From the NCBI GenBank assembly GCA_951812305.1, contig CATOSB010000011.1:62001-126000 (forward strand): a DNA stretch of 64,000 nt. Direction: 5' to 3'. Each line of letters starts with the position of its first letter. Within the stretch, counting starts at the first letter, position 1. Below, in pieces: positions 1 through 64,000 of the stretch. A model generated the notes under the pieces. It made no database searches, was not told where the DNA came from, and was given only the letters and a program-made list of their open reading frames with translations. Made by a program: the position numbers and the translations under genes. Source of the stretch: an uncultured Paracoccaceae bacterium. GTDB taxonomy: Bacteria > Pseudomonadota > Alphaproteobacteria > Rhodobacterales > Rhodobacteraceae.

Positions 1-571
1 ACTTGCGCGAACTCAAGGCCATCGAAGAGATCGAAAAAGAGCCTTGGGCGACGGAGATGAGCGCAGTGCTTCATAGCGCCAATCAGCTCAGATGCGCGGC
101 TCAGGATCAAGGCGAGACCGAACTCCCGGAACTGGTTCGCCAGGGTATAGTCACCAGATACATGGCGATCCTCGCCAAGGGGCTCGCCTTCCACGAACGC
201 CAGCCCCCGCTGGCCAAAAGCCCCGGCACCCGCGGCCGAAAAGCCAGGCGGCCAGGCCACAACCTGCTCCTCCGCCTGCGTGACTACCGCGATGACGTTT
301 TGCGATTCATCGCCGACTTCGCGGTCCCATTCACAAACAATCAGGCCGAACAGGACCTGCGCATGATGAAGCTGCGCATGAAAATCTCGGGCACCTTCCG
401 CACCCTCGAGGGCGCGCGGGTCTTCGCCGACATCAGGTCCGTCATCTCGACGGCCAGAAAACACCGGTTCAACATCCTGGAAATCCTGACCCTGTCACCA
501 CCTCAGATCATCGCACGGCTCTGACGGAACAAAACCCCGCAACCCTATCGGACAGGGTGCTTGGGAGTTAC
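1..571 (+). mobile_element. IS66-family element, copy A (3' part, cut by window edge)
   Basis: Right-hand part of the same IS66-family element found complete four more times in this window. It ends in the terminal sequence GGTGCTTGGGAGTTAC, the inverse of the left end GTAACTCCCAAGCACC seen in complete copies. The left end lies outside the window, so its target duplication cannot be tested. The next copy begins only 22 bp downstream in the same orientation. Confidence 0.93.
3..524 (+). CDS. tnpC: IS66 family transposase TnpC, C-terminal part (partial)
   Basis: C-terminal 173 residues of the IS66-family DDE transposase, identical in protein sequence to the end of copies B and E. It includes the final acidic catalytic residue in the NNQAEQDLRMMKLRMKISG region, the most conserved IS66 signature. 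The 5' part is beyond the window start; the initiation codon reported by the ORF track is only an internal leucine codon. Nothing in the visible part is broken, so the complete copy may be functional. Confidence 0.9.
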   Translation: MRELKAIEEIEKEPWATEMSAVLHSANQLRCAAQDQGETELPELVRQGIVTRYMAILAKGLAFHERQPPLAKSPGTRGRKARRPGHNLLLRLRDYRDDVLRFIADFAVPFTNNQAEQDLRMMKLRMKISGTFRTLEGARVFADIRSVISTARKHRFNILEILTLSPPQIIARL

Positions 572-593
572 AACAAACGTTTGTTGATGATAC
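572..593. repeat. 22-bp spacer between IS66 copies A and B with perfect palindrome
   Basis: The only non-IS DNA between copies A and B. Its first 14 bases, AACAAACGTTTGTT, are a perfect palindrome. The eight bases before copy B (GATGATAC) do not match the eight after it (ATTTTGGC), so copy B lacks a target duplication. The spacer is therefore probably a remnant left by recombination or deletion between neighbouring copies. Confidence 0.6.
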
Positions 594-2193
594 GTAACTC
601 CCAAGCACCCCCCACGTTTGAGTGTTATTGTCAGTTTTATGGTGAGTCGAATTTGCCATTTTGCGCGTGTTTTTTTCTTTCTTGTCTGAATTCTGTGGCG
701 CCGGGTTGATTTCTCTGAATCAGTGGTGGGATGGATCAGGTTGCCGCCCTTGAACAACTTCTCGCCACGGCTCTGCGTCGGATCGCTGAGCTTGAAGCTG
801 CGTTGGCGAGCATGGCGGAAGAGATCACGGACCTGCGCCGACAGTTGGCCAAGAACAGCAGCAATAGCAGCAAGCCCCCTTCAAGTGATGGCCTGAAGAA
901 GCCAGCCCCGCGCAGCCTGCGTGGCAAATCCGGAAAGAAAAGTGGCGGCCAAGTTGGCCACCGGGGCGACACCCTGCGCCAGACGTCAACACCCGACTTT
1001 GTCGAACGGCATGAGGCGACGCATTGCAGCGCCTGTCAGAGCGCCCTGACGGCGGAGATGGTGAAAGGGATCGAGAAGCGTCAGGTGTTCGACTTGCCTG
1101 CGCCACGCCTGGAGGTCACCGAGCATCAGGCGGCGGTTTATTGTTGCGACCATTGTCGAGCCACGACGACGGCTGGCTTTCCCGATGGCGTGGCCGCGCA
1201 TGTGCAATATGGCACGCGCATGCGGGCAGTGGCGGTCTATTGCAATGTTCAGCAGCTGATACCCGAGGATCGGGTCTGCCAGCTTATGCGCGACCTGTTT
1301 GGGGCCACCAGCTTGTGCGCGGCCAGCGTGACCAACTGGACGCGCGGCGCGGCAAATAAGATGGGTGTCGTGGTTGAACACATTCTCGCCCGGCTTGCCG
1401 AAGGCGGCGTTCGGCATCTGGACGAGACCGGACTTCGTGTTGCCGGCAAGCTGCACTGGCTGCACACGATCTGCGATACCGCCTTCACCCATTACCGCAT
1501 CAGCGCCAAACGCGGTGCTGTTCCAACCTTCCTGACCGGCGGGACGATCATTCATGATCACTGGAAACCCTACTACGCCCATATGAGCGGAGTGGACGCC
1601 CACGCCCTCTGCGGGGCGCATCACTTGCGCGAACTCAAGGCCATCGAAGAGATCGAAAAAGAGCCTTGGGCGACGGAGATGAGCGCAGTGCTTCATAGCG
1701 CCAATCAACTCAGATGCGCGGCTCAGGATCAAGGCGAGACCGAACTCCCGGAACTGGTTCGCCAGGGTATCGTCACCAGATACATGGCGATCCTCGCCAA
1801 GGGGCTCGCCTTCCACGAACGCCAGCCCCCGCTGGCCAAAAGCCCCGGCACCCGCGGCCGAAAAGCCAGGCGGCCAGGCCACAACCTGCTCCTCCGCCTG
1901 CGTGACTACCGCGATGACGTTTTGCGATTCATCGCCGACTTCGCGGTCCCATTCACAAACAATCAGGCCGAACAGGACCTGCGCATGATGAAGCTGCGCA
2001 TGAAAATCTCGGGCACCTTCCGCACCCTCGAGGGCGCGCGGGTCTTCGCCGACATCAGGTCCGTCATCTCGACGGCCAGAAAACACCGGTTCAACATCCT
2101 GGAAATCCTGACCCTGTCACCACCTCAGATCATCGCACGGCTCTGACGGAACAAAACCCCGCAACCCTATCGGACAGGGTGCTTGGGAGTTAC
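594..2193 (+). mobile_element. IS66-family element, copy B (complete, no target duplication)
   Basis: Complete 1600-bp element from GTAACTCCCAAGCACC to GGTGCTTGGGAGTTAC with one transposase gene. The accessory tnpA and tnpB genes of classical IS66 are absent, as in the single-gene (ISBst12-like) branch of the family. Flanking octamers differ (GATGATAC versus ATTTTGGC), which argues for rearrangement after insertion. It truncates the 3' end of the small minus-strand gene remnant on its right. Confidence 0.93.
731..2146 (+). CDS. tnpC: IS66 family transposase TnpC
   Basis: Complete 471-residue IS66-family transposase. Residues about 1 to 40 form a leucine-rich coiled coil. KNSSNSSKPPSSDG at about 41 to 54 is a typical IS66 N-terminal signature. 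Two CxxC pairs (HCSACQ near 97, CDHC near 137) form the family zinc-binding region. The likely DDE triad is D231 (HLDETGLR), D276 (HDHWKPY) and E414 (NNQAEQD). The ATG follows the left terminus by 137 bp with a purine-rich GGTGGG upstream. It differs from copy C by one residue (Q for R in the HERQPP stretch). No domain is missing, so it is probably active. Confidence 0.95.
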   Translation: MDQVAALEQLLATALRRIAELEAALASMAEEITDLRRQLAKNSSNSSKPPSSDGLKKPAPRSLRGKSGKKSGGQVGHRGDTLRQTSTPDFVERHEATHCSACQSALTAEMVKGIEKRQVFDLPAPRLEVTEHQAAVYCCDHCRATTTAGFPDGVAAHVQYGTRMRAVAVYCNVQQLIPEDRVCQLMRDLFGATSLCAASVTNWTRGAANKMGVVVEHILARLAEGGVRHLDETGLRVAGKLHWLHTICDTAFTHYRISAKRGAVPTFLTGGTIIHDHWKPYYAHMSGVDAHALCGAHHLRELKAIEEIEKEPWATEMSAVLHSANQLRCAAQDQGETELPELVRQGIVTRYMAILAKGLAFHERQPPLAKSPGTRGRKARRPGHNLLLRLRDYRDDVLRFIADFAVPFTNNQAEQDLRMMKLRMKISGTFRTLEGARVFADIRSVISTARKHRFNILEILTLSPPQIIARL

Positions 2194-2343
2194 ATTTTGG
2201 CAGCATCTACTTGTTTTACGACCTTGCCGGTGATCCACTCGACAACGCCGTGCTCCTGGCCTCCCATACGATCACCCGATGATGGTGCGCTTGAGTTTTG
2301 TCCTTGATCCACAATGAGGTTAAGGGTGTTTTTGGAGTCGTTC
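2194..2343 (-). pseudogene. Unknown gene remnant, 5' end split off by IS66 copy C, 3' end removed by copy B
   Basis: Removing copy C and one AGTCGTTC duplication rebuilds a minus-strand reading frame beginning MMNDSKNTLNLIVDQG. Its start codons lie at 3951 to 3956, directly after the TAG stop of the protease remnant (TAG ATG ATG), which suggests translational coupling. About 51 codons survive before the sequence runs into copy B at 2193. I do not recognise the family. Base composition is less GC-rich than the catabolic genes further right, like the protease fragment it adjoined. Confidence 0.6.
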
Positions 2344-3943
2344 GTAACTCCCAAGCACCCCCCACGTTTGAGTGTTATTGTCAGTTTTATGGTGAGTCGA
2401 ATTTGCCATTTTGCGCGTGTTTTTTTCTTTCTTGTCTGAATTCTGTGGCGCCGGGTTGATTTCTCTGAATCAGTGGTGGGATGGATCAGGTTGCCGCCCT
2501 TGAACAACTTCTCGCCACGGCTCTGCGTCGGATCGCTGAGCTTGAAGCTGCGTTGGCGAGCATGGCGGAAGAGATCACGGACCTGCGCCGACAGTTGGCC
2601 AAGAACAGCAGCAATAGCAGCAAGCCCCCTTCAAGTGATGGCCTGAAGAAGCCAGCCCCGCGCAGCCTGCGTGGCAAATCCGGAAAGAAAAGTGGCGGCC
2701 AAGTTGGCCACCGGGGCGACACCCTGCGCCAGACGTCAACACCCGACTTTGTCGAACGGCATGAGGCGACGCATTGCAGCGCCTGTCAGAGCGCCCTGAC
2801 GGCGGAGATGGTGAAAGGGATCGAGAAGCGTCAGGTGTTCGACTTGCCTGCGCCACGCCTGGAGGTCACCGAGCATCAGGCGGCGGTTTATTGTTGCGAC
2901 CATTGTCGAGCCACGACGACGGCTGGCTTTCCCGATGGCGTGGCCGCGCATGTGCAATATGGCACGCGCATGCGGGCAGTGGCGGTCTATTGCAATGTTC
3001 AGCAGCTGATACCCGAGGATCGGGTCTGCCAGCTTATGCGCGACCTGTTTGGGGCCACCAGCTTGTGCGCGGCCAGCGTGACCAACTGGACGCGCGGCGC
3101 GGCAAATAAGATGGGTGTCGTGGTTGAACACATTCTCGCCCGGCTTGCCGAAGGCGGCGTTCGGCATCTGGACGAGACCGGACTTCGTGTTGCCGGCAAG
3201 CTGCACTGGCTGCACACGATCTGCGATACCGCCTTCACCCATTACCGCATCAGCGCCAAACGCGGTGCTGTTCCAACCTTCCTGACCGGCGGGACGATCA
3301 TTCATGATCACTGGAAACCCTACTACGCCCATATGAGCGGAGTGGACGCCCACGCCCTCTGCGGGGCGCATCACTTGCGCGAACTCAAGGCCATCGAAGA
3401 GATCGAAAAAGAGCCTTGGGCGACGGAGATGAGCGCAGTGCTTCATAGCGCCAATCAGCTCAGATGCGCGGCTCAGGATCAAGGCGAGACCGAACTCCCG
3501 GAACTGGTTCGCCAGGGTATAGTCACCAGATACATGGCGATCCTCGCCAAGGGGCTCGCCTTCCACGAACGCCGGCCCCCGCTGGCCAAAAGCCCCGGCA
3601 CCCGCGGCCGAAAAGCCAGGCGGCCAGGCCACAACCTGCTCCTCCGCCTGCGTGACTACCGCGATGACGTTTTGCGATTCATCGCCGACTTCGCGGTCCC
3701 ATTCACAAACAATCAGGCCGAACAGGACCTGCGCATGATGAAGCTGCGCATGAAAATCTCGGGCACCTTCCGCACCCTCGAGGGCGCGCGGGTCTTCGCC
3801 GACATCAGGTCCGTCATCTCGACGGCCAGAAAACACCGGTTCAACATCCTGGAAATCCTGACCCTGTCACCACCTCAGATCATCGCACGGCTCTGACGGA
3901 ACAAAACCCCGCAACCCTATCGGACAGGGTGCTTGGGAGTTAC
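2344..3943 (+). mobile_element. IS66-family element, copy C (complete, 8-bp target duplication AGTCGTTC)
   Basis: Complete 1600-bp copy bounded by perfect inverted termini. AGTCGTTC stands at 2336 to 2343 and again at 3944 to 3951, the 8-bp duplication expected of IS66. This is a clean transposition, here into the first codons of a small minus-strand gene. It shows that the sequences on both sides were contiguous before insertion. Confidence 0.96.
2481..3896 (+). CDS. tnpC: IS66 family transposase TnpC
   Basis: Full-length 471-residue copy of the IS66 transposase with coiled-coil N-terminus, two CxxC pairs and the same three acidic residues as copy B. It shares with copy D the arginine in HERRPP, where A, B and E have glutamine, so C and D form one sub-lineage. 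The frame is intact and both element ends and the duplication are present, making it a good candidate for an active copy. Confidence 0.95.
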   Translation: MDQVAALEQLLATALRRIAELEAALASMAEEITDLRRQLAKNSSNSSKPPSSDGLKKPAPRSLRGKSGKKSGGQVGHRGDTLRQTSTPDFVERHEATHCSACQSALTAEMVKGIEKRQVFDLPAPRLEVTEHQAAVYCCDHCRATTTAGFPDGVAAHVQYGTRMRAVAVYCNVQQLIPEDRVCQLMRDLFGATSLCAASVTNWTRGAANKMGVVVEHILARLAEGGVRHLDETGLRVAGKLHWLHTICDTAFTHYRISAKRGAVPTFLTGGTIIHDHWKPYYAHMSGVDAHALCGAHHLRELKAIEEIEKEPWATEMSAVLHSANQLRCAAQDQGETELPELVRQGIVTRYMAILAKGLAFHERRPPLAKSPGTRGRKARRPGHNLLLRLRDYRDDVLRFIADFAVPFTNNQAEQDLRMMKLRMKISGTFRTLEGARVFADIRSVISTARKHRFNILEILTLSPPQIIARL

Positions 3944-3956
3944 AGTCGTTCATCAT

Positions 3957-4358
3957 CTAATCCTTTAGATCGATTTCAAAATATTCACAGACTTGCTTCA
4001 TTGATTGAATGAGGCCTTCTGAGGCTATGCCTGAACTTCCAATGTATAAGCCGATAGCATCTGATGTAGAGCTAAGGGTTGTTAAGCCTCCACTATCACC
4101 GCTCGCCCCGGAATCGTCTATTGTAACGCGATGCGCCATCATATTACCAAAGTACTTTGGGTCATCGTTGACGCGAAGAATATCTGCGTTGAAATTCTTG
4201 GACTGGCCGCGCACGGTCACCTGTTTACCAATTGGCGCAACGGAGCTGAGCCGTAATTTTTTCGCCCCAGTGGGAATACCGCTTGGACCGGCATCCAAGA
4301 TTGCCGCATCGATAGTTGTAGCGGCGTCTATGTCTACGATGGTCGAAGTGCTACCGAG
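3957..4358 (-). pseudogene. Trypsin-like serine protease, C-terminal fragment
   Basis: About 133 codons of an S1/chymotrypsin-fold protease on the minus strand. SGASGDSGG is the nucleophile-serine motif, and TTIDAAILDAG upstream resembles the catalytic-aspartate strand. The histidine-containing N-terminal half is missing because the frame meets a stop where the IS256-like element begins near 4360. The listed start is only a TTG inside the fragment. The stop TAG is followed at once by the start of the next gene, now split by IS66 copy C. Low GC relative to the rest suggests separate ancestry. The fragment cannot be an active protease. Confidence 0.7.
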
Positions 4359-4362
4359 TTAT

Positions 4363-5461
4363 TGTCAAATCTGGTGTTTGCGGGATCTTTCATGCGGCGG
4401 CGGTTTCGGTCTGGGTTTGCTTGATGCCGTCTTTGAAATTGACGCCTTGGATGACGTCGGCGAGATGATTGAAGCCGCGAAGTTTGCGCCAGTTTTGTTC
4501 GGCGCACTGCCCCAGTTTGAAGATCATGTGGAGCATGCCGTCGCGGGCCAGACAGCCCTTTGAGCGCTTGGTGCGATGACGGATCGTGGCAAAGGCGGAT
4601 TCAATTGGATTGGTCGTTCGGATGCTTTGCCAATGCATTGCGGGAAAATCGTAGAATGCCAGCAGTTCGGTTCGATCTTTCTGAAGCGAGGCGGTGGCTT
4701 TGGGGTACTTGTCTTCAAACGTTTTCACGAGTGCCGTCCTCGATTGCCAGAAATTGTTTCTGACCACGGGTATTTACGCCGATCACGACCAGCGCGCGCA
4801 ACTTGTGATCCTCGCCGCGTAAGCCACTGTGAATACCGTCGGCCCAGATGTAGACCCACTCGTCTTGGGACAGGTCTGCGGTGCGCCACGCCCTGTATTC
4901 AGCGGCCCATTCGGCCTTCAATCTGGCAACTGTTTTGGCCGAAAATCCGGTGGCATTAGCCCCGAGCAAACCCTTCAGCGCCGTTCCCATTTCGCCAGTG
5001 GAAATGCCTTTGAGGTAGAGCCAGGGGATCGCAGCCTGCAGCGTCTTGGTCTTGCGCACGTAGGGCGGTACGAGCGCGGAGCGGAAACTCACTGGCTTGC
5101 CGGTTTTCGAGCGTATCTTTGGAATCTCTACGGTCACAGGTCCAACACCCGTTTGGATTTCACGGGCGGGATGACTGCCATTACGTACCACCCCGGCGCG
5201 CCCGTCTGGTGTTTTGAGGTGAGCAAAGCGATCCATCAATTCCGCAAGCTCAGTTTGAACGGCGGCTTGGATCAGAGCCTGCGCGCCCGTGCGCAAAAGC
5301 TCAGTCAACGGATCAAGGCTGACCTCTCGACCGGCAAATTCAACGATGTTAGTCTCGTCCATGGTGGTGCGTCCTTCTTGGGTCGGATTGGGTTTTTGCA
5401 AAAACAATCCAAACAGATGCACCGCCAACACTCAAACCACGCGAACACCAGATTCAGCCAT
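4363..5461 (-). mobile_element. IS256-family element, decayed
   Basis: About 1.1 kb carrying a broken mutator-type transposase. Imperfect inverted ends are visible as AATCTGGTGTT near 4368 to 4378 and its complement AACACCAGATT near 5444 to 5454; the exact boundaries are approximate. I see no convincing target duplication. Full IS256 elements are about 1.3 kb, in keeping with the internal deletion in the gene. Its insertion removed the N-terminal half of the protease on its left. Confidence 0.75.
4390..5362 (-). pseudogene. IS256 family (mutator-type) transposase, internally deleted
   Basis: Two pieces of one IS256-family transposase. The N-terminal piece (4715 to 5362, from MDETNIVEFAG) contains PIGVGPVTVEIPKIRSKTG-like and IWADGIHSGLRG sequences, the latter carrying the first catalytic aspartate. 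The C-terminal piece (4390 to 4767) has the mutator signature HWQSIRTTNPIESAFATIRH with the catalytic glutamate. The pieces overlap in different frames, and roughly 100 residues usually between them, with the second aspartate, are missing. It is therefore an internal deletion plus frameshift and inactive. The start was placed at MDETN because upstream residues fall in the element end. Confidence 0.85.
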
Positions 5462-5505
5462 AACTCGCGCACGCATTGTTAGGTAACCTGAGTTCTGGAT
5501 AAGCG

Positions 5506-6441
5506 CTATATCTGGTATTCGACCTGCCTGATTGTTTCCGGCACGGTTATGGGTCCCATTTTAACTTTGGTTTTCCCGAGCCTATAGGCTGCGACACACG
5601 AGATGAGGTGTACGAATGCGTTGGCAGGCGATCTGTGTCGAGTGTGTTCCAGTCCCATGCTGGTTTTCAACTTATCGAACAGAGTTTCGATGATGAACCG
5701 CCTTCGCAACAGGATTTTGTTCAGGATTGGCAGGAGATAGTTTTTCATGTTGCGGCGAATGCCGGTGACGAGGTGGAGGCCACGCTGCCAGAGCCGTTGG
5801 AAGAGGGATTTGGAGATATAGCCCTTATCAGCAAATATTTTGCCTTCGGGGCCCGCGATCATGGCTTCAAACGGCTTTCGATCATCGACATTACCTGCCG
5901 TGATTTTGACGGCCATGATCTCCCCCTTGTTGTTGATGATTAGATGCAGTTTGAAGCCAAAGAACCAGCCCATTGTGCTGCGACCGCGCTTTGCCAGCCC
6001 CTTGAAGACCTTGTTTCGATTAATGCGGGCATTGTGGCAGACCGCGAGCTTAGTGCTGTCGGCAAAATAGACGCCGGTTTTTTCACCGCTGAAGCAGTGC
6101 AGCAGTATGCAAAACGGCACCATTAATCTTGGCATGAGGCTGACAAACCGACCATAGCTCGGGAGGTTGCCAAAGCAGTCACGGTATTTCTGCTCAACGC
6201 CATAAATCCAATAATGTTTGAAGTCCTTGAACGGCGACAAGTGAAACAAGACCATGATGAACAGGCTCTCCCCCAGGGTCAGCTTGCCGGCGCGAAGCCT
6301 CTGACGACCCGAGGGGATCAACCGGTGGCGCTCCCAGTCCTCGTAGGTTTTTGCAAAGTCATCGAGACAGACAAAAAGTGCGGTGTTAGTGATCGACATG
6401 AGTGGCGGTCCATATTGTGTCGCTTTTGAACCTTGAATCAT
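5506..6441 (-). CDS. IS982 family transposase
   Basis: 311-residue IS982-family DDE transposase. The core runs through [14 protein letters not shown] (first aspartate), [30 protein letters not shown] (second aspartate) and [14 protein letters not shown] (glutamate), in the order and spacing of the family. The start is taken as the ATG at 6441; a second ATG at 6399 (MSITNTA) is nearer the usual family N-terminus. It is convergent to nothing and divergent from the passenger gene, sharing a spacer of about 90 to 130 bp. Differences from unit 3 include P for L in the MIAGPEGK stretch and R for M in CVAAYRLG. Confidence 0.94.
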
Positions 6442-6527
6442 GGGGCAACGTACCTGGAAACCCCTCTCACCCCATACTAATCACGGGGGCATTCAGGCTG
6501 GTCAACACGGGGCAAAAGGTGCGCGCC

Positions 6528-6968
6528 ATGGAGAACAACTTCCCAATCAACGAAGATCTCGCTTATGAGAAGATCCGGGACCTCATGTTCGACATGATGG
6601 AAGAGGACCCCAACCGTTTCTACGCCCTCACGGATAAGCTCAATGAACTGGCTGCGCTCCCTAAAAGAACCATGACACTTGTGCTCGATCTGATGGCTGC
6701 CACTCCCTTTCAGGTGATCATCCCGAAACACGTACGGAAAAATGACCCTGATACATTCAAAGCAGATCACGAAACCGTTTCAAATGTTCTATTTCTTGGA
6801 GAGTTTGGCGGAATTGCCGTTGAACTGGAGCCAAATGAGGCTTTGAGAGAACCGAGGATCATTTCCATAACAATGGTGGAAATCCCTCATCGCAACCCTC
6901 TGCGAAAAAGGGTCAACGAGTATCGTAAAAAACGAATCAAAAAACTACGAAAAAATTCTGTCGAGTAG
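6528..6968 (+). CDS. IS982 passenger protein of unknown function
   Basis: 146-residue protein beginning MENNFPINEDLAYEK, with AAAAGGT about 8 bp upstream of the ATG. The ORF track begins earlier, at a non-conserved in-frame codon. The N-terminal half is acidic and probably helical. The middle reads VLFLGEFGGIAVELEP. The C-terminus is strongly basic (RKKRIKKLRKN), which suggests nucleic-acid contact. It is conserved in all three IS982 units with one seen residue change (F here, L in the others at DPNR_YAL), so it moves with the element. I do not recognise the family; a transposition regulator or host-interaction factor is possible. Confidence 0.75.
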   Translation: MENNFPINEDLAYEKIRDLMFDMMEEDPNRFYALTDKLNELAALPKRTMTLVLDLMAATPFQVIIPKHVRKNDPDTFKADHETVSNVLFLGEFGGIAVELEPNEALREPRIISITMVEIPHRNPLRKRVNEYRKKRIKKLRKNSVE

Positions 6969-7006
6969 TGCACTGGTGACGCCAACGTCTTATCCAGTAT
7001 CGGGGT

Positions 7007-7069
7007 TAGGTAATAAGCGGAATTAAGCTGAATTCGCGGGCAATATGTCGCGGTTATTCGCCTTTAAGG
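7007..7069. other. 63-bp host sequence between IS982 unit 1 and IS66 copy D
   Basis: A short AT-leaning piece of pre-IS DNA. It begins with the right TAGGTA duplication of unit 1 and ends with the left CTTTAAGG duplication of IS66 copy D. Both neighbours are clean insertions, so 5462 to 5479, this piece and the DNA from 8678 onward were once contiguous. No reading frame is supported. Confidence 0.6.
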
Positions 7070-8669
7070 GTAACTCCCAAGCACCCTGTCCGATAGGGTT
7101 GCGGGGTTTTGTTCCGTCAGAGCCGTGCGATGATCTGAGGTGGTGACAGGGTCAGGATTTCCAGGATGTTGAACCGGTGTTTTCTGGCCGTCGAGATGAC
7201 GGACCTGATGTCGGCGAAGACCCGCGCGCCCTCGAGGGTGCGGAAGGTGCCCGAGATTTTCATGCGCAGCTTCATCATGCGCAGGTCCTGTTCGGCCTGA
7301 TTGTTTGTGAATGGGACCGCGAAGTCGGCGATGAATCGCAAAACGTCATCGCGGTAGTCACGCAGGCGGAGGAGCAGGTTGTGGCCTGGCCGCCTGGCTT
7401 TTCGGCCGCGGGTGCCGGGGCTTTTGGCCAGCGGGGGCCGGCGTTCGTGGAAGGCGAGCCCCTTGGCGAGGATCGCCATGTATCTGGTGACGATACCCTG
7501 GCGAACCAGTTCCGGGAGTTCGGTCTCGCCTTGATCCTGAGCCGCGCATCTGAGCTGATTGGCGCTATGAAGCACTGCGCTCATCTCCGTCGCCCAAGGC
7601 TCTTTTTCGATCTCTTCGATGGCCTTGAGTTCGCGCAAGTGATGCGCCCCGCAGAGGGCGTGGGCGTCCACTCCGCTCATATGGGCGTAGTAGGGTTTTC
7701 CAGTGATCATGAATGATCGTCCCGCCGGTCAGGAAGGTTGGAACAGCACCGCGTTTGGCGCTGATGCGGTAATGGGTGAAGGCGGTATCGCAGATCGTGT
7801 GCAGCCAGTGCAGCTTGCCGGCAACACGAAGTCCGGTCTCGTCCAGATGCCGAACGCCGCCTTCGGCAAGCCGGGCGAGAATGTGTTCAACCACGACACC
7901 CATCTTATTTGCCGCGCCGCGCGTCCAGTTGGTCACGCTGGCCGCGCACAAGCTGGTGGCCCCAAACAGGTCGCGCATAAGCTGGCAGACCCGATCCTCG
8001 GGTATCAGCTGCTGAACATTGCAATAGACCGCCACTGCCCGCATGCGCGTGCCATATTGCACATGCGCGGCCACGCCATCGGGAAAGCCAGCCGTCGTCG
8101 TGGCTCGACAATGGTCGCAACAATAAACCGCCGCCTGATGCTCGGTGACCTCCAGGCGTGGCGCAGGCAAGTCGAACACCTGACGCTTCTCGATCCCTTT
8201 CACCATCTCCGCCGTCAGGGCGCTCTGACAGGCGCTGCAATGCGTCGCCTCATGCCGTTCGACAAAGTCGGGTGTTGACGTCTGGCGCAGGGTGTCGCCC
8301 CGGTGGCCAACTTGGCCGCCACTTTTCTTTCCGGATTTGCCACGCAGGCTGCGCGGGGCTGGCTTCTTCAGGCCATCACTTGAAGGGGGCTTGCTGCTAT
8401 TGCTGCTGTTCTTGGCCAACTGTCGGCGCAGGTCCGTGATCTCTTCCGCCATGCTCGCCAACGCAGCTTCAAGCTCAGCGATCCGACGCAGAGCCGTGGC
8501 GAGAAGTTGTTCAAGGGCGGCAACCTGATCCATCCCACCACTGATTCAGAGAAATCAACCCGGCGCCACAGAATTCAGACAAGAAAGAAAAAAACACGCG
8601 CAAAATGGCAAATTCGACTCACCATAAAACTGACAATAACACTCAAACGTGGGGGTGCTTGGGAGTTAC
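7070..8669 (-). mobile_element. IS66-family element, copy D (inverted, TSD CTTTAAGG)
   Basis: Complete 1600-bp copy in the opposite orientation to A, B, C and E. CTTTAAGG is present at 7062 to 7069 and 8670 to 8677, a perfect 8-bp duplication. The left-end run of C next to the terminus is one base shorter than in other copies, and one base is gained inside the gene, so the total length is unchanged. Confidence 0.95.
7117..8533 (-). pseudogene. tnpC: IS66 transposase TnpC, frameshifted
   Basis: Same transposase as the other copies but broken. In the HDHWKPYYAH stretch the A run is four instead of three bases, shifting the frame near 7700. The first frame (7565 to 8533) then ends in unrelated residues after HDHWK. 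The remainder (7117 to 7710) resumes at the conserved KPYYAHMSGVD. The frameshift falls just after the second catalytic aspartate, so no intact DDE enzyme is made without recoding. Ends are intact, so it could still be mobilised in trans by another copy. Confidence 0.93.
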
Positions 8670-8835
8670 CTTTAAGGTTAGTAATCTTGTGCCGCGGCAA
8701 CAAATTTCCACAATTGGTAGCGCCATCTACAAGATTCCAGTTAATGGACGGGAGATTGTGTTGACTAACGCAATAAAAAATTTATGACATTAACAATTAC
8801 TTAATTATTTTGCTCCAGGGGGGTAGATAAAGGTT
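8670..8835. other. AT-rich upstream region of a lost exopolysaccharide gene
   Basis: Starts with the right CTTTAAGG duplication of IS66 copy D. It is markedly AT-rich (runs such as AAAAAATTTATG and TTACTTAATTATTTTG), unlike the inositol cluster that follows. TTGACT at 8761 could be a promoter -35 box, but a matching -10 is weak. The region precedes the sugar-transferase fragment starting at 8836 and probably served as its control region. No open frame here is convincing. Confidence 0.4.
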
Positions 8836-8985
8836 GTGTTTGATTTAAGCGTAGAGAGTGTCGAATTTCGACTTGATCGTTTCCAAAATCTCACTAGCTC
8901 CAAATTTTCCGGACGATTGTTTCGCATTGCAAAGCGCGGGTTCGATCTATTCCTCGCAGTGTCGTTGCTACCTTTGTTAACCTGA
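8836..8985 (+). pseudogene. N-terminal fragment of an exopolysaccharide sugar transferase, truncated by IS982 unit 2
   Basis: Too short for the ORF track. Reading from the GTG at 8836, after an in-frame TAG at 8824, gives 48 codons ending RIAKRGFDLFLAVSLLPLL, then two codons and a stop inside IS982 unit 2. The basic KRxFD motif followed by a hydrophobic helix is the start of WcaJ/EpsE-type polyprenyl-phosphate sugar transferases, which begin exopolysaccharide synthesis at the inner membrane. The catalytic domain is absent from the window. The DNA right of unit 2 is the inositol operon, so the rest of the gene was lost by rearrangement. Confidence 0.6.
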
Positions 8986-8999
8986 GTTCTGGATAAGCG

Positions 9000-9935
9000 C
9001 TATATCTGGTATTCGACCTGCCTGATTGTTTCCGGCACGGTTATGGGTCCCATTTTAACTTTGGTTTTCCCGAGCATATAGGCTGCGACACACGAGATGA
9101 GGTGTACGAATGCGTTGGCAGGCGATCTGTGTCGAGTGTGTTCCAGTCCCATGCTGGTTTTCAACTTATCGAACAGAGTTTCGATGATGAACCGCCTTCG
9201 CAACAGGATTTTGTTCAGGATTGGCAGGAGATAGTTTTTCATGTTGCGGCGAATGCCGGTGACGAGGTGGAGCCCACGCTGCCAGAGCCGTTGGAAGAGG
9301 GATTTGGAGATATAGCCCTTATCAGCAAATATTTTGCCTTCGAGGCCCGCGATCATGGCTTCAAACGGCTTTCGATCATCGACATTACCTGCCGTGATTT
9401 TGACGGCCATGATCTCCCCCTTGTTGTTGATGATTAGATGCAGTTTGAAGCCAAAGAACCAGCCCATTGTGCTGCGACCGCGCTTTGCCAGCCCCTTGAA
9501 GACCTTGTTTCGATTAATGCGGGCATTGTGGCAGACCGCGAGCTTAGTGCTGTCGGCAAAATAGACGCCGGTTTTTTCACCGCTGAAGCAGTGCAGCAGT
9601 ATGCAAAACGGCACCATTAATCTTGGCATGAGGCTGACAAACCGACCATAGCTCGGGAGGGTGCCAAAGCAGTCACGGTATTTCTGCTCAACGCCATAAA
9701 TCCAATAATGTTTGAAGTCCTTGAACGGCGACAAGTGAAACAAGACCATGATGAACAGGCTCTCCCCCAGGGTCAGCTTGCCGGCGCGAAGCCTCTGACG
9801 ACCCGAGGGGATCAACCGGTGGCGCTCCCAGTCCTCGTAGGTTTTTGCAAAATCATCGAGACAGACAAAAAGTGCGGTGTTAGTGATCGACATGAGTGGC
9901 GGTCCATATTGTGTCGCTTTTGAACCTTGAATCAT
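9000..9935 (-). CDS. IS982 family transposase
   Basis: 311 residues, full length, with the same [18 protein letters not shown] and [11 protein letters not shown] catalytic stretches as unit 1. It carries T instead of N in [10 protein letters not shown] and L in MIAGLEGK. Nothing is broken, so it should be able to act on all three units. Confidence 0.94.
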
Positions 9936-10021
9936 GGGGCAACGTACTTGGAAACCCCTCTCACCCCATACTAATCACGGGGGCATTCAGGCTGGTCAAC
10001 ACGGGGCAAAAGGTGCGCGCC

Positions 10022-10462
10022 ATGGAGAACAACTTCCCAATCAACGAAGATCTCGCTTATGAGAAGATCCGGGACCTCATGTTCGACATGATGGAAGAGG
10101 ACCCCAACCGTCTCTACGCCCTCACGGATAAGCTCAATGAACTGGCTGCGCTCCCTAAAAGAACCATGACACTTGTGCTCGATCTGATGGCCGCCACTCC
10201 CTTTCAGGTGATCATCCCGAAACACGTACGGAAAAATGACCCTGATACATTCAAAGCGGATCACGAAACCGTTTCAAATGTTCTATTTCTTGGAGAGTTT
10301 GGCGGAATTGCCGTTGAACTGGAGCCAAATGAGGCTTTGAGAGAACCGAGGATCATTTCCATAACAATGGTGGAAATCCCTCATCGCAACCCTCTGCGAA
10401 AAAGGGTCAACGAGTATCGTAAAAAACGAATCAAAAAACTACGAAAAAATTCTGTCGAGTAG
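10022..10462 (+). CDS. IS982 passenger protein of unknown function
   Basis: Second copy of the 146-residue passenger, protein sequence identical to unit 3 and one visible residue from unit 1 (L in DPNRLYAL). The basic C-terminal tail is retained. It lies 57 bp upstream of the inositol dehydrogenase gene on the same strand with only the IS right end between, so read-through from its promoter could drive the operon that lost its own upstream DNA. Confidence 0.75.
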   Translation: MENNFPINEDLAYEKIRDLMFDMMEEDPNRLYALTDKLNELAALPKRTMTLVLDLMAATPFQVIIPKHVRKNDPDTFKADHETVSNVLFLGEFGGIAVELEPNEALREPRIISITMVEIPHRNPLRKRVNEYRKKRIKKLRKNSVE

Positions 10463-10519
10463 TGCACTGGTGACGCCAACGTCTTATCCAGAATCGGGGT
10501 TTGGTAGGGAAGTCGCAAC

Positions 10520-11620
10520 ATGCGCAATATCGGAATTGGTGTGATCGGCGGTGGCTATATGGGCAAGGCTCATTCGGCCGCGATGGCCGCCGTCGGTACA
10601 GTGTTCGAGACCACGCTGCGCCCGGAACTTGTGGCCATCGCAGCCACATCCGCAGAAAGCGCAGAGAGTTACCGCGCCGCCTATGGCTTCAAAAGCGGGA
10701 CAGCAGACTGGCAAGAAGTCGTGTGCGATCCGGAAGTTGAGGCCATAATTATCGCCTCTCCCCAATCCACGCACCGCGAAATTGCCGAAGCGGCCTTTGC
10801 CGCCGGAAAGCCCGTACTTTGCGAAAAACCGATGGGCGCGACGCTGGAAGACGCGCAAGCCATGACGAAGGCCGCAGAGGCCAGCGGCTTGATCAACCAG
10901 GTCGCCTATAACTACATCCGCACCCCGGCCAGCCAGTTCGCACGCCAATTGATCGCAGACGGCAAGCTCGGCAAAATCACCTGGATGCGCGCCGAACATG
11001 TCGAGGATTTCCACAACGACACCGGCGTCGCTGCATGGCGCTATCAGGGCCGCGCAAACGGATGCATCGGTGACCTCGCCCCGCATATCTATAATGCCGC
11101 TCTGGCGTTGATGGGCCCGGTCCAATCGCTTTCCGCGAATATGGAAACCGTCCACGCCGAGCGCGGCGGCATCCCCGTCACCAATGACGATCAGGTGCAG
11201 ATGATGGTGCGGTTCGAAAACGGCGTCATGGGGCACCTGTTCGCCAGCCGCGTCGCCACGGGGCGCAAGATGGGCTATGCCTACGAGGTATTCGGCACCA
11301 AAGGCGCGATCCGCTTCGATCAGGAGGATCAGAACGCGCTCTGGTTCTACGACGGCGCCGACCCACCCGAAATGCGGGGTTTCAGGAAGATCCTCACTGG
11401 CCCGGCACATCCCGACTACCTGCCCTTTTGCAAAGGTCCCGGCCACGGCACGGGCTATCAGGACCAGATCGTTATCGAGGCGAAAGACTTCCTTGAAGCC
11501 ATCGATTCCGGCGAACAACGCTGGCCAGCATTCCGCGATGGATTGGCCGTGCGCGAAATTATCGAGGCCGCCTATGAAAGTGACGCAACCGGCCAATGGG
11601 TCGACGTGAAAAAGGATTGA
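10520..11620 (+). CDS. Gfo/Idh/MocA family oxidoreductase (inositol/sugar dehydrogenase type)
   Basis: 366-residue NAD(P)-dependent dehydrogenase. The Rossmann dinucleotide motif GVIGGGYMGKAHS is at the N-terminus. The family signature LCEKPMG is near 97, and GDLAPHIYN contains the usual catalytic histidine. In this setting it probably oxidises an inositol isomer or derived polyol to an inosose. AGGGA lies about 10 bp before the ATG. IS982 unit 2 ends only 19 bp upstream, so the original promoter is gone. The iolE-type gene follows after 4 bp, indicating one transcript. Exact substrate cannot be read from sequence. Confidence 0.88.
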   Translation: MRNIGIGVIGGGYMGKAHSAAMAAVGTVFETTLRPELVAIAATSAESAESYRAAYGFKSGTADWQEVVCDPEVEAIIIASPQSTHREIAEAAFAAGKPVLCEKPMGATLEDAQAMTKAAEASGLINQVAYNYIRTPASQFARQLIADGKLGKITWMRAEHVEDFHNDTGVAAWRYQGRANGCIGDLAPHIYNAALALMGPVQSLSANMETVHAERGGIPVTNDDQVQMMVRFENGVMGHLFASRVATGRKMGYAYEVFGTKGAIRFDQEDQNALWFYDGADPPEMRGFRKILTGPAHPDYLPFCKGPGHGTGYQDQIVIEAKDFLEAIDSGEQRWPAFRDGLAVREIIEAAYESDATGQWVDVKKD

Positions 11621-11624
11621 TGCC

Positions 11625-12515
11625 ATGACCATCCGTATCGGCAATGCCCCTTGCTCATGGGGCGTGGAATTCGCAGACGATCCGCGCAACCCGCCGTGGA
11701 AGACAGTCCTCCAGGAATGCAAACAGGCGGGCTTCGACGGGATCGAGCTTGGCCCGGTCGGCTATGCGCCCGAGGATCCCGCCGCGCTGAAAGACGGGCT
11801 CGCCGAATTCGATCTGAAACTCATCGGCGGTGTCGTCTTCCGCCCGTTTCACGATGCCGACCAGTGGGATGACGTCATGGACGGCTCGGTGCGCACTTGC
11901 AAGGCACTGGTCGCCAATGGCGCGCAACACCTCGTCCTGATCGATTCCATCTCGCCCCGCCGCGCAGCAACCGCCGGGCGCTGGAACGACGCAGAAAAAA
12001 TGGATCAGGCCGAGTGGAACGCCTATCGCGACCGTATTATGACAGTCGCCAAGATGGGTGCCGAGGATTGCGGCCTGACGGTCGGCATCCACGCCCATGC
12101 TGCAGGCTTCATGGATTTTGAGCCAGAACTGGAACGCCTGCTGGAGGAAACCGACGAGAAGATCCTCAAAATCTGCTTCGACACCGGCCACCACTCCTAT
12201 GCCGGTTACGACCCGGTTGCGTTCATGAAGAAATGGATCGACCGCATCAGCTACGTACATTTCAAGGATATCGACCCGAAAGTGAAGGCTTGGGCTGTGA
12301 AGAACCAGATCGATTTTTACGAGGCCTGCGCAGAGGGCATATTCTGCAAGCTCGGTCTTGGTGATGTCGATTTCCCTTCTGTGCGCCAGATCCTGCTGGA
12401 AAACGAGTTTTCAGGCTGGTGTACTGTCGAACAGGATTGCGACCCGGCCGGCAAGACTTCCCCTTTGGACGACAACACCCATAACGGCAATTACCTGAAA
12501 AGCATCGGCTTCTGA
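11625..12515 (+). CDS. iolE: IolE-type inosose dehydratase (TIM-barrel)
   Basis: 296-residue AP-endonuclease-2-like TIM barrel. The start MTIRIGNAPCSWGVEF, the GIELGPVGY stretch and the metal-site strands (GIHAHAAGF, CFDTGHHSYAG, YVHFKDIDP, CTVEQDCDP) match IolE-family 2-keto-myo-inositol dehydratases. These convert scyllo-inosose to 3D-trihydroxycyclohexane-1,2-dione, the substrate of IolD encoded 9 kb downstream. It starts 4 bp after the preceding dehydrogenase. A related sugar-phosphate isomerase/epimerase role is the alternative, but IolD in the cluster favours IolE. Confidence 0.85.
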   Translation: MTIRIGNAPCSWGVEFADDPRNPPWKTVLQECKQAGFDGIELGPVGYAPEDPAALKDGLAEFDLKLIGGVVFRPFHDADQWDDVMDGSVRTCKALVANGAQHLVLIDSISPRRAATAGRWNDAEKMDQAEWNAYRDRIMTVAKMGAEDCGLTVGIHAHAAGFMDFEPELERLLEETDEKILKICFDTGHHSYAGYDPVAFMKKWIDRISYVHFKDIDPKVKAWAVKNQIDFYEACAEGIFCKLGLGDVDFPSVRQILLENEFSGWCTVEQDCDPAGKTSPLDDNTHNGNYLKSIGF

Positions 12516-12519
12516 GCCG

Positions 12520-12570
12520 ACACAATCTTCTAGAAGATTGTGTTCCGGCAGAATTTTCTGGAAAATTCTG
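12520..12570. repeat. Two adjacent perfect palindromes between iolE and the second dehydrogenase
   Basis: The 75-bp gap inside the operon holds two inverted repeats in a row. The first (12520 to 12543) has 12-base arms ACACAATCTTCT and AGAAGATTGTGT with no loop. The second (12549 to 12570) has arms CAGAATTTTC and GAAAATTCTG around TG. Both could form hairpins in RNA, followed by a clear ribosome site (GGGAGA) and the next ATG. No U-tract follows, so an mRNA processing or stability element, or a protein-binding site, is likelier than a terminator. Confidence 0.7.
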
Positions 12571-12590
12571 ATGTGTCTAGGGAGACGGCA

Positions 12591-13724
12591 ATGAGAAAAC
12601 TCAAATGGGGCATGATCGGTGGCGGCGAAGGCAGCCAGATCGGCCCGGCCCACCGCCTCGGCGCTCTCGCCGACGGCCATTTCGAATTCGCGGCGGGCGC
12701 ACTCGATCACCGCCCGAAACAGGGCCGCGCCTATGCCCAAAGTCTTGGCATCGCAACCGACCGGGCCTACGGCGATTGGCGGGAAATGCTTGCTGGCGAG
12801 AAAGACCGCGACGACCGTATCGACCTCGTCACCATCGCCACCCCCAACTCAACACATTTCGGGATCACAAAGGCGTTCCTCGAAGCCGGCTTTAACGTAC
12901 TCTGTGAAAAGCCGATGACCATGACGGTCGAGGAAGGCGAAGACATTGTCCGCACCGCCGAGAAATCTGGCAAAATCTGCGCTGTCAACTACTGCTATTC
13001 AGCCTATCCAATGGTCCGCCAGGCCCGCGCGATGGTCAAAGCCGGCGAGATCGGCAAACCCCGGCTTGTGGTCACCAGCTTCAGCCACGGCCACCACGCT
13101 GATGCCGCCGATGCCGATAACCCCCGCGTCCGCTGGCGCTATGATCCTGAACTGGCCGGTGTCTCCGGCCAGTTCGCAGATTGCGGCATCCATGCGCTGC
13201 ATTTGGCCAGCTTCATTTGCAATGATCAGGTCGAAAGCCTCAGCGCGGATTTTGTTTCCACCATCCCGAGCCGTACGTTGGAAGATGACGCGATGGTCAA
13301 TTTTCGCATGTCCGGCGGCACCGCCGGGCGGCTTTGGACATCTTCGGTCGCGATTGGACGTCAGCATGGATTCGACATTCAGATCTTTGGCGAGACCGGA
13401 GGGTTGAAATGGTTCTCTGAACAACCCAATCAGCTGATCCATACGCCTCTCAATGGCCGCACCCAGATCATTGAAAAAGGCGAAGGCGGTCTGCATAACG
13501 ACGCAACTCGGCTTTCCCGGGTTGCTATCGCCCATCCAGAAGGGTTCCCGATGGCAGTTGCCAATGTATATGTCGATCTTGCCGCCGCGATCCGCGGTGA
13601 TGTCACTAACGGCCTGCCAACAGCAGCAGATGGTGTTCGTTCCGTTGCCGCCGTGCATACCGCCGTGGCGTCAGCCAATGAAAATGGCGTATGGCTTGAC
13701 GCGCGCCCGCCGATGTTCAGGTAG
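12591..13724 (+). CDS. Gfo/Idh/MocA family oxidoreductase, second paralogue
   Basis: 377-residue dehydrogenase from the ATG at 12591, preceded by GGGAGA; the ORF track start at 12540 lies inside the palindromes and is unlikely. Motifs are GMIGGGEGSQIGPAHR at the nucleotide site, VLCEKPMTM near 105, and a GIHALH stretch with the probable catalytic histidine. It is longer and divergent from the first paralogue, with the IGPAHR variant typical of proteins that act on another inositol isomer or glycoside. It ends the first gene block; the LacI gene follows after 146 bp. Confidence 0.85.
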   Translation: MRKLKWGMIGGGEGSQIGPAHRLGALADGHFEFAAGALDHRPKQGRAYAQSLGIATDRAYGDWREMLAGEKDRDDRIDLVTIATPNSTHFGITKAFLEAGFNVLCEKPMTMTVEEGEDIVRTAEKSGKICAVNYCYSAYPMVRQARAMVKAGEIGKPRLVVTSFSHGHHADAADADNPRVRWRYDPELAGVSGQFADCGIHALHLASFICNDQVESLSADFVSTIPSRTLEDDAMVNFRMSGGTAGRLWTSSVAIGRQHGFDIQIFGETGGLKWFSEQPNQLIHTPLNGRTQIIEKGEGGLHNDATRLSRVAIAHPEGFPMAVANVYVDLAAAIRGDVTNGLPTAADGVRSVAAVHTAVASANENGVWLDARPPMFR

Positions 13725-13870
13725 CCCACTGCGATAGGTTTCAATCAAACCCTCGCCAATTACCCGCGCGAATCTGTCCGAAATCCGATCACATTTAGAT
13801 GGGGCTTCCCTCAGAACTAATCAGATTGTACCATCACAACTGATATTGATTCTGATGGATATCACTCATC

Positions 13871-14902
13871 ATGGCACGCAGACCCACCATTCAGGACATC
13901 GCACAAGAGGCCGGTGTCAGCGTCGCAACCGTCGACAGGGTGCTGAACGGCCGCCTGCGCGTGCGTGAAGAAACCGCACGCAAAGTGTCCGAAGCCGCGC
14001 ATCGCATCAAATACCATGCCACCAACCTGATTGAACAACGCCTTCGCGCCGATCTGCCAGAGGTCCGGATGGGTTTTGTTCTGCAAAAGGAACGGCAGCC
14101 GTTTTATCAAAACGTCGCCGCAGAGATCGAGGAAGCCGTGCGCACAGCGCCCAAAATCCGCGGCATCGCCATGATCGACTTTGCTGCGACGCAGTCCCAC
14201 ACCGACATGGCCCGTTTGCTTGACGCGATGGCTGGTCGTGTTGATGCCGTCGCGGCAGTCGCCGTCAACCACCGCTCTGTCACCGATGCCGTTGTCCGGC
14301 TTAAATCCGTTGGCATCCCGACATTCGCTGCCCTGAACGATTTCGCGCAGGGCGAGCGCATCTGCTATATCGGCAGCAACAACATGAAAGTCGGGCGCAT
14401 GGCGGGCTGGATGGTGGCCACGGCGGTGCACGTTCCCGGCAAGGTCGCGCTTTTTGTCGGCGGTCACCGATGGCACGGACATGAACTGCGCGAAACCGGA
14501 TTTCGCAGCTATTTCCGTGAAAAAGCACCAGAATTCACAGTTCTCGACACGATGGTCAACCTCGAAACCCGGCAGCTGACGCACGAGGCGACGCTCGATT
14601 TGCTGGACAGGCACCCGGACATCAAGGGCATCTTCATGACCGGCGGCGGCATGGAAGGCGCGATCAGGGCGCTGCGGGAAACCCGCGAACCCGGCGAGGT
14701 CGCGCTGGTTGTGAACGAGCTTACGCCAGAGACCCAGTTGGGCTTGACCGATGGCTATGTCACGATGGTCGCGGCGACGCCATTAAAGGCGTTGTGCCGG
14801 AATTTGGTCGAGATGATGTCGCAGGTTACGCTGAATGAAGACGCCCGAATCCCCAGCCAGGTATTTCTTGAAAGTGTGATTCACCTTCCTGAGTCCGTCT
14901 GA
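13871..14902 (+). CDS. LacI family transcriptional regulator
   Basis: 343 residues. Residues 5 to about 55 form the LacI helix-turn-helix (TIQDIAQEAGVSVATVDRVL) and hinge. The rest is a periplasmic-binding-protein-like ligand domain, related in fold to the binding protein encoded downstream. It lies between the catabolic block and the transporter block, both on the same strand, the usual place for a local regulator. It probably represses or activates this cluster in response to an inositol-like sugar. The VDRVLNG variant is common to regulators of inositol/ribose-type operons in alphaproteobacteria. Confidence 0.88.
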   Translation: MARRPTIQDIAQEAGVSVATVDRVLNGRLRVREETARKVSEAAHRIKYHATNLIEQRLRADLPEVRMGFVLQKERQPFYQNVAAEIEEAVRTAPKIRGIAMIDFAATQSHTDMARLLDAMAGRVDAVAAVAVNHRSVTDAVVRLKSVGIPTFAALNDFAQGERICYIGSNNMKVGRMAGWMVATAVHVPGKVALFVGGHRWHGHELRETGFRSYFREKAPEFTVLDTMVNLETRQLTHEATLDLLDRHPDIKGIFMTGGGMEGAIRALRETREPGEVALVVNELTPETQLGLTDGYVTMVAATPLKALCRNLVEMMSQVTLNEDARIPSQVFLESVIHLPESV

Positions 14903-15367
14903 CTGCGCAGCGTAATTGATTGTTTTTGAGGCAATCCTGTCACGTCAACTCAGAATTTGATGTAATTCCATCATTTGCCGCGCACAACTTTCATCAATGA
15001 AACCATATAGGCGCGGTCCACTTGACGCATCGGCCCAAAATCAACCAACTTGTCGCCGTTGTCGGACCCACCGGCGTCGCCGCGCGATGTTTTGAAACTA
15101 GCCCGGGAACGCAGGTACTTCGGTTCGACCTGGGAGGAGATCTGGAATGTATGACATGTTGGCGCTTGCCAGCCTTGTCTTTGGCGTCTTTGGTGCCTTG
15201 CACCATTTCCGCCGGTCCGATCGCAATTCCTACATTCACGCATTCGTTGCATCGCGGGTCGGGATCGCTCCCGTTAAGCGCGTCGGTGGGATGAATTCCG
15301 CCCAAGATCCGGGCATTTCCGGTGAATACCGCGGGGCCGCCGGACCCCAAACCTCAGGGAGAAACTC
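14903..15367. promoter_or_regulatory. 465-bp intergenic region before the sugar transporter, candidate operator
   Basis: Upstream control region of the transporter genes. TGATG TAATTC CATCA at 14958 to 14973 is a small inverted repeat that could be a LacI-family operator. CAGGGAG lies close before the original ATG of the binding-protein gene at 15368. A short frame at 15147 to 15371 (MYDMLALASL) has a ribosome-site-like GGAGGA, but its composition and overlap with the next gene start make it doubtful. I see no other gene. Confidence 0.4.
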
Positions 15368-15377
15368 ATGAAGAAAC
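15368..15377 (+). other. Displaced 5' end of the sugar-binding protein gene
   Basis: ATGAAGAAAC is the first three codons and one base of the binding-protein gene, with its ribosome site GGGAG just upstream. IS66 copy E follows immediately. Joined to the sequence after the element at 16987 it restores MKKLLLAGAALAVAASAAMA, a textbook signal peptide. This is direct evidence that the IS split the gene. Confidence 0.85.
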
Positions 15378-16978
15378 GTAACTCCCAAGCACCCCCCACG
15401 TTTGAGTGTTATTGTCAGTTTTATGGTGAGTCGAATTTGCCATTTTGCGCGTGTTTTTTTTCTTTCTTGTCTGAATTCTGTGGCGCCGGGTTGATTTCTC
15501 TGAATCAGTGGTGGGATGGATCAGGTTGCCGCCCTTGAACAACTTCTCGCCACGGCTCTGCGTCGGATCGCTGAGCTTGAAGCTGCGTTGGCGAGCATGG
15601 CGGAAGAGATCACGGACCTGCGCCGACAGTTGGCCAAGAACAGCAGCAATAGCAGCAAGCCCCCTTCAAGTGATGGCCTGAAGAAGCCAGCCCCGCGCAG
15701 CCTGCGTGGCAAATCCGGAAAGAAAAGTGGCGGCCAAGTTGGCCACCGGGGCGACACCCTGCGCCAGACGTCAACACCCGACTTTGTCGAACGGCATGAG
15801 GCGACGCATTGCAGCGCCTGTCAGAGCGCCCTGACGGCGGAGATGGTGAAAGGGATCGAGAAGCGTCAGGTGTTCGACTTGCCTGCGCCACGCCTGGAGG
15901 TCACCGAGCATCAGGCGGCGGTTTATTGTTGCGACCATTGTCGAGCCACGACGACGGCTGGCTTTCCCGATGGCGTGGCCGCGCATGTGCAATATGGCAC
16001 GCGCATGCGGGCAGTGGCGGTCTATTGCAATGTTCAGCAGCTGATACCCGAGGATCGGGTCTGCCAGCTTATGCGCGACCTGTTTGGGGCCACCAGCTTG
16101 TGCGCGGCCAGCGTGACCAACTGGACGCGCGGCGCGGCAAATAAGATGGGTGTCGTGGTTGAACACATTCTCGCCCGGCTTGCCGAAGGCGGCGTTCGGC
16201 ATCTGGACGAGACCGGACTTCGTGTTGCCGGCAAGCTGCACTGGCTGCACACGATCTGCGATACCGCCTTCACCCATTACCGCATCAGCGCCAAACGCGG
16301 TGCTGTTCCAACCTTCCTGACCGGCGGGACGATCATTCATGATCACTGGAAACCCTACTACGCCCATATGAGCGGAGTGGACGCCCACGCCCTCTGCGGG
16401 GCGCATCACTTGCGCGAACTCAAGGCCATCGAAGAGATCGAAAAAGAGCCTTGGGCGACGGAGATGAGCGCAGTGCTTCATAGCGCCAATCAGCTCAGAT
16501 GCGCGGCTCAGGATCAAGGCGAGACCGAACTCCCGGAACTGGTTCGCCAGGGTATAGTCACCAGATACATGGCGATCCTCGCCAAGGGGCTCGCCTTCCA
16601 CGAACGCCAGCCCCCGCTGGCCAAAAGCCCCGGCACCCGCGGCCGAAAAGCCAGGCGGCCAGGCCACAACCTGCTCCTCCGCCTGCGTGACTACCGCGAT
16701 GACGTTTTGCGATTCATCGCCGACTTCGCGGTCCCATTCACAAACAATCAGGCCGAACAGGACCTGCGCATGATGAAGCTGCGCATGAAAATCTCGGGCA
16801 CCTTCCGCACCCTCGAGGGCGCGCGGGTCTTCGCCGACATCAGGTCCGTCATCTCGACGGCCAGAAAACACCGGTTCAACATCCTGGAAATCCTGACCCT
16901 GTCACCACCTCAGATCATCGCACGGCTCTGACGGAACAAAACCCCGCAACCCTATCGGACAGGGTGCTTGGGAGTTAC
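15378..16978 (+). mobile_element. IS66-family element, copy E (inside sugar-binding protein gene)
   Basis: 1601 bp, one base longer than the others because of an extra T in the T-run near 15455. Flanking octamers are GAAGAAAC (15370 to 15377) and GCAGAAAC (16979 to 16986), a target duplication with one later substitution. The element lies after codon 3 of the ABC binding-protein gene in the same orientation as that gene. Confidence 0.94.
15516..16931 (+). CDS. tnpC: IS66 family transposase TnpC
   Basis: 471-residue intact IS66 transposase, protein sequence identical to copy B. The coiled coil, both CxxC pairs and all three catalytic acidic residues are present. Its stop lies 47 bp before the element end, and the truncated sugar-binding-protein frame starts in that end, so transposase transcription could read into the transporter operon. 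Confidence 0.95.
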   Translation: MDQVAALEQLLATALRRIAELEAALASMAEEITDLRRQLAKNSSNSSKPPSSDGLKKPAPRSLRGKSGKKSGGQVGHRGDTLRQTSTPDFVERHEATHCSACQSALTAEMVKGIEKRQVFDLPAPRLEVTEHQAAVYCCDHCRATTTAGFPDGVAAHVQYGTRMRAVAVYCNVQQLIPEDRVCQLMRDLFGATSLCAASVTNWTRGAANKMGVVVEHILARLAEGGVRHLDETGLRVAGKLHWLHTICDTAFTHYRISAKRGAVPTFLTGGTIIHDHWKPYYAHMSGVDAHALCGAHHLRELKAIEEIEKEPWATEMSAVLHSANQLRCAAQDQGETELPELVRQGIVTRYMAILAKGLAFHERQPPLAKSPGTRGRKARRPGHNLLLRLRDYRDDVLRFIADFAVPFTNNQAEQDLRMMKLRMKISGTFRTLEGARVFADIRSVISTARKHRFNILEILTLSPPQIIARL

Positions 16979-17891
16979 GCAGAAACTACTTTTGGCTGGT
17001 GCGGCTCTGGCTGTCGCGGCGTCTGCGGCCATGGCGCAGGAACGCTATGTCATGATCACGCACACCCAAGGAACAGACCCGTTCTGGCCGGTTGTTGAAA
17101 AAGGTGGCCGTGATGCTGCTGCCGCGATTGGCGCAACGCTGGAATACAACTTTGACGTCTCCGGGGACATGGCTGCTATGGCAGCCCTGATTGAAGCTGC
17201 TGCTGCATCCAACCCCGATGGCATCATCGTATCGCTGCCCGACGCTGCGGCGCTTGGCCCTGCGATCAAGTCAGCGGTTGCGGACGGTATCCCGGTCGTG
17301 ACCATGAACTCCGGTCTGGAAGCCTCGGGCGAACTTGGCGCGCTGATGCATGTCGGTCAGCCAGAGCGTCTGGCAGGTGAAGCTGCAGGCGGCCGCGCTG
17401 CTGCGGAAGGCGTGACCAACGGTCTTTGCCTGAACCAGGAAGCATTCAACACCGCGCTTGTTGACCGCTGCACCGGTTATTTCGACGGATTGGGTGGCGA
17501 GTTGAACATGATCGACGTGTCAAACGACCCGGCGCAGATCGAAACCCGTACCGCTGCGGCGCTGCAGGCTGATCCGTCCATCGACGGCGTTCTGGCTGTT
17601 GGCCCGCACGTCTGTGAAGCTGCAACGAAGGCAATCGAAGCTGTAGGCGCCGACGTGCATCTGGCGTGCTTTGACCTGTCGCCCGGTGTGATGGACATGA
17701 TCGAAGACGGTCGTGCATCCTTCACCATCGACCAGCAGCAGCGTCTGCAAGGCTACATGCCGGTCATCGTTCTGCATCTCTACAACAACCACGCTGGCCT
17801 TCTGCCGGGCAACAACATTGCGTCTGGCCCGGGCTTCGTGGACAAGTCGAACGCAGCCGCCGTTAAGGCGCTTGCGGGCGTCGACCGCTAA
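16968..17891 (+). CDS. ABC sugar transporter periplasmic binding protein, 5' end replaced by IS66 end
   Basis: Ribose-type (Peripla_BP_4) sugar-binding protein that delivers substrate to the permease encoded next. The mature part starts near QERYVMITHTQGTDPFWP. Strands GIIVSLPDAAALGPAI and VLAVGPHVCEAATKAIEA are typical of the fold. IS66 copy E removed the native start (ATG at 15368). The present frame can start only at a TTG at 16968 inside the IS terminus, giving LGVTQKLLLAGAALAV before the signal-peptide core. This could still be exported weakly, or the gene may be dead. A terminator-like hairpin follows. Confidence 0.8.
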   Translation: MGVTQKLLLAGAALAVAASAAMAQERYVMITHTQGTDPFWPVVEKGGRDAAAAIGATLEYNFDVSGDMAAMAALIEAAAASNPDGIIVSLPDAAALGPAIKSAVADGIPVVTMNSGLEASGELGALMHVGQPERLAGEAAGGRAAAEGVTNGLCLNQEAFNTALVDRCTGYFDGLGGELNMIDVSNDPAQIETRTAAALQADPSIDGVLAVGPHVCEAATKAIEAVGADVHLACFDLSPGVMDMIEDGRASFTIDQQQRLQGYMPVIVLHLYNNHAGLLPGNNIASGPGFVDKSNAAAVKALAGVDR

Positions 17892-17910
17892 GTCATTGAC
17901 AACGAAAAGA

Positions 17911-17941
17911 AGCAGGCGTGGGCAACCTCGCCTGCTTTTTC
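17911..17941 (+). terminator. Rho-independent terminator or attenuator after the binding-protein gene
   Basis: Arms AGCAGGCG and CGCCTGCT form a perfect 8-bp stem with a 10-base loop, followed by TTTTT. It lies 20 bp after the binding-protein stop and 36 bp before the permease gene. Such a site inside a transporter operon typically lowers expression of membrane components relative to the binding protein. Confidence 0.75.
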
Positions 17942-17976
17942 ACAAGAATCAATTTGTCTGACAGAACGAGGGGAAC

Positions 17977-19158
17977 ATGGCAAACGCGAGTGAATCCGAC
18001 CGCTTAGTGGAAGAAACGCGATTTCAACGGCTGATCCGACGGCCGGAAATCGGTGCTTTTATCGTGATGATCGTAATCATCATCGCACTGGCCATCGCCT
18101 CTGAGTTCAAGGCCTTCAACGCGCTTGGCCTGAAGAACAACATCAAAATCATCGCACAATACGGTATCATCGCAATCGGGGCCGCACTTTTGATGATCGC
18201 GGGCGAATTCGACCTCTCCATCGGATCGATGATCGGTTTTGCCGGCATGTCGATGGCGCTGATGTTGAAATGGGGATTGCCCTTTGGCCTCGGCGAAGCG
18301 ACGCCGTTTCTGGCTTTTGTGTTCACGCTCGTCATGACGCTGGGCCTTGGCTGGATCATCGGCACGATTGTTGTCCGATCCGGGCTATCGAGTTTTATCG
18401 TGACGCTTGGCTTCCTGTTTTTCCTGCGCGGCGTAACAGAGGTTGCGTTCCGCCTGATCAACCAGTCCACACAGGTGTCCGGTTTGCCTGACTACAAAGA
18501 AGAAAGCTGGTTCGCCAACATCCTCGGGGGCGAAGTCTTTGGCTGGTTTTATGATGGGTGGTACGGGATCGGGTCGTGGGTCACGGCCAATTGGGAATTC
18601 CCAGAGCGCTTGTCGATCGAAACGATCAACACACTCGCGCTTCTGAACATCAACCGCCGTCTGGAACAATGGGTAACCGGGTTTGATGCCCGCTTCCTGT
18701 GGTTCATCATCATCGGCGCCGTTGCTTATTACATCCTCAGCCGCACACAAGTCGGCAACTGGATTTATGCAACCGGCGACAACAAGGAAGCCGCACGCGC
18801 CAATGGTGTGCCGGTGAACCGGGTCAAGATCGGCCTGTTCATGTTCACCGCTTTCTGCGCCACCATGTTCGCCGCGTGTCAGGTCTTTGACACCAACACA
18901 TCGGACGCCGCCAAGGGCAACCTGATGGAACTGTTTGCCATCGCCATTGCGGTCGTCGGCGGCACGCTTATGACGGGCGGCTATGGTTCTGTCATCGGCG
19001 TGGCTTTCGGCGCGATCACTGTGGGTCTCGTGGCCAACGCGGTGTTCTTTATCCCGGCGATTGACGGCGCATGGTTCCGCGTCTTCCTTGGCGCGATCCT
19101 TCTGGCCGCCGTGTTCGCCAACGAACGCATCCGCAAGCGTATCACGGGAGGAATTTGA
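17977..19158 (+). CDS. ABC sugar transporter permease (RbsC/FrcC type)
   Basis: 393-residue inner-membrane permease of the ribose/fructose family (BPD_transp_2). It has about ten hydrophobic segments. IAIGAALLMIAGEFDLSIGS is the characteristic RbsC-like stretch, and NKEAARANGVPV is the cytoplasmic coupling loop that contacts the ATPase. It is longer than RbsC (about 320) because of a roughly 80-residue insertion (DYKEESWFANILGGEVFGWF onward) between membrane segments. GAGGGG lies before the ATG. The ATPase gene follows 1 bp after the stop. Confidence 0.9.
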   Translation: MANASESDRLVEETRFQRLIRRPEIGAFIVMIVIIIALAIASEFKAFNALGLKNNIKIIAQYGIIAIGAALLMIAGEFDLSIGSMIGFAGMSMALMLKWGLPFGLGEATPFLAFVFTLVMTLGLGWIIGTIVVRSGLSSFIVTLGFLFFLRGVTEVAFRLINQSTQVSGLPDYKEESWFANILGGEVFGWFYDGWYGIGSWVTANWEFPERLSIETINTLALLNINRRLEQWVTGFDARFLWFIIIGAVAYYILSRTQVGNWIYATGDNKEAARANGVPVNRVKIGLFMFTAFCATMFAACQVFDTNTSDAAKGNLMELFAIAIAVVGGTLMTGGYGSVIGVAFGAITVGLVANAVFFIPAIDGAWFRVFLGAILLAAVFANERIRKRITGGI

Positions 19159-19159
19159 C

Positions 19160-19930
19160 ATGGCTGAACCATATCTCCGCGTCGAAAATCTCGTTAAACG
19201 CTTCGGTCCCTTCACCGCGCTCGCGGGCGTGGATCTGGAGGTCTACCCGGGCGAAGTTCACGCCCTTCTGGGCGACAACGGGGCCGGGAAGTCGACTCTG
19301 ATCAAAACACTTGCTGGCGTTCACCAGCCTACAGAAGGCCAGATTTACATCGAAAACAAACCGGTTCAGTTCCGCAGCCCTCGCGACGCCTCTGCCGCGG
19401 GGATCGGCACCGTTTATCAGGACCTCGCGCTGAACCAGTTGATGAGCGTCACGCGCAATTTCTTCATGGGGCGCGAGATGAAGGGCGCGCTTGGTCGCCT
19501 CAAAATGGACGAAATGGACAAGATCGCCCATGACGAGATGCTGAAGATCGGGATCGACTTTTCCGACCCGACACAGGCCGTGGGCACCATGTCTGGTGGT
19601 CAGCGTCAGACGCTCGCAATTGCGCGCGCGATCTATTTCGGCGCCAAGGTTCTGATCCTTGACGAACCAACCTCGGCACTGGGTCAGAAACAGCAGATGG
19701 GCGTTCTGAAAACGGTCAAGCGTGTGCGCGCCCGTGGCGACATCGCGATCATCTTCATCACCCATAACGAGATCCACTCGCGCCTTGTTGGCGACAGGTT
19801 CACCTTCCTTGCGCTTGGCAAGGCCATCGGGGCCGGAAAGTCAGAAGAGATTTCCGACAAGGAAATGCGCCGCCTGATGTCCGGCGGGGCCGAGATGGGC
19901 GATCTGGAACAGGAACTGGCTGCGATTTAG
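19160..19930 (+). CDS. ABC sugar transporter ATP-binding protein (single domain, FrcA type)
   Basis: 256-residue ATPase from the ATG at 19160, preceded by GGGAGGAA; the longer ORF in the track begins inside the permease gene. Walker A is GDNGAGKST, the signature is MSGGQRQ, and Walker B is VLILDEPTSALG followed by a helper histidine in FITHNE. Only one ATPase domain is present, unlike RbsA (about 500 residues), matching the FrcBCA layout in which the protein acts as a homodimer. With the binding protein and permease it forms an importer, probably for inositol or a related sugar. Confidence 0.9.
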   Translation: MAEPYLRVENLVKRFGPFTALAGVDLEVYPGEVHALLGDNGAGKSTLIKTLAGVHQPTEGQIYIENKPVQFRSPRDASAAGIGTVYQDLALNQLMSVTRNFFMGREMKGALGRLKMDEMDKIAHDEMLKIGIDFSDPTQAVGTMSGGQRQTLAIARAIYFGAKVLILDEPTSALGQKQQMGVLKTVKRVRARGDIAIIFITHNEIHSRLVGDRFTFLALGKAIGAGKSEEISDKEMRRLMSGGAEMGDLEQELAAI

Positions 19931-20157
19931 GGAAACGCCATGGCGGTTGTTTTTGAGGCGCGCATGCTGCAAGCACCCAAACGTCCGGATAGTCTGCGAT
20001 CCGGTTCGCGCACGACCACGCCCCCCCCGGGCGTGCGCGAATTCTGCCTGACGGCCTGTCCGGGCGAAGCGTACGCGCAAAGTAAACCCGGCCACCAAGC
20101 CCAACCGCGCCCACCCCAAGTGGACGCGCGTGAACCTTTGATGCGCCCGGCTTTAAC

Positions 20158-20183
20158 GCATAGTGCGAATCCGCACACTATGC
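20158..20183. repeat. Inverted repeat upstream of the SDR gene
   Basis: Arms GCATAGTG and CACTATGC with a 10-base centre, 17 bp before the SDR start and next to its ribosome site (TAGGAGA). The 270-bp gap between the ATPase and SDR genes also contains a GC-rich hairpin near 20018 (CACGCCC and GGGCGTG arms). It may be an operator for the SDR-iolD transcript or an mRNA hairpin; sequence alone does not decide. Confidence 0.45.
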
Positions 20184-20200
20184 CCTAGGAGAAACTCACG

Positions 20201-20995
20201 ATGGCAGTGCATTCCAACACAGGCGCAATCATTACCGGCGGTTCACAGGGCCTTGGCCTAGCAATTGCCCGCCAGCTGATTGCTGAAGGCTGCACCCTCA
20301 TCGTCATCACCTCCCGAAACACCAAAAAAGGCGCCCGTGCAGTTGAAGAACTGCGCGGCCTCGGCGCAGATGCGCATTGCCTGCCGTTGGAACTCTCCGA
20401 CATTCCCGCGGTTCAGGCGATGGTTGGGCAGGCCGTCGATCTGATCGGCCCAATTAACGCGCTGGTCAATTGCGCGGCCAACACAGACCGTGGTTCCATC
20501 CTTGACACCACACCGGAACGCTGGGACGAGATAATGACCCCCAACGCCAAGGCACCGTTCTTCGCACTGCAGGAATTTGCCAAGCATTGTATCGATGCGG
20601 GCCACCCCGGCGCTTGCGTCAACATCCTCTCAATCGTCGTCCACGGCGGCACATCCTTCCTCGCGCCGTACGTCGCGTCCAAGGCCGCGCTTGCCGGCAT
20701 CACCAAGAACGCGGCGAACGCGCTGTTGAACCACCGCATCCGTGTGAACGGCATCAATGTCGGCTGGATGGACACACCGGGCGAAAACATGCGCCAGCAG
20801 GTCAGCCATGATCGGCCAAGCGGCTGGCAGGCCGGGGTCGAAGCAAGCCTGCCCTTTGGCATGATGGTGAAACCCGAACATGTGGCGCGGCAGACGACAT
20901 TTCTGCTCGGGGATGACTCCGGCGTCGTGACTGGTTCCCTAATTGACTTTGACCAGCAGGTCGTTGGGGCGTATCCCGACACCGACGAGCACTGA
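20201..20995 (+). CDS. SDR family oxidoreductase
   Basis: 264-residue classical short-chain dehydrogenase. TGGSQGLGLAIA is the nucleotide-binding motif, LVNCAAN the NNAG-equivalent, ILSIVV carries the catalytic serine region and YVASKAA the Tyr-x-x-x-Lys pair. GVVTGSLIDFDQQVVG is the usual C-terminal strand. TAGGAGA is a good ribosome site. It is followed at 62 bp by iolD, so it probably serves the same pathway, for example as an alternative inositol or deoxy-sugar dehydrogenase. The substrate is not readable. Confidence 0.85.
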   Translation: MAVHSNTGAIITGGSQGLGLAIARQLIAEGCTLIVITSRNTKKGARAVEELRGLGADAHCLPLELSDIPAVQAMVGQAVDLIGPINALVNCAANTDRGSILDTTPERWDEIMTPNAKAPFFALQEFAKHCIDAGHPGACVNILSIVVHGGTSFLAPYVASKAALAGITKNAANALLNHRIRVNGINVGWMDTPGENMRQQVSHDRPSGWQAGVEASLPFGMMVKPEHVARQTTFLLGDDSGVVTGSLIDFDQQVVGAYPDTDEH

Positions 20996-21056
20996 TAAAA
21001 ATACCGACGTAATACCGACGATTTACCTACGTGATACAGACAGGAGTTTTGGGCCC

Positions 21057-22877
21057 ATGGGAACCATTCGACTAACCGCCGCCCAGGCCATGATCCGCTG
21101 GCTTGCCAACCAGAAAACCGAAACCGGCGACCCCTTTATTGCCGGGTGCTGGGCCATCTTCGGCCATGGAAATGTCGCCGGTCTGGGCGAGGCCCTGCAG
21201 CCGATGCAGGACAAGCTTCCGACCTATCGCGGTCACAACGAACAGACCATGGCGCATGCCGCAATTGCCTATTCAAAACAGTCGCTTAGACGTCGTGCGA
21301 TGATGGTCACATCCTCCATTGGCCCCGGTGCCACCAACATGGTCACCGCCGCCGCACTGGCCCACGTCAACCGCATCCCAGTCCTGCTCGTCCCCGGCGA
21401 CGTTTTCGCCACGCGCGGCCCCGACCCGGTGCTGCAACAGGTCGAGGATTTTGGTGACGGCACGATCAGCGCCAATGACTGTTTCAAACCCGTAAGCCGT
21501 TATTTCGACAGGATTTCCCGCCCCGAACATCTGATGACCGCGCTACCGCGCGCGATGCAAATCATGACCGATCCCGCGCAAGCTGGCCCGGTCACGCTGG
21601 CCTTCTGTCAGGACACGCAAGCCGAAGCATACGACTACCCCGAGGCCTTTTTTGAATCCAAGGTCTGGCGCATCCGCCGCCCCTATCCTGATCAGGTCGA
21701 GGCAGAGAATATCGCCAATCTGATCCGCAATTCCAAACGCCCCGTCATCGTCGCCGGCGGCGGTGTTCTTTATTCAGATGCGACTGACCAACTCACTAAA
21801 TTCGCAGAGAAATACCAGATCCCCGTCACCGAGACCCAGGCCGGTAAATCCGCCATGCCATGGGACCACCCGCTGAATTTCGGCCCCGTCGGAGTCACCG
21901 GTGGCAGCCCCGCCAACACGCTGTGCGAACAGGCCGACCTGATCCTCGGTGTTGGCACCCGGTTGCAGGATTTCACCACCGGTTCATGGGGTCTGATGGG
22001 CAATGCCAAACTCGCGACGCTGAACGTCAACGCCTATGACGCCGCCAAACATGGGGCCGAACCGATGCTGTCGGACGCAGGCATCGGGTTGGCAACTTTG
22101 CAGGCGATCCTGCGCGATCACCAATCGCCCGCGCCGGAGTCTTCGTTGAAAACCAAATGGTTCGCCGCCGTCGACCCACTGACCGACGCGCCCGAAGGCA
22201 ATGAGCTGCCCACTGACATGCAGGTCGTCGGCGCGGTGCAACGTGCGGCTGGCCCCGACACGGTTGCGATGTGCGCCGCCGGCACGATGCCCGGAGAACT
22301 GCACAAGCTTTGGAAGGCGGGCCACCCCGGCAGCTATCACATGGAATACGGCTTTTCGTGCATGGGCTATGAAATCGCCGGCGCCATCGGCATCAAGATG
22401 GCGGAACCGGACCGCGATGTGATGTGTTTCACCGGTGACGGCACTTATATGATGGCCAATTCCGAAATGGCGACGGCGGCGATGATGGGTATCGAGTTTA
22501 CGGTCATTGTCACGGACAATCGCGGATTCGGCTGCATTAACCGCCTGCAAATGGGCACCGGCGGCGCAGAGTTTAACAACCTCCTGAAAAACGCTGTCCA
22601 CGAAAACGAAAGCGCCATCGACTTCGCCGCCCACGCGGCTTCGATGGGCGCGGTTTCGGTCAAGGTTTCGTCCATTTCGGAACTGGAAGACGCGCTTTCC
22701 AAACGCCACGGTCACGGACGCCCTTATGTCGTCGTCATTGACACCGATCCTTATCCGTCCACCGAAGAAGGCGGCACATGGTGGGAGGTCGCAGTGCCCG
22801 AGGTCAGCGAACGCCCTGCAGTGCGCGAGGCCCGCGAAGCCTATGAAAGGGCACTGGCCGCACGTAACGCCGGATGA
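21057..22877 (+). CDS. iolD: 3D-(3,5/4)-trihydroxycyclohexane-1,2-dione hydrolase IolD
   Basis: 606-residue ThDP-dependent enzyme that opens the ring of trihydroxycyclohexanedione in myo-inositol breakdown. The start MGTIRLTAAQAMIRWL is the IolD hallmark, and CAGGAG lies upstream of the ATG; the longer ORF in the track runs back into the SDR gene. The glutamate helix (RGHNEQTMAHAA) precedes the cofactor region. The C-terminal ThDP motif is GDGTYMMANSEMATA with TVIVTDNRGFGCINR. Length is normal for IolD. The stop overlaps the next ATG (ATGA), implying translational coupling with the small membrane protein. Confidence 0.92.
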   Translation: MGTIRLTAAQAMIRWLANQKTETGDPFIAGCWAIFGHGNVAGLGEALQPMQDKLPTYRGHNEQTMAHAAIAYSKQSLRRRAMMVTSSIGPGATNMVTAAALAHVNRIPVLLVPGDVFATRGPDPVLQQVEDFGDGTISANDCFKPVSRYFDRISRPEHLMTALPRAMQIMTDPAQAGPVTLAFCQDTQAEAYDYPEAFFESKVWRIRRPYPDQVEAENIANLIRNSKRPVIVAGGGVLYSDATDQLTKFAEKYQIPVTETQAGKSAMPWDHPLNFGPVGVTGGSPANTLCEQADLILGVGTRLQDFTTGSWGLMGNAKLATLNVNAYDAAKHGAEPMLSDAGIGLATLQAILRDHQSPAPESSLKTKWFAAVDPLTDAPEGNELPTDMQVVGAVQRAAGPDTVAMCAAGTMPGELHKLWKAGHPGSYHMEYGFSCMGYEIAGAIGIKMAEPDRDVMCFTGDGTYMMANSEMATAAMMGIEFTVIVTDNRGFGCINRLQMGTGGAEFNNLLKNAVHENESAIDFAAHAASMGAVSVKVSSISELEDALSKRHGHGRPYVVVIDTDPYPSTEEGGTWWEVAVPEVSERPAVREAREAYERALAARNAG

Positions 22878-23062
22878 AGGGCCTGAAGGAAGCCTTCGAC
22901 GTTCAGCACCCGTTGTTTCGCCCTCTTTGGCTGCGGGTGTTGATCATCGCCTTTTGCTTTGGCTGGGCTGTCTTTGAATGGTCCAACGGAAAAACTGGCT
23001 GGGCGGCGTTGTTCGTGGTGTGTGGCGCTTATCTCGCGCATCAATACCTGAGTTCTGGATAA
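22874..23062 (+). pseudogene. Small membrane protein, C-terminus cut by IS982 unit 3
   Basis: The start codon overlaps the iolD stop. The protein begins MKGLKEAFDVQHPLFRP and has two hydrophobic segments (VLIIAFCFGWAVFEW and WAALFVVCGAYLAHQ). The current frame leaves the host gene at 23045 and ends LSSG inside IS982 unit 3. Removing the unit and one ATCAAT copy restores the frame to a tail AHQWLWAWQGDKNEENEK ending at 24619, about 73 residues in all. Function is unknown. Two membrane segments probably remain, so the truncated form may persist. Confidence 0.75.
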
Positions 23063-23065
23063 GCG

Positions 23066-24001
23066 CTATATCTGGTATTCGACCTGCCTGATTGTTTCCG
23101 GCACGGTTATGGGTCCCATTTTAACTTTGGTTTTCCCGAGCATATAGGCTGCGACACACGAGATGAGGTGTACGAATGCGTTGGCAGGCGATCTGTGTCG
23201 AGTGTGTTCCAGTCCCATGCTGGTTTTCAACTTATCGAACAGAGTTTCGATGATGAACCGCCTTCGCAACAGGATTTTGTTCAGGATTGGCAGGAGATAG
23301 TTTTTCATGTTGCGGCGAATGCCGGTGACGAGGTGGAGCCCACGCTGCCAGAGCCGTTGGAAGAGGGATTTGGAGATATAGCCCTTATCAGCAAATATTT
23401 TGCCTTCGAGGCCCGCGATCATGGCTTCAAACGGCTTTCGATCATCGACATTACCTGCCGTGATTTTGACGGCCATGATCTCCCCCTTGTTGTTGATGAT
23501 TAGATGCAGTTTGAAGCCAAAGAACCAGCCCATTGTGCTGCGACCGCGCTTTGCCAGCCCCTTGAAGACCTTGTTTCGATTAATGCGGGCATTGTGGCAG
23601 ACCGCGAGCTTAGTGCTGTCGGCAAAATAGACGCCGGTTTTTTCACCGCTGAAGCAGTGCAGCAGTATGCAAAACGGCACCATTAATCTTGGCATGAGGC
23701 TGACAAACCGACCATAGCTCGGGAGGTTGCCAAAGCAGTCACGGTATTTCTGCTCAACGCCATAAATCCAATAATGTTTGAAGTCCTTGAACGGCGACAA
23801 GTGAAACAAGACCATGATGAACAGGCTCTCCCCCAGGGTCAGCTTGCCGGCGCGAAGCCTCTGACGACCCGAGGGGATCAACCGGTGGCGCTCCCAGTCC
23901 TCGTAGGTTTTTGCAAAATCATCGAGACAGACAAAAAGTGCGGTGTTAGTGATCGACATGAGTGGCGGTCCATATTGTGTCGCTTTTGAACCTTGAATCA
24001 T
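23066..24001 (-). CDS. IS982 family transposase
   Basis: Full-length 311-residue IS982 transposase with intact DDE stretches, differing from the unit 2 copy at the N of [10 protein letters not shown]. Both flanking ends and the target duplication are perfect, so this is the best candidate for a recently active unit. Confidence 0.94.
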
Positions 24002-24087
24002 GGGGCAACGTACCTGGAAACCCCTCTCACCCCATACTAATCACGGGGGCATTCAGGCTGGTCAACACGGGGCAAAAGGTGCGCGCC

Positions 24088-24528
24088 ATGGAGAACAACT
24101 TCCCAATCAACGAAGATCTCGCTTATGAGAAGATCCGGGACCTCATGTTCGACATGATGGAAGAGGACCCCAACCGTCTCTACGCCCTCACGGATAAGCT
24201 CAATGAACTGGCTGCGCTCCCTAAAAGAACCATGACACTTGTGCTCGATCTGATGGCCGCCACTCCCTTTCAGGTGATCATCCCGAAACACGTACGGAAA
24301 AATGACCCTGATACATTCAAAGCGGATCACGAAACCGTTTCAAATGTTCTATTTCTTGGAGAGTTTGGCGGAATTGCCGTTGAACTGGAGCCAAATGAGG
24401 CTTTGAGAGAACCGAGGATCATTTCCATAACAATGGTGGAAATCCCTCATCGCAACCCTCTGCGAAAAAGGGTCAACGAGTATCGTAAAAAACGAATCAA
24501 AAAACTACGAAAAAATTCTGTCGAGTAG
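24088..24528 (+). CDS. IS982 passenger protein of unknown function
   Basis: Third copy of the 146-residue passenger, identical in protein to the copy in unit 2. Full length, with GGCAAAAGGT before the ATG and a basic tail RKKRIKKLRKN at the end. It lies divergent to the transposase and 38 bp from the right end of the unit. Confidence 0.75.
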   Translation: MENNFPINEDLAYEKIRDLMFDMMEEDPNRLYALTDKLNELAALPKRTMTLVLDLMAATPFQVIIPKHVRKNDPDTFKADHETVSNVLFLGEFGGIAVELEPNEALREPRIISITMVEIPHRNPLRKRVNEYRKKRIKKLRKNSVE

Positions 24529-24566
24529 TGCACTGGTGACGCCAACGTCTTATCCAGAATCGGGGT

Positions 24567-24619
24567 ATCAATGGCTTTGGGCGTGGCAGGGCGACAAAAA
24601 CGAAGAGAACGAAAAGTAA
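24567..24619 (+). other. Displaced 3' end of the small membrane-protein gene
   Basis: Begins with the right ATCAAT duplication of IS982 unit 3. In the restored frame it encodes WLWAWQGDKNEENEK and a TAA stop at 24617. It is no longer joined to a start codon. The next 109 bp to msrP hold no recognisable gene and probably the msrP promoter. Confidence 0.7.
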
Positions 24620-24728
24620 GGCGCCGTTCAGCTTTCGTTACAAAACACCAACGGCATCGTGAGAATGCGTTCATAGGTTTTGCGCAACTCCCGCGCTATA
24701 TCCCGCCAAAGAGAAAATGGAGGGACCA

Positions 24729-25658
24729 ATGGCGCGACGTTGGCAGAACAATCTGGATCACTCGCTGATCACACCGAAATCAGCGTTCCTGAACCGCCGC
24801 CAGATCATGGCCGGTATGGGGGCACTGGCCGCTGGTGGTATCGCCGGACCGGCACTTGCCAAGCTCGGCGCCATGCCCAGCGACTATTCCACCGATATGG
24901 AACCGAACACTCTGGAAGACATCACGACTTACAATAACTTCTACGAATTCGGCACCGGCAAGGCTGACCCCGCGAATAATGCCCACACTCTGACGACCGA
25001 ACCGTGGTCGATCATGATTGACGGGCTGGTCGACAATCCCGGCGAATACTCGATGGCCGACATCATGGAGGGCGTCGAACTGGAAGAACGCATCTATCGC
25101 TTCCGCTGCGTCGAGGCGTGGGCGATGGTCGTGCCTTGGGCCGGGTTCGAGCTGGCTGATTTGCTGAACAAGGTTGGCGTGAAGGAAGAGGCGAAATATG
25201 TCGCGTTCGAAACGCTTGTCCGCCCCGAAGAAATGCCCGGCCAACGCCGTGCCATTCTCGAATGGCCTTATCGCGAAGGCCTTCGGATGGACGAGGCGAT
25301 GCATCCGCTGACGATCATGGCGACGGGCTTGTATGATGAACCGATCCCGAACCAGAACGGCGCGCCAATCCGTCTGGTTGTCCCGTGGAAATACGGATTC
25401 AAATCGATCAAATCGATCGTAAAGATTTCACTCACGGCAGAAGAGCCACCCACAAGCTGGAACATGGCGAATGCGCGGGAATATGGCTTTTATTCGAACG
25501 TAAACCCGAACGTGAACCACCCGCGTTGGAGCCAAGCGACGCACCGCACGATCGGCGGCGGACTGTTTGCAAAGCGCGAGCCGACGCTGATGTTCAATGG
25601 CTACGAAAACGAAGTCGCCAGCCTTTATGAAGGCATGGATCTGGCCAAGCTTTACTGA
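24729..25658 (+). CDS. msrP: Protein-methionine-sulfoxide reductase catalytic subunit MsrP
   Basis: 309-residue periplasmic molybdopterin enzyme that repairs oxidised methionine in exported proteins. A Tat signal is present (LNRRQIMAGMGALAAGG). The oxidoreductase molybdopterin domain includes RFRCVEAW with the cofactor-ligating cysteine (C127) and the conserved PWKYGFKSIKSIV end. The ATG at 24729 is preferred over 24717 because GGAGGG lies 5 bp upstream. MsrP normally pairs with the membrane haem protein MsrQ, which is encoded 1.4 kb downstream; here a cytochrome P450 gene separates the two. Confidence 0.93.
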   Translation: MARRWQNNLDHSLITPKSAFLNRRQIMAGMGALAAGGIAGPALAKLGAMPSDYSTDMEPNTLEDITTYNNFYEFGTGKADPANNAHTLTTEPWSIMIDGLVDNPGEYSMADIMEGVELEERIYRFRCVEAWAMVVPWAGFELADLLNKVGVKEEAKYVAFETLVRPEEMPGQRRAILEWPYREGLRMDEAMHPLTIMATGLYDEPIPNQNGAPIRLVVPWKYGFKSIKSIVKISLTAEEPPTSWNMANAREYGFYSNVNPNVNHPRWSQATHRTIGGGLFAKREPTLMFNGYENEVASLYEGMDLAKLY

Positions 25659-25664
25659 CATCGC

Positions 25665-25745
25665 CGCGGGCAAAAGCCCGCGCCGACCAAAGCGAGGGGG
25701 CCAGCCCCCTCGCGCTCCCCCGCCGTATTTCAAACCAAGAAGAAG
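25665..25745. repeat. REP-like hairpin cluster between msrP and the P450 gene
   Basis: Two perfect hairpins in a row: CGCGGGC/GCCCGCG around AAAA, then GCGAGGGGGC/GCCCCCTCGC around CA. After them comes CCCCCGCCGTATTTCAAACC and AAGAAGAAG. Nearly the same block, inverted, stands at 59149 to 59200. It is a dispersed intergenic repeat, not gene-specific, and may also end or stabilise the msrP transcript. Confidence 0.7.
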
Positions 25746-25787
25746 AGCGAGCTTGCGAAGGCCGCGCGGGTCTGGCTCTGTTATCCA

Positions 25788-26969
25788 ATGACCACCGCGC
25801 CGAAATATGACGTCGACTTTTTCGGGGATGATTTCATCCGCGATCCCATCCCACGTTACGGCGAGATGCGTGAACTGGGGCCGGTATTGTGGCTGCCGCA
25901 AAATGGCGTTTTCGCCTTTCCATGTTATCAGGAAGTCGTCCAGGGGCTTAGAAACACGGCTGTTTTCCGGTCTGGTCGGGGTCTTTCATTAAACGAGGAC
26001 TATAACCGGCTCCTTGTTGGATCGACGCTCAATTCAGATGACGAGGATCATGACCGTCAGCGCGCGGTGACTGCCGTTCCAATCATGCCCAAATCGCTTG
26101 CCGCGCTGGATGAACAGATCACGATCACCGCGGAAGCATTGGCGGACAGAATAGCCGACGCCCGATCCTTTGATGCCGTATCCGATCTTGCACAGGTCCT
26201 GCCCCTTTCCATCGTTGTCGATCTGGTCGGCCTGAACGATGCGGGCAGCGATAATATGCTGACTTGGGCGGCGGCGGCGTTCGATATCTTTGAAGGCTCG
26301 AACGACCGCGCCCGCGCCGCGTTTGAAACACTGAAGGAACTGCAGAAATTCCTGCAAAAATACGGGCGCAAAGAGGCACTGAAACCGGGCGGGTTGGCCC
26401 GTCGCATTTTCGAGGTTGCGCCAAAACACGGGTTCACTGAGGCGCAAGCCGCGCAGTTGATGCGCGACTACATTCCGCCAAGCCTTGATACGACGATCTC
26501 CGCCACCGGGTTTGCGGCTTATTATTTTGCGAAAAACCCCGACCAGTGGGATCTTGTGCGGTCCGACAACTCCCTGATCCCCAATGCAATTGAAGAAGTC
26601 GTTCGTCTTTCCACGCCGATCCGCGCATTTTCCCGGTATGTCGAGACGGATATCGAGGTTGCAAGCGTTACCATCCCACAAGGTTCGCGTGCGATGATGA
26701 TCTATGCCTCGGCAAACCGCGACGAAACCGTCTTTGAAAATCCTGACCGCTTCGATGTCACCCGCAATGTTCGCAAGCATGTCGGGTTTGGCCATGGCGT
26801 ACACGCCTGCATGGGCATGCATCTGGCACGGCTGGAAATGCGGCGACTGTTCGAGGCGCTTGTTACAAAGGTGAAACATTGGCACCTCGACGGCACCCCG
26901 GAAATCGCGATGAACAACACAATACGCGCGTTTTCGCACCTGCCGATGCGGATCACGCCGGTCAAATGA
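25788..26969 (+). CDS. Cytochrome P450
   Basis: 393-residue soluble bacterial-class P450. The haem-binding loop FGHGVHACMGMHLAR carries the proximal cysteine (C341), EEVVRLSTP is the ExxR helix, and the I-helix region reads PPSLDTTISATG, with a Ser/Leu variant of the usual oxygen-binding Ala/Gly-Gly. Length and the absence of a membrane anchor fit class I enzymes that need a ferredoxin and reductase, neither of which is encoded here. It lies between msrP and msrQ on one strand. The substrate is unknown; position suggests co-expression with a periplasmic redox repair pair. Confidence 0.92.
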   Translation: MTTAPKYDVDFFGDDFIRDPIPRYGEMRELGPVLWLPQNGVFAFPCYQEVVQGLRNTAVFRSGRGLSLNEDYNRLLVGSTLNSDDEDHDRQRAVTAVPIMPKSLAALDEQITITAEALADRIADARSFDAVSDLAQVLPLSIVVDLVGLNDAGSDNMLTWAAAAFDIFEGSNDRARAAFETLKELQKFLQKYGRKEALKPGGLARRIFEVAPKHGFTEAQAAQLMRDYIPPSLDTTISATGFAAYYFAKNPDQWDLVRSDNSLIPNAIEEVVRLSTPIRAFSRYVETDIEVASVTIPQGSRAMMIYASANRDETVFENPDRFDVTRNVRKHVGFGHGVHACMGMHLARLEMRRLFEALVTKVKHWHLDGTPEIAMNNTIRAFSHLPMRITPVK

Positions 26970-27059
26970 AACAATCACAACGACCGCGTGAGCACGCATA
27001 GATTTTTCACGTCCCACACCCAAATCCATGTCATTGGAAAGGGCGAGGAAAGATCGAAA

Positions 27060-27680
27060 ATGGCGATGATGCAGCGTATCAACCAAACGACCAGAAAATT
27101 GCCGGCATGGGTGTTGTACCTGATCGCGCCCCTTCCCGCAGCCTGGTGGTTCTATCAGGGGCTGACCGGCGGCTTGGGACCTGAACCGATCAACGCGCTG
27201 GAGCGGCTTTATGGCGAGTTTGCGCTGCAATTGCTGGTCTTTGGCCTTGCCATCACCCCGCTGCGCAAGTTCCTGAAACTCGACCTTATCCGCTTTCGCC
27301 GTGCTATCGGGTTGATCGCGTTTTCCTATGTTTTCCTGCACCTCAGTGTCTGGCTGTTTCTTGATGTGCAAATACTCGCTCAGATCTGGGCCGACATCCT
27401 GAAACGCCCTTATGTGACAATCGGAATGCTGGCCTTCACACTTCTGGTGCCGCTGGCGATGACCTCGAACAACTGGTCACTGCGCCGCCTTGGACCGGTG
27501 CGCTGGCGTCGTTTGCACAAACTCACTTACGCGGCTGTCACTCTGGGCGGAGTTCACTTCCTGATGATCGTCAAGGGATTTCAGTGGGAACCGATCATCT
27601 ATCTTGGCATCATCGGGTTGCTTTTGTTGCTGCGTGTCGTACCAGCGCCCGGACGGTCGCCGGTGCGAAAGGCGGCCTGA
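27060..27680 (+). CDS. msrQ: Protein-methionine-sulfoxide reductase haem-binding subunit MsrQ
   Basis: 206-residue inner-membrane b-haem protein that passes electrons from the quinone pool to MsrP. About six hydrophobic helices are visible (VLYLIAPLPAAWWFYQG, LLVFGLAITPLR, GLIAFSYVFLHLSVW and others) with haem-ligand histidines in FLHLS, RLHKLTY and GVHFLM. RRAIGLIAF and LRRLGPVRWRRLHKL match the ferric-reductase-like fold. The ATG at 27060 is preceded by GAGGAAAG; the ORF track start at 26988 lacks one. Confidence 0.92.
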   Translation: MAMMQRINQTTRKLPAWVLYLIAPLPAAWWFYQGLTGGLGPEPINALERLYGEFALQLLVFGLAITPLRKFLKLDLIRFRRAIGLIAFSYVFLHLSVWLFLDVQILAQIWADILKRPYVTIGMLAFTLLVPLAMTSNNWSLRRLGPVRWRRLHKLTYAAVTLGGVHFLMIVKGFQWEPIIYLGIIGLLLLLRVVPAPGRSPVRKAA

Positions 27681-27795
27681 CCCTGTCGGCCAATAAAGTT
27701 TTAATTGAAATTCGTGCGAACAAGTCTCCTGACTTAGGGCGTATTTAACGCCTTGGCGTTCATTCCCGTCACACAGTGATGTGGTTAGGTCGCCA

Positions 27796-29013
27796 ATGTT
27801 TTCCAAGTCTGCTTTTGCCCGAATTGTGATTGCCGTCATCGCGACAATTTCGGCGGGTTCAAACCCGATGGCGTTGGAACTTCATATCGACGCCGATTAC
27901 TCGATTTCGCACGAAGCGGCGGAAGCCATCGAGCTTGGCGTGCGTACCGCTTTGGATGGGGTTGGCTGGGAGCTTGGCGGCGAACCGGTGACGCTTGTCA
28001 CCCGTGACCACCGCGCCAATGTCAAACGCTCCCACCGGCATATGCGGGACTACTTGCAAAGCGACAACGCCATTGCGATGATCGGCGGTCTGCATTCGCC
28101 ACCCTATCTGACCCACCGCGAATTCATCAACGAAAACGAAATCCTGATGCTTCTGCCGTGGTCGGCGGCGGGTCCGATCACCCGCGCCGCGCCCGGTCAC
28201 GAAAACTGGCTTTTCCGTTTATCCGTGGACGATTCCAAGGCCGGGGAATTTCTTGTCGCGCAATCCGTGGATGCCGCCGGTTGTCGCAAGATTGCATTGA
28301 TCCTTATCGAAACGGGCTGGGGCCACGCCAATTTCAAGACGCTGACCGCCGCGTTATCGGCGCGTGGGATGGAGCCAGCGATCGCGGAATTCTTTAATGC
28401 ATCGCTGGGAAAAGCCTCTGCCGTGACGCTTGCCACAAGTGTCAGTCATTCCGGTGCGGATTGCGCAATTATGCTCTCGGACTGGGACAATGGCGCCCAT
28501 ATTGTCAAGGCACTTGCGGCAATGCCGAACCCGGTACGCGTTTTCAGTCATTGGGGCATTTTGGGTGGTCCGTTTCAGGATGAGGTCAGGGCCAAGGCCC
28601 GTGATCGCCTAAATCTGCGCGTCCTGCAGAGCTGTGGTTTGGCCGAGGAAACGCGCGGCAATACAATTTTAAAACGTGCCCTTTCTCAGGCGACCGGGGG
28701 TCCGGCCCGACTGGCGGAAATTCCGGCACCAACTGGCTTTGTGCACGGTTATGACATCACGCGGGTGTTGATTGCTGCGACAGAACAGGCAAGCAATTCG
28801 CCAGATTGGGGCAGCGCAATCAAAACCAAACGCAGGTTGGTTCGCGCGGCACTTCAGGCATTGGAAACACCGGTCGCGGGAATACTTGCCGAATATTCGC
28901 CGCCATTTGTGCCCTATTCGCCCGGTCAACCCGACGCCCATGAAGCGCTCGGCGCGGATGATCTTTGCATGGCCCGTTTTCAAGTTGACGGCAAGCTTGC
29001 CCATGTCGACTAG
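27796..29013 (+). CDS. LivJ-type periplasmic ligand-binding protein, next to GGDEF/EAL gene
   Basis: About 405 residues, Peripla_BP_6 (branched-chain amino-acid receptor) fold. A signal peptide ends near SNPMALEL. Stretches AMIGGLHSPPYLTHREFINEN, WLFRLSVDDSKAGEFL and ALILIETGWGHANFKTL are the two-lobe core. No permease or ATPase gene adjoins; instead the stop is 21 bp from a membrane GGDEF/EAL protein. It may hand a periplasmic ligand signal to that sensor. The ATG at 27796 is preferred; an in-frame GTG at 27781 is possible. Confidence 0.75.
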   Translation: MFSKSAFARIVIAVIATISAGSNPMALELHIDADYSISHEAAEAIELGVRTALDGVGWELGGEPVTLVTRDHRANVKRSHRHMRDYLQSDNAIAMIGGLHSPPYLTHREFINENEILMLLPWSAAGPITRAAPGHENWLFRLSVDDSKAGEFLVAQSVDAAGCRKIALILIETGWGHANFKTLTAALSARGMEPAIAEFFNASLGKASAVTLATSVSHSGADCAIMLSDWDNGAHIVKALAAMPNPVRVFSHWGILGGPFQDEVRAKARDRLNLRVLQSCGLAEETRGNTILKRALSQATGGPARLAEIPAPTGFVHGYDITRVLIAATEQASNSPDWGSAIKTKRRLVRAALQALETPVAGILAEYSPPFVPYSPGQPDAHEALGADDLCMARFQVDGKLAHVD

Positions 29014-29034
29014 GACCGCGAGGCAGTTACCGCG

Positions 29035-31623
29035 ATGACGCTCGCCCGAAGTTTTTGGTCGCTTGTCATCCTCGTTCTGGTGATGATGATCGTCGCGTCT
29101 GCAGCGGCGATCTGGTTTACGGCAACGCCATTTCTGACAGCCATGCAGCAGCGCATGATTGCCGATCAGGTCGAACAGGACGCGCGCGCCTTCGACGCGG
29201 TATTGGCAGAGCATCGCCAATTGTTAAGCTTCGTCGCCAGCCAGCCGGACGTTGTGTCGGTGGCTATCGGATATGTCAGCAATACCGACGTCATGCGAGA
29301 TTATCTGGAGGCGATGCCGCGGCCCGACACATTGGAAAACGTGATACTCTTTGATGCATTTGGCGAGGAACTTGCCAGAATGGCCTTTGAAAATGGCCAT
29401 CATTCGACATTCTCGAATGAGGACCTTGAGGCCGTGCAAAAGGTGATCATGACGGGTGGTGACCCTGAACTTGAAGGCCTGGATGCCGCTGCTCCGGTCT
29501 TGCTTAAAGCGGGTAAGGATTATGACCATATCGCCATTGGCGTACCGGTCGTAAACCGCGGACACAATGAAGGCACCTTGATCGCTGAATTTGATCTGCA
29601 CCTCGATACGGTGTTTCAGCGCAACGAAATTGCGCGGCTCACAACAGTTGTCCCGGCGAAAAACGCCGCCGCCACCCTCAACCAATACCCTGGCGCCCGC
29701 ATGAAGCCGGTCGCAGGCGGCGCGCTGTCTCTGGTGCTTGTTCCCGACAGCGAGGCTGTCGCCGCCGCGGGACAGGACCTGCTGATCCGGTCGGTCGGCG
29801 CAATCTCTGTTGTTCTGATTTTTGCGTTTTCCTTTTTCGCCTCGCTTGGCCGCGCCGTCATTCTGACACCGCATGAACGCCTTGCCCGGCAGAAAAAGGA
29901 ACTCGATGAGCTTGCCGCAGTCGCCCGGAACGCCAATGACGCGATCCTTGTGACCGACCTTGATGAACGCGTTGTTTGGGGCAACCCGGCTTTTGAGGCG
30001 ATGTCGGGTTATCGCATCGACGAGGTGCGCGGGCACAAGCCGGGCAGTTTCTTGCAAAACGCAGAAACCGATCCAGAAACCGCCGCCAAACTCCAACGCG
30101 CGATCCGAATGAAAGTTCCCGTCAAAGCGGAAATTCTGAACACCACGCGAAATGGCAACAGCTACTGGATCTCGATTTCCATTACCCCGCTTCTGAACGG
30201 CGAAAGTGAAGTCTATGGGTTCATGGCAATCTCAAGCGACATTACCCGAACCCGCAAGCAGCGCGAAGAAATCGAAGCCGCAAATCGCGCCACCGAATAT
30301 CAGGCACGCCACGACCCGCTGACTGGGCTTGCGAACCGCCGGGTTCTAAGCGACACGCTTGATGCGCGTGTGGCCAGTGATACGCCCAACGGAACACTGC
30401 TGCGTATTGACCTCGATCATTTCAAATACATCAATGACACGATGGGCCATTCCGCCGGTGATTTCGCGCTTGCCGAAGTTGCCGACATTTTGCGCGACGA
30501 AATTGGCGCTGACGATCTGGCTGTTCAGGTTGGCGGCGACGAGTTCATCGTCATGCTGCGCGCGGGCGGTACAACTGAGCAAGCTGTGGAAACGGGCACG
30601 CGCATCCTCGAAAACCTTCGCACGCCGCGCTATTTTGAGCGCAAGCCAATTCAGCTTGGCGCAAGTTTTGGCGTCGCCAGCACAGAATGTGCTCACTGCG
30701 CGATCGATAACCTCGTCGTCTGCGCCGATGCCGCACTTTACACTGCCAAAGATCAGGGCCGAAACCGCATCATAGTCTATGATACTGAATTGCATGAAGA
30801 AGTTCTGTTCCGCCGCGAACTTGCCGCCCAGATGCGCGGCGCGATCAAAAACGAGGAGTTTGAGCCATTCTTCCAACCTCAGATAGACGCCACGACCGGA
30901 GAGATTTACGGGGTCGAAGCACTGGCGCGCTGGCCTTCACCTAAACTGGGTATGATCTTTCCCGATACATTTTTGCCTGTTGCACGCCAGCTTTCACTGG
31001 TTGAGGACATAGACGACATCATTTTCCGCAAGGGCATTCGCTATATCAATGAGCTGGCCCGCGAAGGTGTTCAAATTCCCAAAATATCCTTCAACGTCAC
31101 ATCAGAACGCGTCTTAAGGCTCGGCTTTGGGAATACCCTTAAACATGTTGGCGAATATGGCCCCCGCATCTCTTTCGAAATCCTGGAATCGGTGCTCGTC
31201 GAAGAGCAATCCGATCAGTTCAAATTCGCTCTCGATGCCCTGCGTGAAAAGGGATTTTCCATTGAAGTCGACGATTTCGGCTCTGGCCATGCTTCAATCG
31301 TTGCGTTGACCCAGCTGCAACCAGACGTCATGAAAATAGACCGCCAGCTGGTGATGCCGATCCTTGAATCCGAAACCAGCGCGGCATTGCTGCGCAGCAT
31401 CGTTGACATGGCAAAAGTCGTCGATGTGCAGGTTACAGTCGAAGGCGTCGAAACCCGCGAACATGTCAGGATCGTCACCGAAATGGGCTGCGATTACCTG
31501 CAAGGGTATTATTTCGCAAAGCCACTTTCGCGTGGCGCCTTGAAAGATTTCGCGCATGACCACCAACCGGGCAATCTGGTTGGCAAAAAACACGATAACC
31601 GGTTTCGAACAATCACCGGGTAG
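29035..31623 (+). CDS. Membrane PAS-GGDEF-EAL cyclic-di-GMP protein
   Basis: 862 residues. A membrane helix at about 9 to 31 and another near 258 to 280 enclose a periplasmic sensing domain of roughly 225 residues. A PAS domain follows (about 290 to 410, AILVTDLDERVVWGNPAFEAMSGY). The cyclase domain has an intact VGGDEFIVM near 497, and the phosphodiesterase domain an intact YGVEALARW near 626 with DDFGSGHAS further on. Both activities could therefore exist, with direction set by the input domain. It is coupled to the binding-protein gene upstream by a 21-bp gap, suggesting ligand-controlled cyclic-di-GMP turnover. Confidence 0.92.
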   Translation: MTLARSFWSLVILVLVMMIVASAAAIWFTATPFLTAMQQRMIADQVEQDARAFDAVLAEHRQLLSFVASQPDVVSVAIGYVSNTDVMRDYLEAMPRPDTLENVILFDAFGEELARMAFENGHHSTFSNEDLEAVQKVIMTGGDPELEGLDAAAPVLLKAGKDYDHIAIGVPVVNRGHNEGTLIAEFDLHLDTVFQRNEIARLTTVVPAKNAAATLNQYPGARMKPVAGGALSLVLVPDSEAVAAAGQDLLIRSVGAISVVLIFAFSFFASLGRAVILTPHERLARQKKELDELAAVARNANDAILVTDLDERVVWGNPAFEAMSGYRIDEVRGHKPGSFLQNAETDPETAAKLQRAIRMKVPVKAEILNTTRNGNSYWISISITPLLNGESEVYGFMAISSDITRTRKQREEIEAANRATEYQARHDPLTGLANRRVLSDTLDARVASDTPNGTLLRIDLDHFKYINDTMGHSAGDFALAEVADILRDEIGADDLAVQVGGDEFIVMLRAGGTTEQAVETGTRILENLRTPRYFERKPIQLGASFGVASTECAHCAIDNLVVCADAALYTAKDQGRNRIIVYDTELHEEVLFRRELAAQMRGAIKNEEFEPFFQPQIDATTGEIYGVEALARWPSPKLGMIFPDTFLPVARQLSLVEDIDDIIFRKGIRYINELAREGVQIPKISFNVTSERVLRLGFGNTLKHVGEYGPRISFEILESVLVEEQSDQFKFALDALREKGFSIEVDDFGSGHASIVALTQLQPDVMKIDRQLVMPILESETSAALLRSIVDMAKVVDVQVTVEGVETREHVRIVTEMGCDYLQGYYFAKPLSRGALKDFAHDHQPGNLVGKKHDNRFRTITG

Positions 31624-31733
31624 CCTTTGGCGTTACATTTCGGCGGGATTTCAATCGGACCCATGCCATCGATCCCTTGCAAACCGGGCCGACCGGCGGC
31701 AGGAATAACGCCAGTTTGCACCAAGGGATCACA

Positions 31734-32825
31734 ATGACACAAACCGGCATTCCATTTCTGTTCATGCGCGGCGGAACGTCTCGCGGTCCCTATATGCGGC
31801 GCGACGACTTGCCAAAGGACCAAGACACACTGGCGAAAGTGCTGATTTCGATGGTTGGCTCCGGTCACCCGATCAACATCGACGGCATCGGTGGCGGCAC
31901 CGCCGTGACCACAAAAACCGCGATGCTTTCTAAATCACAAGACGACTGGGCCGTTATCGACTATTTCTTCGCACAGGTAAGCGTCACCGACAGACTGGTC
32001 GATTTCAAACCGACATGTGGCAACATCCTTGTCGGGGTCGGACCTGCGGCACTGGAAATGGGTCTAATCCCTCCAACAGGCGACACGACCGAGGTCAAAA
32101 TCCGCGCCGTCAACACCGGCGCACGCATCCTTGCGAAAGTGCAAACCCCCGGCGGCGCGGTCAACTACGATGGCAACGCACAGATCGACGGCGTCCCGGG
32201 CACCGCCGCGCCAATTGAACTGATGTTCATGGATGTCGTCGGCGGCGCGACCGGTGCGATGTTTCCAACCGGCAACCGGATCGACACAATCGACGGGATC
32301 GGCATCACCTGCATCGACGTCGCCATGCCGATGGCCATCGCCCGCGCCGAAGACTTTGGCCTCACAGGCTATGAAACTGCGACCGAACTGGATGAGAATC
32401 GCGACTTCTATGCCCGGATGGAACCGATCCGCCGCAAGGCCGGTGAACTCATGGGCCTTGGCGATGTCAGCGAAAGCGTCATGCCGAAATTCGGCCTGCT
32501 TGCCCCTGCGAAAGACGGCGGCACCGCCGCCACGCGCTATTTCATGCCCTGGAACTGCCACCCCGCGCTTGCCGTCACCGGATCGCAATGTATCAGCGCT
32601 TGCCTCTTGTGTCCCGGTACCGTGGGCGAGGGGCTGGCGGACAATATCACCATCTCACCCGCAAAAATGTTGCTGGAACATCCGATGGGCATTTTGGAGG
32701 TAATGGTGGATTTTACCCGCGACGGGCAGGGTTTTGACCTCACTTCCGCCGGGCTGGTCCGCACCGCCCGCAAACTCGCCGCTGGAGAAGTCTTTGTGCC
32801 ACAATCCGTCTGGGACGGACAATGA
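31734..32825 (+). CDS. PrpF-family isomerase (4-oxalomesaconate tautomerase-like)
   Basis: 363-residue PrpF-family protein with the diaminopimelate-epimerase fold. FLFMRGGTSRGPYM is the hallmark N-terminus, PTCGNILVGVGPAALE one active-site loop, and HPALAVTGSQCISACLL the other. Members include aconitate isomerase PrpF and 4-oxalomesaconate tautomerase GalD. The reading frame starts at the ATG at 31734. Its stop overlaps the ATG of a hydroxyacid dehydrogenase (ATGA), so the two are translated together. A role in a dicarboxylic or aromatic-acid side pathway is likely; the exact substrate is open. Confidence 0.82.
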   Translation: MTQTGIPFLFMRGGTSRGPYMRRDDLPKDQDTLAKVLISMVGSGHPINIDGIGGGTAVTTKTAMLSKSQDDWAVIDYFFAQVSVTDRLVDFKPTCGNILVGVGPAALEMGLIPPTGDTTEVKIRAVNTGARILAKVQTPGGAVNYDGNAQIDGVPGTAAPIELMFMDVVGGATGAMFPTGNRIDTIDGIGITCIDVAMPMAIARAEDFGLTGYETATELDENRDFYARMEPIRRKAGELMGLGDVSESVMPKFGLLAPAKDGGTAATRYFMPWNCHPALAVTGSQCISACLLCPGTVGEGLADNITISPAKMLLEHPMGILEVMVDFTRDGQGFDLTSAGLVRTARKLAAGEVFVPQSVWDGQ

Positions 32826-33799
32826 AGGTCCACATTCTGGATGATTGGTTTGACACGCTACGTGGCCTTCCGTGTTACCAATTGCTGCAAGACCACGACG
32901 TGACGGTATGGACGGATCACGAACCAGACGCACAAAAGCTCGCAGCACGTGTGAGCGACGCTGAGGCGCTTGTCCTCTTTCGTGAGCGCACCAAAATCAC
33001 TGATGATCTGATAAGCCGCCTCCCCAACCTGAAACTCATTTCTCAGCGCAGCGTCTATCCTCATATCGATGTAAACGCCTGTACACGGCACGGCGTCCTT
33101 CTGTGCTCTAACATGCATTCCGACACGCCCAGTTATGCTGCCGCCGAAATGACGCTGGCTCTTATCCTTGCGAGTTATCGGCAAATCCCGGAGCAGGTTG
33201 CCTCGATCCGTTCCGGCAGCTGGCAAATGGGCGTCGGGCGCACACTGCGCGGGCGCACACTCGGCCTCTACGGGTACGGCCGCATTGCCCGCGCGGTCGC
33301 AAGTTATGCGCAAGCCATAGGAATGAAAATTCAGTGGTGGTCGTCTGCCGAGGGCCGACAACGCGCCCGCAACGATGGTCAGACCGTCGCCAAAAGCCGC
33401 CGCGACTTCTTTGCGACCTCAGATATTGTCAGCGTCCATGTCCGCCTGAAACCAAACACGCGCGGCATCGTCACGGCGGAAGACCTTGCTAACATGCAGG
33501 ACCGCGCCTTGTTCGTGAACACATCGCGTTCCGGTCTCGTCGCGCCGGGAACCCTGGAAAAGGAAATCGCGAAAGGCCGTATCTTCGCCGCCGTCGATGT
33601 GTTCGAAGAAGAGCCGCTTCGCGATACTTCCCACCCGCTTTTGACGCATCCCAATGTGCTGCCAACGCCGCATATCGGATACGTTACCGAGGATGAATTT
33701 GACCTTCAGTTCACAGACATCTTCGAACAGGTGAACGCCTTTGCCGCAGGCAATCCGATCCACATGATCAACCCTGAAGCAAGGGACAGCCATGCCTGA
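32822..33799 (+). CDS. D-2-hydroxyacid dehydrogenase, NAD-binding
   Basis: 325 residues. The NAD-binding glycine loop is GLYGYGRIAR; catalytic residues are the arginine of NTSRSGLV, the glutamate of DVFEEEPL and the histidine of PHIGYV, as in the D-isomer-specific family. It overlaps the PrpF-type gene by 4 bp and the aminotransferase gene by 8 bp. It likely reduces or oxidises a 2-oxo/2-hydroxy acid that the neighbours interconvert. A phosphoglycerate dehydrogenase role is possible but the length and context favour a pathway enzyme. Confidence 0.86.
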   Translation: MKVHILDDWFDTLRGLPCYQLLQDHDVTVWTDHEPDAQKLAARVSDAEALVLFRERTKITDDLISRLPNLKLISQRSVYPHIDVNACTRHGVLLCSNMHSDTPSYAAAEMTLALILASYRQIPEQVASIRSGSWQMGVGRTLRGRTLGLYGYGRIARAVASYAQAIGMKIQWWSSAEGRQRARNDGQTVAKSRRDFFATSDIVSVHVRLKPNTRGIVTAEDLANMQDRALFVNTSRSGLVAPGTLEKEIAKGRIFAAVDVFEEEPLRDTSHPLLTHPNVLPTPHIGYVTEDEFDLQFTDIFEQVNAFAAGNPIHMINPEARDSHA

Positions 33800-34715
33800 C
33801 CACACCTCCACCCATGACGCCGCGCCTGATGACCGCAACGATGACATCAAGATTTACGTCGACGGTGATATCGTCCATCGCGATGACGCAAAGGTTTCCG
33901 TTTACGACAGCGGGTTCATGCTGGGTGACGGCATCTGGGAGGGTTTGCGCCTCTACAACGGGCACCTCCCATTTCTTGACGAACATCTCGACCGCCTGTT
34001 CGAGGCCGCGCTTTATATCGATCTCGAGATCGGCAAAACGCGCGACGAGCTAACAACAGCGATTTGGCAAACGCTGGACGCAAATCAAATGACAACGGAT
34101 GTCCACATCCGCCTGATGATCACGCGCGGACGCAAGAAAAAGCCGTTTCAGCACCCACATCTCAGCGCCTATGGCCCGACCATTGTGATCATTGCAGAGC
34201 ATTCCAAACCGGATGAAAGCGTGGTCGAACGCGGCATCCGCCTGCACACCGTACCACATCATCGCGGCCTGCCTATGACACAGGATGCGAAACTCAATTC
34301 GCATTCCAAACTGAATTGTATCATTGCGCTGAACCACGCGATCCGCGCTGGTGCGGATGAGGCGCTGATGCTCGACCCGTTCGGCTTTGTGAATACCACA
34401 AATGCCTGCAACTTCTTCATTGTGCGCGGCGGCGAGGTTTGGACGTCAACCGGCGACTATTGCATGAACGGAATCACCCGCCGGAAAGTCATCGACATCT
34501 GCCGCGCCGAGGGCATCCCGGTATTCGAACGCAATTATTCCCTTGTCGACGCGTATAGCGCCGACGAGGCGTTTCTAACTGGCACGTTCGGAGCGCAGAC
34601 ACCGGTGTTTGAAATCGACGGCCGTCCAATTGGAGGTGGCAAAGCGGGGCCGTTGTTCCATCGCGTTCGGGAGCTCTACAAAGCACTCATTCAGGCGGAC
34701 CGCGCCGACGACTGA
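33792..34715 (+). CDS. Class IV aminotransferase (branched-chain/D-amino acid type)
   Basis: 307-residue PLP enzyme of fold type IV. The core begins IYVDGDIVHRDDAKVSVYDSGFMLGDGIWEGLR. The PLP lysine is in NSHSKLNCIIALNHA, and FVNTTNACNFFIV plus FLTGTFGAQTPV bind the phosphate. The first 20 residues are extra and hydrophilic. It ends the three-gene coupled unit. Together with the dehydrogenase it could interconvert an amino acid, oxo acid and hydroxy acid. Confidence 0.85.
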   Translation: MPDHTSTHDAAPDDRNDDIKIYVDGDIVHRDDAKVSVYDSGFMLGDGIWEGLRLYNGHLPFLDEHLDRLFEAALYIDLEIGKTRDELTTAIWQTLDANQMTTDVHIRLMITRGRKKKPFQHPHLSAYGPTIVIIAEHSKPDESVVERGIRLHTVPHHRGLPMTQDAKLNSHSKLNCIIALNHAIRAGADEALMLDPFGFVNTTNACNFFIVRGGEVWTSTGDYCMNGITRRKVIDICRAEGIPVFERNYSLVDAYSADEAFLTGTFGAQTPVFEIDGRPIGGGKAGPLFHRVRELYKALIQADRADD

Positions 34716-34762
34716 TCCGCATCTCAGGCATCCGTTAGGTCGGACTTCATCTGCCTCTGAAT

Positions 34763-34987
34763 TCAGCTCACGGCATCACGAAAAACGTGAAGAACGATAT
34801 CTTTACGGTCAATACCCAAAGCGGCCAATTCCTCGTCAGATTTTGCGCTAAGCCGCTCGACCGCCGCCGCGCGGGTATTTGCAGCCGAAACCGCGTCAAA
34901 TCCAGAAAGGATGAAACGGAAGACCGCCGCGAGACCGGAAAACAGAATACCTGACTGACCGGATAGATTTGTCGTTGAACTCGCCAT
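34763..34987 (-). CDS. DUF1127 domain small protein
   Basis: 74-residue protein from MASSTTNLSG, with AAGAGG just before the ATG; the longer ORF in the track starts upstream of this site. The C-terminal half (AAAVERLSAKSDEELAALGIDRKDI) is the DUF1127 motif, a short arginine-rich or LxxLxDxxLxDIGL-like helix found in many small alphaproteobacterial proteins. Some family members affect RNA turnover and phosphate or stress responses. It is convergent with the aminotransferase gene. Function here is unassigned. Confidence 0.72.
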   Translation of the reverse strand: MASSTTNLSGQSGILFSGLAAVFRFILSGFDAVSAANTRAAAVERLSAKSDEELAALGIDRKDIVLHVFRDAVS

Positions 34988-35432
34988 CGTGAACCTCTTT
35001 TCGCTTGGATGTGTGTTGTCGTCTTGCCTCATAATATGGAGGCTGAACCCGCCCACACCACAGCCGTTCTCGCAATGTCGTTATGCGTTTGCTGCAATGC
35101 AGCGAAGGCGGCGCATTAGCGCGTGTGTGGCCGCACAGCACGAACAGTGGATGTACACTGGCGCCGTGGCGCAGCGCCAATAATCCAGCCGATGATTTGC
35201 TGGCCCCTGTGCAAAGCGTCGCCGTTCAGTTCTTTGAAACCCGCGCCTGCCGTCGCCCATGCTATTGCGGGCGCAGACACATTGCGGGTGTCGCTCTTTG
35301 CGAGTGCGGCATGTAACAATTCTGGATGCAGTCCCGTCATAAGGGCCGCATCGCCACATCTTCTAACCCAATCCACACTGGAACCCACCGGTCAATTATG
35401 GTCCTTTGCGCAAAACCGAACAGGCGGGCCAA
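34988..35432. other. 445-bp gap before kynureninase, no gene seen
   Basis: Contains the promoter side of the DUF1127 gene and the upstream region of kynureninase. Several short frames occur, but they overlap each other on both strands and lack ribosome sites. I recognise no RNA gene or strong hairpin here. Confidence 0.5.
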
Positions 35433-36623
35433 ATGAAATCACTCCCTCGCAAGGACCTTTTCGAGTTGCCCGATGGCGTCATCTATCTTGACGGCAATTC
35501 GCTTGGCCCGTTGCCGAAAGGCGCGGCAGACCGCGCAACGAAGTCTCTTAACGATGAATGGGGCGGCCAATTGATCCGGGCGTGGAACAGCGCCGGTTGG
35601 ATGGACCTTCCCCGCAAGGTCGGCAACCGCATCGCAGGTCTGATTGGCACGCCACTGGGGTCCGTCGCCACCGGCGACACTTTGTCAATCAAGGTTTACC
35701 AGGCGCTGGCTGCCGCGCTCGAAATGCGCCGTGATCGGCGCGTGGTCCTGTCCGACAACGGCAATTTCCCGACCGACCTTTACATGGCCGACGGGTTGTT
35801 GCGCATAATTGACAAGGGCTATGAACTGCGCACGCCTGCCCCTCAGGACGTGCTTTCACAGATAGACGATTCCGTCGCGGTGGTGATGTTGACCCATGTC
35901 GATTACCGCTCTGGCAGGATGCATGATATGGTTCAAATCACCCGGGCCGCCCACGCAGCGGGCGCTGTCGTGATCTGGGATCTTGCCCACAGCGCTGGCG
36001 CGGTTCCCGTCGATCTCACCGCATCAAACGCCGAATTCGCCATCGGCTGCACTTATAAATACCTCAACGGTGGCCCCGGTGCACCAGCGTTCATTTATGT
36101 CCGCCCAGACATTGTTGAGGGCATCCAACCGACCCTTTCAGGTTGGCTTGGTCATGATGCGCCATTTGCAATGGAACGCAGCTATCGTCCCGCCATGTCG
36201 ACGGAGCGGATGCGCGTTGGCACGCCGTCTATCGTGCAACTCACCATCCTCGACCACGCATTGAACGTCTGGGACGGCGTCGACATGGACGAGATGCGAA
36301 GGGCGTCCATCGGGTTGTCAGAGCAATTCATCGCAGAGGTCGAAACCCGCTGTCCGTCGCTGAAACTTGCAAGCCCCCGTGATCCCGAAACCCGGGGAAG
36401 CCAGGTCTCGTTTGCATTCGAACATGGCTACGCTGCCATGCAGGCGCTGATCGATCGGGGCGTCATCGGTGATTTCCGCGCGCCGGACATCATGCGCTTC
36501 GGCTTCACACCTCTGTTTCTGGATGAAGGCGACGTGATGGCGGCTGTGAACGTGCTGGAAGAGGTGATTTCGAAACAAATCTGGCGCGATCCGAAATACC
36601 AGACCCAATCCCGCGTTACCTGA
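35433..36623 (+). CDS. kynU: Kynureninase
   Basis: 396-residue PLP enzyme that cleaves kynurenine to anthranilate and alanine in tryptophan breakdown. The start MKSLPRKDLFELPDGVIYLDGNSLGPLP is characteristic. The PLP-binding region contains THVDYRSGRMHDM, IWDLAHSAGAVPVDL and the Schiff-base lysine in CTYKYLNGGPGAPAF. RPAMSTERMRVGTPSI lies in the substrate side. Other tryptophan genes (tryptophan dioxygenase, kynurenine formamidase) are absent from the window. It stands alone, 190 bp before the transporter operon. Confidence 0.9.
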   Translation: MKSLPRKDLFELPDGVIYLDGNSLGPLPKGAADRATKSLNDEWGGQLIRAWNSAGWMDLPRKVGNRIAGLIGTPLGSVATGDTLSIKVYQALAAALEMRRDRRVVLSDNGNFPTDLYMADGLLRIIDKGYELRTPAPQDVLSQIDDSVAVVMLTHVDYRSGRMHDMVQITRAAHAAGAVVIWDLAHSAGAVPVDLTASNAEFAIGCTYKYLNGGPGAPAFIYVRPDIVEGIQPTLSGWLGHDAPFAMERSYRPAMSTERMRVGTPSIVQLTILDHALNVWDGVDMDEMRRASIGLSEQFIAEVETRCPSLKLASPRDPETRGSQVSFAFEHGYAAMQALIDRGVIGDFRAPDIMRFGFTPLFLDEGDVMAAVNVLEEVISKQIWRDPKYQTQSRVT

Positions 36624-36671
36624 CCCAAAAGCCGTCAATTCGCAAATTGATACACCATTGATTTATCCCGG

Positions 36672-36708
36672 ACAGGCCGTTTATCCTCCACCGGAACGGC
36701 AGGCCTGT
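36672..36708. promoter_or_regulatory. Inverted repeat upstream of the AglE-type operon
   Basis: Arms ACAGGCC and GGCCTGT, with further pairing of CGTT and AACG inside, in the gap between kynU and the carbohydrate-binding protein gene. It could be an operator for the transporter operon or the end hairpin of kynU; no U-tract follows. Confidence 0.35.
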
Positions 36709-36812
36709 AACTGCGCTTGCGTCAACGGTTGCAACAGACCAAGCTAAAGAAGGAATGACCCGTTCAAGCCAACGCTAAACCGGGGCGTAAACATTCCAAT
36801 CGGGAGGAAAAC

Positions 36813-38078
36813 ATGAAAACGACTTTTAAGTCTGTGGCGCTCGCCACAACCATTCTGGGCGGTGCCGTTGCGGCGCAGGCCGATAACATCGATTTCCTGT
36901 GCTATCAGGACAGCAACGAATGCGAAGTTTTCGGTGCGATGGCCGAAAAATTCACCGCTGATACCGGCCACACCGTGACGATCAACGCCGTGGGTTACGA
37001 AGTGATCCGCGACCAGTTGGAAAATCAGCTGCAGACAGATGCCGCACCCGACGTGGCACGTGTCACCAATCTTGGCGGTCTGAATCAGTACTATCTGGAT
37101 CTCAGCGACCATGTTGATACCGGTTATTGGGAAGAAAACTACTCGGCCACATTGCCGTGGTTCCGCGCGCCCGGTGGCGAGGATAACGGCGTTTACGGCT
37201 GGATGACCCAGCTGACCGTGACCGGCCCTTACGTGAACGTTTCGATGTTCGAAGACGCAGGCGTTGATCTTCTGGAAGACGGCGCGACCTGGGATGACTG
37301 GGCGGTGGCCCTGAAAGAAGTTCAGGATTCCGTGGGCGCAACCGCTGGCCTTGTCATGGACCGCACCGCGCACCGCTGGGCTGGCCCAGCGTTTTCCTAC
37401 GGCGCGAAGTTCTTTGACGATGCGGGCGTTCCGATCCTCGTCGACGAAGGCTTCACGAACTATGCCAAGACCTTCCTTGAATGGCACGCCTCCGGCCTGA
37501 TGCCCGCCGAAGGTTGGCCAGCAGGTTCCGGCACCCAGTACCGCAATGCCGCGCCGCTGTTCCTGTCAGGCGACGCCGCGATGCACATGTCCGGGTCTTG
37601 GATGATCAACAACTACGCCACGAACATCGCGGATTTCGACTGGAAAGCGGTTCCCGCGCCTTGCGGCCCCGGCGGCTGTGGCGCGATGCCCGGCGGTTCG
37701 GCGCTGGTCGTGTTCTCATCCACCGACGTACCAGAGGCAGCGGCAGCTTGGGTGAACTATATGGCCCAGACCGAGAATGCAGAGATGTTTGCGTCTGAAA
37801 CCAACAACATCTCGGCCCACCAAGGCCTTCAGGCTTCCGGCGTTGACTATCAGAACGCGTCGCCCGCTGTGGCTGCTGCGCTGTCGACCTTTGCCGCGAA
37901 CGCAGGCAAGGCCGCCGAAGGCACCCCGCAGGCCTATACCTTCCAGGGCTACGCCAAGAACTTCGCAATCTATGGCATTGTGCCGGATTACATCACGCAA
38001 GCCATCAATGGTGAGATGAGCCTCGAAGACGCTCTGGCCGCCATCGACGCGGATGTTGCCGCGAAGATTGCGGAATAA
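36813..38078 (+). CDS. Carbohydrate ABC transporter substrate-binding protein (family 1)
   Basis: 421-residue periplasmic binding protein with a signal peptide ending near AAQADNIDF. It has the family 1 fold: NQLQTDAAPDVARVTNLGGL, then GDAAMHMSGSWMINNY and the late GYAKNFAIYGIVPDYI. It is the first gene of a four-gene importer resembling alpha-glucoside AglEFGK. GGGAGGAAA is a strong ribosome site 5 bp before the ATG. A palindromic intergenic repeat follows the stop. Sugar specificity cannot be read. Confidence 0.88.
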   Translation: MKTTFKSVALATTILGGAVAAQADNIDFLCYQDSNECEVFGAMAEKFTADTGHTVTINAVGYEVIRDQLENQLQTDAAPDVARVTNLGGLNQYYLDLSDHVDTGYWEENYSATLPWFRAPGGEDNGVYGWMTQLTVTGPYVNVSMFEDAGVDLLEDGATWDDWAVALKEVQDSVGATAGLVMDRTAHRWAGPAFSYGAKFFDDAGVPILVDEGFTNYAKTFLEWHASGLMPAEGWPAGSGTQYRNAAPLFLSGDAAMHMSGSWMINNYATNIADFDWKAVPAPCGPGGCGAMPGGSALVVFSSTDVPEAAAAWVNYMAQTENAEMFASETNNISAHQGLQASGVDYQNASPAVAAALSTFAANAGKAAEGTPQAYTFQGYAKNFAIYGIVPDYITQAINGEMSLEDALAAIDADVAAKIAE

Positions 38079-38088
38079 GAACTGACAA

Positions 38089-38135
38089 GCATGTCGCTGA
38101 AAAGTGGGAACCGGTTTTCAGCTTCTCGGACATGC
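38089..38135. repeat. Palindromic intergenic repeat between binding-protein and permease genes
   Basis: A 47-bp inverted repeat with outer arms GCATGTC and GACATGC and inner arms GCTGAAAA and TTTTCAGC around GTGGGAACCGG. Elements of this kind, with a GGAACCGG-type core, are widespread between genes in alphaproteobacteria. Its place after the first gene of a transporter operon suits mRNA stabilisation of the upstream message. Confidence 0.65.
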
Positions 38136-38162
38136 GTAAACTAAAAGAGGGGCCAGCAGCGA

Positions 38163-39230
38163 ATGGAAGCGTTAGACGCCGTCGTCGATGCGTTTTCAGG
38201 CAGCCGCTGGCCCTTCGGACTTCTGATCTACCTGATCATCGGTTGGGTGCTGATCCGTCCCCGTGGCGGCATTGGAACCCAGCTGATTTCGGTACTCGGC
38301 TGGCCGATAGAGATCACCCAGCGCTTCGCCGGTGCCACCGGCCTGCCATATTGGTTTATCCTGCCCAATTTCCTCGTCTTCGGCGCGTTCACTTTCGCTC
38401 CATTGTTCATGAATGTCGGGTTCTCGTTCACCGAAGGCCAGTCGATCCTGTTCGACGAACGCCCATACGCCGGCACCGAGAACTTCCAGCGATTGCTGGC
38501 CGAGACCAACATCGACACCGGGATCGAGAACCGCGAAGACGACAAGTTCCTGCGCGCCGTCGCCGACACGCTGATCTTCGTCGTCTTTCAGGTCCCGATC
38601 ATGATCTTCTTTGCGCTGTGCACCGCGCTGGCGCTGAACCGGAACATCTGGGGCCGGGGCTTCTGGCGCTCGGTCTACTTCTACCCGGTCATGCTGTCGC
38701 CCGTGGTGGTCGCATATCTTTGGGTGCTGATCCTGAAACGTCAGGGCGCGCTGTCGCTGACGCTGATGCAATGGGGCTGGATCGACGAGCCGATCCAGTG
38801 GCTGCAAGACCCGAGCTGGACGATGTTTTGGTCGGTCTTTGTCTACACATGGGCGCATCTGGGGTTTTACATGCTGATCCTGCTGGCCGGGCTGCAGGCG
38901 ATCCCGAAAGACCTGTATGAAGCGGCAGAGATGGACGGCACTTCGCCCTGGCGGCAATTGCGCAGGATCACCTTGCCACTGTTGATGCCGACGCTGTTGG
39001 TCGTGATGGTCTTGTCGCTCATCAAGGCGTTTCAGGCGTTTGAAGAGCTTTACGCATTGCAGGTCCGCTGGATTTCCGTTGTCGCCTATATCTTCGAAAC
39101 TTCAGGCCTTCGGGGCAACCCAACCGCCCACGGCCTTGGCATCGCGGCAGTCGCGTCGCTTCTGATCGCTGTCGGCCTCATGATCATGTCGCTGGCGCAG
39201 GTCTTGCTGACCGGGCGGGGGCAAAAATGA
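38163..39230 (+). CDS. Carbohydrate ABC transporter permease (MalF/AglF type)
   Basis: 355-residue inner-membrane permease with about eight hydrophobic segments. EAAEMDGTSPWRQLRRITLPLLMP is the EAA coupling loop, and MFWSVFVYTWAHLGFYMLIL precedes it. The first 60 residues contain two extra hydrophobic stretches before FLVFGAFTFAPLFMN. The following permease ATG overlaps its stop by 4 bp, so expression is coupled. Confidence 0.9.
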   Translation: MEALDAVVDAFSGSRWPFGLLIYLIIGWVLIRPRGGIGTQLISVLGWPIEITQRFAGATGLPYWFILPNFLVFGAFTFAPLFMNVGFSFTEGQSILFDERPYAGTENFQRLLAETNIDTGIENREDDKFLRAVADTLIFVVFQVPIMIFFALCTALALNRNIWGRGFWRSVYFYPVMLSPVVVAYLWVLILKRQGALSLTLMQWGWIDEPIQWLQDPSWTMFWSVFVYTWAHLGFYMLILLAGLQAIPKDLYEAAEMDGTSPWRQLRRITLPLLMPTLLVVMVLSLIKAFQAFEELYALQVRWISVVAYIFETSGLRGNPTAHGLGIAAVASLLIAVGLMIMSLAQVLLTGRGQK

Positions 39231-40663
39231 CCGCTGTCTGGCAGTTCCTCGGGCGCACACGCGGGCGCAAAAGGGCCGATTGGGTCGATGTGGTGACCTA
39301 TGTTTACCTCGCCTTCGGGTTCCTATTGATCTTCCTGCCAGTCTGCTGGCTGGTCATCAACAGCTTCAAAACCCAGTTCCAACTGGAAAAACAGGACCTC
39401 TCGCTGGTCCCTTCCGAATTCACCCGCGTCGCCCGCGCGACTGTCTATGGCCCCGAGGGCCGGTCGATCTTCATCGTACAGGGCTTGCCCGACTTCGTCC
39501 TCGACTGGCGTGGATTGAATGACGAAGAAAAGGCGCAACACGACGTCGACGCTCTGCTCGAAACCCTCGAAGGCGACGAATACTACGCCGTCCGCTCTGC
39601 CACCGGCCAAGCCCCAGCTGAGGCCCGTGCGTTGATTGAAAGTGAAGGGCTGCCCGACTGGCTCGTCCGCTATCCCGGCCTTGCCCCGAACGCCAAGGCG
39701 GAATTCGACGTCGACAGCATCCTCGCGACCCTTGACCCCGAAGCCCAGCGTCTGCTCGGCGAGTTTCTCGGCATAGACCCGTATCAGCCCAACAAACTCG
39801 TCAGCCAGATCCTCGTCAGCGCTGTCCACCCCGACACCGGCGAGCGCACCCAGTTCGCCGTCCCCCGGTTCGACCCCTCGCGCCCAACCATGCCGGGCCG
39901 CCTCGTCGACAATTCCGTCGACGGTGTCATCAAGATCGAAACCGCCACGGCCACCGCCGAACGCCGCTTCGCCCCGGCTTACGGCAATTACACCGAGCCA
40001 CTTGCGGGCCGTGCGGCAGAGGTCTCCGTCAACTTCGCCCGATGTTTCACCAATTCCTTCCTCGCGACCGTGCTGGCGACGATCATCACGCTGATCATCA
40101 ACTCGATGGCCGCCTTTGCGCTGTCGAAATACACTTTCAAGGGCCGCAACTTCTTCTTCCTTTTCATCCTCGCCACATTGATGGTGCCGCCCACCATCAC
40201 GCTTGTCGGCGTCTTTAAGGCGATCCATTTCACCGGTCTGTCTGGGTCAATCTGGGGCGTCATCATCCCCGGCGCGGCCACACCTGCGGGTGTCTTCCTG
40301 CTTCGACAATACATGCTGACCATCCCCGACGAATTGCTGGAGGCCGCCCGCATGGACGCCGCCACAGAATGGCAAATCTACTGGCGCATCATGCTGCCGC
40401 TGGCGCTGCCTGCCTTGGCCGCGCTCGGCATCCTCTCTATCGTCTGGCGCTGGAATGACCTGATCCTGCCGATGGTCGCCATCGCCACCACCAAGGACGC
40501 CTATACGATCCAGTTATGCCTGCTGGAATTCCGTGGCGAGCACCTCAGCCGCGAACACTTCCGGCTCGCCATGACCGTGGTGTCACTCGTCCCGACAACG
40601 CTCGTCTTCGTCTTTCTGCAGAAATACATTACCACCGGCATAGCCAATACGGGGATCAAATAA
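39227..40663 (+). CDS. Carbohydrate ABC transporter permease (MalG/AglG type) with enlarged periplasmic insert
   Basis: 478 residues, against about 280 to 390 for relatives. After the first membrane helix (VYLAFGFLLIFLPVCWLVINSF) a soluble stretch of roughly 215 residues follows before the next helix (FLATVLATIITLIINSMAAF). Inside the stretch a unit of about 33 residues occurs twice (near 86 to 118 and 141 to 173), beginning GLPDFVLDWRGL and GLPDWLVRYPGL and ending in DVDALLETL and DVDSILATL. The coupling loop is EAARMDAATEWQIYWRIMLPL. The stop overlaps the ATPase ATG by one base. Confidence 0.9.
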   Translation: MTAVWQFLGRTRGRKRADWVDVVTYVYLAFGFLLIFLPVCWLVINSFKTQFQLEKQDLSLVPSEFTRVARATVYGPEGRSIFIVQGLPDFVLDWRGLNDEEKAQHDVDALLETLEGDEYYAVRSATGQAPAEARALIESEGLPDWLVRYPGLAPNAKAEFDVDSILATLDPEAQRLLGEFLGIDPYQPNKLVSQILVSAVHPDTGERTQFAVPRFDPSRPTMPGRLVDNSVDGVIKIETATATAERRFAPAYGNYTEPLAGRAAEVSVNFARCFTNSFLATVLATIITLIINSMAAFALSKYTFKGRNFFFLFILATLMVPPTITLVGVFKAIHFTGLSGSIWGVIIPGAATPAGVFLLRQYMLTIPDELLEAARMDAATEWQIYWRIMLPLALPALAALGILSIVWRWNDLILPMVAIATTKDAYTIQLCLLEFRGEHLSREHFRLAMTVVSLVPTTLVFVFLQKYITTGIANTGIK

Positions 40664-41727
40664 TGGCCAATCTGACCCTCAACGCTGTCCACAAATCTTA
40701 TGGCCCGGTCAAGGTGATCCACGGCATCGACATGGAAATCGAAAGTGGTGATTTCTGTGTCTTCGTTGGCCCCTCGGGCTGTGGCAAGTCCACGCTTCTG
40801 CGGATGATTGCCGGCCTCGAAGACATCACCGCCGGCGAGGTCGCGATCGACAGCAATGTGGTCAACCACATCCCCGCCGCCCAGCGCGGGCTGGCGATGG
40901 TATTCCAGTCCTACGCGCTCTACCCCCATATGTCCGTGCGCCAAAATATGTCCTTCGGCCTCGAAAACCTGCGCATGCCCCGCGAAGAGATCACCCAACG
41001 CGTCGCCGAAGCTGCCCGCATGCTGCAGATCGAACCGCTGATGGAACGCAAACCCGGCCAGCTCTCAGGCGGCCAGCGCCAGCGCATCGCCATCGGGCGC
41101 GCTGTGGTACGCGAACCGAAAATCTTTCTGTTCGATGAGCCGCTTTCCAACCTCGACGCCGAGTTGCGCGTCGCCATGCGCGCCGAAATCGCCGACCTGC
41201 ACCGCCGCCTTGGCAATACGATGATCTATGTCACCCATGATCAGGTCGAGGCGATGACGATGGCCGACAAGATCGCCGTCCTGCGTGATGGCGTGGTGGA
41301 ACAGTTCGGCAAGCCGCTCGATCTGTTCAACACCCCCGACAACCGCTTTGTCGCCGGTTTCATCGGTTCACCAGCCATGAACTTCATCAAGGGCACGGCG
41401 AAAGGAAACGCGGTACAGTTCGACAATGGCGGCACCCAAATGCTCGATAATCGCTTCTCCGCAGAGGACGGCCAGACCGTCGAACTGGGCATCCGCGCTG
41501 GCGACCTGCATGTCACAGACGGCGATGGCATTCACGCCACGGTGGAAGGCGTCGAACAACTGGGCGCCGAAAGCTACCTTTATTGCCGCACCTCGACTGA
41601 CGAACCCATCACGCTGCATGAACGCGGCCAGACCAATGCCAATCGTGGCGACAAGGTAAACCTTGAACTGGACGCCGCCGCCATGCACCTTTTTGATCTG
41701 GAAACCGGTCGAAGCTGTCGCACCTGA
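40663..41727 (+). CDS. Carbohydrate ABC transporter ATP-binding protein (UgpC/MalK/AglK type)
   Basis: 354-residue ATPase from the ATG at 40663. Walker A GPSGCGKST, signature LSGGQRQR, Walker B IFLFDEPLSNLD and switch histidine YVTHDQVEA are intact. The C-terminal third is the regulatory OB-fold domain typical of MalK/UgpC (FIGSPAMNFIKG, ELGIRAGDLHV). It ends HLFDLETGRS. A short second copy of that end sits after the next gene. Confidence 0.93.
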   Translation: MANLTLNAVHKSYGPVKVIHGIDMEIESGDFCVFVGPSGCGKSTLLRMIAGLEDITAGEVAIDSNVVNHIPAAQRGLAMVFQSYALYPHMSVRQNMSFGLENLRMPREEITQRVAEAARMLQIEPLMERKPGQLSGGQRQRIAIGRAVVREPKIFLFDEPLSNLDAELRVAMRAEIADLHRRLGNTMIYVTHDQVEAMTMADKIAVLRDGVVEQFGKPLDLFNTPDNRFVAGFIGSPAMNFIKGTAKGNAVQFDNGGTQMLDNRFSAEDGQTVELGIRAGDLHVTDGDGIHATVEGVEQLGAESYLYCRTSTDEPITLHERGQTNANRGDKVNLELDAAAMHLFDLETGRSCRT

Positions 41728-41752
41728 AACGCATTTCTTGAAGGATCAAAGC

Positions 41753-42271
41753 ATGTCGTCCCCCAAACCGCGTGTCGGCGAACCCATCGCGCAACTGACC
41801 TTTGCCAAAACGGATGGCGATGGCGATATTGAGATCGGTCAACCGAAGGATCGCTGGACACTGTTGATCGTATATCGCGGCAAGCATTGCCCACGCTGCA
41901 AACGGTATCTGAGCAAATTGAATACAATGCTGGCAGACTGGCACGACCTGATGGATGTCGTGGTCGTATCCGCTGACAGCCGCGACAAGGCGCTGACAGA
42001 CCTGAAGGAATTCGGCTGGAGTTTCGACCTTTGCCACGGCCTGACCGAGGATCAGATGCGCGCGCTTGGCCTTTACGTCTCCTCGCCACTGTCCGAGGCC
42101 GAGACGTCACATAACTTCGCAGAACCCGGCATGTTTGCGATCCGTCCCGATGGCACGCAGATGCTGGTCGATATCTCGAACGGACCCGCTGCGCGACCTG
42201 ATCTGGATGAGCTTTTGGATGGCATGCGGTTCAACATTGAAAACGACCGCCCCGCCCGCGGCCTCGCCTGA
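41753..42271 (+). CDS. Peroxiredoxin-like (AhpC/TSA family) protein
   Basis: 172 residues from MSSPKPRVGEPIAQL. The thioredoxin-fold core reads WTLLIVYRGKHCPRCKRYL, with a CxxC pair where peroxiredoxins have the peroxidatic cysteine, a feature of the peroxiredoxin-like subfamily. VVVVSADSRDKA and FAIRPDGTQ are further family strands. It lies 25 bp after the transporter ATPase gene and just before a remnant copy of that gene's end, which suggests it was placed inside the operon. Probably a cytoplasmic thiol oxidoreductase; specific role unknown. Confidence 0.78.
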   Translation: MSSPKPRVGEPIAQLTFAKTDGDGDIEIGQPKDRWTLLIVYRGKHCPRCKRYLSKLNTMLADWHDLMDVVVVSADSRDKALTDLKEFGWSFDLCHGLTEDQMRALGLYVSSPLSEAETSHNFAEPGMFAIRPDGTQMLVDISNGPAARPDLDELLDGMRFNIENDRPARGLA

Positions 42272-42281
42272 GCCATCACGC

Positions 42282-42353
42282 CAAGTGATCCTGCGGCTTG
42301 ACGCGGGCGCGCTACACCTCTTTGATTGGAAAACAGGGCGGTCCAGCCCGAAA
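42282..42353 (+). pseudogene. Remnant of ABC ATPase C-terminus
   Basis: In the gap after the Prx-like gene, one frame reads VILRLDAGALHLFDWKTGRSS. It matches the end of the ATPase upstream (VNLELDAAAMHLFDLETGRSC) in length and most residues. No start or ATPase core is attached. It is either the leftover of a second ATPase gene or the original operon end, displaced when the Prx-like gene and a newer ATPase end were introduced. Confidence 0.6.
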
Positions 42354-42459
42354 TCGTGCGTCGCCCCGAAATCTTTCAAAGAATTCGCACCGCTTTCTTT
42401 GAAAGAAGGCTGGGCCGGTCACGGGCTAGATGGGGAACAGATGAACACGCGCAGCAACC

Positions 42460-44034
42460 ATGACTGACACAGAAGTTGCGATAATTGGGGGTGGCCCCGT
42501 CGGGCTTGGCCTTGCCATCGACCTCGCGCTGCGGGGCGTCACGACCCGCGTCCTTGAACGCAGCACCGAATTGCACACCATCCCCAAGGGCCAGAATCTG
42601 ACCCAGCGCACCGGCGAGCATTTCCGCGCCTGGGGCATCACCGACGCCATCCGCGCCGCCACCCCGATCCCGCGCGAATATGGCAACGCAGGAATCGTCA
42701 CCTACGGCCACCTTCTCAGCGACTATCACTACGACTGGTTCCAGCGCGCCAAGGTCGGCGCCTATTACCACGCGCTGAATGAACGCCTGCCGCAATACGA
42801 AACCGAGCGCGTCCTGCGTGCCCGCGCGGCGGAATTCGACAACATCCGGGTCGATTACGGCTGCAAGGTCACTGGCCTGAAACAGGACGATGCGCGGGTT
42901 TGGGTGGAGTTTGAACAGGGCAATGAAACCCGCCAGATCACCGCCCGTTACGCCATCGGCTGTGACGGTGCGCGATCCGTGACACGGGAACTTGCCGGAA
43001 TCGAACAGGCGGCTGACCACGATGGCCCGCGTATGGCGCTTTTGGTGTTTCGGTCAATGGAACTGGACAAGCTGCTGGAACGCTATCCGGGTAAGTCGAT
43101 CTATAACGTGATGCGCCCCGGTTTCGACGGCTATTGGCAGTTTCTGGGTCGCGTCGATCTGGAAGGCGGCTGGTTCTGCCACTTCCCGGTGCCCGCAGAC
43201 GCCACTGCCGACAAAGACTATTTTACGGCCCGAATGCACGAAGCCGCCGGCCAGCCCTTCGCGCTGGAATTCCAGCATATCGGCTTTTGGGATCTGCGCA
43301 TCTCCCACGCCCGCACCTATCGCGCGGGCCGCGTGTTCATCGCAGGCGACGCCGCGCACAGCCACCCGCCCTATGGCGGGTACGGCATCAACACCGGGTT
43401 CGAGGATGCTCGCAACCTCAGCTGGAAGCTGGCGGCGACCTTGCAAGGCTGGGGCGGCGAGGCCCTGCTCGACAGCTACAACGCCGAGCGGCACCCTGTG
43501 TTTAAATCCGTCTCTCAGGATTTCATCGAACGCATGATCACCGACTTTCGCGAATTTCTCGAATCTCACGCACCCGACACGGACCGCGCCGCCTTCGAGG
43601 CAGCATGGAACGCCCGCGCCAACGCCGACGATTCAGATGTAACAGAGTTTTTGCCGCACTACGCCGGTTCGCCCATCGCGTTCGGCAAACCCGGCGCGGT
43701 TTCCGGCGCAAAAGGCATTCACTGCTTCACCGCCCGGCCCGGACATCATCTTGCGCCTCAACCGATGCCCGACGGTGATCTTTGGGACGCACTCGGACCG
43801 GGGTTCACCCTGATCGACCTGACCGATGACCAGTCCCTTTCCAAACCATTCTCCAACGCTGCGGACGATGTTGGTATCGCGTTGAGGACCGTCGCCCTTC
43901 CCGATGCGGCAGCACGCGAAGCTTACGGAACCGACGCCATCCTTGTGCGCCCCGACCAGTTCATCGCCTGGACAAACGGGATGACCCAGCCCGACCCATC
44001 AGTCATACTCCGCCACGCGGTGGGCGCGAAATAG
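42460..44034 (+). CDS. FAD-dependent aromatic hydroxylase-type monooxygenase
   Basis: 524-residue flavoprotein of the PheA/TfdB/MhpA group. GxGxxG motif AIIGGGPVGLGLAIDLA is at the N-terminus, the DG motif is IGCDGARSVTRE, and FIAGDAAHSHPPYGGYGINTG is the GD motif. A C-terminal thioredoxin-like tail (about 400 to 524) is present as in phenol hydroxylase relatives. It probably hydroxylates an aromatic or related ring acid with NAD(P)H. The aldehyde dehydrogenase follows after 10 bp, so one pathway is likely. Substrate not readable. Confidence 0.88.
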   Translation: MTDTEVAIIGGGPVGLGLAIDLALRGVTTRVLERSTELHTIPKGQNLTQRTGEHFRAWGITDAIRAATPIPREYGNAGIVTYGHLLSDYHYDWFQRAKVGAYYHALNERLPQYETERVLRARAAEFDNIRVDYGCKVTGLKQDDARVWVEFEQGNETRQITARYAIGCDGARSVTRELAGIEQAADHDGPRMALLVFRSMELDKLLERYPGKSIYNVMRPGFDGYWQFLGRVDLEGGWFCHFPVPADATADKDYFTARMHEAAGQPFALEFQHIGFWDLRISHARTYRAGRVFIAGDAAHSHPPYGGYGINTGFEDARNLSWKLAATLQGWGGEALLDSYNAERHPVFKSVSQDFIERMITDFREFLESHAPDTDRAAFEAAWNARANADDSDVTEFLPHYAGSPIAFGKPGAVSGAKGIHCFTARPGHHLAPQPMPDGDLWDALGPGFTLIDLTDDQSLSKPFSNAADDVGIALRTVALPDAAAREAYGTDAILVRPDQFIAWTNGMTQPDPSVILRHAVGAK

Positions 44035-44044
44035 GGGGAGCACA

Positions 44045-45493
44045 ATGTCAGCGGAACAAGGTCATCACTATATCAACGGCACATGGCGCGCGGATGCACC
44101 GAACGGTATTGGCGACGTTATCAACCCCAGTGACGGCACGACCCTTGGCACCGCGCCCTATGGCTCCGCCGATCTTGCCGGTGAGGCCGTCATAGCCGCG
44201 CGGGCGGCCGTTGAAACCACTTCCTGGGCCGAAGACCCGCGCCTACGCGCCAAGGCGATGTTGGAATTCGCCGACATCCTCGAATCCCGGCAAGCCGACA
44301 TCGCCCGCCTGATGGCTGCCGAGAATGGCAAGGTTGTGGGTCAGGCCATGCACGAGGTTGCTGCCGGTTTTGGCGAGGCGCGCTATTACGCCGGGGTCGC
44401 CCGCAACGTCTTTGGCCGCACCTTCGAATCCGGCCCTGGTAAGATGAGCCTGATGACGCGGGAACCTTCCGGCGTCGTCTCTGTCATCGTTCCCTGGAAC
44501 GCACCTGTCACTCTGCTGGTCCGTTCCGTCGCCCCCGCGCTCGCTGCCGGGTGCACGGTGGTTATCAAACCCGCCCCTCAAACGCCCCTAACACACGCCG
44601 CCGTCATGGCCTGCTTCGACGACACACCTTCCTTGCCAAAGGGCGTCGTAAATTCCGTCAACGAATACGGCACAGAGGTCGGCACGGTTCTCTCCTCTCA
44701 CCCCGAAATCGACGTGATTTCCTTCACTGGATCATCGCGCACCGGTAAAACCATCATGGCCAACGCTGCCGAAACCATCAAACACGTCTCGCTTGAACTC
44801 GGCGGCAAGGCCCCGGCGGTAGTGTTCGATGACGCCGATCTCGACAACGCTCTGGCCGAGATCAAACGCGGCGTTCTGGCACTGAATGGCCAGATGTGCA
44901 CCTGCATCAGCCGGGTTCTGGTGCAGGACAGCGTCTATGACGAGATGCGCGACTGTTTGGTCGCCGCACTCGGTAAAACAAAGATGGGCAGCGCTCTTAT
45001 TGGCGGTACAGAACTCGGCCCCCTGATCGACAGCCACAATCAAAACCGCATTCTCGGCCTCATCGATCAGGCGGCAGATGAGGCAACCCTGATCCTTCGC
45101 GGCAGTGCTGGTGAAGGCGAATTGGCGGATGGCTTCTTCGTTTCGCCTTCGATCTTTGAGATCGACGACGTATCTCACGACCTCGTCCAGCGTGAACTCT
45201 TCGGCCCGATCATTTCGCTTGAACGCTTCGTCGATGAGAATGAGGCACTTTCCAAAGCCAACGCGACCCGTTTCGGCCTAGCCTCGTCAGTCTATACAAG
45301 CGACCTGAACCGTGGAATGCGGATGAGCCGCAAGCTGCGCTTTGGCACCGTCTGGCTCAACTGCCACAACCGCCTGCTGGCAGAAGTCGAAACCGGAGGT
45401 TACCGCGAAAGCGGCATCGGGCGGCTGCACGGGGTTGAGGCGATGAACGACTTCCTCGAAACCAAGCATGTCTATTACGAAACCGGTCCCTGA
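44045..45493 (+). CDS. NAD-dependent aldehyde dehydrogenase
   Basis: 482 residues of the aldehyde dehydrogenase superfamily. VPWNAPVTLLVRSVAPALAAG is the nucleotide strand, FTGSSRTGKTIM the binding loop, SLELGGKAPAVV carries the general-base glutamate and GQMCTCISRVLV the catalytic cysteine. It is preceded by GGGGGAG at a good distance. The iron-type alcohol dehydrogenase starts directly after its stop. It resembles salicylaldehyde and vanillin dehydrogenase-type enzymes in the GQMC stretch, but exact assignment is not safe. Confidence 0.9.
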   Translation: MSAEQGHHYINGTWRADAPNGIGDVINPSDGTTLGTAPYGSADLAGEAVIAARAAVETTSWAEDPRLRAKAMLEFADILESRQADIARLMAAENGKVVGQAMHEVAAGFGEARYYAGVARNVFGRTFESGPGKMSLMTREPSGVVSVIVPWNAPVTLLVRSVAPALAAGCTVVIKPAPQTPLTHAAVMACFDDTPSLPKGVVNSVNEYGTEVGTVLSSHPEIDVISFTGSSRTGKTIMANAAETIKHVSLELGGKAPAVVFDDADLDNALAEIKRGVLALNGQMCTCISRVLVQDSVYDEMRDCLVAALGKTKMGSALIGGTELGPLIDSHNQNRILGLIDQAADEATLILRGSAGEGELADGFFVSPSIFEIDDVSHDLVQRELFGPIISLERFVDENEALSKANATRFGLASSVYTSDLNRGMRMSRKLRFGTVWLNCHNRLLAEVETGGYRESGIGRLHGVEAMNDFLETKHVYYETGP

Positions 45494-46609
45494 ATGGCCC
45501 TGATCCATTATCTCGCCCGAATCCCTTTCGACTTCGGCGCAATTTCGACGCTCGGCGAAGAAATCGCCGCCCTTGGCATCAAGCGCCCGCTGCTGGTCAC
45601 TGATCAGGGTGTCGCCAACGCCGGAATTCTTCAACGCGCACTCGACGCGGCAAAGCCTGGCACGCCCGTAGTCTTTGACCAGACTCCGGAAAATCCCACC
45701 GAGTATGCGCTGGAAACCTGCCTCGACATCTGGCGCGACAAAGGCTGTGACGGGGCCATCGCTCTTGGCGGCGGATCGCCCATCGATCTCGCCAAGGCGG
45801 TCGCGCTGATCACCAGTCACGGCGGCAAACTGGCCGATTATAACGTCAAAACCGGCGGCTCCGCTGGCATTGGCAAAGTCTCCCCCCAGATCGCGATCCC
45901 CACCGCTGCCGGCACCGGCGCCGAGGTCGGCCGCGCCTGCGTGATGAGTCTGAAGGACGGCTCCAAATGCGTCGCCGTTAACCTCAACATGGTCGCCGAC
46001 ACGGTGATCTGTGACCCGGAATTGACCCTGTCCCTGCCGCCTCGCCTGACCGCCGCCACCGGCATCGACGCGCTGTCCCACGGCGTTGAAACCTATTGCA
46101 GCCCCTGGGATAACCCGCCCGCCGCCGCCTTAGCACTTGACGCCGCGCGTCGCGCTGCGAAATGGCTGCCGGTCGCCGTTCAGGACGGCCAGAACCGACA
46201 GGCACGCTGGGAGATGATGATGGCCGCATTGATGGGCGGCATGTGCCTGCAAAAGGCGCTGGGGTCCGCCCACGCAATGGCAAACCCCTTGGGCGAATTG
46301 CACCTGCACCACGGTACACTAATTGGGGTCGTTTTGCCTCATGTTCTTCGGTTCAACCGCGATCACGCAATGGCGGCGCTTTCAGATTTGCGCGCGGCGA
46401 TGCGTGTTCCCGAAGGTACCGAAACCCATGACTGGATGCTCAAGTTTGTGGGTTCATTGGGCTTGCCGACCAAACTGTCGGAGATGGGTGTATCAGAGCA
46501 GGTACTCCCTGAAATGGCACAAAAAGCCAGCAAAGATCACTTGTCGGCCACAAACCCGCGCCCTGCCGACGCCGAGGATTACCTGGCACTGCTGCGCGCG
46601 GCATTTTGA
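45494..46609 (+). CDS. Iron-containing alcohol dehydrogenase
   Basis: 371-residue group III dehydrogenase. GGGSPIDLAKAVAL is the NAD-binding motif. The metal is held by the aspartate in GIDALSHGVE and by histidines in that stretch, LGSAHAMANPLG and LHLHHGTL. Such enzymes include maleylacetate reductases and 4-hydroxybutyrate dehydrogenases. It starts at the base after the aldehyde-dehydrogenase stop (TGA ATG), so the hydroxylase, aldehyde dehydrogenase and this enzyme form one operon. Confidence 0.9.
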   Translation: MALIHYLARIPFDFGAISTLGEEIAALGIKRPLLVTDQGVANAGILQRALDAAKPGTPVVFDQTPENPTEYALETCLDIWRDKGCDGAIALGGGSPIDLAKAVALITSHGGKLADYNVKTGGSAGIGKVSPQIAIPTAAGTGAEVGRACVMSLKDGSKCVAVNLNMVADTVICDPELTLSLPPRLTAATGIDALSHGVETYCSPWDNPPAAALALDAARRAAKWLPVAVQDGQNRQARWEMMMAALMGGMCLQKALGSAHAMANPLGELHLHHGTLIGVVLPHVLRFNRDHAMAALSDLRAAMRVPEGTETHDWMLKFVGSLGLPTKLSEMGVSEQVLPEMAQKASKDHLSATNPRPADAEDYLALLRAAF

Positions 46610-47041
46610 GCGGGGTAATCTCTCTTTTTCAGTTCGCCCAAATATTGCACATTGCGGGAAATCGCCTGATGCGGACATTCCAGCACTCTCTTAAAGTGCA
46701 ACTTCTCGGGCGGCCATCGACTGCCCGTGGGATGGCGATGCAACGTCTCAAGGGCAGCGCTTTATGCCAGCCAAGTCCGCACGAAAACGAAGGATGGCGC
46801 CCAGCGTCACCAAATCGCCAGCCCGTGGGGACGGGCAGGCGATGGCCGGGGCACCTTCGGTGCTGTTAACCCGGCTGGGGTGGTATGTCTGAACGTCCGC
46901 TTCCGGCCAAGCCCAACCTTTCGAATGCGACAAACAATCATTTCCGCGCAACACACGTTCATCGACTTTCGCTTAACCGCTCACAGATGCTAGCCTTGTG
47001 CGAAAGCGGAAGATCTCGCATTCCAACAACAGGACCACCCC
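46610..47041. other. 432-bp gap before sulfatase, no gene seen
   Basis: Holds several short overlapping frames with poor coding character and no ribosome sites. A GC-rich middle (CCCGTGGGGACGGGC) can pair locally. The last bases serve as leader of the sulfatase gene (CAACAGGACC before its TTG). I see no RNA gene or IS remnant. Confidence 0.5.
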
Positions 47042-48580
47042 TTGCCCAAACGCCCAAATTTCATCCTTTTTATCACCGACCAGCACCGCGCCGATTACCT
47101 CGGCTGCATGGGCCATCCGATCCTGAAGACGCCCAATATCGACGCTATTGCAGAAAACGGGCAGGTCTGGGATCGCTTCTATGTCGCGAGCCCGGTTTGT
47201 ATGCCCAACAGAGCCAGCCTGATGACCTGTCGGATGCCGTCAAGCCACGGTGTCCGCTCCAATGGCATCCCGCTTGATCCGCGCAACGTAACATTCGTCG
47301 AATTGCTTCGCGAGGCGGGCTACAAAACCGCCCTGATCGGCAAAAGCCATCTGCAAAACTTCTCTGGCGCTCCCGCCCCATTGCAGCGACCCAAAACCCG
47401 CAAAGGATTCCACCGTGCAAAGGGGCAATTATCTGAGGCCGTTCGCCACAACCACCAACCATTGAAGGAAGGCAAACCCGGCGGCACCAGCGGCGTGGAA
47501 ACACCCTTTTACGGCTTTGATCATGTCGAAATCTGCACCGGTCATGGCGACCGGATCAGTGGGGACTACCGACGCTGGCTGCTCAATACCAACCCGGATG
47601 CTGACAGCCTGCTCGGCGACGACAACCAATTGCTCCATGGCTATGTCTGTCCGCAGGCAAGGCGAACCGCCCTGCCGGAAGAACAATACTCCACCACCTG
47701 GATCGCCGACCGCGCGGCTGACTGGCTACAGGCGCAACAAGACGACGATCAGCCATACTTCCTGATGGTGTCCTTCCCCGACCCGCATCACCCGTTCAAT
47801 CCGCCGGGCAAATACTGGGATATGTACTCGCCCGACGACATGCCAGTACCGGAAGCATTCATGCGCAACGACTGGGTGCCGCCACCCCATGTGGAAGGCG
47901 CAATTCTGGACCGCGAGGAAGGCTTGTCGAAGCTGAACGCGATGGGGTCCGTCGCGACCTATGCGCGCGAGGCACAGGAGGCACAGGCCCTGACCTGCGG
48001 GATGATTGCAATGATCGACGATGCCATCGGCCGGGTACGTGCCGTCGCTGGCGCAGAAAACGCCGTGCAGATCTTCACCACCGATCACGGCGACCATCTC
48101 GGTGACCATAGGCTTTTGTTCAAAGGGGCCGAGCAATATGAACAACTGACCCATGTGCCATTCATCTGGGCCGATCCCGAGGGCGCAGCCGGTCGCACAG
48201 ATGCCATCGGCCAGACACACGATATCGGCGTCACGGTTCTGGAACGCGCAAAGATCGAACCAGCCATCGGAATGCAGGGACAGTCGCTTTTCAATGCGCC
48301 ACGTGACGCCGCGTTCATGCAATACGACCATCAGAATACCAAGCGCGGCATTGGCGAAGCGCCTCGTGTTCACACATTGCGGGACCATCGCTGGCGGATG
48401 TCCCTGTTCGATAATGTCGATTGGGGCGAGCTTTATGATCTGGAAAATGACCCCGGCGAGTTTCGCAACCTGTGGGATGATCCTGAACATGCCGAAATTC
48501 GCGCCGAATTAACGCTGAAATTGCTGCGTGCCGAGATCGCCAATGTCGATCGCGCGCCCTTCCCCTCCGCGCAGGCCTGA
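47042..48580 (+). CDS. Sulfatase-family hydrolase (formylglycine type)
   Basis: 512-residue alkaline-phosphatase-fold sulfatase. NFILFITDQHRADYLG supplies the N-terminal metal aspartates. PVCMPNRASLMT contains the CxPxR signature whose cysteine (C53) is converted to formylglycine by a maturation enzyme not encoded here. FTTDHGDHLGDH gives the second metal site. No signal peptide is seen, so it is probably cytoplasmic, like choline sulfatase. The start is a TTG at 47042, since no ATG or GTG lies before the conserved N-terminus. The BKACE-type gene follows after 4 bp. Confidence 0.88.
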   Translation: MPKRPNFILFITDQHRADYLGCMGHPILKTPNIDAIAENGQVWDRFYVASPVCMPNRASLMTCRMPSSHGVRSNGIPLDPRNVTFVELLREAGYKTALIGKSHLQNFSGAPAPLQRPKTRKGFHRAKGQLSEAVRHNHQPLKEGKPGGTSGVETPFYGFDHVEICTGHGDRISGDYRRWLLNTNPDADSLLGDDNQLLHGYVCPQARRTALPEEQYSTTWIADRAADWLQAQQDDDQPYFLMVSFPDPHHPFNPPGKYWDMYSPDDMPVPEAFMRNDWVPPPHVEGAILDREEGLSKLNAMGSVATYAREAQEAQALTCGMIAMIDDAIGRVRAVAGAENAVQIFTTDHGDHLGDHRLLFKGAEQYEQLTHVPFIWADPEGAAGRTDAIGQTHDIGVTVLERAKIEPAIGMQGQSLFNAPRDAAFMQYDHQNTKRGIGEAPRVHTLRDHRWRMSLFDNVDWGELYDLENDPGEFRNLWDDPEHAEIRAELTLKLLRAEIANVDRAPFPSAQA

Positions 48581-48584
48581 TATT

Positions 48585-49334
48585 GTGAACCACAATCCAA
48601 TAATCATGGCGGCGCCAACCGGTGCGCGCCGCACCAAGGCGGATCATCCCGGGATACCCATCACAATCCCCGAAACCGTCGCTTGCGCGCAATCCTGTTT
48701 CCAAGCCGGTGCGGATGCTTTCCACCTGCACATTCGCGACGAAAGCGGCCTGCATTCCATCGACCCCGGCATCTATGCCGAGGCTTTGGCAGAGATGCAT
48801 GCGGCTGTCCCGGACATGCCGGTACAAGTCACCACGGAGTCGGGCGGTGTGTTTGATGTCCGGACTCAAATGAACACGCTTGCGCAGCTGAAGCCTGCTT
48901 GGGCCACACTTTGCGTTCGTGAGGCCGCGACCGATTTGGGCCTCGCCCCGCGCGTCTATGACCTGTGCCGCGATCAGGGAACCGAATTGCAGCACATTCT
49001 GTTTGACGCAGACGACGCACGCCTGCTTACCGATTGGATACGCCTAGGCTGGATTGACGACCTGCCTTCCGTCATCCTCGTGCTCGGTCGTTATACGGCG
49101 GATATGAACTCCGACCCGACCACGCTGGAACCATTTCTGGCGAGTTTACCCAACGTCGGCAAATGGATGCTATGCGCCTTTGGACCCAACGAGCACACCT
49201 GTCTGGTGAAAGCGGCATCGCTTGGCGGTGATGTTCGGGTAGGATTTGAAAACTCTTTCCAAAAGGCGGACGGTACACCTTGGGCGGATATGGCTGAAAC
49301 TATAGAAACACTAACTGCCTCGCTCCGGTCGTGA
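48585..49334 (+). CDS. BKACE-family beta-keto acid cleavage enzyme (DUF849)
   Basis: 249-residue TIM-barrel zinc enzyme of the 3-keto-5-aminohexanoate cleavage family, which condenses a beta-keto acid with acetyl-CoA to release acetoacetate. PIIMAAPTGARRTKADHP is the usual start, AFHLHIRDE holds metal histidines, and QVTTESGG and GFENSFQ fall at the active site. Length is short for the family (about 270 to 310). It is read with the sulfatase gene after 4 bp; the start is taken as GTG at 48585, with ATG at 48606 as an alternative. Confidence 0.85.
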   Translation: MNHNPIIMAAPTGARRTKADHPGIPITIPETVACAQSCFQAGADAFHLHIRDESGLHSIDPGIYAEALAEMHAAVPDMPVQVTTESGGVFDVRTQMNTLAQLKPAWATLCVREAATDLGLAPRVYDLCRDQGTELQHILFDADDARLLTDWIRLGWIDDLPSVILVLGRYTADMNSDPTTLEPFLASLPNVGKWMLCAFGPNEHTCLVKAASLGGDVRVGFENSFQKADGTPWADMAETIETLTASLRS

Positions 49335-49501
49335 TCGATCTCATTCCTGTTGCAAGCTGTTCATTCGCTGAATTTGCTATGCTTTTGGCCTGAAGCAGGC
49401 ATCGCAAGCTTGCTTCCCTCGCGCGGAATCAAGCCGCAGGCGCCGCGCGATCGGATTTGTGAATGTCCGCTTCGGCCTCACCAACCCGGTGTGCCACACT
49501 C

Positions 49502-50833
49502 CTACAACTCCCGGCCCGCACGCCATTCGCCCCACCTGATCCGCGCGTTTGCCGCAATGCTCAGAAACGGCACACGCGGCAGCGCCTTGGGTGCGTCCGC
49601 GGCAAGCGCCCGTTCCAACGTAGGCGATGAAACACCCAACGCCAGATCGACGGCCAGCATTCCCGCCAAGGTGCCTTTCACGGTCCCCAACCCATTCTGA
49701 CAACAGGCAGAATACAGCCCGTCTTCCAACTCTCCGACAACCTGCACGTCATTGCGGCTCAGACACAGCCGTCCACCCCAGCGGTATTCCATGCCGACCC
49801 CGGCCAGCATCGGAAACCGCACCTGAAACGCCCGGTCATGGTCACGCGCCACGCTTTCAATACGCCGCGCATCAACCTCCATCGCCGGATCGTAGGTAAA
49901 GCGATTGCGCACGACAATCCGGTCACCGCCGATACCTGAAACACGCCTGACCGTTGTTCCCATTGGGTCGGCAGGCAGTACACCCCAGTCCGGCTGACCG
50001 CCCAGCCGCGCCACCTCATCCGGGTTCAAAGCGCGGGTCATCGAGCCATAGGTGAACACATGCATCAGCCGCCCGCGTGCAAATCCGAAACTGTTCAGAT
50101 GCCCGTTCACAGCCAGAATGACCCGGGGCGCCGACACCGTCCCCTTGGGTGTCTCCGCCATCCAATCGCCGCGACGTTCCAGCGAAATCACCGGGCTGTT
50201 TTCGTAAATCGTAGTGCCCCTCGCGCGCAAACCGTCCGCTGCGCCACGAACAAACATCGCCGGCTGGATTATCGCCGCGCCCGGTGTGAAAAGACCGCCC
50301 TCATAATATTCGGCCCCCGTCAGATTGCGCATCGCAGTAAAGTCGAGCCATTCATGCGCCTCGCCCATCGCCGAAAGATGCCGCGCGTAGTCCCGGTTAT
50401 GGACGTGCCCACGCTCTCCCGCCGCCGCGTTTATCTTGCCGCTCTGCCTGAAGGCTTCCTTCGGTAATTCGAACGCCGCCGCCATCTCCGCAGCAAAGGC
50501 AATCGCCAACCGGTTATCCTCGGTCTGTGCCACATCCTTATCCAGCGCGCCCTCATAGGACTCCGAGGCCAGATCATGCGGCAGATCGATCATGAACCCC
50601 GAATTGCGCCCGGCGGGTCCTTCGGCGATGCGTGTGGCTTCCAGCACCACGATCCTGTCTCCGGGTCGCGCCAGCGATAGCCGCCGCGCCGCCGCCAACC
50701 CGGCAAAGCCAGCCCCGATGATCAGCCAATCCGCCGTTTCGGAGCCTGCCAACTCCACGGCTTGCGAGGCCTCCGGCAACAGGCAGTTCCACCCGGCCGG
50801 TCCCGGATCCTTCGGCAATCTCGAAACCTTCAT
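49502..50833 (-). CDS. DAO-family FAD-dependent oxidoreductase
   Basis: 443-residue FAD amine or amino-acid oxidoreductase. ADWLIIGAGFAGLAAARRL is the dinucleotide motif, EGPAGRNSGFMIDLPHD the FAD-binding stretch, and the C-terminal DGLYSACCQNGLGTVKGTLAG closes the flavin site. The preceding 35 residues form an extra lead. It is the last gene of the minus-strand GntR-led operon, overlapping the SDR upstream by 4 bp (ATGA). A secondary or tertiary amine or D-amino acid is the likely substrate class. Confidence 0.87.
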   Translation of the reverse strand: MKVSRLPKDPGPAGWNCLLPEASQAVELAGSETADWLIIGAGFAGLAAARRLSLARPGDRIVVLEATRIAEGPAGRNSGFMIDLPHDLASESYEGALDKDVAQTEDNRLAIAFAAEMAAAFELPKEAFRQSGKINAAAGERGHVHNRDYARHLSAMGEAHEWLDFTAMRNLTGAEYYEGGLFTPGAAIIQPAMFVRGAADGLRARGTTIYENSPVISLERRGDWMAETPKGTVSAPRVILAVNGHLNSFGFARGRLMHVFTYGSMTRALNPDEVARLGGQPDWGVLPADPMGTTVRRVSGIGGDRIVVRNRFTYDPAMEVDARRIESVARDHDRAFQVRFPMLAGVGMEYRWGGRLCLSRNDVQVVGELEDGLYSACCQNGLGTVKGTLAGMLAVDLALGVSSPTLERALAADAPKALPRVPFLSIAANARIRWGEWRAGREL

Positions 50834-51561
50834 GGCAGGCTCAACTGCGCCATCCGTCCGCCATCGATGGTCCAGACCTGCCCGGTCACGAAAGCCGCCT
50901 CATCCGACAGCAACCAACAGATCAGCTTTGCGACATCCCCGGGCGTGCCGGTGCGGCGAACCGGATGAATGCCCGACAGCCCCTTGCGAAACGCTGCCGG
51001 ATTGGGCATCGATTCAATAAAATCTTCGTTCAGCGGCGTATCAATCCACCCCGGCGCAACTGCGTTACAGCGCACGCCATCACTTCCATGATCCACCGCC
51101 ACCGCTCTTGTCAGGCCATGCAGCCCTGCCTTCGACGCGCCATAAGCCGGGTGGCTCGGATTGTTGCCGAGCCCCTCGATGCTGCCGACATTCACAATCG
51201 CGCCTTTCGCATCCCGCAGATGCGGCATGGCATGGCGCATCAGCAGGAATGGTGCCGTCAGGTTCACTGCGATTTGCGCGTGCCAGTCCTCGACCGGAGA
51301 CGCATCCACCGTCCCCTCGCGCATCATACCCGCGTTATTCACCAGTAAATCGAGCCCGCCCGCACGATGAACCACCTCTGCAACGATCTTCTCCGGCGCG
51401 TCCGGGTCAAGCAGATCGGCATGGATATCCTCAAACTCAGACGCGCCGCGTTGGGCCGCAAAGACGCGCGCATCACAGTCCTGCAACAGTTGCGCCGTCG
51501 CCGCACCAATCCCGGAACCTGCGCCGGTGACCAGCGCGACTTTCCCTGCAAATCTGCTCAT
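50830..51561 (-). CDS. SDR family oxidoreductase (first of three)
   Basis: 243-residue classical SDR from MSRFAGKVALVTGAGSGIG. NNAGMM, the catalytic serine in VNVGSIEG and YGASKAG are all in place, and TGQVWTIDGGRM is the C-terminal strand. The start ATG overlaps the stop of the second SDR by 4 bp, and its stop overlaps the FAD-oxidase gene start by 4 bp. Confidence 0.88.
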   Translation of the reverse strand: MSRFAGKVALVTGAGSGIGAATAQLLQDCDARVFAAQRGASEFEDIHADLLDPDAPEKIVAEVVHRAGGLDLLVNNAGMMREGTVDASPVEDWHAQIAVNLTAPFLLMRHAMPHLRDAKGAIVNVGSIEGLGNNPSHPAYGASKAGLHGLTRAVAVDHGSDGVRCNAVAPGWIDTPLNEDFIESMPNPAAFRKGLSGIHPVRRTGTPGDVAKLICWLLSDEAAFVTGQVWTIDGGRMAQLSLP

Positions 51562-52292
51562 CCCACCGGCTTTCCGCCATTGACCTCGACCAAGGCACCA
51601 CACATGTAGCGTGCCTGATCGGACGCCAGAAAGGCCACGACATCCGCGATGTCCTCCGGTTCCGCAACCCGGCCAATTGGTACCGAGGCGTTCAGCTCTT
51701 CAATCCCCGCATCCGCATTCAGCCCGCGAATCGCGAATCCGGTGCGGATCATGGGCGTGTTGACCTCATTGGGACAAACTGCGTTCACGCGGATCCCCTG
51801 ATGCGCGTGGTCCCGGCCCAGACATTGCGTCAGCGAGGCCACCGCCGCCTTGGACATCACGTAAAGCGGATGATCCGGCCCCGGATGCACGCCCCAGCAG
51901 GATGCCGTGTTGACGATCGCACCGCCACCCTGCGCATCCATGATTGGTATCGCGGCGCGGCAAATGCGAAACGGGGCTTCAACATTAATCGCCATCGTGC
52001 GCGCGAAATCATCATCAGTGGTTTCCGTGATCTTACCCCGCGTGATGATGCCCGCGTTGTTGCACAGCACGTCCAGCCCGCCGAGCCGTTCCATTGCCAG
52101 CCTTGGCAGGCTGTCGCAGAACGTCTGGTCCGTCAGATCGCCGTCCAGATCGCTGTCCCGCCGATCCGATCCCAGCACGGCGGCCCCCTCTGCACGAAAC
52201 CGCGCCAAAATCGCCTGACCGATCCCGCCGCCCGCGCCGGTCACCAGCACGCGTTTACCGTCAAATCTCATCTGATTAACACCCGTATCCAT
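51558..52292 (-). CDS. SDR family oxidoreductase (second of three)
   Basis: 244 residues. VLVTGAGGGIGQAI is the NAD motif, CNNAGI follows, NTASCWG has the serine, and YVMSKAAVASL the Tyr-Lys pair. GALVEVNGGKPVG ends it. It overlaps the next SDR by 4 bp. Differences from its two neighbours are extensive, so the three SDRs are not recent duplicates and probably act on different intermediates. Confidence 0.88.
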   Translation of the reverse strand: MDTGVNQMRFDGKRVLVTGAGGGIGQAILARFRAEGAAVLGSDRRDSDLDGDLTDQTFCDSLPRLAMERLGGLDVLCNNAGIITRGKITETTDDDFARTMAINVEAPFRICRAAIPIMDAQGGGAIVNTASCWGVHPGPDHPLYVMSKAAVASLTQCLGRDHAHQGIRVNAVCPNEVNTPMIRTGFAIRGLNADAGIEELNASVPIGRVAEPEDIADVVAFLASDQARYMCGALVEVNGGKPVG

Positions 52293-52317
52293 TGCGCTGC
52301 GCCCTCCAGAGCCCTGG

Positions 52318-53085
52318 TCAAATGCACCGCCCGGCGTCTACAGGCATCGCGCACCCTGTCATCACCGCCGCCTCTTTTGGCGACGACAAATAAACCGCTG
52401 CTGCACCGACGTCCTCTGGCGTGATCAATCGACCCAAGGGCAATGCCTCGGCGAATTTCATATCCGTGGCTTCATCGCGTTTTCCGCCCGCGAACTCTTG
52501 CAGCATCGCCGTGTCCCCAACAGCCGGAAACAAGCCGTTGACGCGAATGCGTTCTGGCGCAAGCTCCAAGGCAAGGGACTTCATCAAATATCCTGCCGCC
52601 GATTTCGCCATGCCATATCCGTACAGTCCCGGACGCGGGACCAACGCGATGCCAGACACGGTAATCAAGATCGACGCACCCTCGCCGTGACGGCGAAGCG
52701 CCGGCAGTGCGGCCTGACAAGACAGATACGGACCCAAGGCATTAATCTTGAATTGATGTTCGATCAGGGCTTCGTCGGTTTTCGAAAAGTCCCCGGGTCG
52801 CTGGCCAATACCGGCATTGGCCACAAGAACAGATAGTCCACTCATGCGCTCCTCTGCCTCTGCAACTGCTGCCTTAAGGCTACTTGCATCGCCGACATCA
52901 ACGCTCACGGCATATGCTTCACAGCCCTGTGCTGCCAACTCGTCCGCAACTTTCCGCACGCCATCGACATTAAGGTCCGCCAATACAATCGATGCGCCCT
53001 CGCTCGCAAATGCCCGCGCGATACCGGCCCCGAACCCGGACGCCGCCCCGGTGATCAATGCGTGTTGTCCTTTCAGTCGATCCAT
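52318..53085 (-). CDS. SDR family oxidoreductase (third of three)
   Basis: 255 residues. LITGAASGFGAGIA is the nucleotide motif, VANAGIGQRPGDF the NNAG-equivalent, ITVSGIAL the catalytic serine region and YGMAKSAAGYLM the Tyr-Lys pair. It starts 16 bp after the MttB-type gene and is first of the three SDR genes in the transcript. Confidence 0.88.
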   Translation of the reverse strand: MDRLKGQHALITGAASGFGAGIARAFASEGASIVLADLNVDGVRKVADELAAQGCEAYAVSVDVGDASSLKAAVAEAEERMSGLSVLVANAGIGQRPGDFSKTDEALIEHQFKINALGPYLSCQAALPALRRHGEGASILITVSGIALVPRPGLYGYGMAKSAAGYLMKSLALELAPERIRVNGLFPAVGDTAMLQEFAGGKRDEATDMKFAEALPLGRLITPEDVGAAAVYLSSPKEAAVMTGCAMPVDAGRCI

Positions 53086-53101
53086 CTGCAGATTCCGGCT
53101 T

Positions 53102-54652
53102 CTAGTGGTCTTGGTTCAGCGCGTCCGCCGCCGGGATCTCCCGCTCCCGACGCGCGATGTAGTCTCTCAGCGCTTCGTCAATCCCGGGGTCCAGTTTCGG
53201 CTCCTCGTAATCCGCCAACAGTGCTTTGGCATAGGCCAACGCCCGCTCCGGTGTCTCAACCGACCCTTCCGCCATCCATTGCTCGATCGAATTGTTGTCA
53301 AACAGTTCCGGCATGAAAAACGCGGATTGGAAATTCTCCAACGTGTGCGGGTGACCAAGGTAATGCCCACCGGGGCCGATGTCGCTAACCGCCGCCAACG
53401 CCTCGTCAAAGTCATCCCACTTGACCCCCTCCGCCATGCGATAGGCCATCGCCATCTGCTCTGCATCGACGACAAATTTCGCTAAAGAGCAGGTCATCGC
53501 TGCCTCCATCCACCCGGCCATATGCCAGACGTAATTAGCCCCGCTCAACAACACTGACATCATGGTCGTGGCGCTTTCGTATCCGGCCTGGGCGTCAAAT
53601 GTCTTGGCACCGGACGTCATCGTGGATGTCCGCCAGGGAACCCCGTAATGCCGTGCCATCTGACCGGTCATGAAGTTCAACAGGCTGATCTCTGGCGTGC
53701 CCGCCATCGGCGCGCCCGATTTCATCGAAATCGTCGCCAGAAAATGCCCATAAATCGCCGGTGCGCCCTTGTTCACGACCTGCGTATAGGCCAGCGCCGA
53801 CAACGCCTCTGCATTTAGTTGTGCCATCGTGGCGGCTGTTGAAGCTGGCGTATTCGCGCCGCCGAGCACAAAGGGAGAGCACAGAACCGGCTGGTTCCGT
53901 TTGGCAAAGGCGCGCATCGCGCCCAGCATGGTTTCGTCCCAAACCAGCGGCGAGTTTCCGTTGCAATTGCCGGTAACTACGGGATGCGTGTCGATATAGC
54001 CCTCACCAAACAGGATATCGCACATCGCCATTACATCTTCGGCGTTCTTGCCACTGGTCGTCATGCCCATGAACGTCTTGTCGGAATGTTTCATCGACGA
54101 ATAGGTGATGCGCAGATGCCGCTGGCTGATCGGGTGGTCGTATGGTTCGACGATGTGATGCGCCGAGGAATGGATCGCTGGCAGCATGTGGGAAAGTTTG
54201 TGTACCGTCGCCAGATCATCGAGCGTCGGGTTGCGCCGCACGTCGTCCAGCCCGCGAACGAACGGCGCCCCGGTCATCGGCACGAAGATTGAATGGTCTC
54301 GCCCGAACGGCAAGTTATTCGCCGGGTTGCGCGCATGATATGTGAAGGTCTCCGGGATCGACGCGATCAGTTCCTTGGCGTGGTGGCGGTCCAGATAGAC
54401 TGTCTCATCCACTACCTTCGCACCCGTCTTGCGCCAATCCTCCAGCGCAATGTCATCGCGAAACACGACGCCGACATTTTCCAGAATGTGCATCGATGCC
54501 GCATCGATCCGTTCAATCTGCTCCTGCGTCAGTGGCTCGGTCAATGGCAGCTGCCGCTTCAGCGCTGGCAACATAGTGAAATCGCGCGCCTGTCGCACTT
54601 CCTGACGCGCGCGCCGCCCGCGGCGCACGGTGCCAACCGCGTCGACGCTCAT
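53102..54652 (-). CDS. MttB-superfamily methyltransferase without pyrrolysine
   Basis: 516 residues from MSVDAVGTVRRGRRARQE. It belongs to the trimethylamine methyltransferase family (TIM barrel): IERIDAASMHILENVGVVF, SSAHHIVEPYDHP and VTGNCNGNSPLVWDETMLGAMRA. The frame has no internal TAG, so it lacks pyrrolysine like glycine-betaine methyltransferase relatives. Those relatives transfer a methyl group from a quaternary amine to a corrinoid protein; no corrinoid partner is encoded nearby. The ORF track's longer N-terminus runs into the hairpin region and is not convincing. Confidence 0.87.
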   Translation of the reverse strand: MSVDAVGTVRRGRRARQEVRQARDFTMLPALKRQLPLTEPLTQEQIERIDAASMHILENVGVVFRDDIALEDWRKTGAKVVDETVYLDRHHAKELIASIPETFTYHARNPANNLPFGRDHSIFVPMTGAPFVRGLDDVRRNPTLDDLATVHKLSHMLPAIHSSAHHIVEPYDHPISQRHLRITYSSMKHSDKTFMGMTTSGKNAEDVMAMCDILFGEGYIDTHPVVTGNCNGNSPLVWDETMLGAMRAFAKRNQPVLCSPFVLGGANTPASTAATMAQLNAEALSALAYTQVVNKGAPAIYGHFLATISMKSGAPMAGTPEISLLNFMTGQMARHYGVPWRTSTMTSGAKTFDAQAGYESATTMMSVLLSGANYVWHMAGWMEAAMTCSLAKFVVDAEQMAMAYRMAEGVKWDDFDEALAAVSDIGPGGHYLGHPHTLENFQSAFFMPELFDNNSIEQWMAEGSVETPERALAYAKALLADYEEPKLDPGIDEALRDYIARREREIPAADALNQDH

Positions 54653-54668
54653 GGCAATCTTTCTTCCC

Positions 54669-54733
54669 GGTTTGCGGCGCAAACCGGATCGCACCCGACC
54701 CGCCCCCAAGGGTGGGGGCGATGCCCCCACCCT
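54669..54733. repeat. Two GC-rich hairpins between ALDH and MttB-type genes
   Basis: GGTTTGC/GCAAACC around GGC, then an 11-bp perfect stem AGGGTGGGGGC/GCCCCCACCCT around GAT. They sit inside the operon and resemble REP-type elements elsewhere in the window in composition. They may stabilise the upstream message or weaken transcription into the methyltransferase gene. Confidence 0.65.
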
Positions 54734-54770
54734 CGGGACGGGCGCGATCCTCTGTTACTCAATGCTCGGC

Positions 54771-56222
54771 TCATCCAACATTGTCCCCATCCCGCGGATC
54801 ACTCAAATCCACCCAAATCGTCTTGATCTCGGTATACTGGTCATGGGCCTGCAACCCGTTGTCGCGGCCGCCGAACCCGGATTGCTTGAACCCGCCAAAC
54901 GGCGTCGAGATATCGCCTTCGCCATAACAGTTCACCGTCACCGTCCCCGCCTTGATCGCCCTTGCCGCACGCAGGGCCGAGCGGTTGCTGGCGGTGAACA
55001 CAGATGCTGTCAGACCATAATCCGTCTCATTTGCAACCTCGATCACCGACAGGATCGGCCCGAAAATCTCTTCCGTCGCCAGCTTGTCGCCGCGTTTCAC
55101 CTCATAAACCTTTGGCGTCACATAGGGCCCATCGGGCGCATCACCCTTCTTCAGATACCCGGCAACCTTCCTGCAATGCTCGGCGTCGATCAGCGCGCCG
55201 AGATGGTTCGCGGGATCCAGCGGATCGCCCGCTTTCCAATCCCGCATCCGCGCCTCGATCCGCTCCAAAAGCGGCGCCTTCACTGCCTTGTGGACGATCA
55301 GCCGCGACGTCGCCGAACAGTTCTCTCCCATGTTCCAGAACGCCGCGTTCACGACATGCTCAGCCACATGGTCAAGATTCTCGGCATCCTCAAGAACCAC
55401 CGCCGGGTTCTTGCCACCGCATTCCAGCACGACCTTTTTCAGGTTGCTGTCGGCGGCATATCGCAGAAACCGTCGCCCGGTGTCGGTGGAGCCGGTGAAG
55501 CTGACCATATCGACGCCCATATGCCGCCCCAGTGGTTCTCCCACCGACGGCCCGTCGCCCGGCAGAACTTGCAACACACCCCGCGGCACGCCCGCCATAT
55601 GCGCCAGTTCCGCGATGCGCAGCGCGGTCATCGAGGTCTGCTCTGCTGGCTTCACAATCACAGAATTGCCTGCGGCGAGCGCCGGCCCAATCTTCCACGC
55701 CAGCATCAACAGCGGAAAGTTCCATGGCAGGATCGCGGCCACAACGCCAACCGGCTCGCGCACGATCATCGAAATTGCATCGTCACCTGTTGGCCCCGTC
55801 TGGTCATAGATCTTGTCCACCGCCTCAGCGTGCCATTTGATCGTATGGATCGCCTCGGGCACGTCGATCTCTTCGCAATCGCGGATCGGCTTGCCACTCT
55901 CCAGACACTCCATCACCGCCAGTTCCCGCCGCCGCCGCGTGATGAACTTACACAGCTTGATCAGCACATCCTTGCGCTCTGACGGATGCGCCTTGGCCCA
56001 ATGCCCCTGCTCAAACGCCTCCCGCGCCTTAATGACGGCAAGGTCCACATCCTCGGAAGACGCACAACGGATCGTTGTCAAAACCTCCCCTGTCGCCGGG
56101 TTCAAAGTATCCATTTCGGTGCCACTTCCGGGCCGGAACTTGCCATCAATGTAAGGCGTCGCGGGCAGGTCCAGATCGGCGGCAATCGCCTTATACTCGC
56201 TGTGGGTCAGCAGATCGGTCAT
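54771..56222 (-). CDS. NAD-dependent aldehyde dehydrogenase (operon member)
   Basis: 483 residues from MTDLLTHSEYKAIAADL; the longer ORF in the track begins in a hairpin region. PWNFPLLMLAWKIGPALAAGN, FTGSTDTGRRFLRYAA, the glutamate in LECGGKNPAVV and the cysteine in NMGENCSATSRL mark a complete enzyme. GDISTPFGGFKQSGFGGRDNG near the end is typical of betaine-aldehyde and gamma-glutamyl-aminobutyraldehyde dehydrogenases. It probably oxidises an aldehyde produced by its operon partners. Confidence 0.9.
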   Translation of the reverse strand: MTDLLTHSEYKAIAADLDLPATPYIDGKFRPGSGTEMDTLNPATGEVLTTIRCASSEDVDLAVIKAREAFEQGHWAKAHPSERKDVLIKLCKFITRRRRELAVMECLESGKPIRDCEEIDVPEAIHTIKWHAEAVDKIYDQTGPTGDDAISMIVREPVGVVAAILPWNFPLLMLAWKIGPALAAGNSVIVKPAEQTSMTALRIAELAHMAGVPRGVLQVLPGDGPSVGEPLGRHMGVDMVSFTGSTDTGRRFLRYAADSNLKKVVLECGGKNPAVVLEDAENLDHVAEHVVNAAFWNMGENCSATSRLIVHKAVKAPLLERIEARMRDWKAGDPLDPANHLGALIDAEHCRKVAGYLKKGDAPDGPYVTPKVYEVKRGDKLATEEIFGPILSVIEVANETDYGLTASVFTASNRSALRAARAIKAGTVTVNCYGEGDISTPFGGFKQSGFGGRDNGLQAHDQYTEIKTIWVDLSDPRDGDNVG

Positions 56223-56239
56223 AGTTCTGTCCTTCCGCA

Positions 56240-56300
56240 GTCCCGGACCTGATCCGGGACCTCTTGGCCTGTGATGAGGCCCCGGATCGGTGTCCGGGGC
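56240..56300. repeat. Palindrome pair between DapA-family and ALDH genes
   Basis: GTCCCGGA/TCCGGGAC around CCTGA, then after 18 bases GCCCCGGA/TCCGGGGC around TCGGTG. Such paired CCGGA palindromes are a recurrent intergenic repeat type in alphaproteobacteria. They lie inside the operon upstream of the aldehyde-dehydrogenase ATG. Confidence 0.65.
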
Positions 56301-56316
56301 TGCGTTGCACTCAACT

Positions 56317-57225
56317 TCATGCCCCGCCCTCCTCAATTGCCGCAATCGTTGTGTTCATCGTGCGGATCACGTCTTCCAATTCACGCCGCGCGTCCTTGTT
56401 CAAGGGCTGCATCGGGCGCCGCGGTGGCCCCGCATTGATTCCACGCATCGTCAGCCCATGCTTGATGCACTGCACAAATGCCCCGCCCTGCTCCAGCACC
56501 CGCATCAACGGCAACATCGCCGACATGATCGCGCGGCCTTTGGTAAAGTCACCCTCCAGGGCACAGGCGCGGTAGAGCGCGATATGCGCCTCAGGCGCAA
56601 AATTCGACCCGGCGCAAACCCAAGACCGCGCACCCCAGGCGAAGAATTCCAGCGCCTGATCATCCATCCCGCAAGACAGCTCGATATGCGGATAGTCCCG
56701 CGCCAGCATATGCAGCCGGTTGGGGTCGCCGGAACTCTCCTTGATCGCCCGGAAATTGGGCGAGCGCCCCAGCCGGTCGAGGCACTCCTCGTCCATATTC
56801 ACAGACATCCGTCCCGGATAGTTATAAAGGATCACCGGCAGGTTCGCCGCCCGGTCAATCGCCAGCGCATGAAGCGCGATTTCCCGCCCCGTCGGATAAG
56901 TATAGGGCGGCGTCGCGATCAAAATTGCATCCGCCCCCGCCTTCACCGCCTCGCGCGCATACATCACCGAATCCTCGGTCCGCATCGCGCCAGTGCCCAC
57001 GATCATCGGCACGCGCCCACCGATCAGATCCCGCATCCGCGGCATCATCTCGATGCGTTCCTCGGGCGTCTGTGCGTAATATTCGCCGGTCGTTCCGGCG
57101 ACGATAATCCCATGCACGCCTGCACCGATCAGAAACTCCACCGTCTGCGCCAATGCTTCCTCGTTGATCGAGAAATCGTCGTGAAACGGTGTGACGACCG
57201 GCGTCAGGATGCCTTCAAACTGCAA
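56317..57225 (-). CDS. DapA/DHDPS-family lyase or aldolase
   Basis: 302-residue class I aldolase-like TIM barrel. GIIVAGTTGEYYAQT is the family signature, the tyrosine of VILYNYPGRM and the Schiff-base lysine of RAIKESSGD are present. It belongs to the broad DapA/NAL family rather than to biosynthetic DapA, as shown by its catabolic operon. Family members in amino-acid breakdown include deaminases that act on pyrroline-4-hydroxy-2-carboxylate. Its start overlaps the gntR end by 11 bp. Confidence 0.87.
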   Translation of the reverse strand: MQFEGILTPVVTPFHDDFSINEEALAQTVEFLIGAGVHGIIVAGTTGEYYAQTPEERIEMMPRMRDLIGGRVPMIVGTGAMRTEDSVMYAREAVKAGADAILIATPPYTYPTGREIALHALAIDRAANLPVILYNYPGRMSVNMDEECLDRLGRSPNFRAIKESSGDPNRLHMLARDYPHIELSCGMDDQALEFFAWGARSWVCAGSNFAPEAHIALYRACALEGDFTKGRAIMSAMLPLMRVLEQGGAFVQCIKHGLTMRGINAGPPRRPMQPLNKDARRELEDVIRTMNTTIAAIEEGGA

Positions 57226-57913
57226 CGCTTTGTTCCTTCAATTCTGATACCTCCAAAGGCAGTGGATCGGGCGAAACGAACCGCTCCATCCGGTCCCGGC
57301 TCAGATCCCAATGCTGCAATGTCAGATCGACAACTGCCTTTGGTTCCTGCGCTTCAATCGCGGAAATCATTTCGTCGTGCTGCCCCGCGGCTTTCTTCAC
57401 CAAAACCGCCTCCGCATCTGATGCCGGGCAATAAAACGTCTGGCTCAGGCGGGTGTGGTCAATCAGCATCCGCTGCAGACTCGACATCAGATATGGGTTT
57501 GCCGCCATCTCACCGATCACTTCGTGAAAGCGATGGTTCATCAGAGACACCGCCTTCACATCGCGGCAGTCAATCGCATCCAGAAACGCCGCCTGCGCGG
57601 CCTTCAGTGCCGCGATTTGCCTTACTGTCCGGTTCTCCGCAGCCAGCCGCCCGATGGTTGCGTAAACGAGCGGTGCCGTCTGAAAGAAACACCGCATCAC
57701 CGGCAAGTCCATCGAGGCCACCTTGGCGCCCCGGTTCGGCGTCACCTCGACAAACCCATCGCCCGCCAGCCGCTGCAACACCTCCCGCATCGGCGTGCGT
57801 GAAATCCCGTAATGCTCCGACAGTGCCGCCTCTTCCAGATCGGCCCCGGGCCGCACATCCATCGTCAGAATGCGCATTTTCAGAGAATCAAGGGCGGCGG
57901 TTTTGCGGTCCAT
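57215..57913 (-). CDS. GntR family transcriptional regulator (FadR/FCD type)
   Basis: 232 residues from MDRKTAALDSLKMRIL; the ORF track adds nine residues that would run back across the operator. The winged helix is at about 15 to 70 (AALSEHYGISRTPMREVLQRL). The C-terminal helical FCD ligand domain carries SLMNHRFHEVIGE and metal-site histidines. The gene heads the operon and lies next to an ATGTATAC palindrome, so autoregulation is likely. A catabolic intermediate is the expected effector. Confidence 0.88.
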   Translation of the reverse strand: MDRKTAALDSLKMRILTMDVRPGADLEEAALSEHYGISRTPMREVLQRLAGDGFVEVTPNRGAKVASMDLPVMRCFFQTAPLVYATIGRLAAENRTVRQIAALKAAQAAFLDAIDCRDVKAVSLMNHRFHEVIGEMAANPYLMSSLQRMLIDHTRLSQTFYCPASDAEAVLVKKAAGQHDEMISAIEAQEPKAVVDLTLQHWDLSRDRMERFVSPDPLPLEVSELKEQSVAV

Positions 57914-57919
57914 CCGAAA

Positions 57920-57948
57920 ATGTATACACATCGTATACATATCATCAA
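57920..57948 (-). promoter_or_regulatory. Putative GntR operator and promoter of the MttB-type operon
   Basis: ATGTATAC and GTATACAT form a perfect inverted repeat around ACATC (57920 to 57940), a common FadR-type operator shape. On the minus strand TTGATG (57948 to 57943) and TATACA (57926 to 57921), 16 bp apart, could be -35 and -10 boxes. Transcription would begin about at the ATG at 57913, giving a leaderless message. No ribosome site is seen there, in agreement. IS630 begins 9 bp beyond the -35 side and leaves this core intact. Confidence 0.55.
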
Positions 57949-58015
57949 GCCCTTATACCAAGGGTGCTTCAAAATGACTCAGCTATGGATTTTGGGTACC
58001 GCCTGAGGTGCTGAG

Positions 58016-58555
58016 GTGATTCAAGATTGGCAAAGGAGACCACCGATGCCAGCCAGGATACCGATGCGAGCCGATTTTACCGCCAATGATCTGCGCAAGC
58101 TTGCCGCAGAGAGTTCTGATGCCCGGCAGAGCCGACGGCTTTTGTCGCTTGCCGCTATCGCCGATGGCATGTCGCGTGGGGCTGCGGCCCGCATTGGCGG
58201 GATGGACCGGCAAACGCTCAGGGACTGGGTGCTCCGTTTCAACGCTGATGGTCCAGCGGGGCTGCTGGATCGGCAGCGAGGAGGCTCGCGATCCCGCCTT
58301 GACAATGCGCAACTGGATGAACTGGCGGCTCTTGTCGAGACCGGTCCTGATCCTGAAAAGGACGGTGTCGTCCGCTGGCGGCGGGTCGATTTGAAGAATG
58401 TGATCAAGGCGCGTTTTGGCGTCGACTATCACGAGCGCCATGTGGGGCAGATTCTGCACAATCTGGGCTTTTCCCACATCAGCGCACGCCCTCAGCACCC
58501 GGGGCAGGACGTGCAGGTCATTGAGGATTTCAAAAAAACTTCGGCGACAATCTGA
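58016..58555 (+). CDS. IS630 transposase OrfA (N-terminal part, before frameshift)
   Basis: About 170 residues from MPARIPMRADFTAND (ATG at 58046; GTG at 58016 is an alternative). Two helix-turn-helix regions bind the element ends: SLAAIADGMSRGAAARIGGMDRQTLRDWV and the winged region to RHVGQILHNLGF. It ends soon after FKKTSATI. Just before, a run of seven A (TTC AAA AAA ACT) allows a -1 shift that joins it to OrfB. Confidence 0.85.
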   Translation: MIQDWQRRPPMPARIPMRADFTANDLRKLAAESSDARQSRRLLSLAAIADGMSRGAAARIGGMDRQTLRDWVLRFNADGPAGLLDRQRGGSRSRLDNAQLDELAALVETGPDPEKDGVVRWRRVDLKNVIKARFGVDYHERHVGQILHNLGFSHISARPQHPGQDVQVIEDFKKTSATI

Positions 58556-59115
58556 AGGAGACGCTTCAGGGGGTGCCGCCGGACAAACCCGTCGAAATCT
58601 GGTTCCAGGACGAGATGCGTCTCGGTCAGAAGAACACCCGCGTCCGCCAGTGGGCACGCAAGGGCACACGGCCCCGCCAGCCCGCCGATCAGCGTTACCA
58701 AAATGCGTATCTTTTTGGCGCCATCTGCCCCGAACGCGGCACCGGCGCGGCGATCATGATGCCAGCAGCCGACACCTATGCGATGCAGCGCCACCTGGAA
58801 GAAATCAGCAAAATTGTCTCCGATGGCGCCCACGCCGTCATCCTCATGGACCAAGCCGGCTGGCACACGACATCCGCTCTGGAAATCCCGCAAAACCTGT
58901 CGCTCATGTTTCTGCCGCCCAAATCACCAGAGCTGAATCCAACCGAAAACATTTGGCAATATCTCCGCCAGACATGGCTCGCAAACCGGACGTTCGACAC
59001 ATATGACGCGATTCTCGACGCGGGGTGCGAGGCCTGGAACAACCTCATCGCAAGACCGCAAACCATCACATCCATCGCAAGCCGCAACTGGGCGAAAGTC
59101 GGTCAGATTGAATAA
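58555..59115 (+). CDS. IS630 transposase OrfB (catalytic DDE part)
   Basis: Catalytic domain in the -1 frame relative to OrfA. IWFQDEMRLGQKN carries the first aspartate, AVILMDQAGWHTT the second and KSPELNPTENIW the glutamate. Reading through the A-run gives FKKNFGDNLKETLQGVPPDKP, continuous with normal family sequence. A fused OrfAB by ribosomal slippage is therefore likely; OrfB alone starts at about 58573. Confidence 0.87.
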   Translation, partial: KETLQGVPPDKPVEIWFQDEMRLGQKNTRVRQWARKGTRPRQPADQRYQNAYLFGAICPERGTGAAIMMPAADTYAMQRHLEEISKIVSDGAHAVILMDQAGWHTTSALEIPQNLSLMFLPPKSPELNPTENIWQYLRQTWLANRTFDTYDAILDAGCEAWNNLIARPQTITSIASRNWAKVGQIE

Positions 59116-59148
59116 CCCTTGGTATTAGAAACTGCGCTTCTCTTCACC

Positions 59149-59200
59149 CTTCTTCTTGGTCGCAAATACGGCGGGGGGTCTGGGGGGCTGGCCCCCCAGT
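59149..59200. repeat. REP-like repeat, inverted second copy of the 25.7-kb element
   Basis: Contains CTTCTTCTTGGT, CAAATACGGCGGGGGG and the hairpin CTGGGGGGC/GCCCCCCAG around TG. In reverse complement it aligns with 25692 to 25745 over the GGGGGCCAGCCCCC hairpin, CCCCCGCCGTATTT and ACCAAGAAGAAG. It lies after the livF-type stop, where a short hairpin ATTGCGC/GCGCAAT (59209 to 59225) also occurs. Confidence 0.7.
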
Positions 59201-59233
59201 CAGTCGGATTGCGCGAAGCGCAATTCGAAACCA

Positions 59234-60100
59234 TTAGCCGCCCAGGAACAACCGCCCGACATCGGGGTTTTCCAACAGTTCATCGCCCGGCCCGGCAATC
59301 GCCAGCTCTCCTGACACCAATACGTATCCAATATCCGCGAACTCCAGCCCCTTCTTGGCGTTCTGTTCAACCATCAGGATCGTCTTGCCCTCGTTGTGCT
59401 GCAGGTCGTGCAGGATATCGAAGACCATGTCGATGAATCGTGGCTCCAACCCAATCGACGGCTCATCCACCAACAGGATTTCCGGGTTCATGACCAGCGC
59501 GCGGGAAATCTCCAACAACCGGCGTTCACCACCCGACAAGACCTTCGCCTGATGCTTCCGTCGCGCGGCAAGGCGCGGGTATTTCTCGAAAACCTTCTCT
59601 GCGGATTCTTTGGCTTCCGACGGGTTATCCTTCAGAAACCCGCCCATCCAAAGGTTTTCCTCAACCGTCATGCCCGGAAAGACGGATTTATCCTGAAGGA
59701 TATAGGCGATGCCCGCCTCTTTCAGCTTCATCTGTGCCGACAGCTTGGTGATGTCGCGTTTATTGTCGCCATCGCCAACTTTCACCGTCCCCGAGAAGAC
59801 ATTGTTGAACCCGAAAATTGCGTGCAGAATCGTCGACTTCCCCGCCCCGTTCGGGCCGATCAGACATAAGCTTTGTTTGCGCGCCACCGCCAGATTGATC
59901 CCGTGCAAAATCTCCATCTGACCATAACCGGCGTGCAGATTTTCCAGCACAATATAGGGGTCGTTCTTCGCCAATGCCAAAAGGTCGGCAGTCGCAACCT
60001 CGCCGCCGATGGCTTTGGCTTCCTTGTTCACGGCCTCGACCGATATCACCGTGTCGACGGACCCGCCGTGATAGCCGGTGGAACGCTTTTTCTCGCTCAT
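59234..60100 (-). CDS. Liv-type ABC transporter ATP-binding protein (LivF type)
   Basis: 288 residues from MSEKKRSTGYHGG. The first 50 residues are an unusual polar extension before VLENLHAGYGQMEIL. Walker A is GPNGAGKST, signature LSGGERR, Walker B ILLVDEPSIGLEP. LivF-type ATPases have short regulatory regions, as here. It is the last gene of the transporter operon and starts 1 bp after the LivG-type gene. Confidence 0.9.
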   Translation of the reverse strand: MSEKKRSTGYHGGSVDTVISVEAVNKEAKAIGGEVATADLLALAKNDPYIVLENLHAGYGQMEILHGINLAVARKQSLCLIGPNGAGKSTILHAIFGFNNVFSGTVKVGDGDNKRDITKLSAQMKLKEAGIAYILQDKSVFPGMTVEENLWMGGFLKDNPSEAKESAEKVFEKYPRLAARRKHQAKVLSGGERRLLEISRALVMNPEILLVDEPSIGLEPRFIDMVFDILHDLQHNEGKTILMVEQNAKKGLEFADIGYVLVSGELAIAGPGDELLENPDVGRLFLGG

Positions 60101-60101
60101 A

Positions 60102-60845
60102 TCAATGCGCTCCCAAATAGGCGTCGATGACGCGCTGGTCGTCCTGAATGTCCGCTGGCGTCCCCTCGGCCAGCATCTGTCCATGCGCGAGGCAATAGAT
60201 GTGGTCCGCCATGTTCATGATCACCCGCATATTGTGCTCAATGATGAACAGCGTAATCCCAAACTCGGTATTCGCCCGTTTCAGCCGGTCGATCAGGCCG
60301 TTGATCAAAGTCGGGTTAATCCCCGCTGTCGGTTCGTCAAGCAAAAGAACCGTAGGTTCATTCATCAGCGCCATCGCGAATTCCAACAGCTTCTGCTGCC
60401 CGAATGACAATGATCCCGCCTGCAGATATCTTTTTTCATAAAGCCCGACGAATTCCAGCAGATGCTCGGCGCGCTCGTTGTCTTCCGACGTGTTCTGCTT
60501 AAACGCATCCATCAGCGACATCTTGCGGTGCGGCAGGCTGATCAGCATGTTTTCGACACAGTTCATCTGACCGTAAATCCGCGTCTGCTGAAACGTGCGC
60601 AGCAATCCCAAACGCGCGATCTCCGGCACCAGCATCTTGCTGATTTCCCGACCCTCAAACTTGATCGACCCCTCATCGATCGGGTGATAGCCGACGATCG
60701 AATTGAACATGGTTGTCTTTCCCGACCCGTTTGGTCCGATCAGGCCGGTGATTCCACCTTTCTTGACCTTCAGAGAAATGTCGGTGTTTGCCTTCACCCC
60801 GCCGTAGGATTTCGAGACACCTGCGGCTTCGATAATGTTGCTCAT
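60102..60845 (-). CDS. Liv-type ABC transporter ATP-binding protein (LivG type)
   Basis: 247 residues. Walker A GPNGSGKTT, a LivG-like insertion (FQQTRIYGQMNCVENMLISLPHR), the signature LSFGQQKLLEFA and Walker B TVLLLDEPTAGINP. It ends LAEGTPADIQDDQRVIDAYLG, the classical LivG tail. Its start overlaps the permease stop by 4 bp. The two ATPases would form a heterodimer. Confidence 0.92.
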   Translation of the reverse strand: MSNIIEAAGVSKSYGGVKANTDISLKVKKGGITGLIGPNGSGKTTMFNSIVGYHPIDEGSIKFEGREISKMLVPEIARLGLLRTFQQTRIYGQMNCVENMLISLPHRKMSLMDAFKQNTSEDNERAEHLLEFVGLYEKRYLQAGSLSFGQQKLLEFAMALMNEPTVLLLDEPTAGINPTLINGLIDRLKRANTEFGITLFIIEHNMRVIMNMADHIYCLAHGQMLAEGTPADIQDDQRVIDAYLGAH

Positions 60846-61876
60846 GCCGCGGCCTCCTCGTCCACTGTATCAACCTTGATACCAAACCATTCCGGCCGCT
60901 TGTGCTTCAGATACCCCATCAACCCGTCCTGGAAGAACACCACAATGATGATGATGAGCGCACCCAGCGCAATCCACTGGCCACCCAGGAAATAATTCCA
61001 GGTTACCTCTTTAAAGACGTGGAACAGAATTGCGCCAATCACCGGCCCCCACAATGTTCCCTTGCCACCCAAAAGCACGCACACCACCATGAAGATACCA
61101 AGGTTGATCGTCTGATACGCGGTTTCCAGTGGTTCAAAGTGGATGAGTTGGAAGGCAGAGATTGCACCGGCTGCACCAACGAACACCGCGCTGATTGCCC
61201 ATGTGATCGTCTTATAGCGCAGCGTGTGGATGCCCATCGCCTCCGCTTTTTCCTCATCGTCGCGGATCGCATTGATCGCTGCGCCAAAGCGGGTCGAATA
61301 AAACCACTTGCAGAAAATGAACAGGATCACGCCCAGCCCCGCAAACAGGAAGTAGATAAGCACCTTCTCGAAATCCGGATGCAAGGGCGAATGGGGCATC
61401 GAAATCCCCTGACCGCCGCCCAGCCACTCGATATTCGATACGATCTCGCCCGCCGCAATGGCCAGCCCCAGCGTGCCGATGGCAAAATACGGGCCCCTCA
61501 AGCCAAAGAACAACGGCCCGATCACCAGCGCACAAAGACCGCAAAACAGCCCGGCGCCAAGGATACCGACGACCATACCGATGTAATACTGGCCCGCCGT
61601 AAAGCTGAAGATTTCCGAGCGCGAGGCATCGGTCCATTCACCGACGTTGTAATAAAGCCCGATGGCGAACACCGCGCCGGCGTACATCCCCGTGCCGTAA
61701 AAGAAGATATTACCAAGCGAATTGTACCCCATCTGCCCGCCGGTCATGTCCCAGGATTGGGCCACGACAATGAACAGCCAAAGCGTCGCCAGAAAAGCTG
61801 TGTAAGACGGGAACATGAAAGGAGCTGCGATGGTGATCGCGATAAGTACGATGTACAGGATTGCGTGTTTTGACAT
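60842..61876 (-). CDS. Liv-type ABC transporter permease (LivM type)
   Basis: 344 residues with about nine hydrophobic segments. FFGLRGPYFAIGTLGLAIAAGEI and NAIRDDEEKAEAMGIHTLRYK (the coupling region) are LivM hallmarks. GVILFIFCKWFYSTRFG precedes it. The gene starts 13 bp after the LivH-type stop. The transported substrate is an amino acid, amide or similar small molecule. Confidence 0.92.
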   Translation of the reverse strand: MSKHAILYIVLIAITIAAPFMFPSYTAFLATLWLFIVVAQSWDMTGGQMGYNSLGNIFFYGTGMYAGAVFAIGLYYNVGEWTDASRSEIFSFTAGQYYIGMVVGILGAGLFCGLCALVIGPLFFGLRGPYFAIGTLGLAIAAGEIVSNIEWLGGGQGISMPHSPLHPDFEKVLIYFLFAGLGVILFIFCKWFYSTRFGAAINAIRDDEEKAEAMGIHTLRYKTITWAISAVFVGAAGAISAFQLIHFEPLETAYQTINLGIFMVVCVLLGGKGTLWGPVIGAILFHVFKEVTWNYFLGGQWIALGALIIIIVVFFQDGLMGYLKHKRPEWFGIKVDTVDEEAAA

Positions 61877-61889
61877 CTCTCCGCCCCCT

Positions 61890-62831
61890 TCAGTTCAATG
61901 CCTGTCGCTTCCGACGCTGCTGTAGCAGTCGGAAGAACAGAACAATTAAAAGAAGCATGACGGCGATAGCCTGTTGATAGCCGATGCCGAAGATATGGCC
62001 ACCATATTGTTCAGCCGCGCCAATCCCAAGACCGGCGGCGATGACGCCCGGCAGGTTACCAAGCCCCGCGGCGGTGACGATCACAAACGCGCGGACCGAA
62101 TAGGTGATGCCGTAGAATGGCTGGATCACCCAGACCATGACAATGATCGCGCCCGCTGCGCCACAAATCGCAGCGTTCAGGCTGAATGTGAAAGCATATA
62201 CTTTTTCGGTATCGATCCCCATCACCCGCGCGGCCCGGCTGTCCTGCGCCGTGGCACGAATGGCCTGCCCCATGCGGCTGCGCTTCATGAAGATAATGAC
62301 GGCGACGGCCAGACCAGCCGCCATCGCGGTTCCGATCACCTTGGCCAAGGGCAGGTTGATGAAACCACCCGCGAAATTGAAGGTCTTGTAGTCAAGCTGC
62401 AGCGATTGCGTGTCGGAACCGAACAGAAGGTTCATGACCTGCGCCATCATGATGGCCAGCCCGAAGGTGGCCAAAAGTGAGGTGAACAGATCGCGTTCAA
62501 TCACCCGCGTAATGATCAGTTTGTACGCAACCCAGCCAATCCCGGCCATGACGACAAAAGCTATCGGCACCCCGATCAGCGCCACACCGTTGTCCGTGAA
62601 ACCGATAGTTTGCAGCCACCCTGTTTTGACAAGGAACCAGCTGCAATACCCGCCCGCGATCACGAAATCGCCCTGCGCGAGGTTTTTCACGTTCATCACG
62701 CCCCAGACCAATGCAAGCCCGTAAGCGGCGAGCGCGAATAGCGACCCGATCATGATGCCATCAATGATGAAGGCCAGATTCAGGATCGGAAAATTGAACA
62801 GATACCCGATATTTGTTGCGATTTGTTCCAT
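61890..62831 (-). CDS. Liv-type ABC transporter permease (LivH type)
   Basis: 313 residues from MEQIATNIGYLFNFPIL. LALVWGVMNVKNLAQGDFVIAGGY, SRMGQAIRATAQDSRAARVMGID (coupling loop) and VIVTAAGLGNLPGVIAAG identify LivH. About eight membrane segments. The ORF track adds eight residues that have no ribosome-site support. It follows the binding-protein gene across a terminator-like hairpin. Confidence 0.92.
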   Translation of the reverse strand: MEQIATNIGYLFNFPILNLAFIIDGIMIGSLFALAAYGLALVWGVMNVKNLAQGDFVIAGGYCSWFLVKTGWLQTIGFTDNGVALIGVPIAFVVMAGIGWVAYKLIITRVIERDLFTSLLATFGLAIMMAQVMNLLFGSDTQSLQLDYKTFNFAGGFINLPLAKVIGTAMAAGLAVAVIIFMKRSRMGQAIRATAQDSRAARVMGIDTEKVYAFTFSLNAAICGAAGAIIVMVWVIQPFYGITYSVRAFVIVTAAGLGNLPGVIAAGLGIGAAEQYGGHIFGIGYQQAIAVMLLLIVLFFRLLQQRRKRQALN

Positions 62832-62892
62832 CTGTCCCCGGATGCTCCCCCGCACGCGGCTGGTTACGTCGTCGCCGCGTTGAATTTAGTGG

Positions 62893-62928
62893 AAAAAAAC
62901 GCTGGGCGCGTCTGCCACGCCCAGCGTT
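62893..62928 (-). terminator. Terminator/attenuator after the Liv-type binding-protein gene
   Basis: On the minus strand AACGCTGGGCG and CGCCCAGCGTT form an 11-bp perfect stem around a short loop, followed by TTTTTT. It lies 22 bp after the binding-protein stop and before the permeases. As at 17.9 kb, it would give more binding protein than permease from one promoter. Confidence 0.85.
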
Positions 62929-62949
62929 ATCTTGTCATTCGGTTCACGC

Positions 62950-64000
62950 TTAGTTGCGCGGCCAGTTCACCGCGTCGCTTGCGAAAGCAGAAGGTGCAAC
63001 CACCTTGTACTCGCCGCCCTGAATCTGACGCAGAACCATCGGCTTGGCGACGTTGTTGCCAGCTTCCGAGAACTTGATGTCACCGTAGAAGGTGCTGAGG
63101 TCGGTCGCTGCAATCGCGTCACGAACCGCTTCCTTGTCCAGCGTACCAGCGCGCTCAAACGCATCCTTGAAGACATACACGGCGGCAGATGCCTGCGCCG
63201 TCTGGTACGGAACGGTCTTTTCCGAATACTCGGTATACGCCGCCTTGAACTCCATCTCGTAATTCGCAGCTGTACCGAAGATCGGGTCTTCGTAAGTCAG
63301 CGTCTCAGCCCATTGAGTCGAACACAGGATGTCCTCGGCATTGTCACCAAAGTTGCCGACAACGTCCGCAGCTTCACAATGCGTAATCGCGATCATCGGA
63401 ACCTTGACCTGCTGTTCGCCGATCTGACGAACGGCTGTCGCGGCGCCCTTGGAGTGGCCGGAAACGATCAGCACGTCTGGATTGACCAGCTTCACCTTGG
63501 TCAGGATCGATGTCATGTCTGACAGATCGCGTGGCAGCTTTTCGTCAACGACGATGGTCATGCCGTACTTTTCAGCGTCTTCCATGACACCGGCGCGGAT
63601 ATCCAGAGAGAACGGATCGTTCTCAACCGCAATTGCAACCGTCACATCCGAAGCCTGGCGCCCGTTTTCCTCGGCCTTTTCAGCTGCCAGTGTAATGGCG
63701 CTTGCCAGATACTGTTCCGACGTCGACAGAACCGCGAACAGGTACTTGTAGCCCTGGTTGAACAGCGAGCGCGATGCGCCTTCTGCTTCCACCATCGGGA
63801 TCTGGTACTTTTCGGTCACCGGCGCGATAGCCTTGGTCAGACCGGAAGAGTATGGCCCAAGCATATATTGAACGCCGTCCTGCTGGATCAAACGTTCTGC
63901 CAGCGTCGCGCCACGGTCGCCTTTGGATTCGTCGTCGTAATAGATGACTTCAAAGTTATGGCATTTGCCGTCAATCATGACGCCGCCATTTTCCGCAATC
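62950..64000 (-). CDS. Liv-type ABC transporter substrate-binding protein (partial, cut by window edge)
   Basis: About 350 residues of a Peripla_BP_6 binding protein. The frame continues past the ORF-track start at 63978 to the window end (IAENGGVMIDGKCHNFEVIYYDDESKGD), so the signal peptide and start lie outside. AERLIQQDGVQYMLGPYSSGLTKAIAPVTEKYQIPMV and PDVLIVSGHSKGAATAVRQ are core strands. It feeds the livHMGF-type genes. The ligand class is amino acids, amides or related compounds; specific ligand unknown. Confidence 0.9.
   Translation of the reverse strand, partial: IAENGGVMIDGKCHNFEVIYYDDESKGDRGATLAERLIQQDGVQYMLGPYSSGLTKAIAPVTEKYQIPMVEAEGASRSLFNQGYKYLFAVLSTSEQYLASAITLAAEKAEENGRQASDVTVAIAVENDPFSLDIRAGVMEDAEKYGMTIVVDEKLPRDLSDMTSILTKVKLVNPDVLIVSGHSKGAATAVRQIGEQQVKVPMIAITHCEAADVVGNFGDNAEDILCSTQWAETLTYEDPIFGTAANYEMEFKAAYTEYSEKTVPYQTAQASAAVYVFKDAFERAGTLDKEAVRDAIAATDLSTFYGDIKFSEAGNNVAKPMVLRQIQGGEYKVVAPSAFASDAVNWPRN

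Follow-up and report, generated by a model that had tools for sequence, protein, structure and literature searches.

The 1521-bp unit exemplified by copy 1 (Table 1) represents an IS982-family transporter IS (tIS), in which a second, divergent gene, the passenger, lies inside the ends of the element and moves with the transposase gene. It was found in a window of 64,000 nucleotides, the whole stretch of DNA analysed, corresponding to positions 62001-126000 of contig C11 in the 7.18-Mb genome of an uncultured Paracoccaceae bacterium. A search of the open literature gave no earlier report of an IS982 tIS, which on that evidence makes this unit, with about 120 copies in its genome, the first passenger-carrying IS982 element to be described. 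The passenger belongs to an unannotated protein family common to two unrelated IS families and, in another phylum, to CRISPR type I-D loci, which raises the question of whether a common accessory protein is recruited by simple ISs and the same one used by a CRISPR system. We tentatively favour an autonomous IS982 tIS whose passenger would, as a small binding protein, modulate or support the nucleic-acid enzyme encoded next to it.

The three units in the window are each exactly 1521 bp long, start at positions 67486, 70980 and 85046 of contig C11, and are 99.3-100% identical to copy 1. As described in a first-pass annotation of this DNA, an IS982 transposase gene and a divergent gene of 146 codons are enclosed by one pair of ends in each unit, and two units are flanked by perfect 6-bp target duplications, TAGGTA for copy 1 and ATCAAT for copy 3; the duplication of copy 2 is imperfect (TTGTTA/TTGGTA, 1 mismatch in 6). 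The left and right inverted repeats, both 18 bp long and with 5'-AC ends, are identical at 12 of 18 positions. An alternative start of the transposase at the internal Met15 (6399) is possible.

Table 1. Features of the IS982-family tIS in the window (window positions; strand given where applicable).
Feature	Position	Strand	Remarks
Copy 1, IS982-family transporter IS, 1521 bp	5486..7006		TAGGTA duplication on both sides
Left target duplication TAGGTA	5480..5485
Left inverted repeat ACCTGAGTTCTGGATAAG	5486..5503	+	at 3' end of transposase gene
IS982-family DDE transposase, 311 aa	5506..6441	-	matches NF033520 and PF13612
Divergent intergenic region, 86 bp	6442..6527		between transposase and passenger
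Passenger gene, 146 aa	6528..6968	+	AAAAGG eight bases before ATG
Right inverted repeat, reverse complement ACCCCGATACTGGATAAG	6989..7006	-	boundary set by target duplications
Right target duplication TAGGTA	7007..7012
Copy 2	8980..10500		transposase 9000-9935 (-), passenger 10022-10462 (+)
Copy 3	23046..24566		transposase 23066-24001 (-), passenger 24088-24528 (+); gene positions derived from those in copy 1

Membership in the IS982 family was assessed from the transposase, the ends and the target duplications. The transposase scores 238 bits (cut-off 130, E 1.1e-70) with the NCBIfam model transpos_IS982 (NF033520) and matches Pfam PF13612 with an E of 1.7e-69, and the DDE transposase is combined with 5'-AC terminal inverted repeats and direct repeats of 6-7 bp. 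In a review of the family, the 69 elements analysed measure 845-1282 bp (mean 996), direct repeats range from 2 to 10 bp, terminal repeats comprise 11-32 identical bp, and the word "passenger" has 0 occurrences (PMC7335449). An ordinary member has one gene and a length of about 1 kb, as the first-pass annotation had stated, and the nearest relatives with readable ends (1002, 968 and 1007 bp) likewise carry the transposase alone, whereas the present unit has 1521 bp and two genes. Its left end has the same form as the ends of the nearest IS982 relatives (ACCTCAGTTCGGGATAAG and others) and is nearly that of Megaera and other relatives. Since transposase and ends are those of the family, the departure in length and gene number marks a variant of IS982. 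Many IS families have members that carry unrelated passenger genes, known as tIS (PMC7986276); the element resembles these in that the passenger lies inside its own ends and the unit moves whole, and differs in that its passenger comes from an unnamed family also seen in CRISPR operons and in an IS family unrelated to IS982. The transposase would recognise both 18-bp ends and move the entire 1521 bp, passenger included, with duplications of 6-7 bp.

Copies were counted genome-wide with 36-base probes, allowing 3 mismatches, which gave 120 passenger sites and 125 left ends, and 0 for a backwards control pattern, a scale beyond what the window alone shows. From about 2 Mb of the genome and from individual loci, 38 full-length copies (31 distinct in sequence) were read; they are 99%+ identical, with the passenger intact, and in all 38 neither gene contains a stop. 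They lie at different sites, 27 of them with exact target duplications of 6-7 bp, and the proposal of the first-pass annotation that the passenger is genuine mobile cargo is thereby borne out. Copies of the element ending before the passenger, which that annotation had named as counter-evidence, and transposase-only versions were both absent from the ~2 Mb, in which every partial copy is either truncated or interrupted by another IS, and all 36 passenger-family matches lie within the IS982 element. The ~120 copies, near-identical among those read, mean a recent burst in the presence of the passenger. Some copies have flanks in common (copy 1/C2:40578, C18:68213/C18:106124 and C33:3279/C1:172779), so a few are segmental duplicates and not separate jumps. 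For copy 1 (5480-7012) and C2:40578, the surrounding segment is itself duplicated in the genome and adjoins an IS256-like transposase at 4390-5431. The copies vary at only 13 sites, and the comparison of synonymous with non-synonymous change, also suggested in the first-pass annotation, yielded N 2 and S 3 in the passenger against an opportunity of 930:365; the copies are too similar for these few changes to inform on selection on the IS982 passenger itself.

The passenger has a net charge of -4 over residues 1-73 and of +10 over the last 27, in agreement with the acidic N-terminal half and basic tail noted earlier, and the basic tail is present in all members of its family. The family core consists of GDEGGIxCxLD, followed by VSITHL and a basic YQKHRIKKLK helix, the counterparts in the passenger being GEFGGIAVELE, IISITMV and YRKKRIKKLRK. 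Searches of Pfam, NCBIfam, PHROGs and PADLOC returned no meaningful match to the passenger, a PDB sequence search returned chance matches only, and neither domain nor PDB searches gave a functional domain or sequence match naming an activity. Rhizobium plasmids and alphaproteobacterial genomes contain relatives with 29-31% identity to the passenger. A profile HMM of 14 alphaproteobacterial relatives recovers the passenger with an E of 2e-17, and a profile of cyanobacterial members only does so with an E of 5e-5 (Z=100,000); both were built without the passenger to avoid circularity, and no shuffled sequence was listed. The passenger family is not confined to IS982: it has members within ISAzo13 elements and CRISPR I-D loci as well as free-standing ones. 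At family level this partly realises the counter-evidence named in the first-pass annotation, hits without an adjoining IS982. Searches of genome, viral, plasmid and phage collections gave no close relative (more than ~36% identity) from outside this genome.

By their substitution patterns, the relatives of the passenger are under purifying selection, with pairwise dN/dS mostly 0.09-0.25, dS being near saturation in several pairs. The value is 0.13 for the Rhizobium versus the Rhodobacterales ISAzo13 versions, 0.16 for the pair L097/L099, 0.50 for L096/L098, and 0.25 and 0.21 for cyanobacterial pairs. AlphaFold (AF2) models of two family members, calculated with only six sequences as input, have mean pLDDT values of 75 and 81 (core ~85) and predict a small barrel of SH3-like type, followed by a basic helix at the C-terminus. 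In Foldseek searches, Anabaena CcbP (PDB 3urg, PF11535), itself a small SH3-like fold, ranked first for both models, with weak scores (E 0.097 and 0.0072, TM 0.38-0.45), followed largely by SH3/tudor-like barrels. All TM values are thus below 0.5, identity is 10-14%, and PF11535 matches neither the passenger, nor its relatives, nor anything in its own genome. The models therefore support an SH3-like fold class and not calcium binding.

In Rhizobium, three copies of an ISAzo13 element, identical or nearly so over ~1.79 kb, carry a passenger homologue inside their ends (GGGCCTGAGACG and CGTCGGGTCC), with flanks read as 3-bp duplications; homologue and transposase overlap by 11 nt. The element of Rhizobium ruizarguesonis TP23 (~1.79 kb) resembles the IS982 unit in that the homologue lies inside its ends, and differs in that the transposase is of an unrelated family and the homologue lies downstream on the same strand, with 30% identity to the passenger. 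An ISAzo13 element of a Rhodobacterales MAG also has the homologue inside its ends and a TAA duplication. In Mesorhizobium, an ISAzo13 copy with the family gene is split by an IS5 (L103); a partnership with IS5 was considered for this locus and rejected, as the IS5 sits within the gene-carrying ISAzo13 element. In a tree of the family, the IS982 passenger lies apart from the ISAzo13 members, on a long branch with weak support, and these separate lineages favour independent capture by IS982 and ISAzo13. In a Rhodobacteraceae MAG (L096:573-1110), the transposase is deleted and the small gene remains between ISAzo13-like ends; this may be the decayed form of a mobile cassette with the passenger alone.

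On four cyanobacterial plasmids (two of Pseudanabaena, one of Dolichospermum and one of Anabaena 90), a relative lies inverted directly beside cas6 in a type I-D cas operon, divergent from cas6 across a short gap, which is the same arrangement as that of the passenger and the IS982 transposase. These genes, annotated as hypothetical proteins, are located at L106:2462-2914, L107:2462-2905, L108:2495-2914 and L109:2495-2914. They form two sublineages with ~36% identity to each other, which implies that the link with CRISPR is old. The family gene was found on 4 of 17 I-D plasmids; this and the other context counts are lower bounds and no fair sample, being obtained with single-protein queries of genomes and, for cyanobacteria, from plasmids. 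Most ISAzo13 elements and most plasmid I-D loci are without the gene, which is therefore dispensable for those systems.

In the reading we favour, unrelated mobile elements and defence loci may repeatedly have acquired members of this unnamed small-protein family, which seems to be a repeated associate of mobile and defence DNA and not a chance acquisition. The passenger, a diverged member, would be a small binding protein whose SH3-like barrel and basic helix contact DNA, RNA or a protein partner, and it would tune or assist the adjacent nucleic-acid enzyme, the transposase in IS982 and ISAzo13 and, in type I-D CRISPR systems, the cas6-cas4-cas1 block. The first-pass annotation had likewise suggested a possible regulator of transposition, or else a host factor. 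A fixed enzyme partner is not universal in the family, as some relatives, among them L050 beside a universal stress protein and L048, stand alone with neither nuclease nor transposase adjoining.

It is rather unlikely that the passenger is ordinary cargo, i.e. a small host gene (e.g. for CcbP-like ion or ligand binding) caught by chance and without effect on transposition. Many IS families do have members with unrelated passengers (PMC7986276), the top-ranked structural match, CcbP, binds calcium, and there are free-standing relatives in ordinary chromosomal settings. However, the family is rare, with any member in ~2% of the alphaproteobacterial genomes sampled, and its presence in two unrelated IS families and beside cas6 is above the expectation for random capture; moreover, the passenger is kept in all full-length IS982 copies. 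At the other extreme, and also unlikely, the family may serve as an adaptor for mobility and defence in general. Unrelated DDE transposons and type I-D operons would each have recruited this small SH3-like protein because of a direct action on their enzyme or its nucleic acid, such as that of a cofactor in handling target or end DNA.

Quite unlikely, too, is a role in counter-defence or in modulating defence, by which the passenger would protect the element against host surveillance such as CRISPR-Cas or restriction. Such a function would account for a benefit to unrelated elements and is consistent with the relatives inside type I-D cas operons, with one beside DUF4928 and Vsr in a likely restriction locus (L049), and with two that follow AbiEi/AbiEii genes (L097, L099). 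Anti-CRISPRs, however, usually abound in phage sequences, and no member of the passenger family was found in phage records or IMG/VR contigs, nor does the passenger match PADLOC or PHROGs; within a cas operon, moreover, regulation and inhibition are equally likely roles. The two AbiE-linked genes are 79% and 76% identical to the ISAzo13 version (P0005) and may be ISAzo13 remnants, and a partnership with AbiE was demoted on account of this closeness.

A repressor of transposition that limits copy number is very unlikely. Divergent genes over a short common intergenic region are typical of repressors, and a basic helix is present, but the predicted fold is a barrel and not a helix-turn-helix, the 86-bp intergenic region yielded no clear operator palindrome, and the recent burst to ~120 copies, with the passenger intact and 99%+ identity among those read, speaks against a strong repressor. 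A promoter and terminator scan of the same region gave no sigma-70 consensus and no terminator. That the second frame is not a gene at all, as the missing Pfam and NCBIfam matches and the similarity of the copies might suggest, is hardly credible given homologues with conserved motifs in alphaproteobacteria and cyanobacteria, purifying selection in these relatives and a plausible ribosome-binding site (AAAAGG).

On Bradyrhizobium plasmids, the family gene is found near genes for a SWIM protein and a helicase. N-terminally shortened and full versions occur there (L044:2932-3201 and L105:2501-2833); they recur on many conjugative plasmids, with SWIM/helicase or recombinase genes nearby.

Within the Paracoccaceae genome, a 1599-bp IS66-type element is inserted into the passenger at element position 1453-1460 in both orientations, which marks an insertion hot spot (C2:183283-186410, C2:435181-438310 and C11:467747-470876). 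These insertions into the tail of the passenger were considered as evidence that broken copies still move, and this was set aside in view of the hot spot and the two orientations. An IS66-type transposase also adjoins copy 1 in the window (7117-8533), where it is split into two overlapping frames and looks frameshifted; the nested copy at C2:183283 appears intact.
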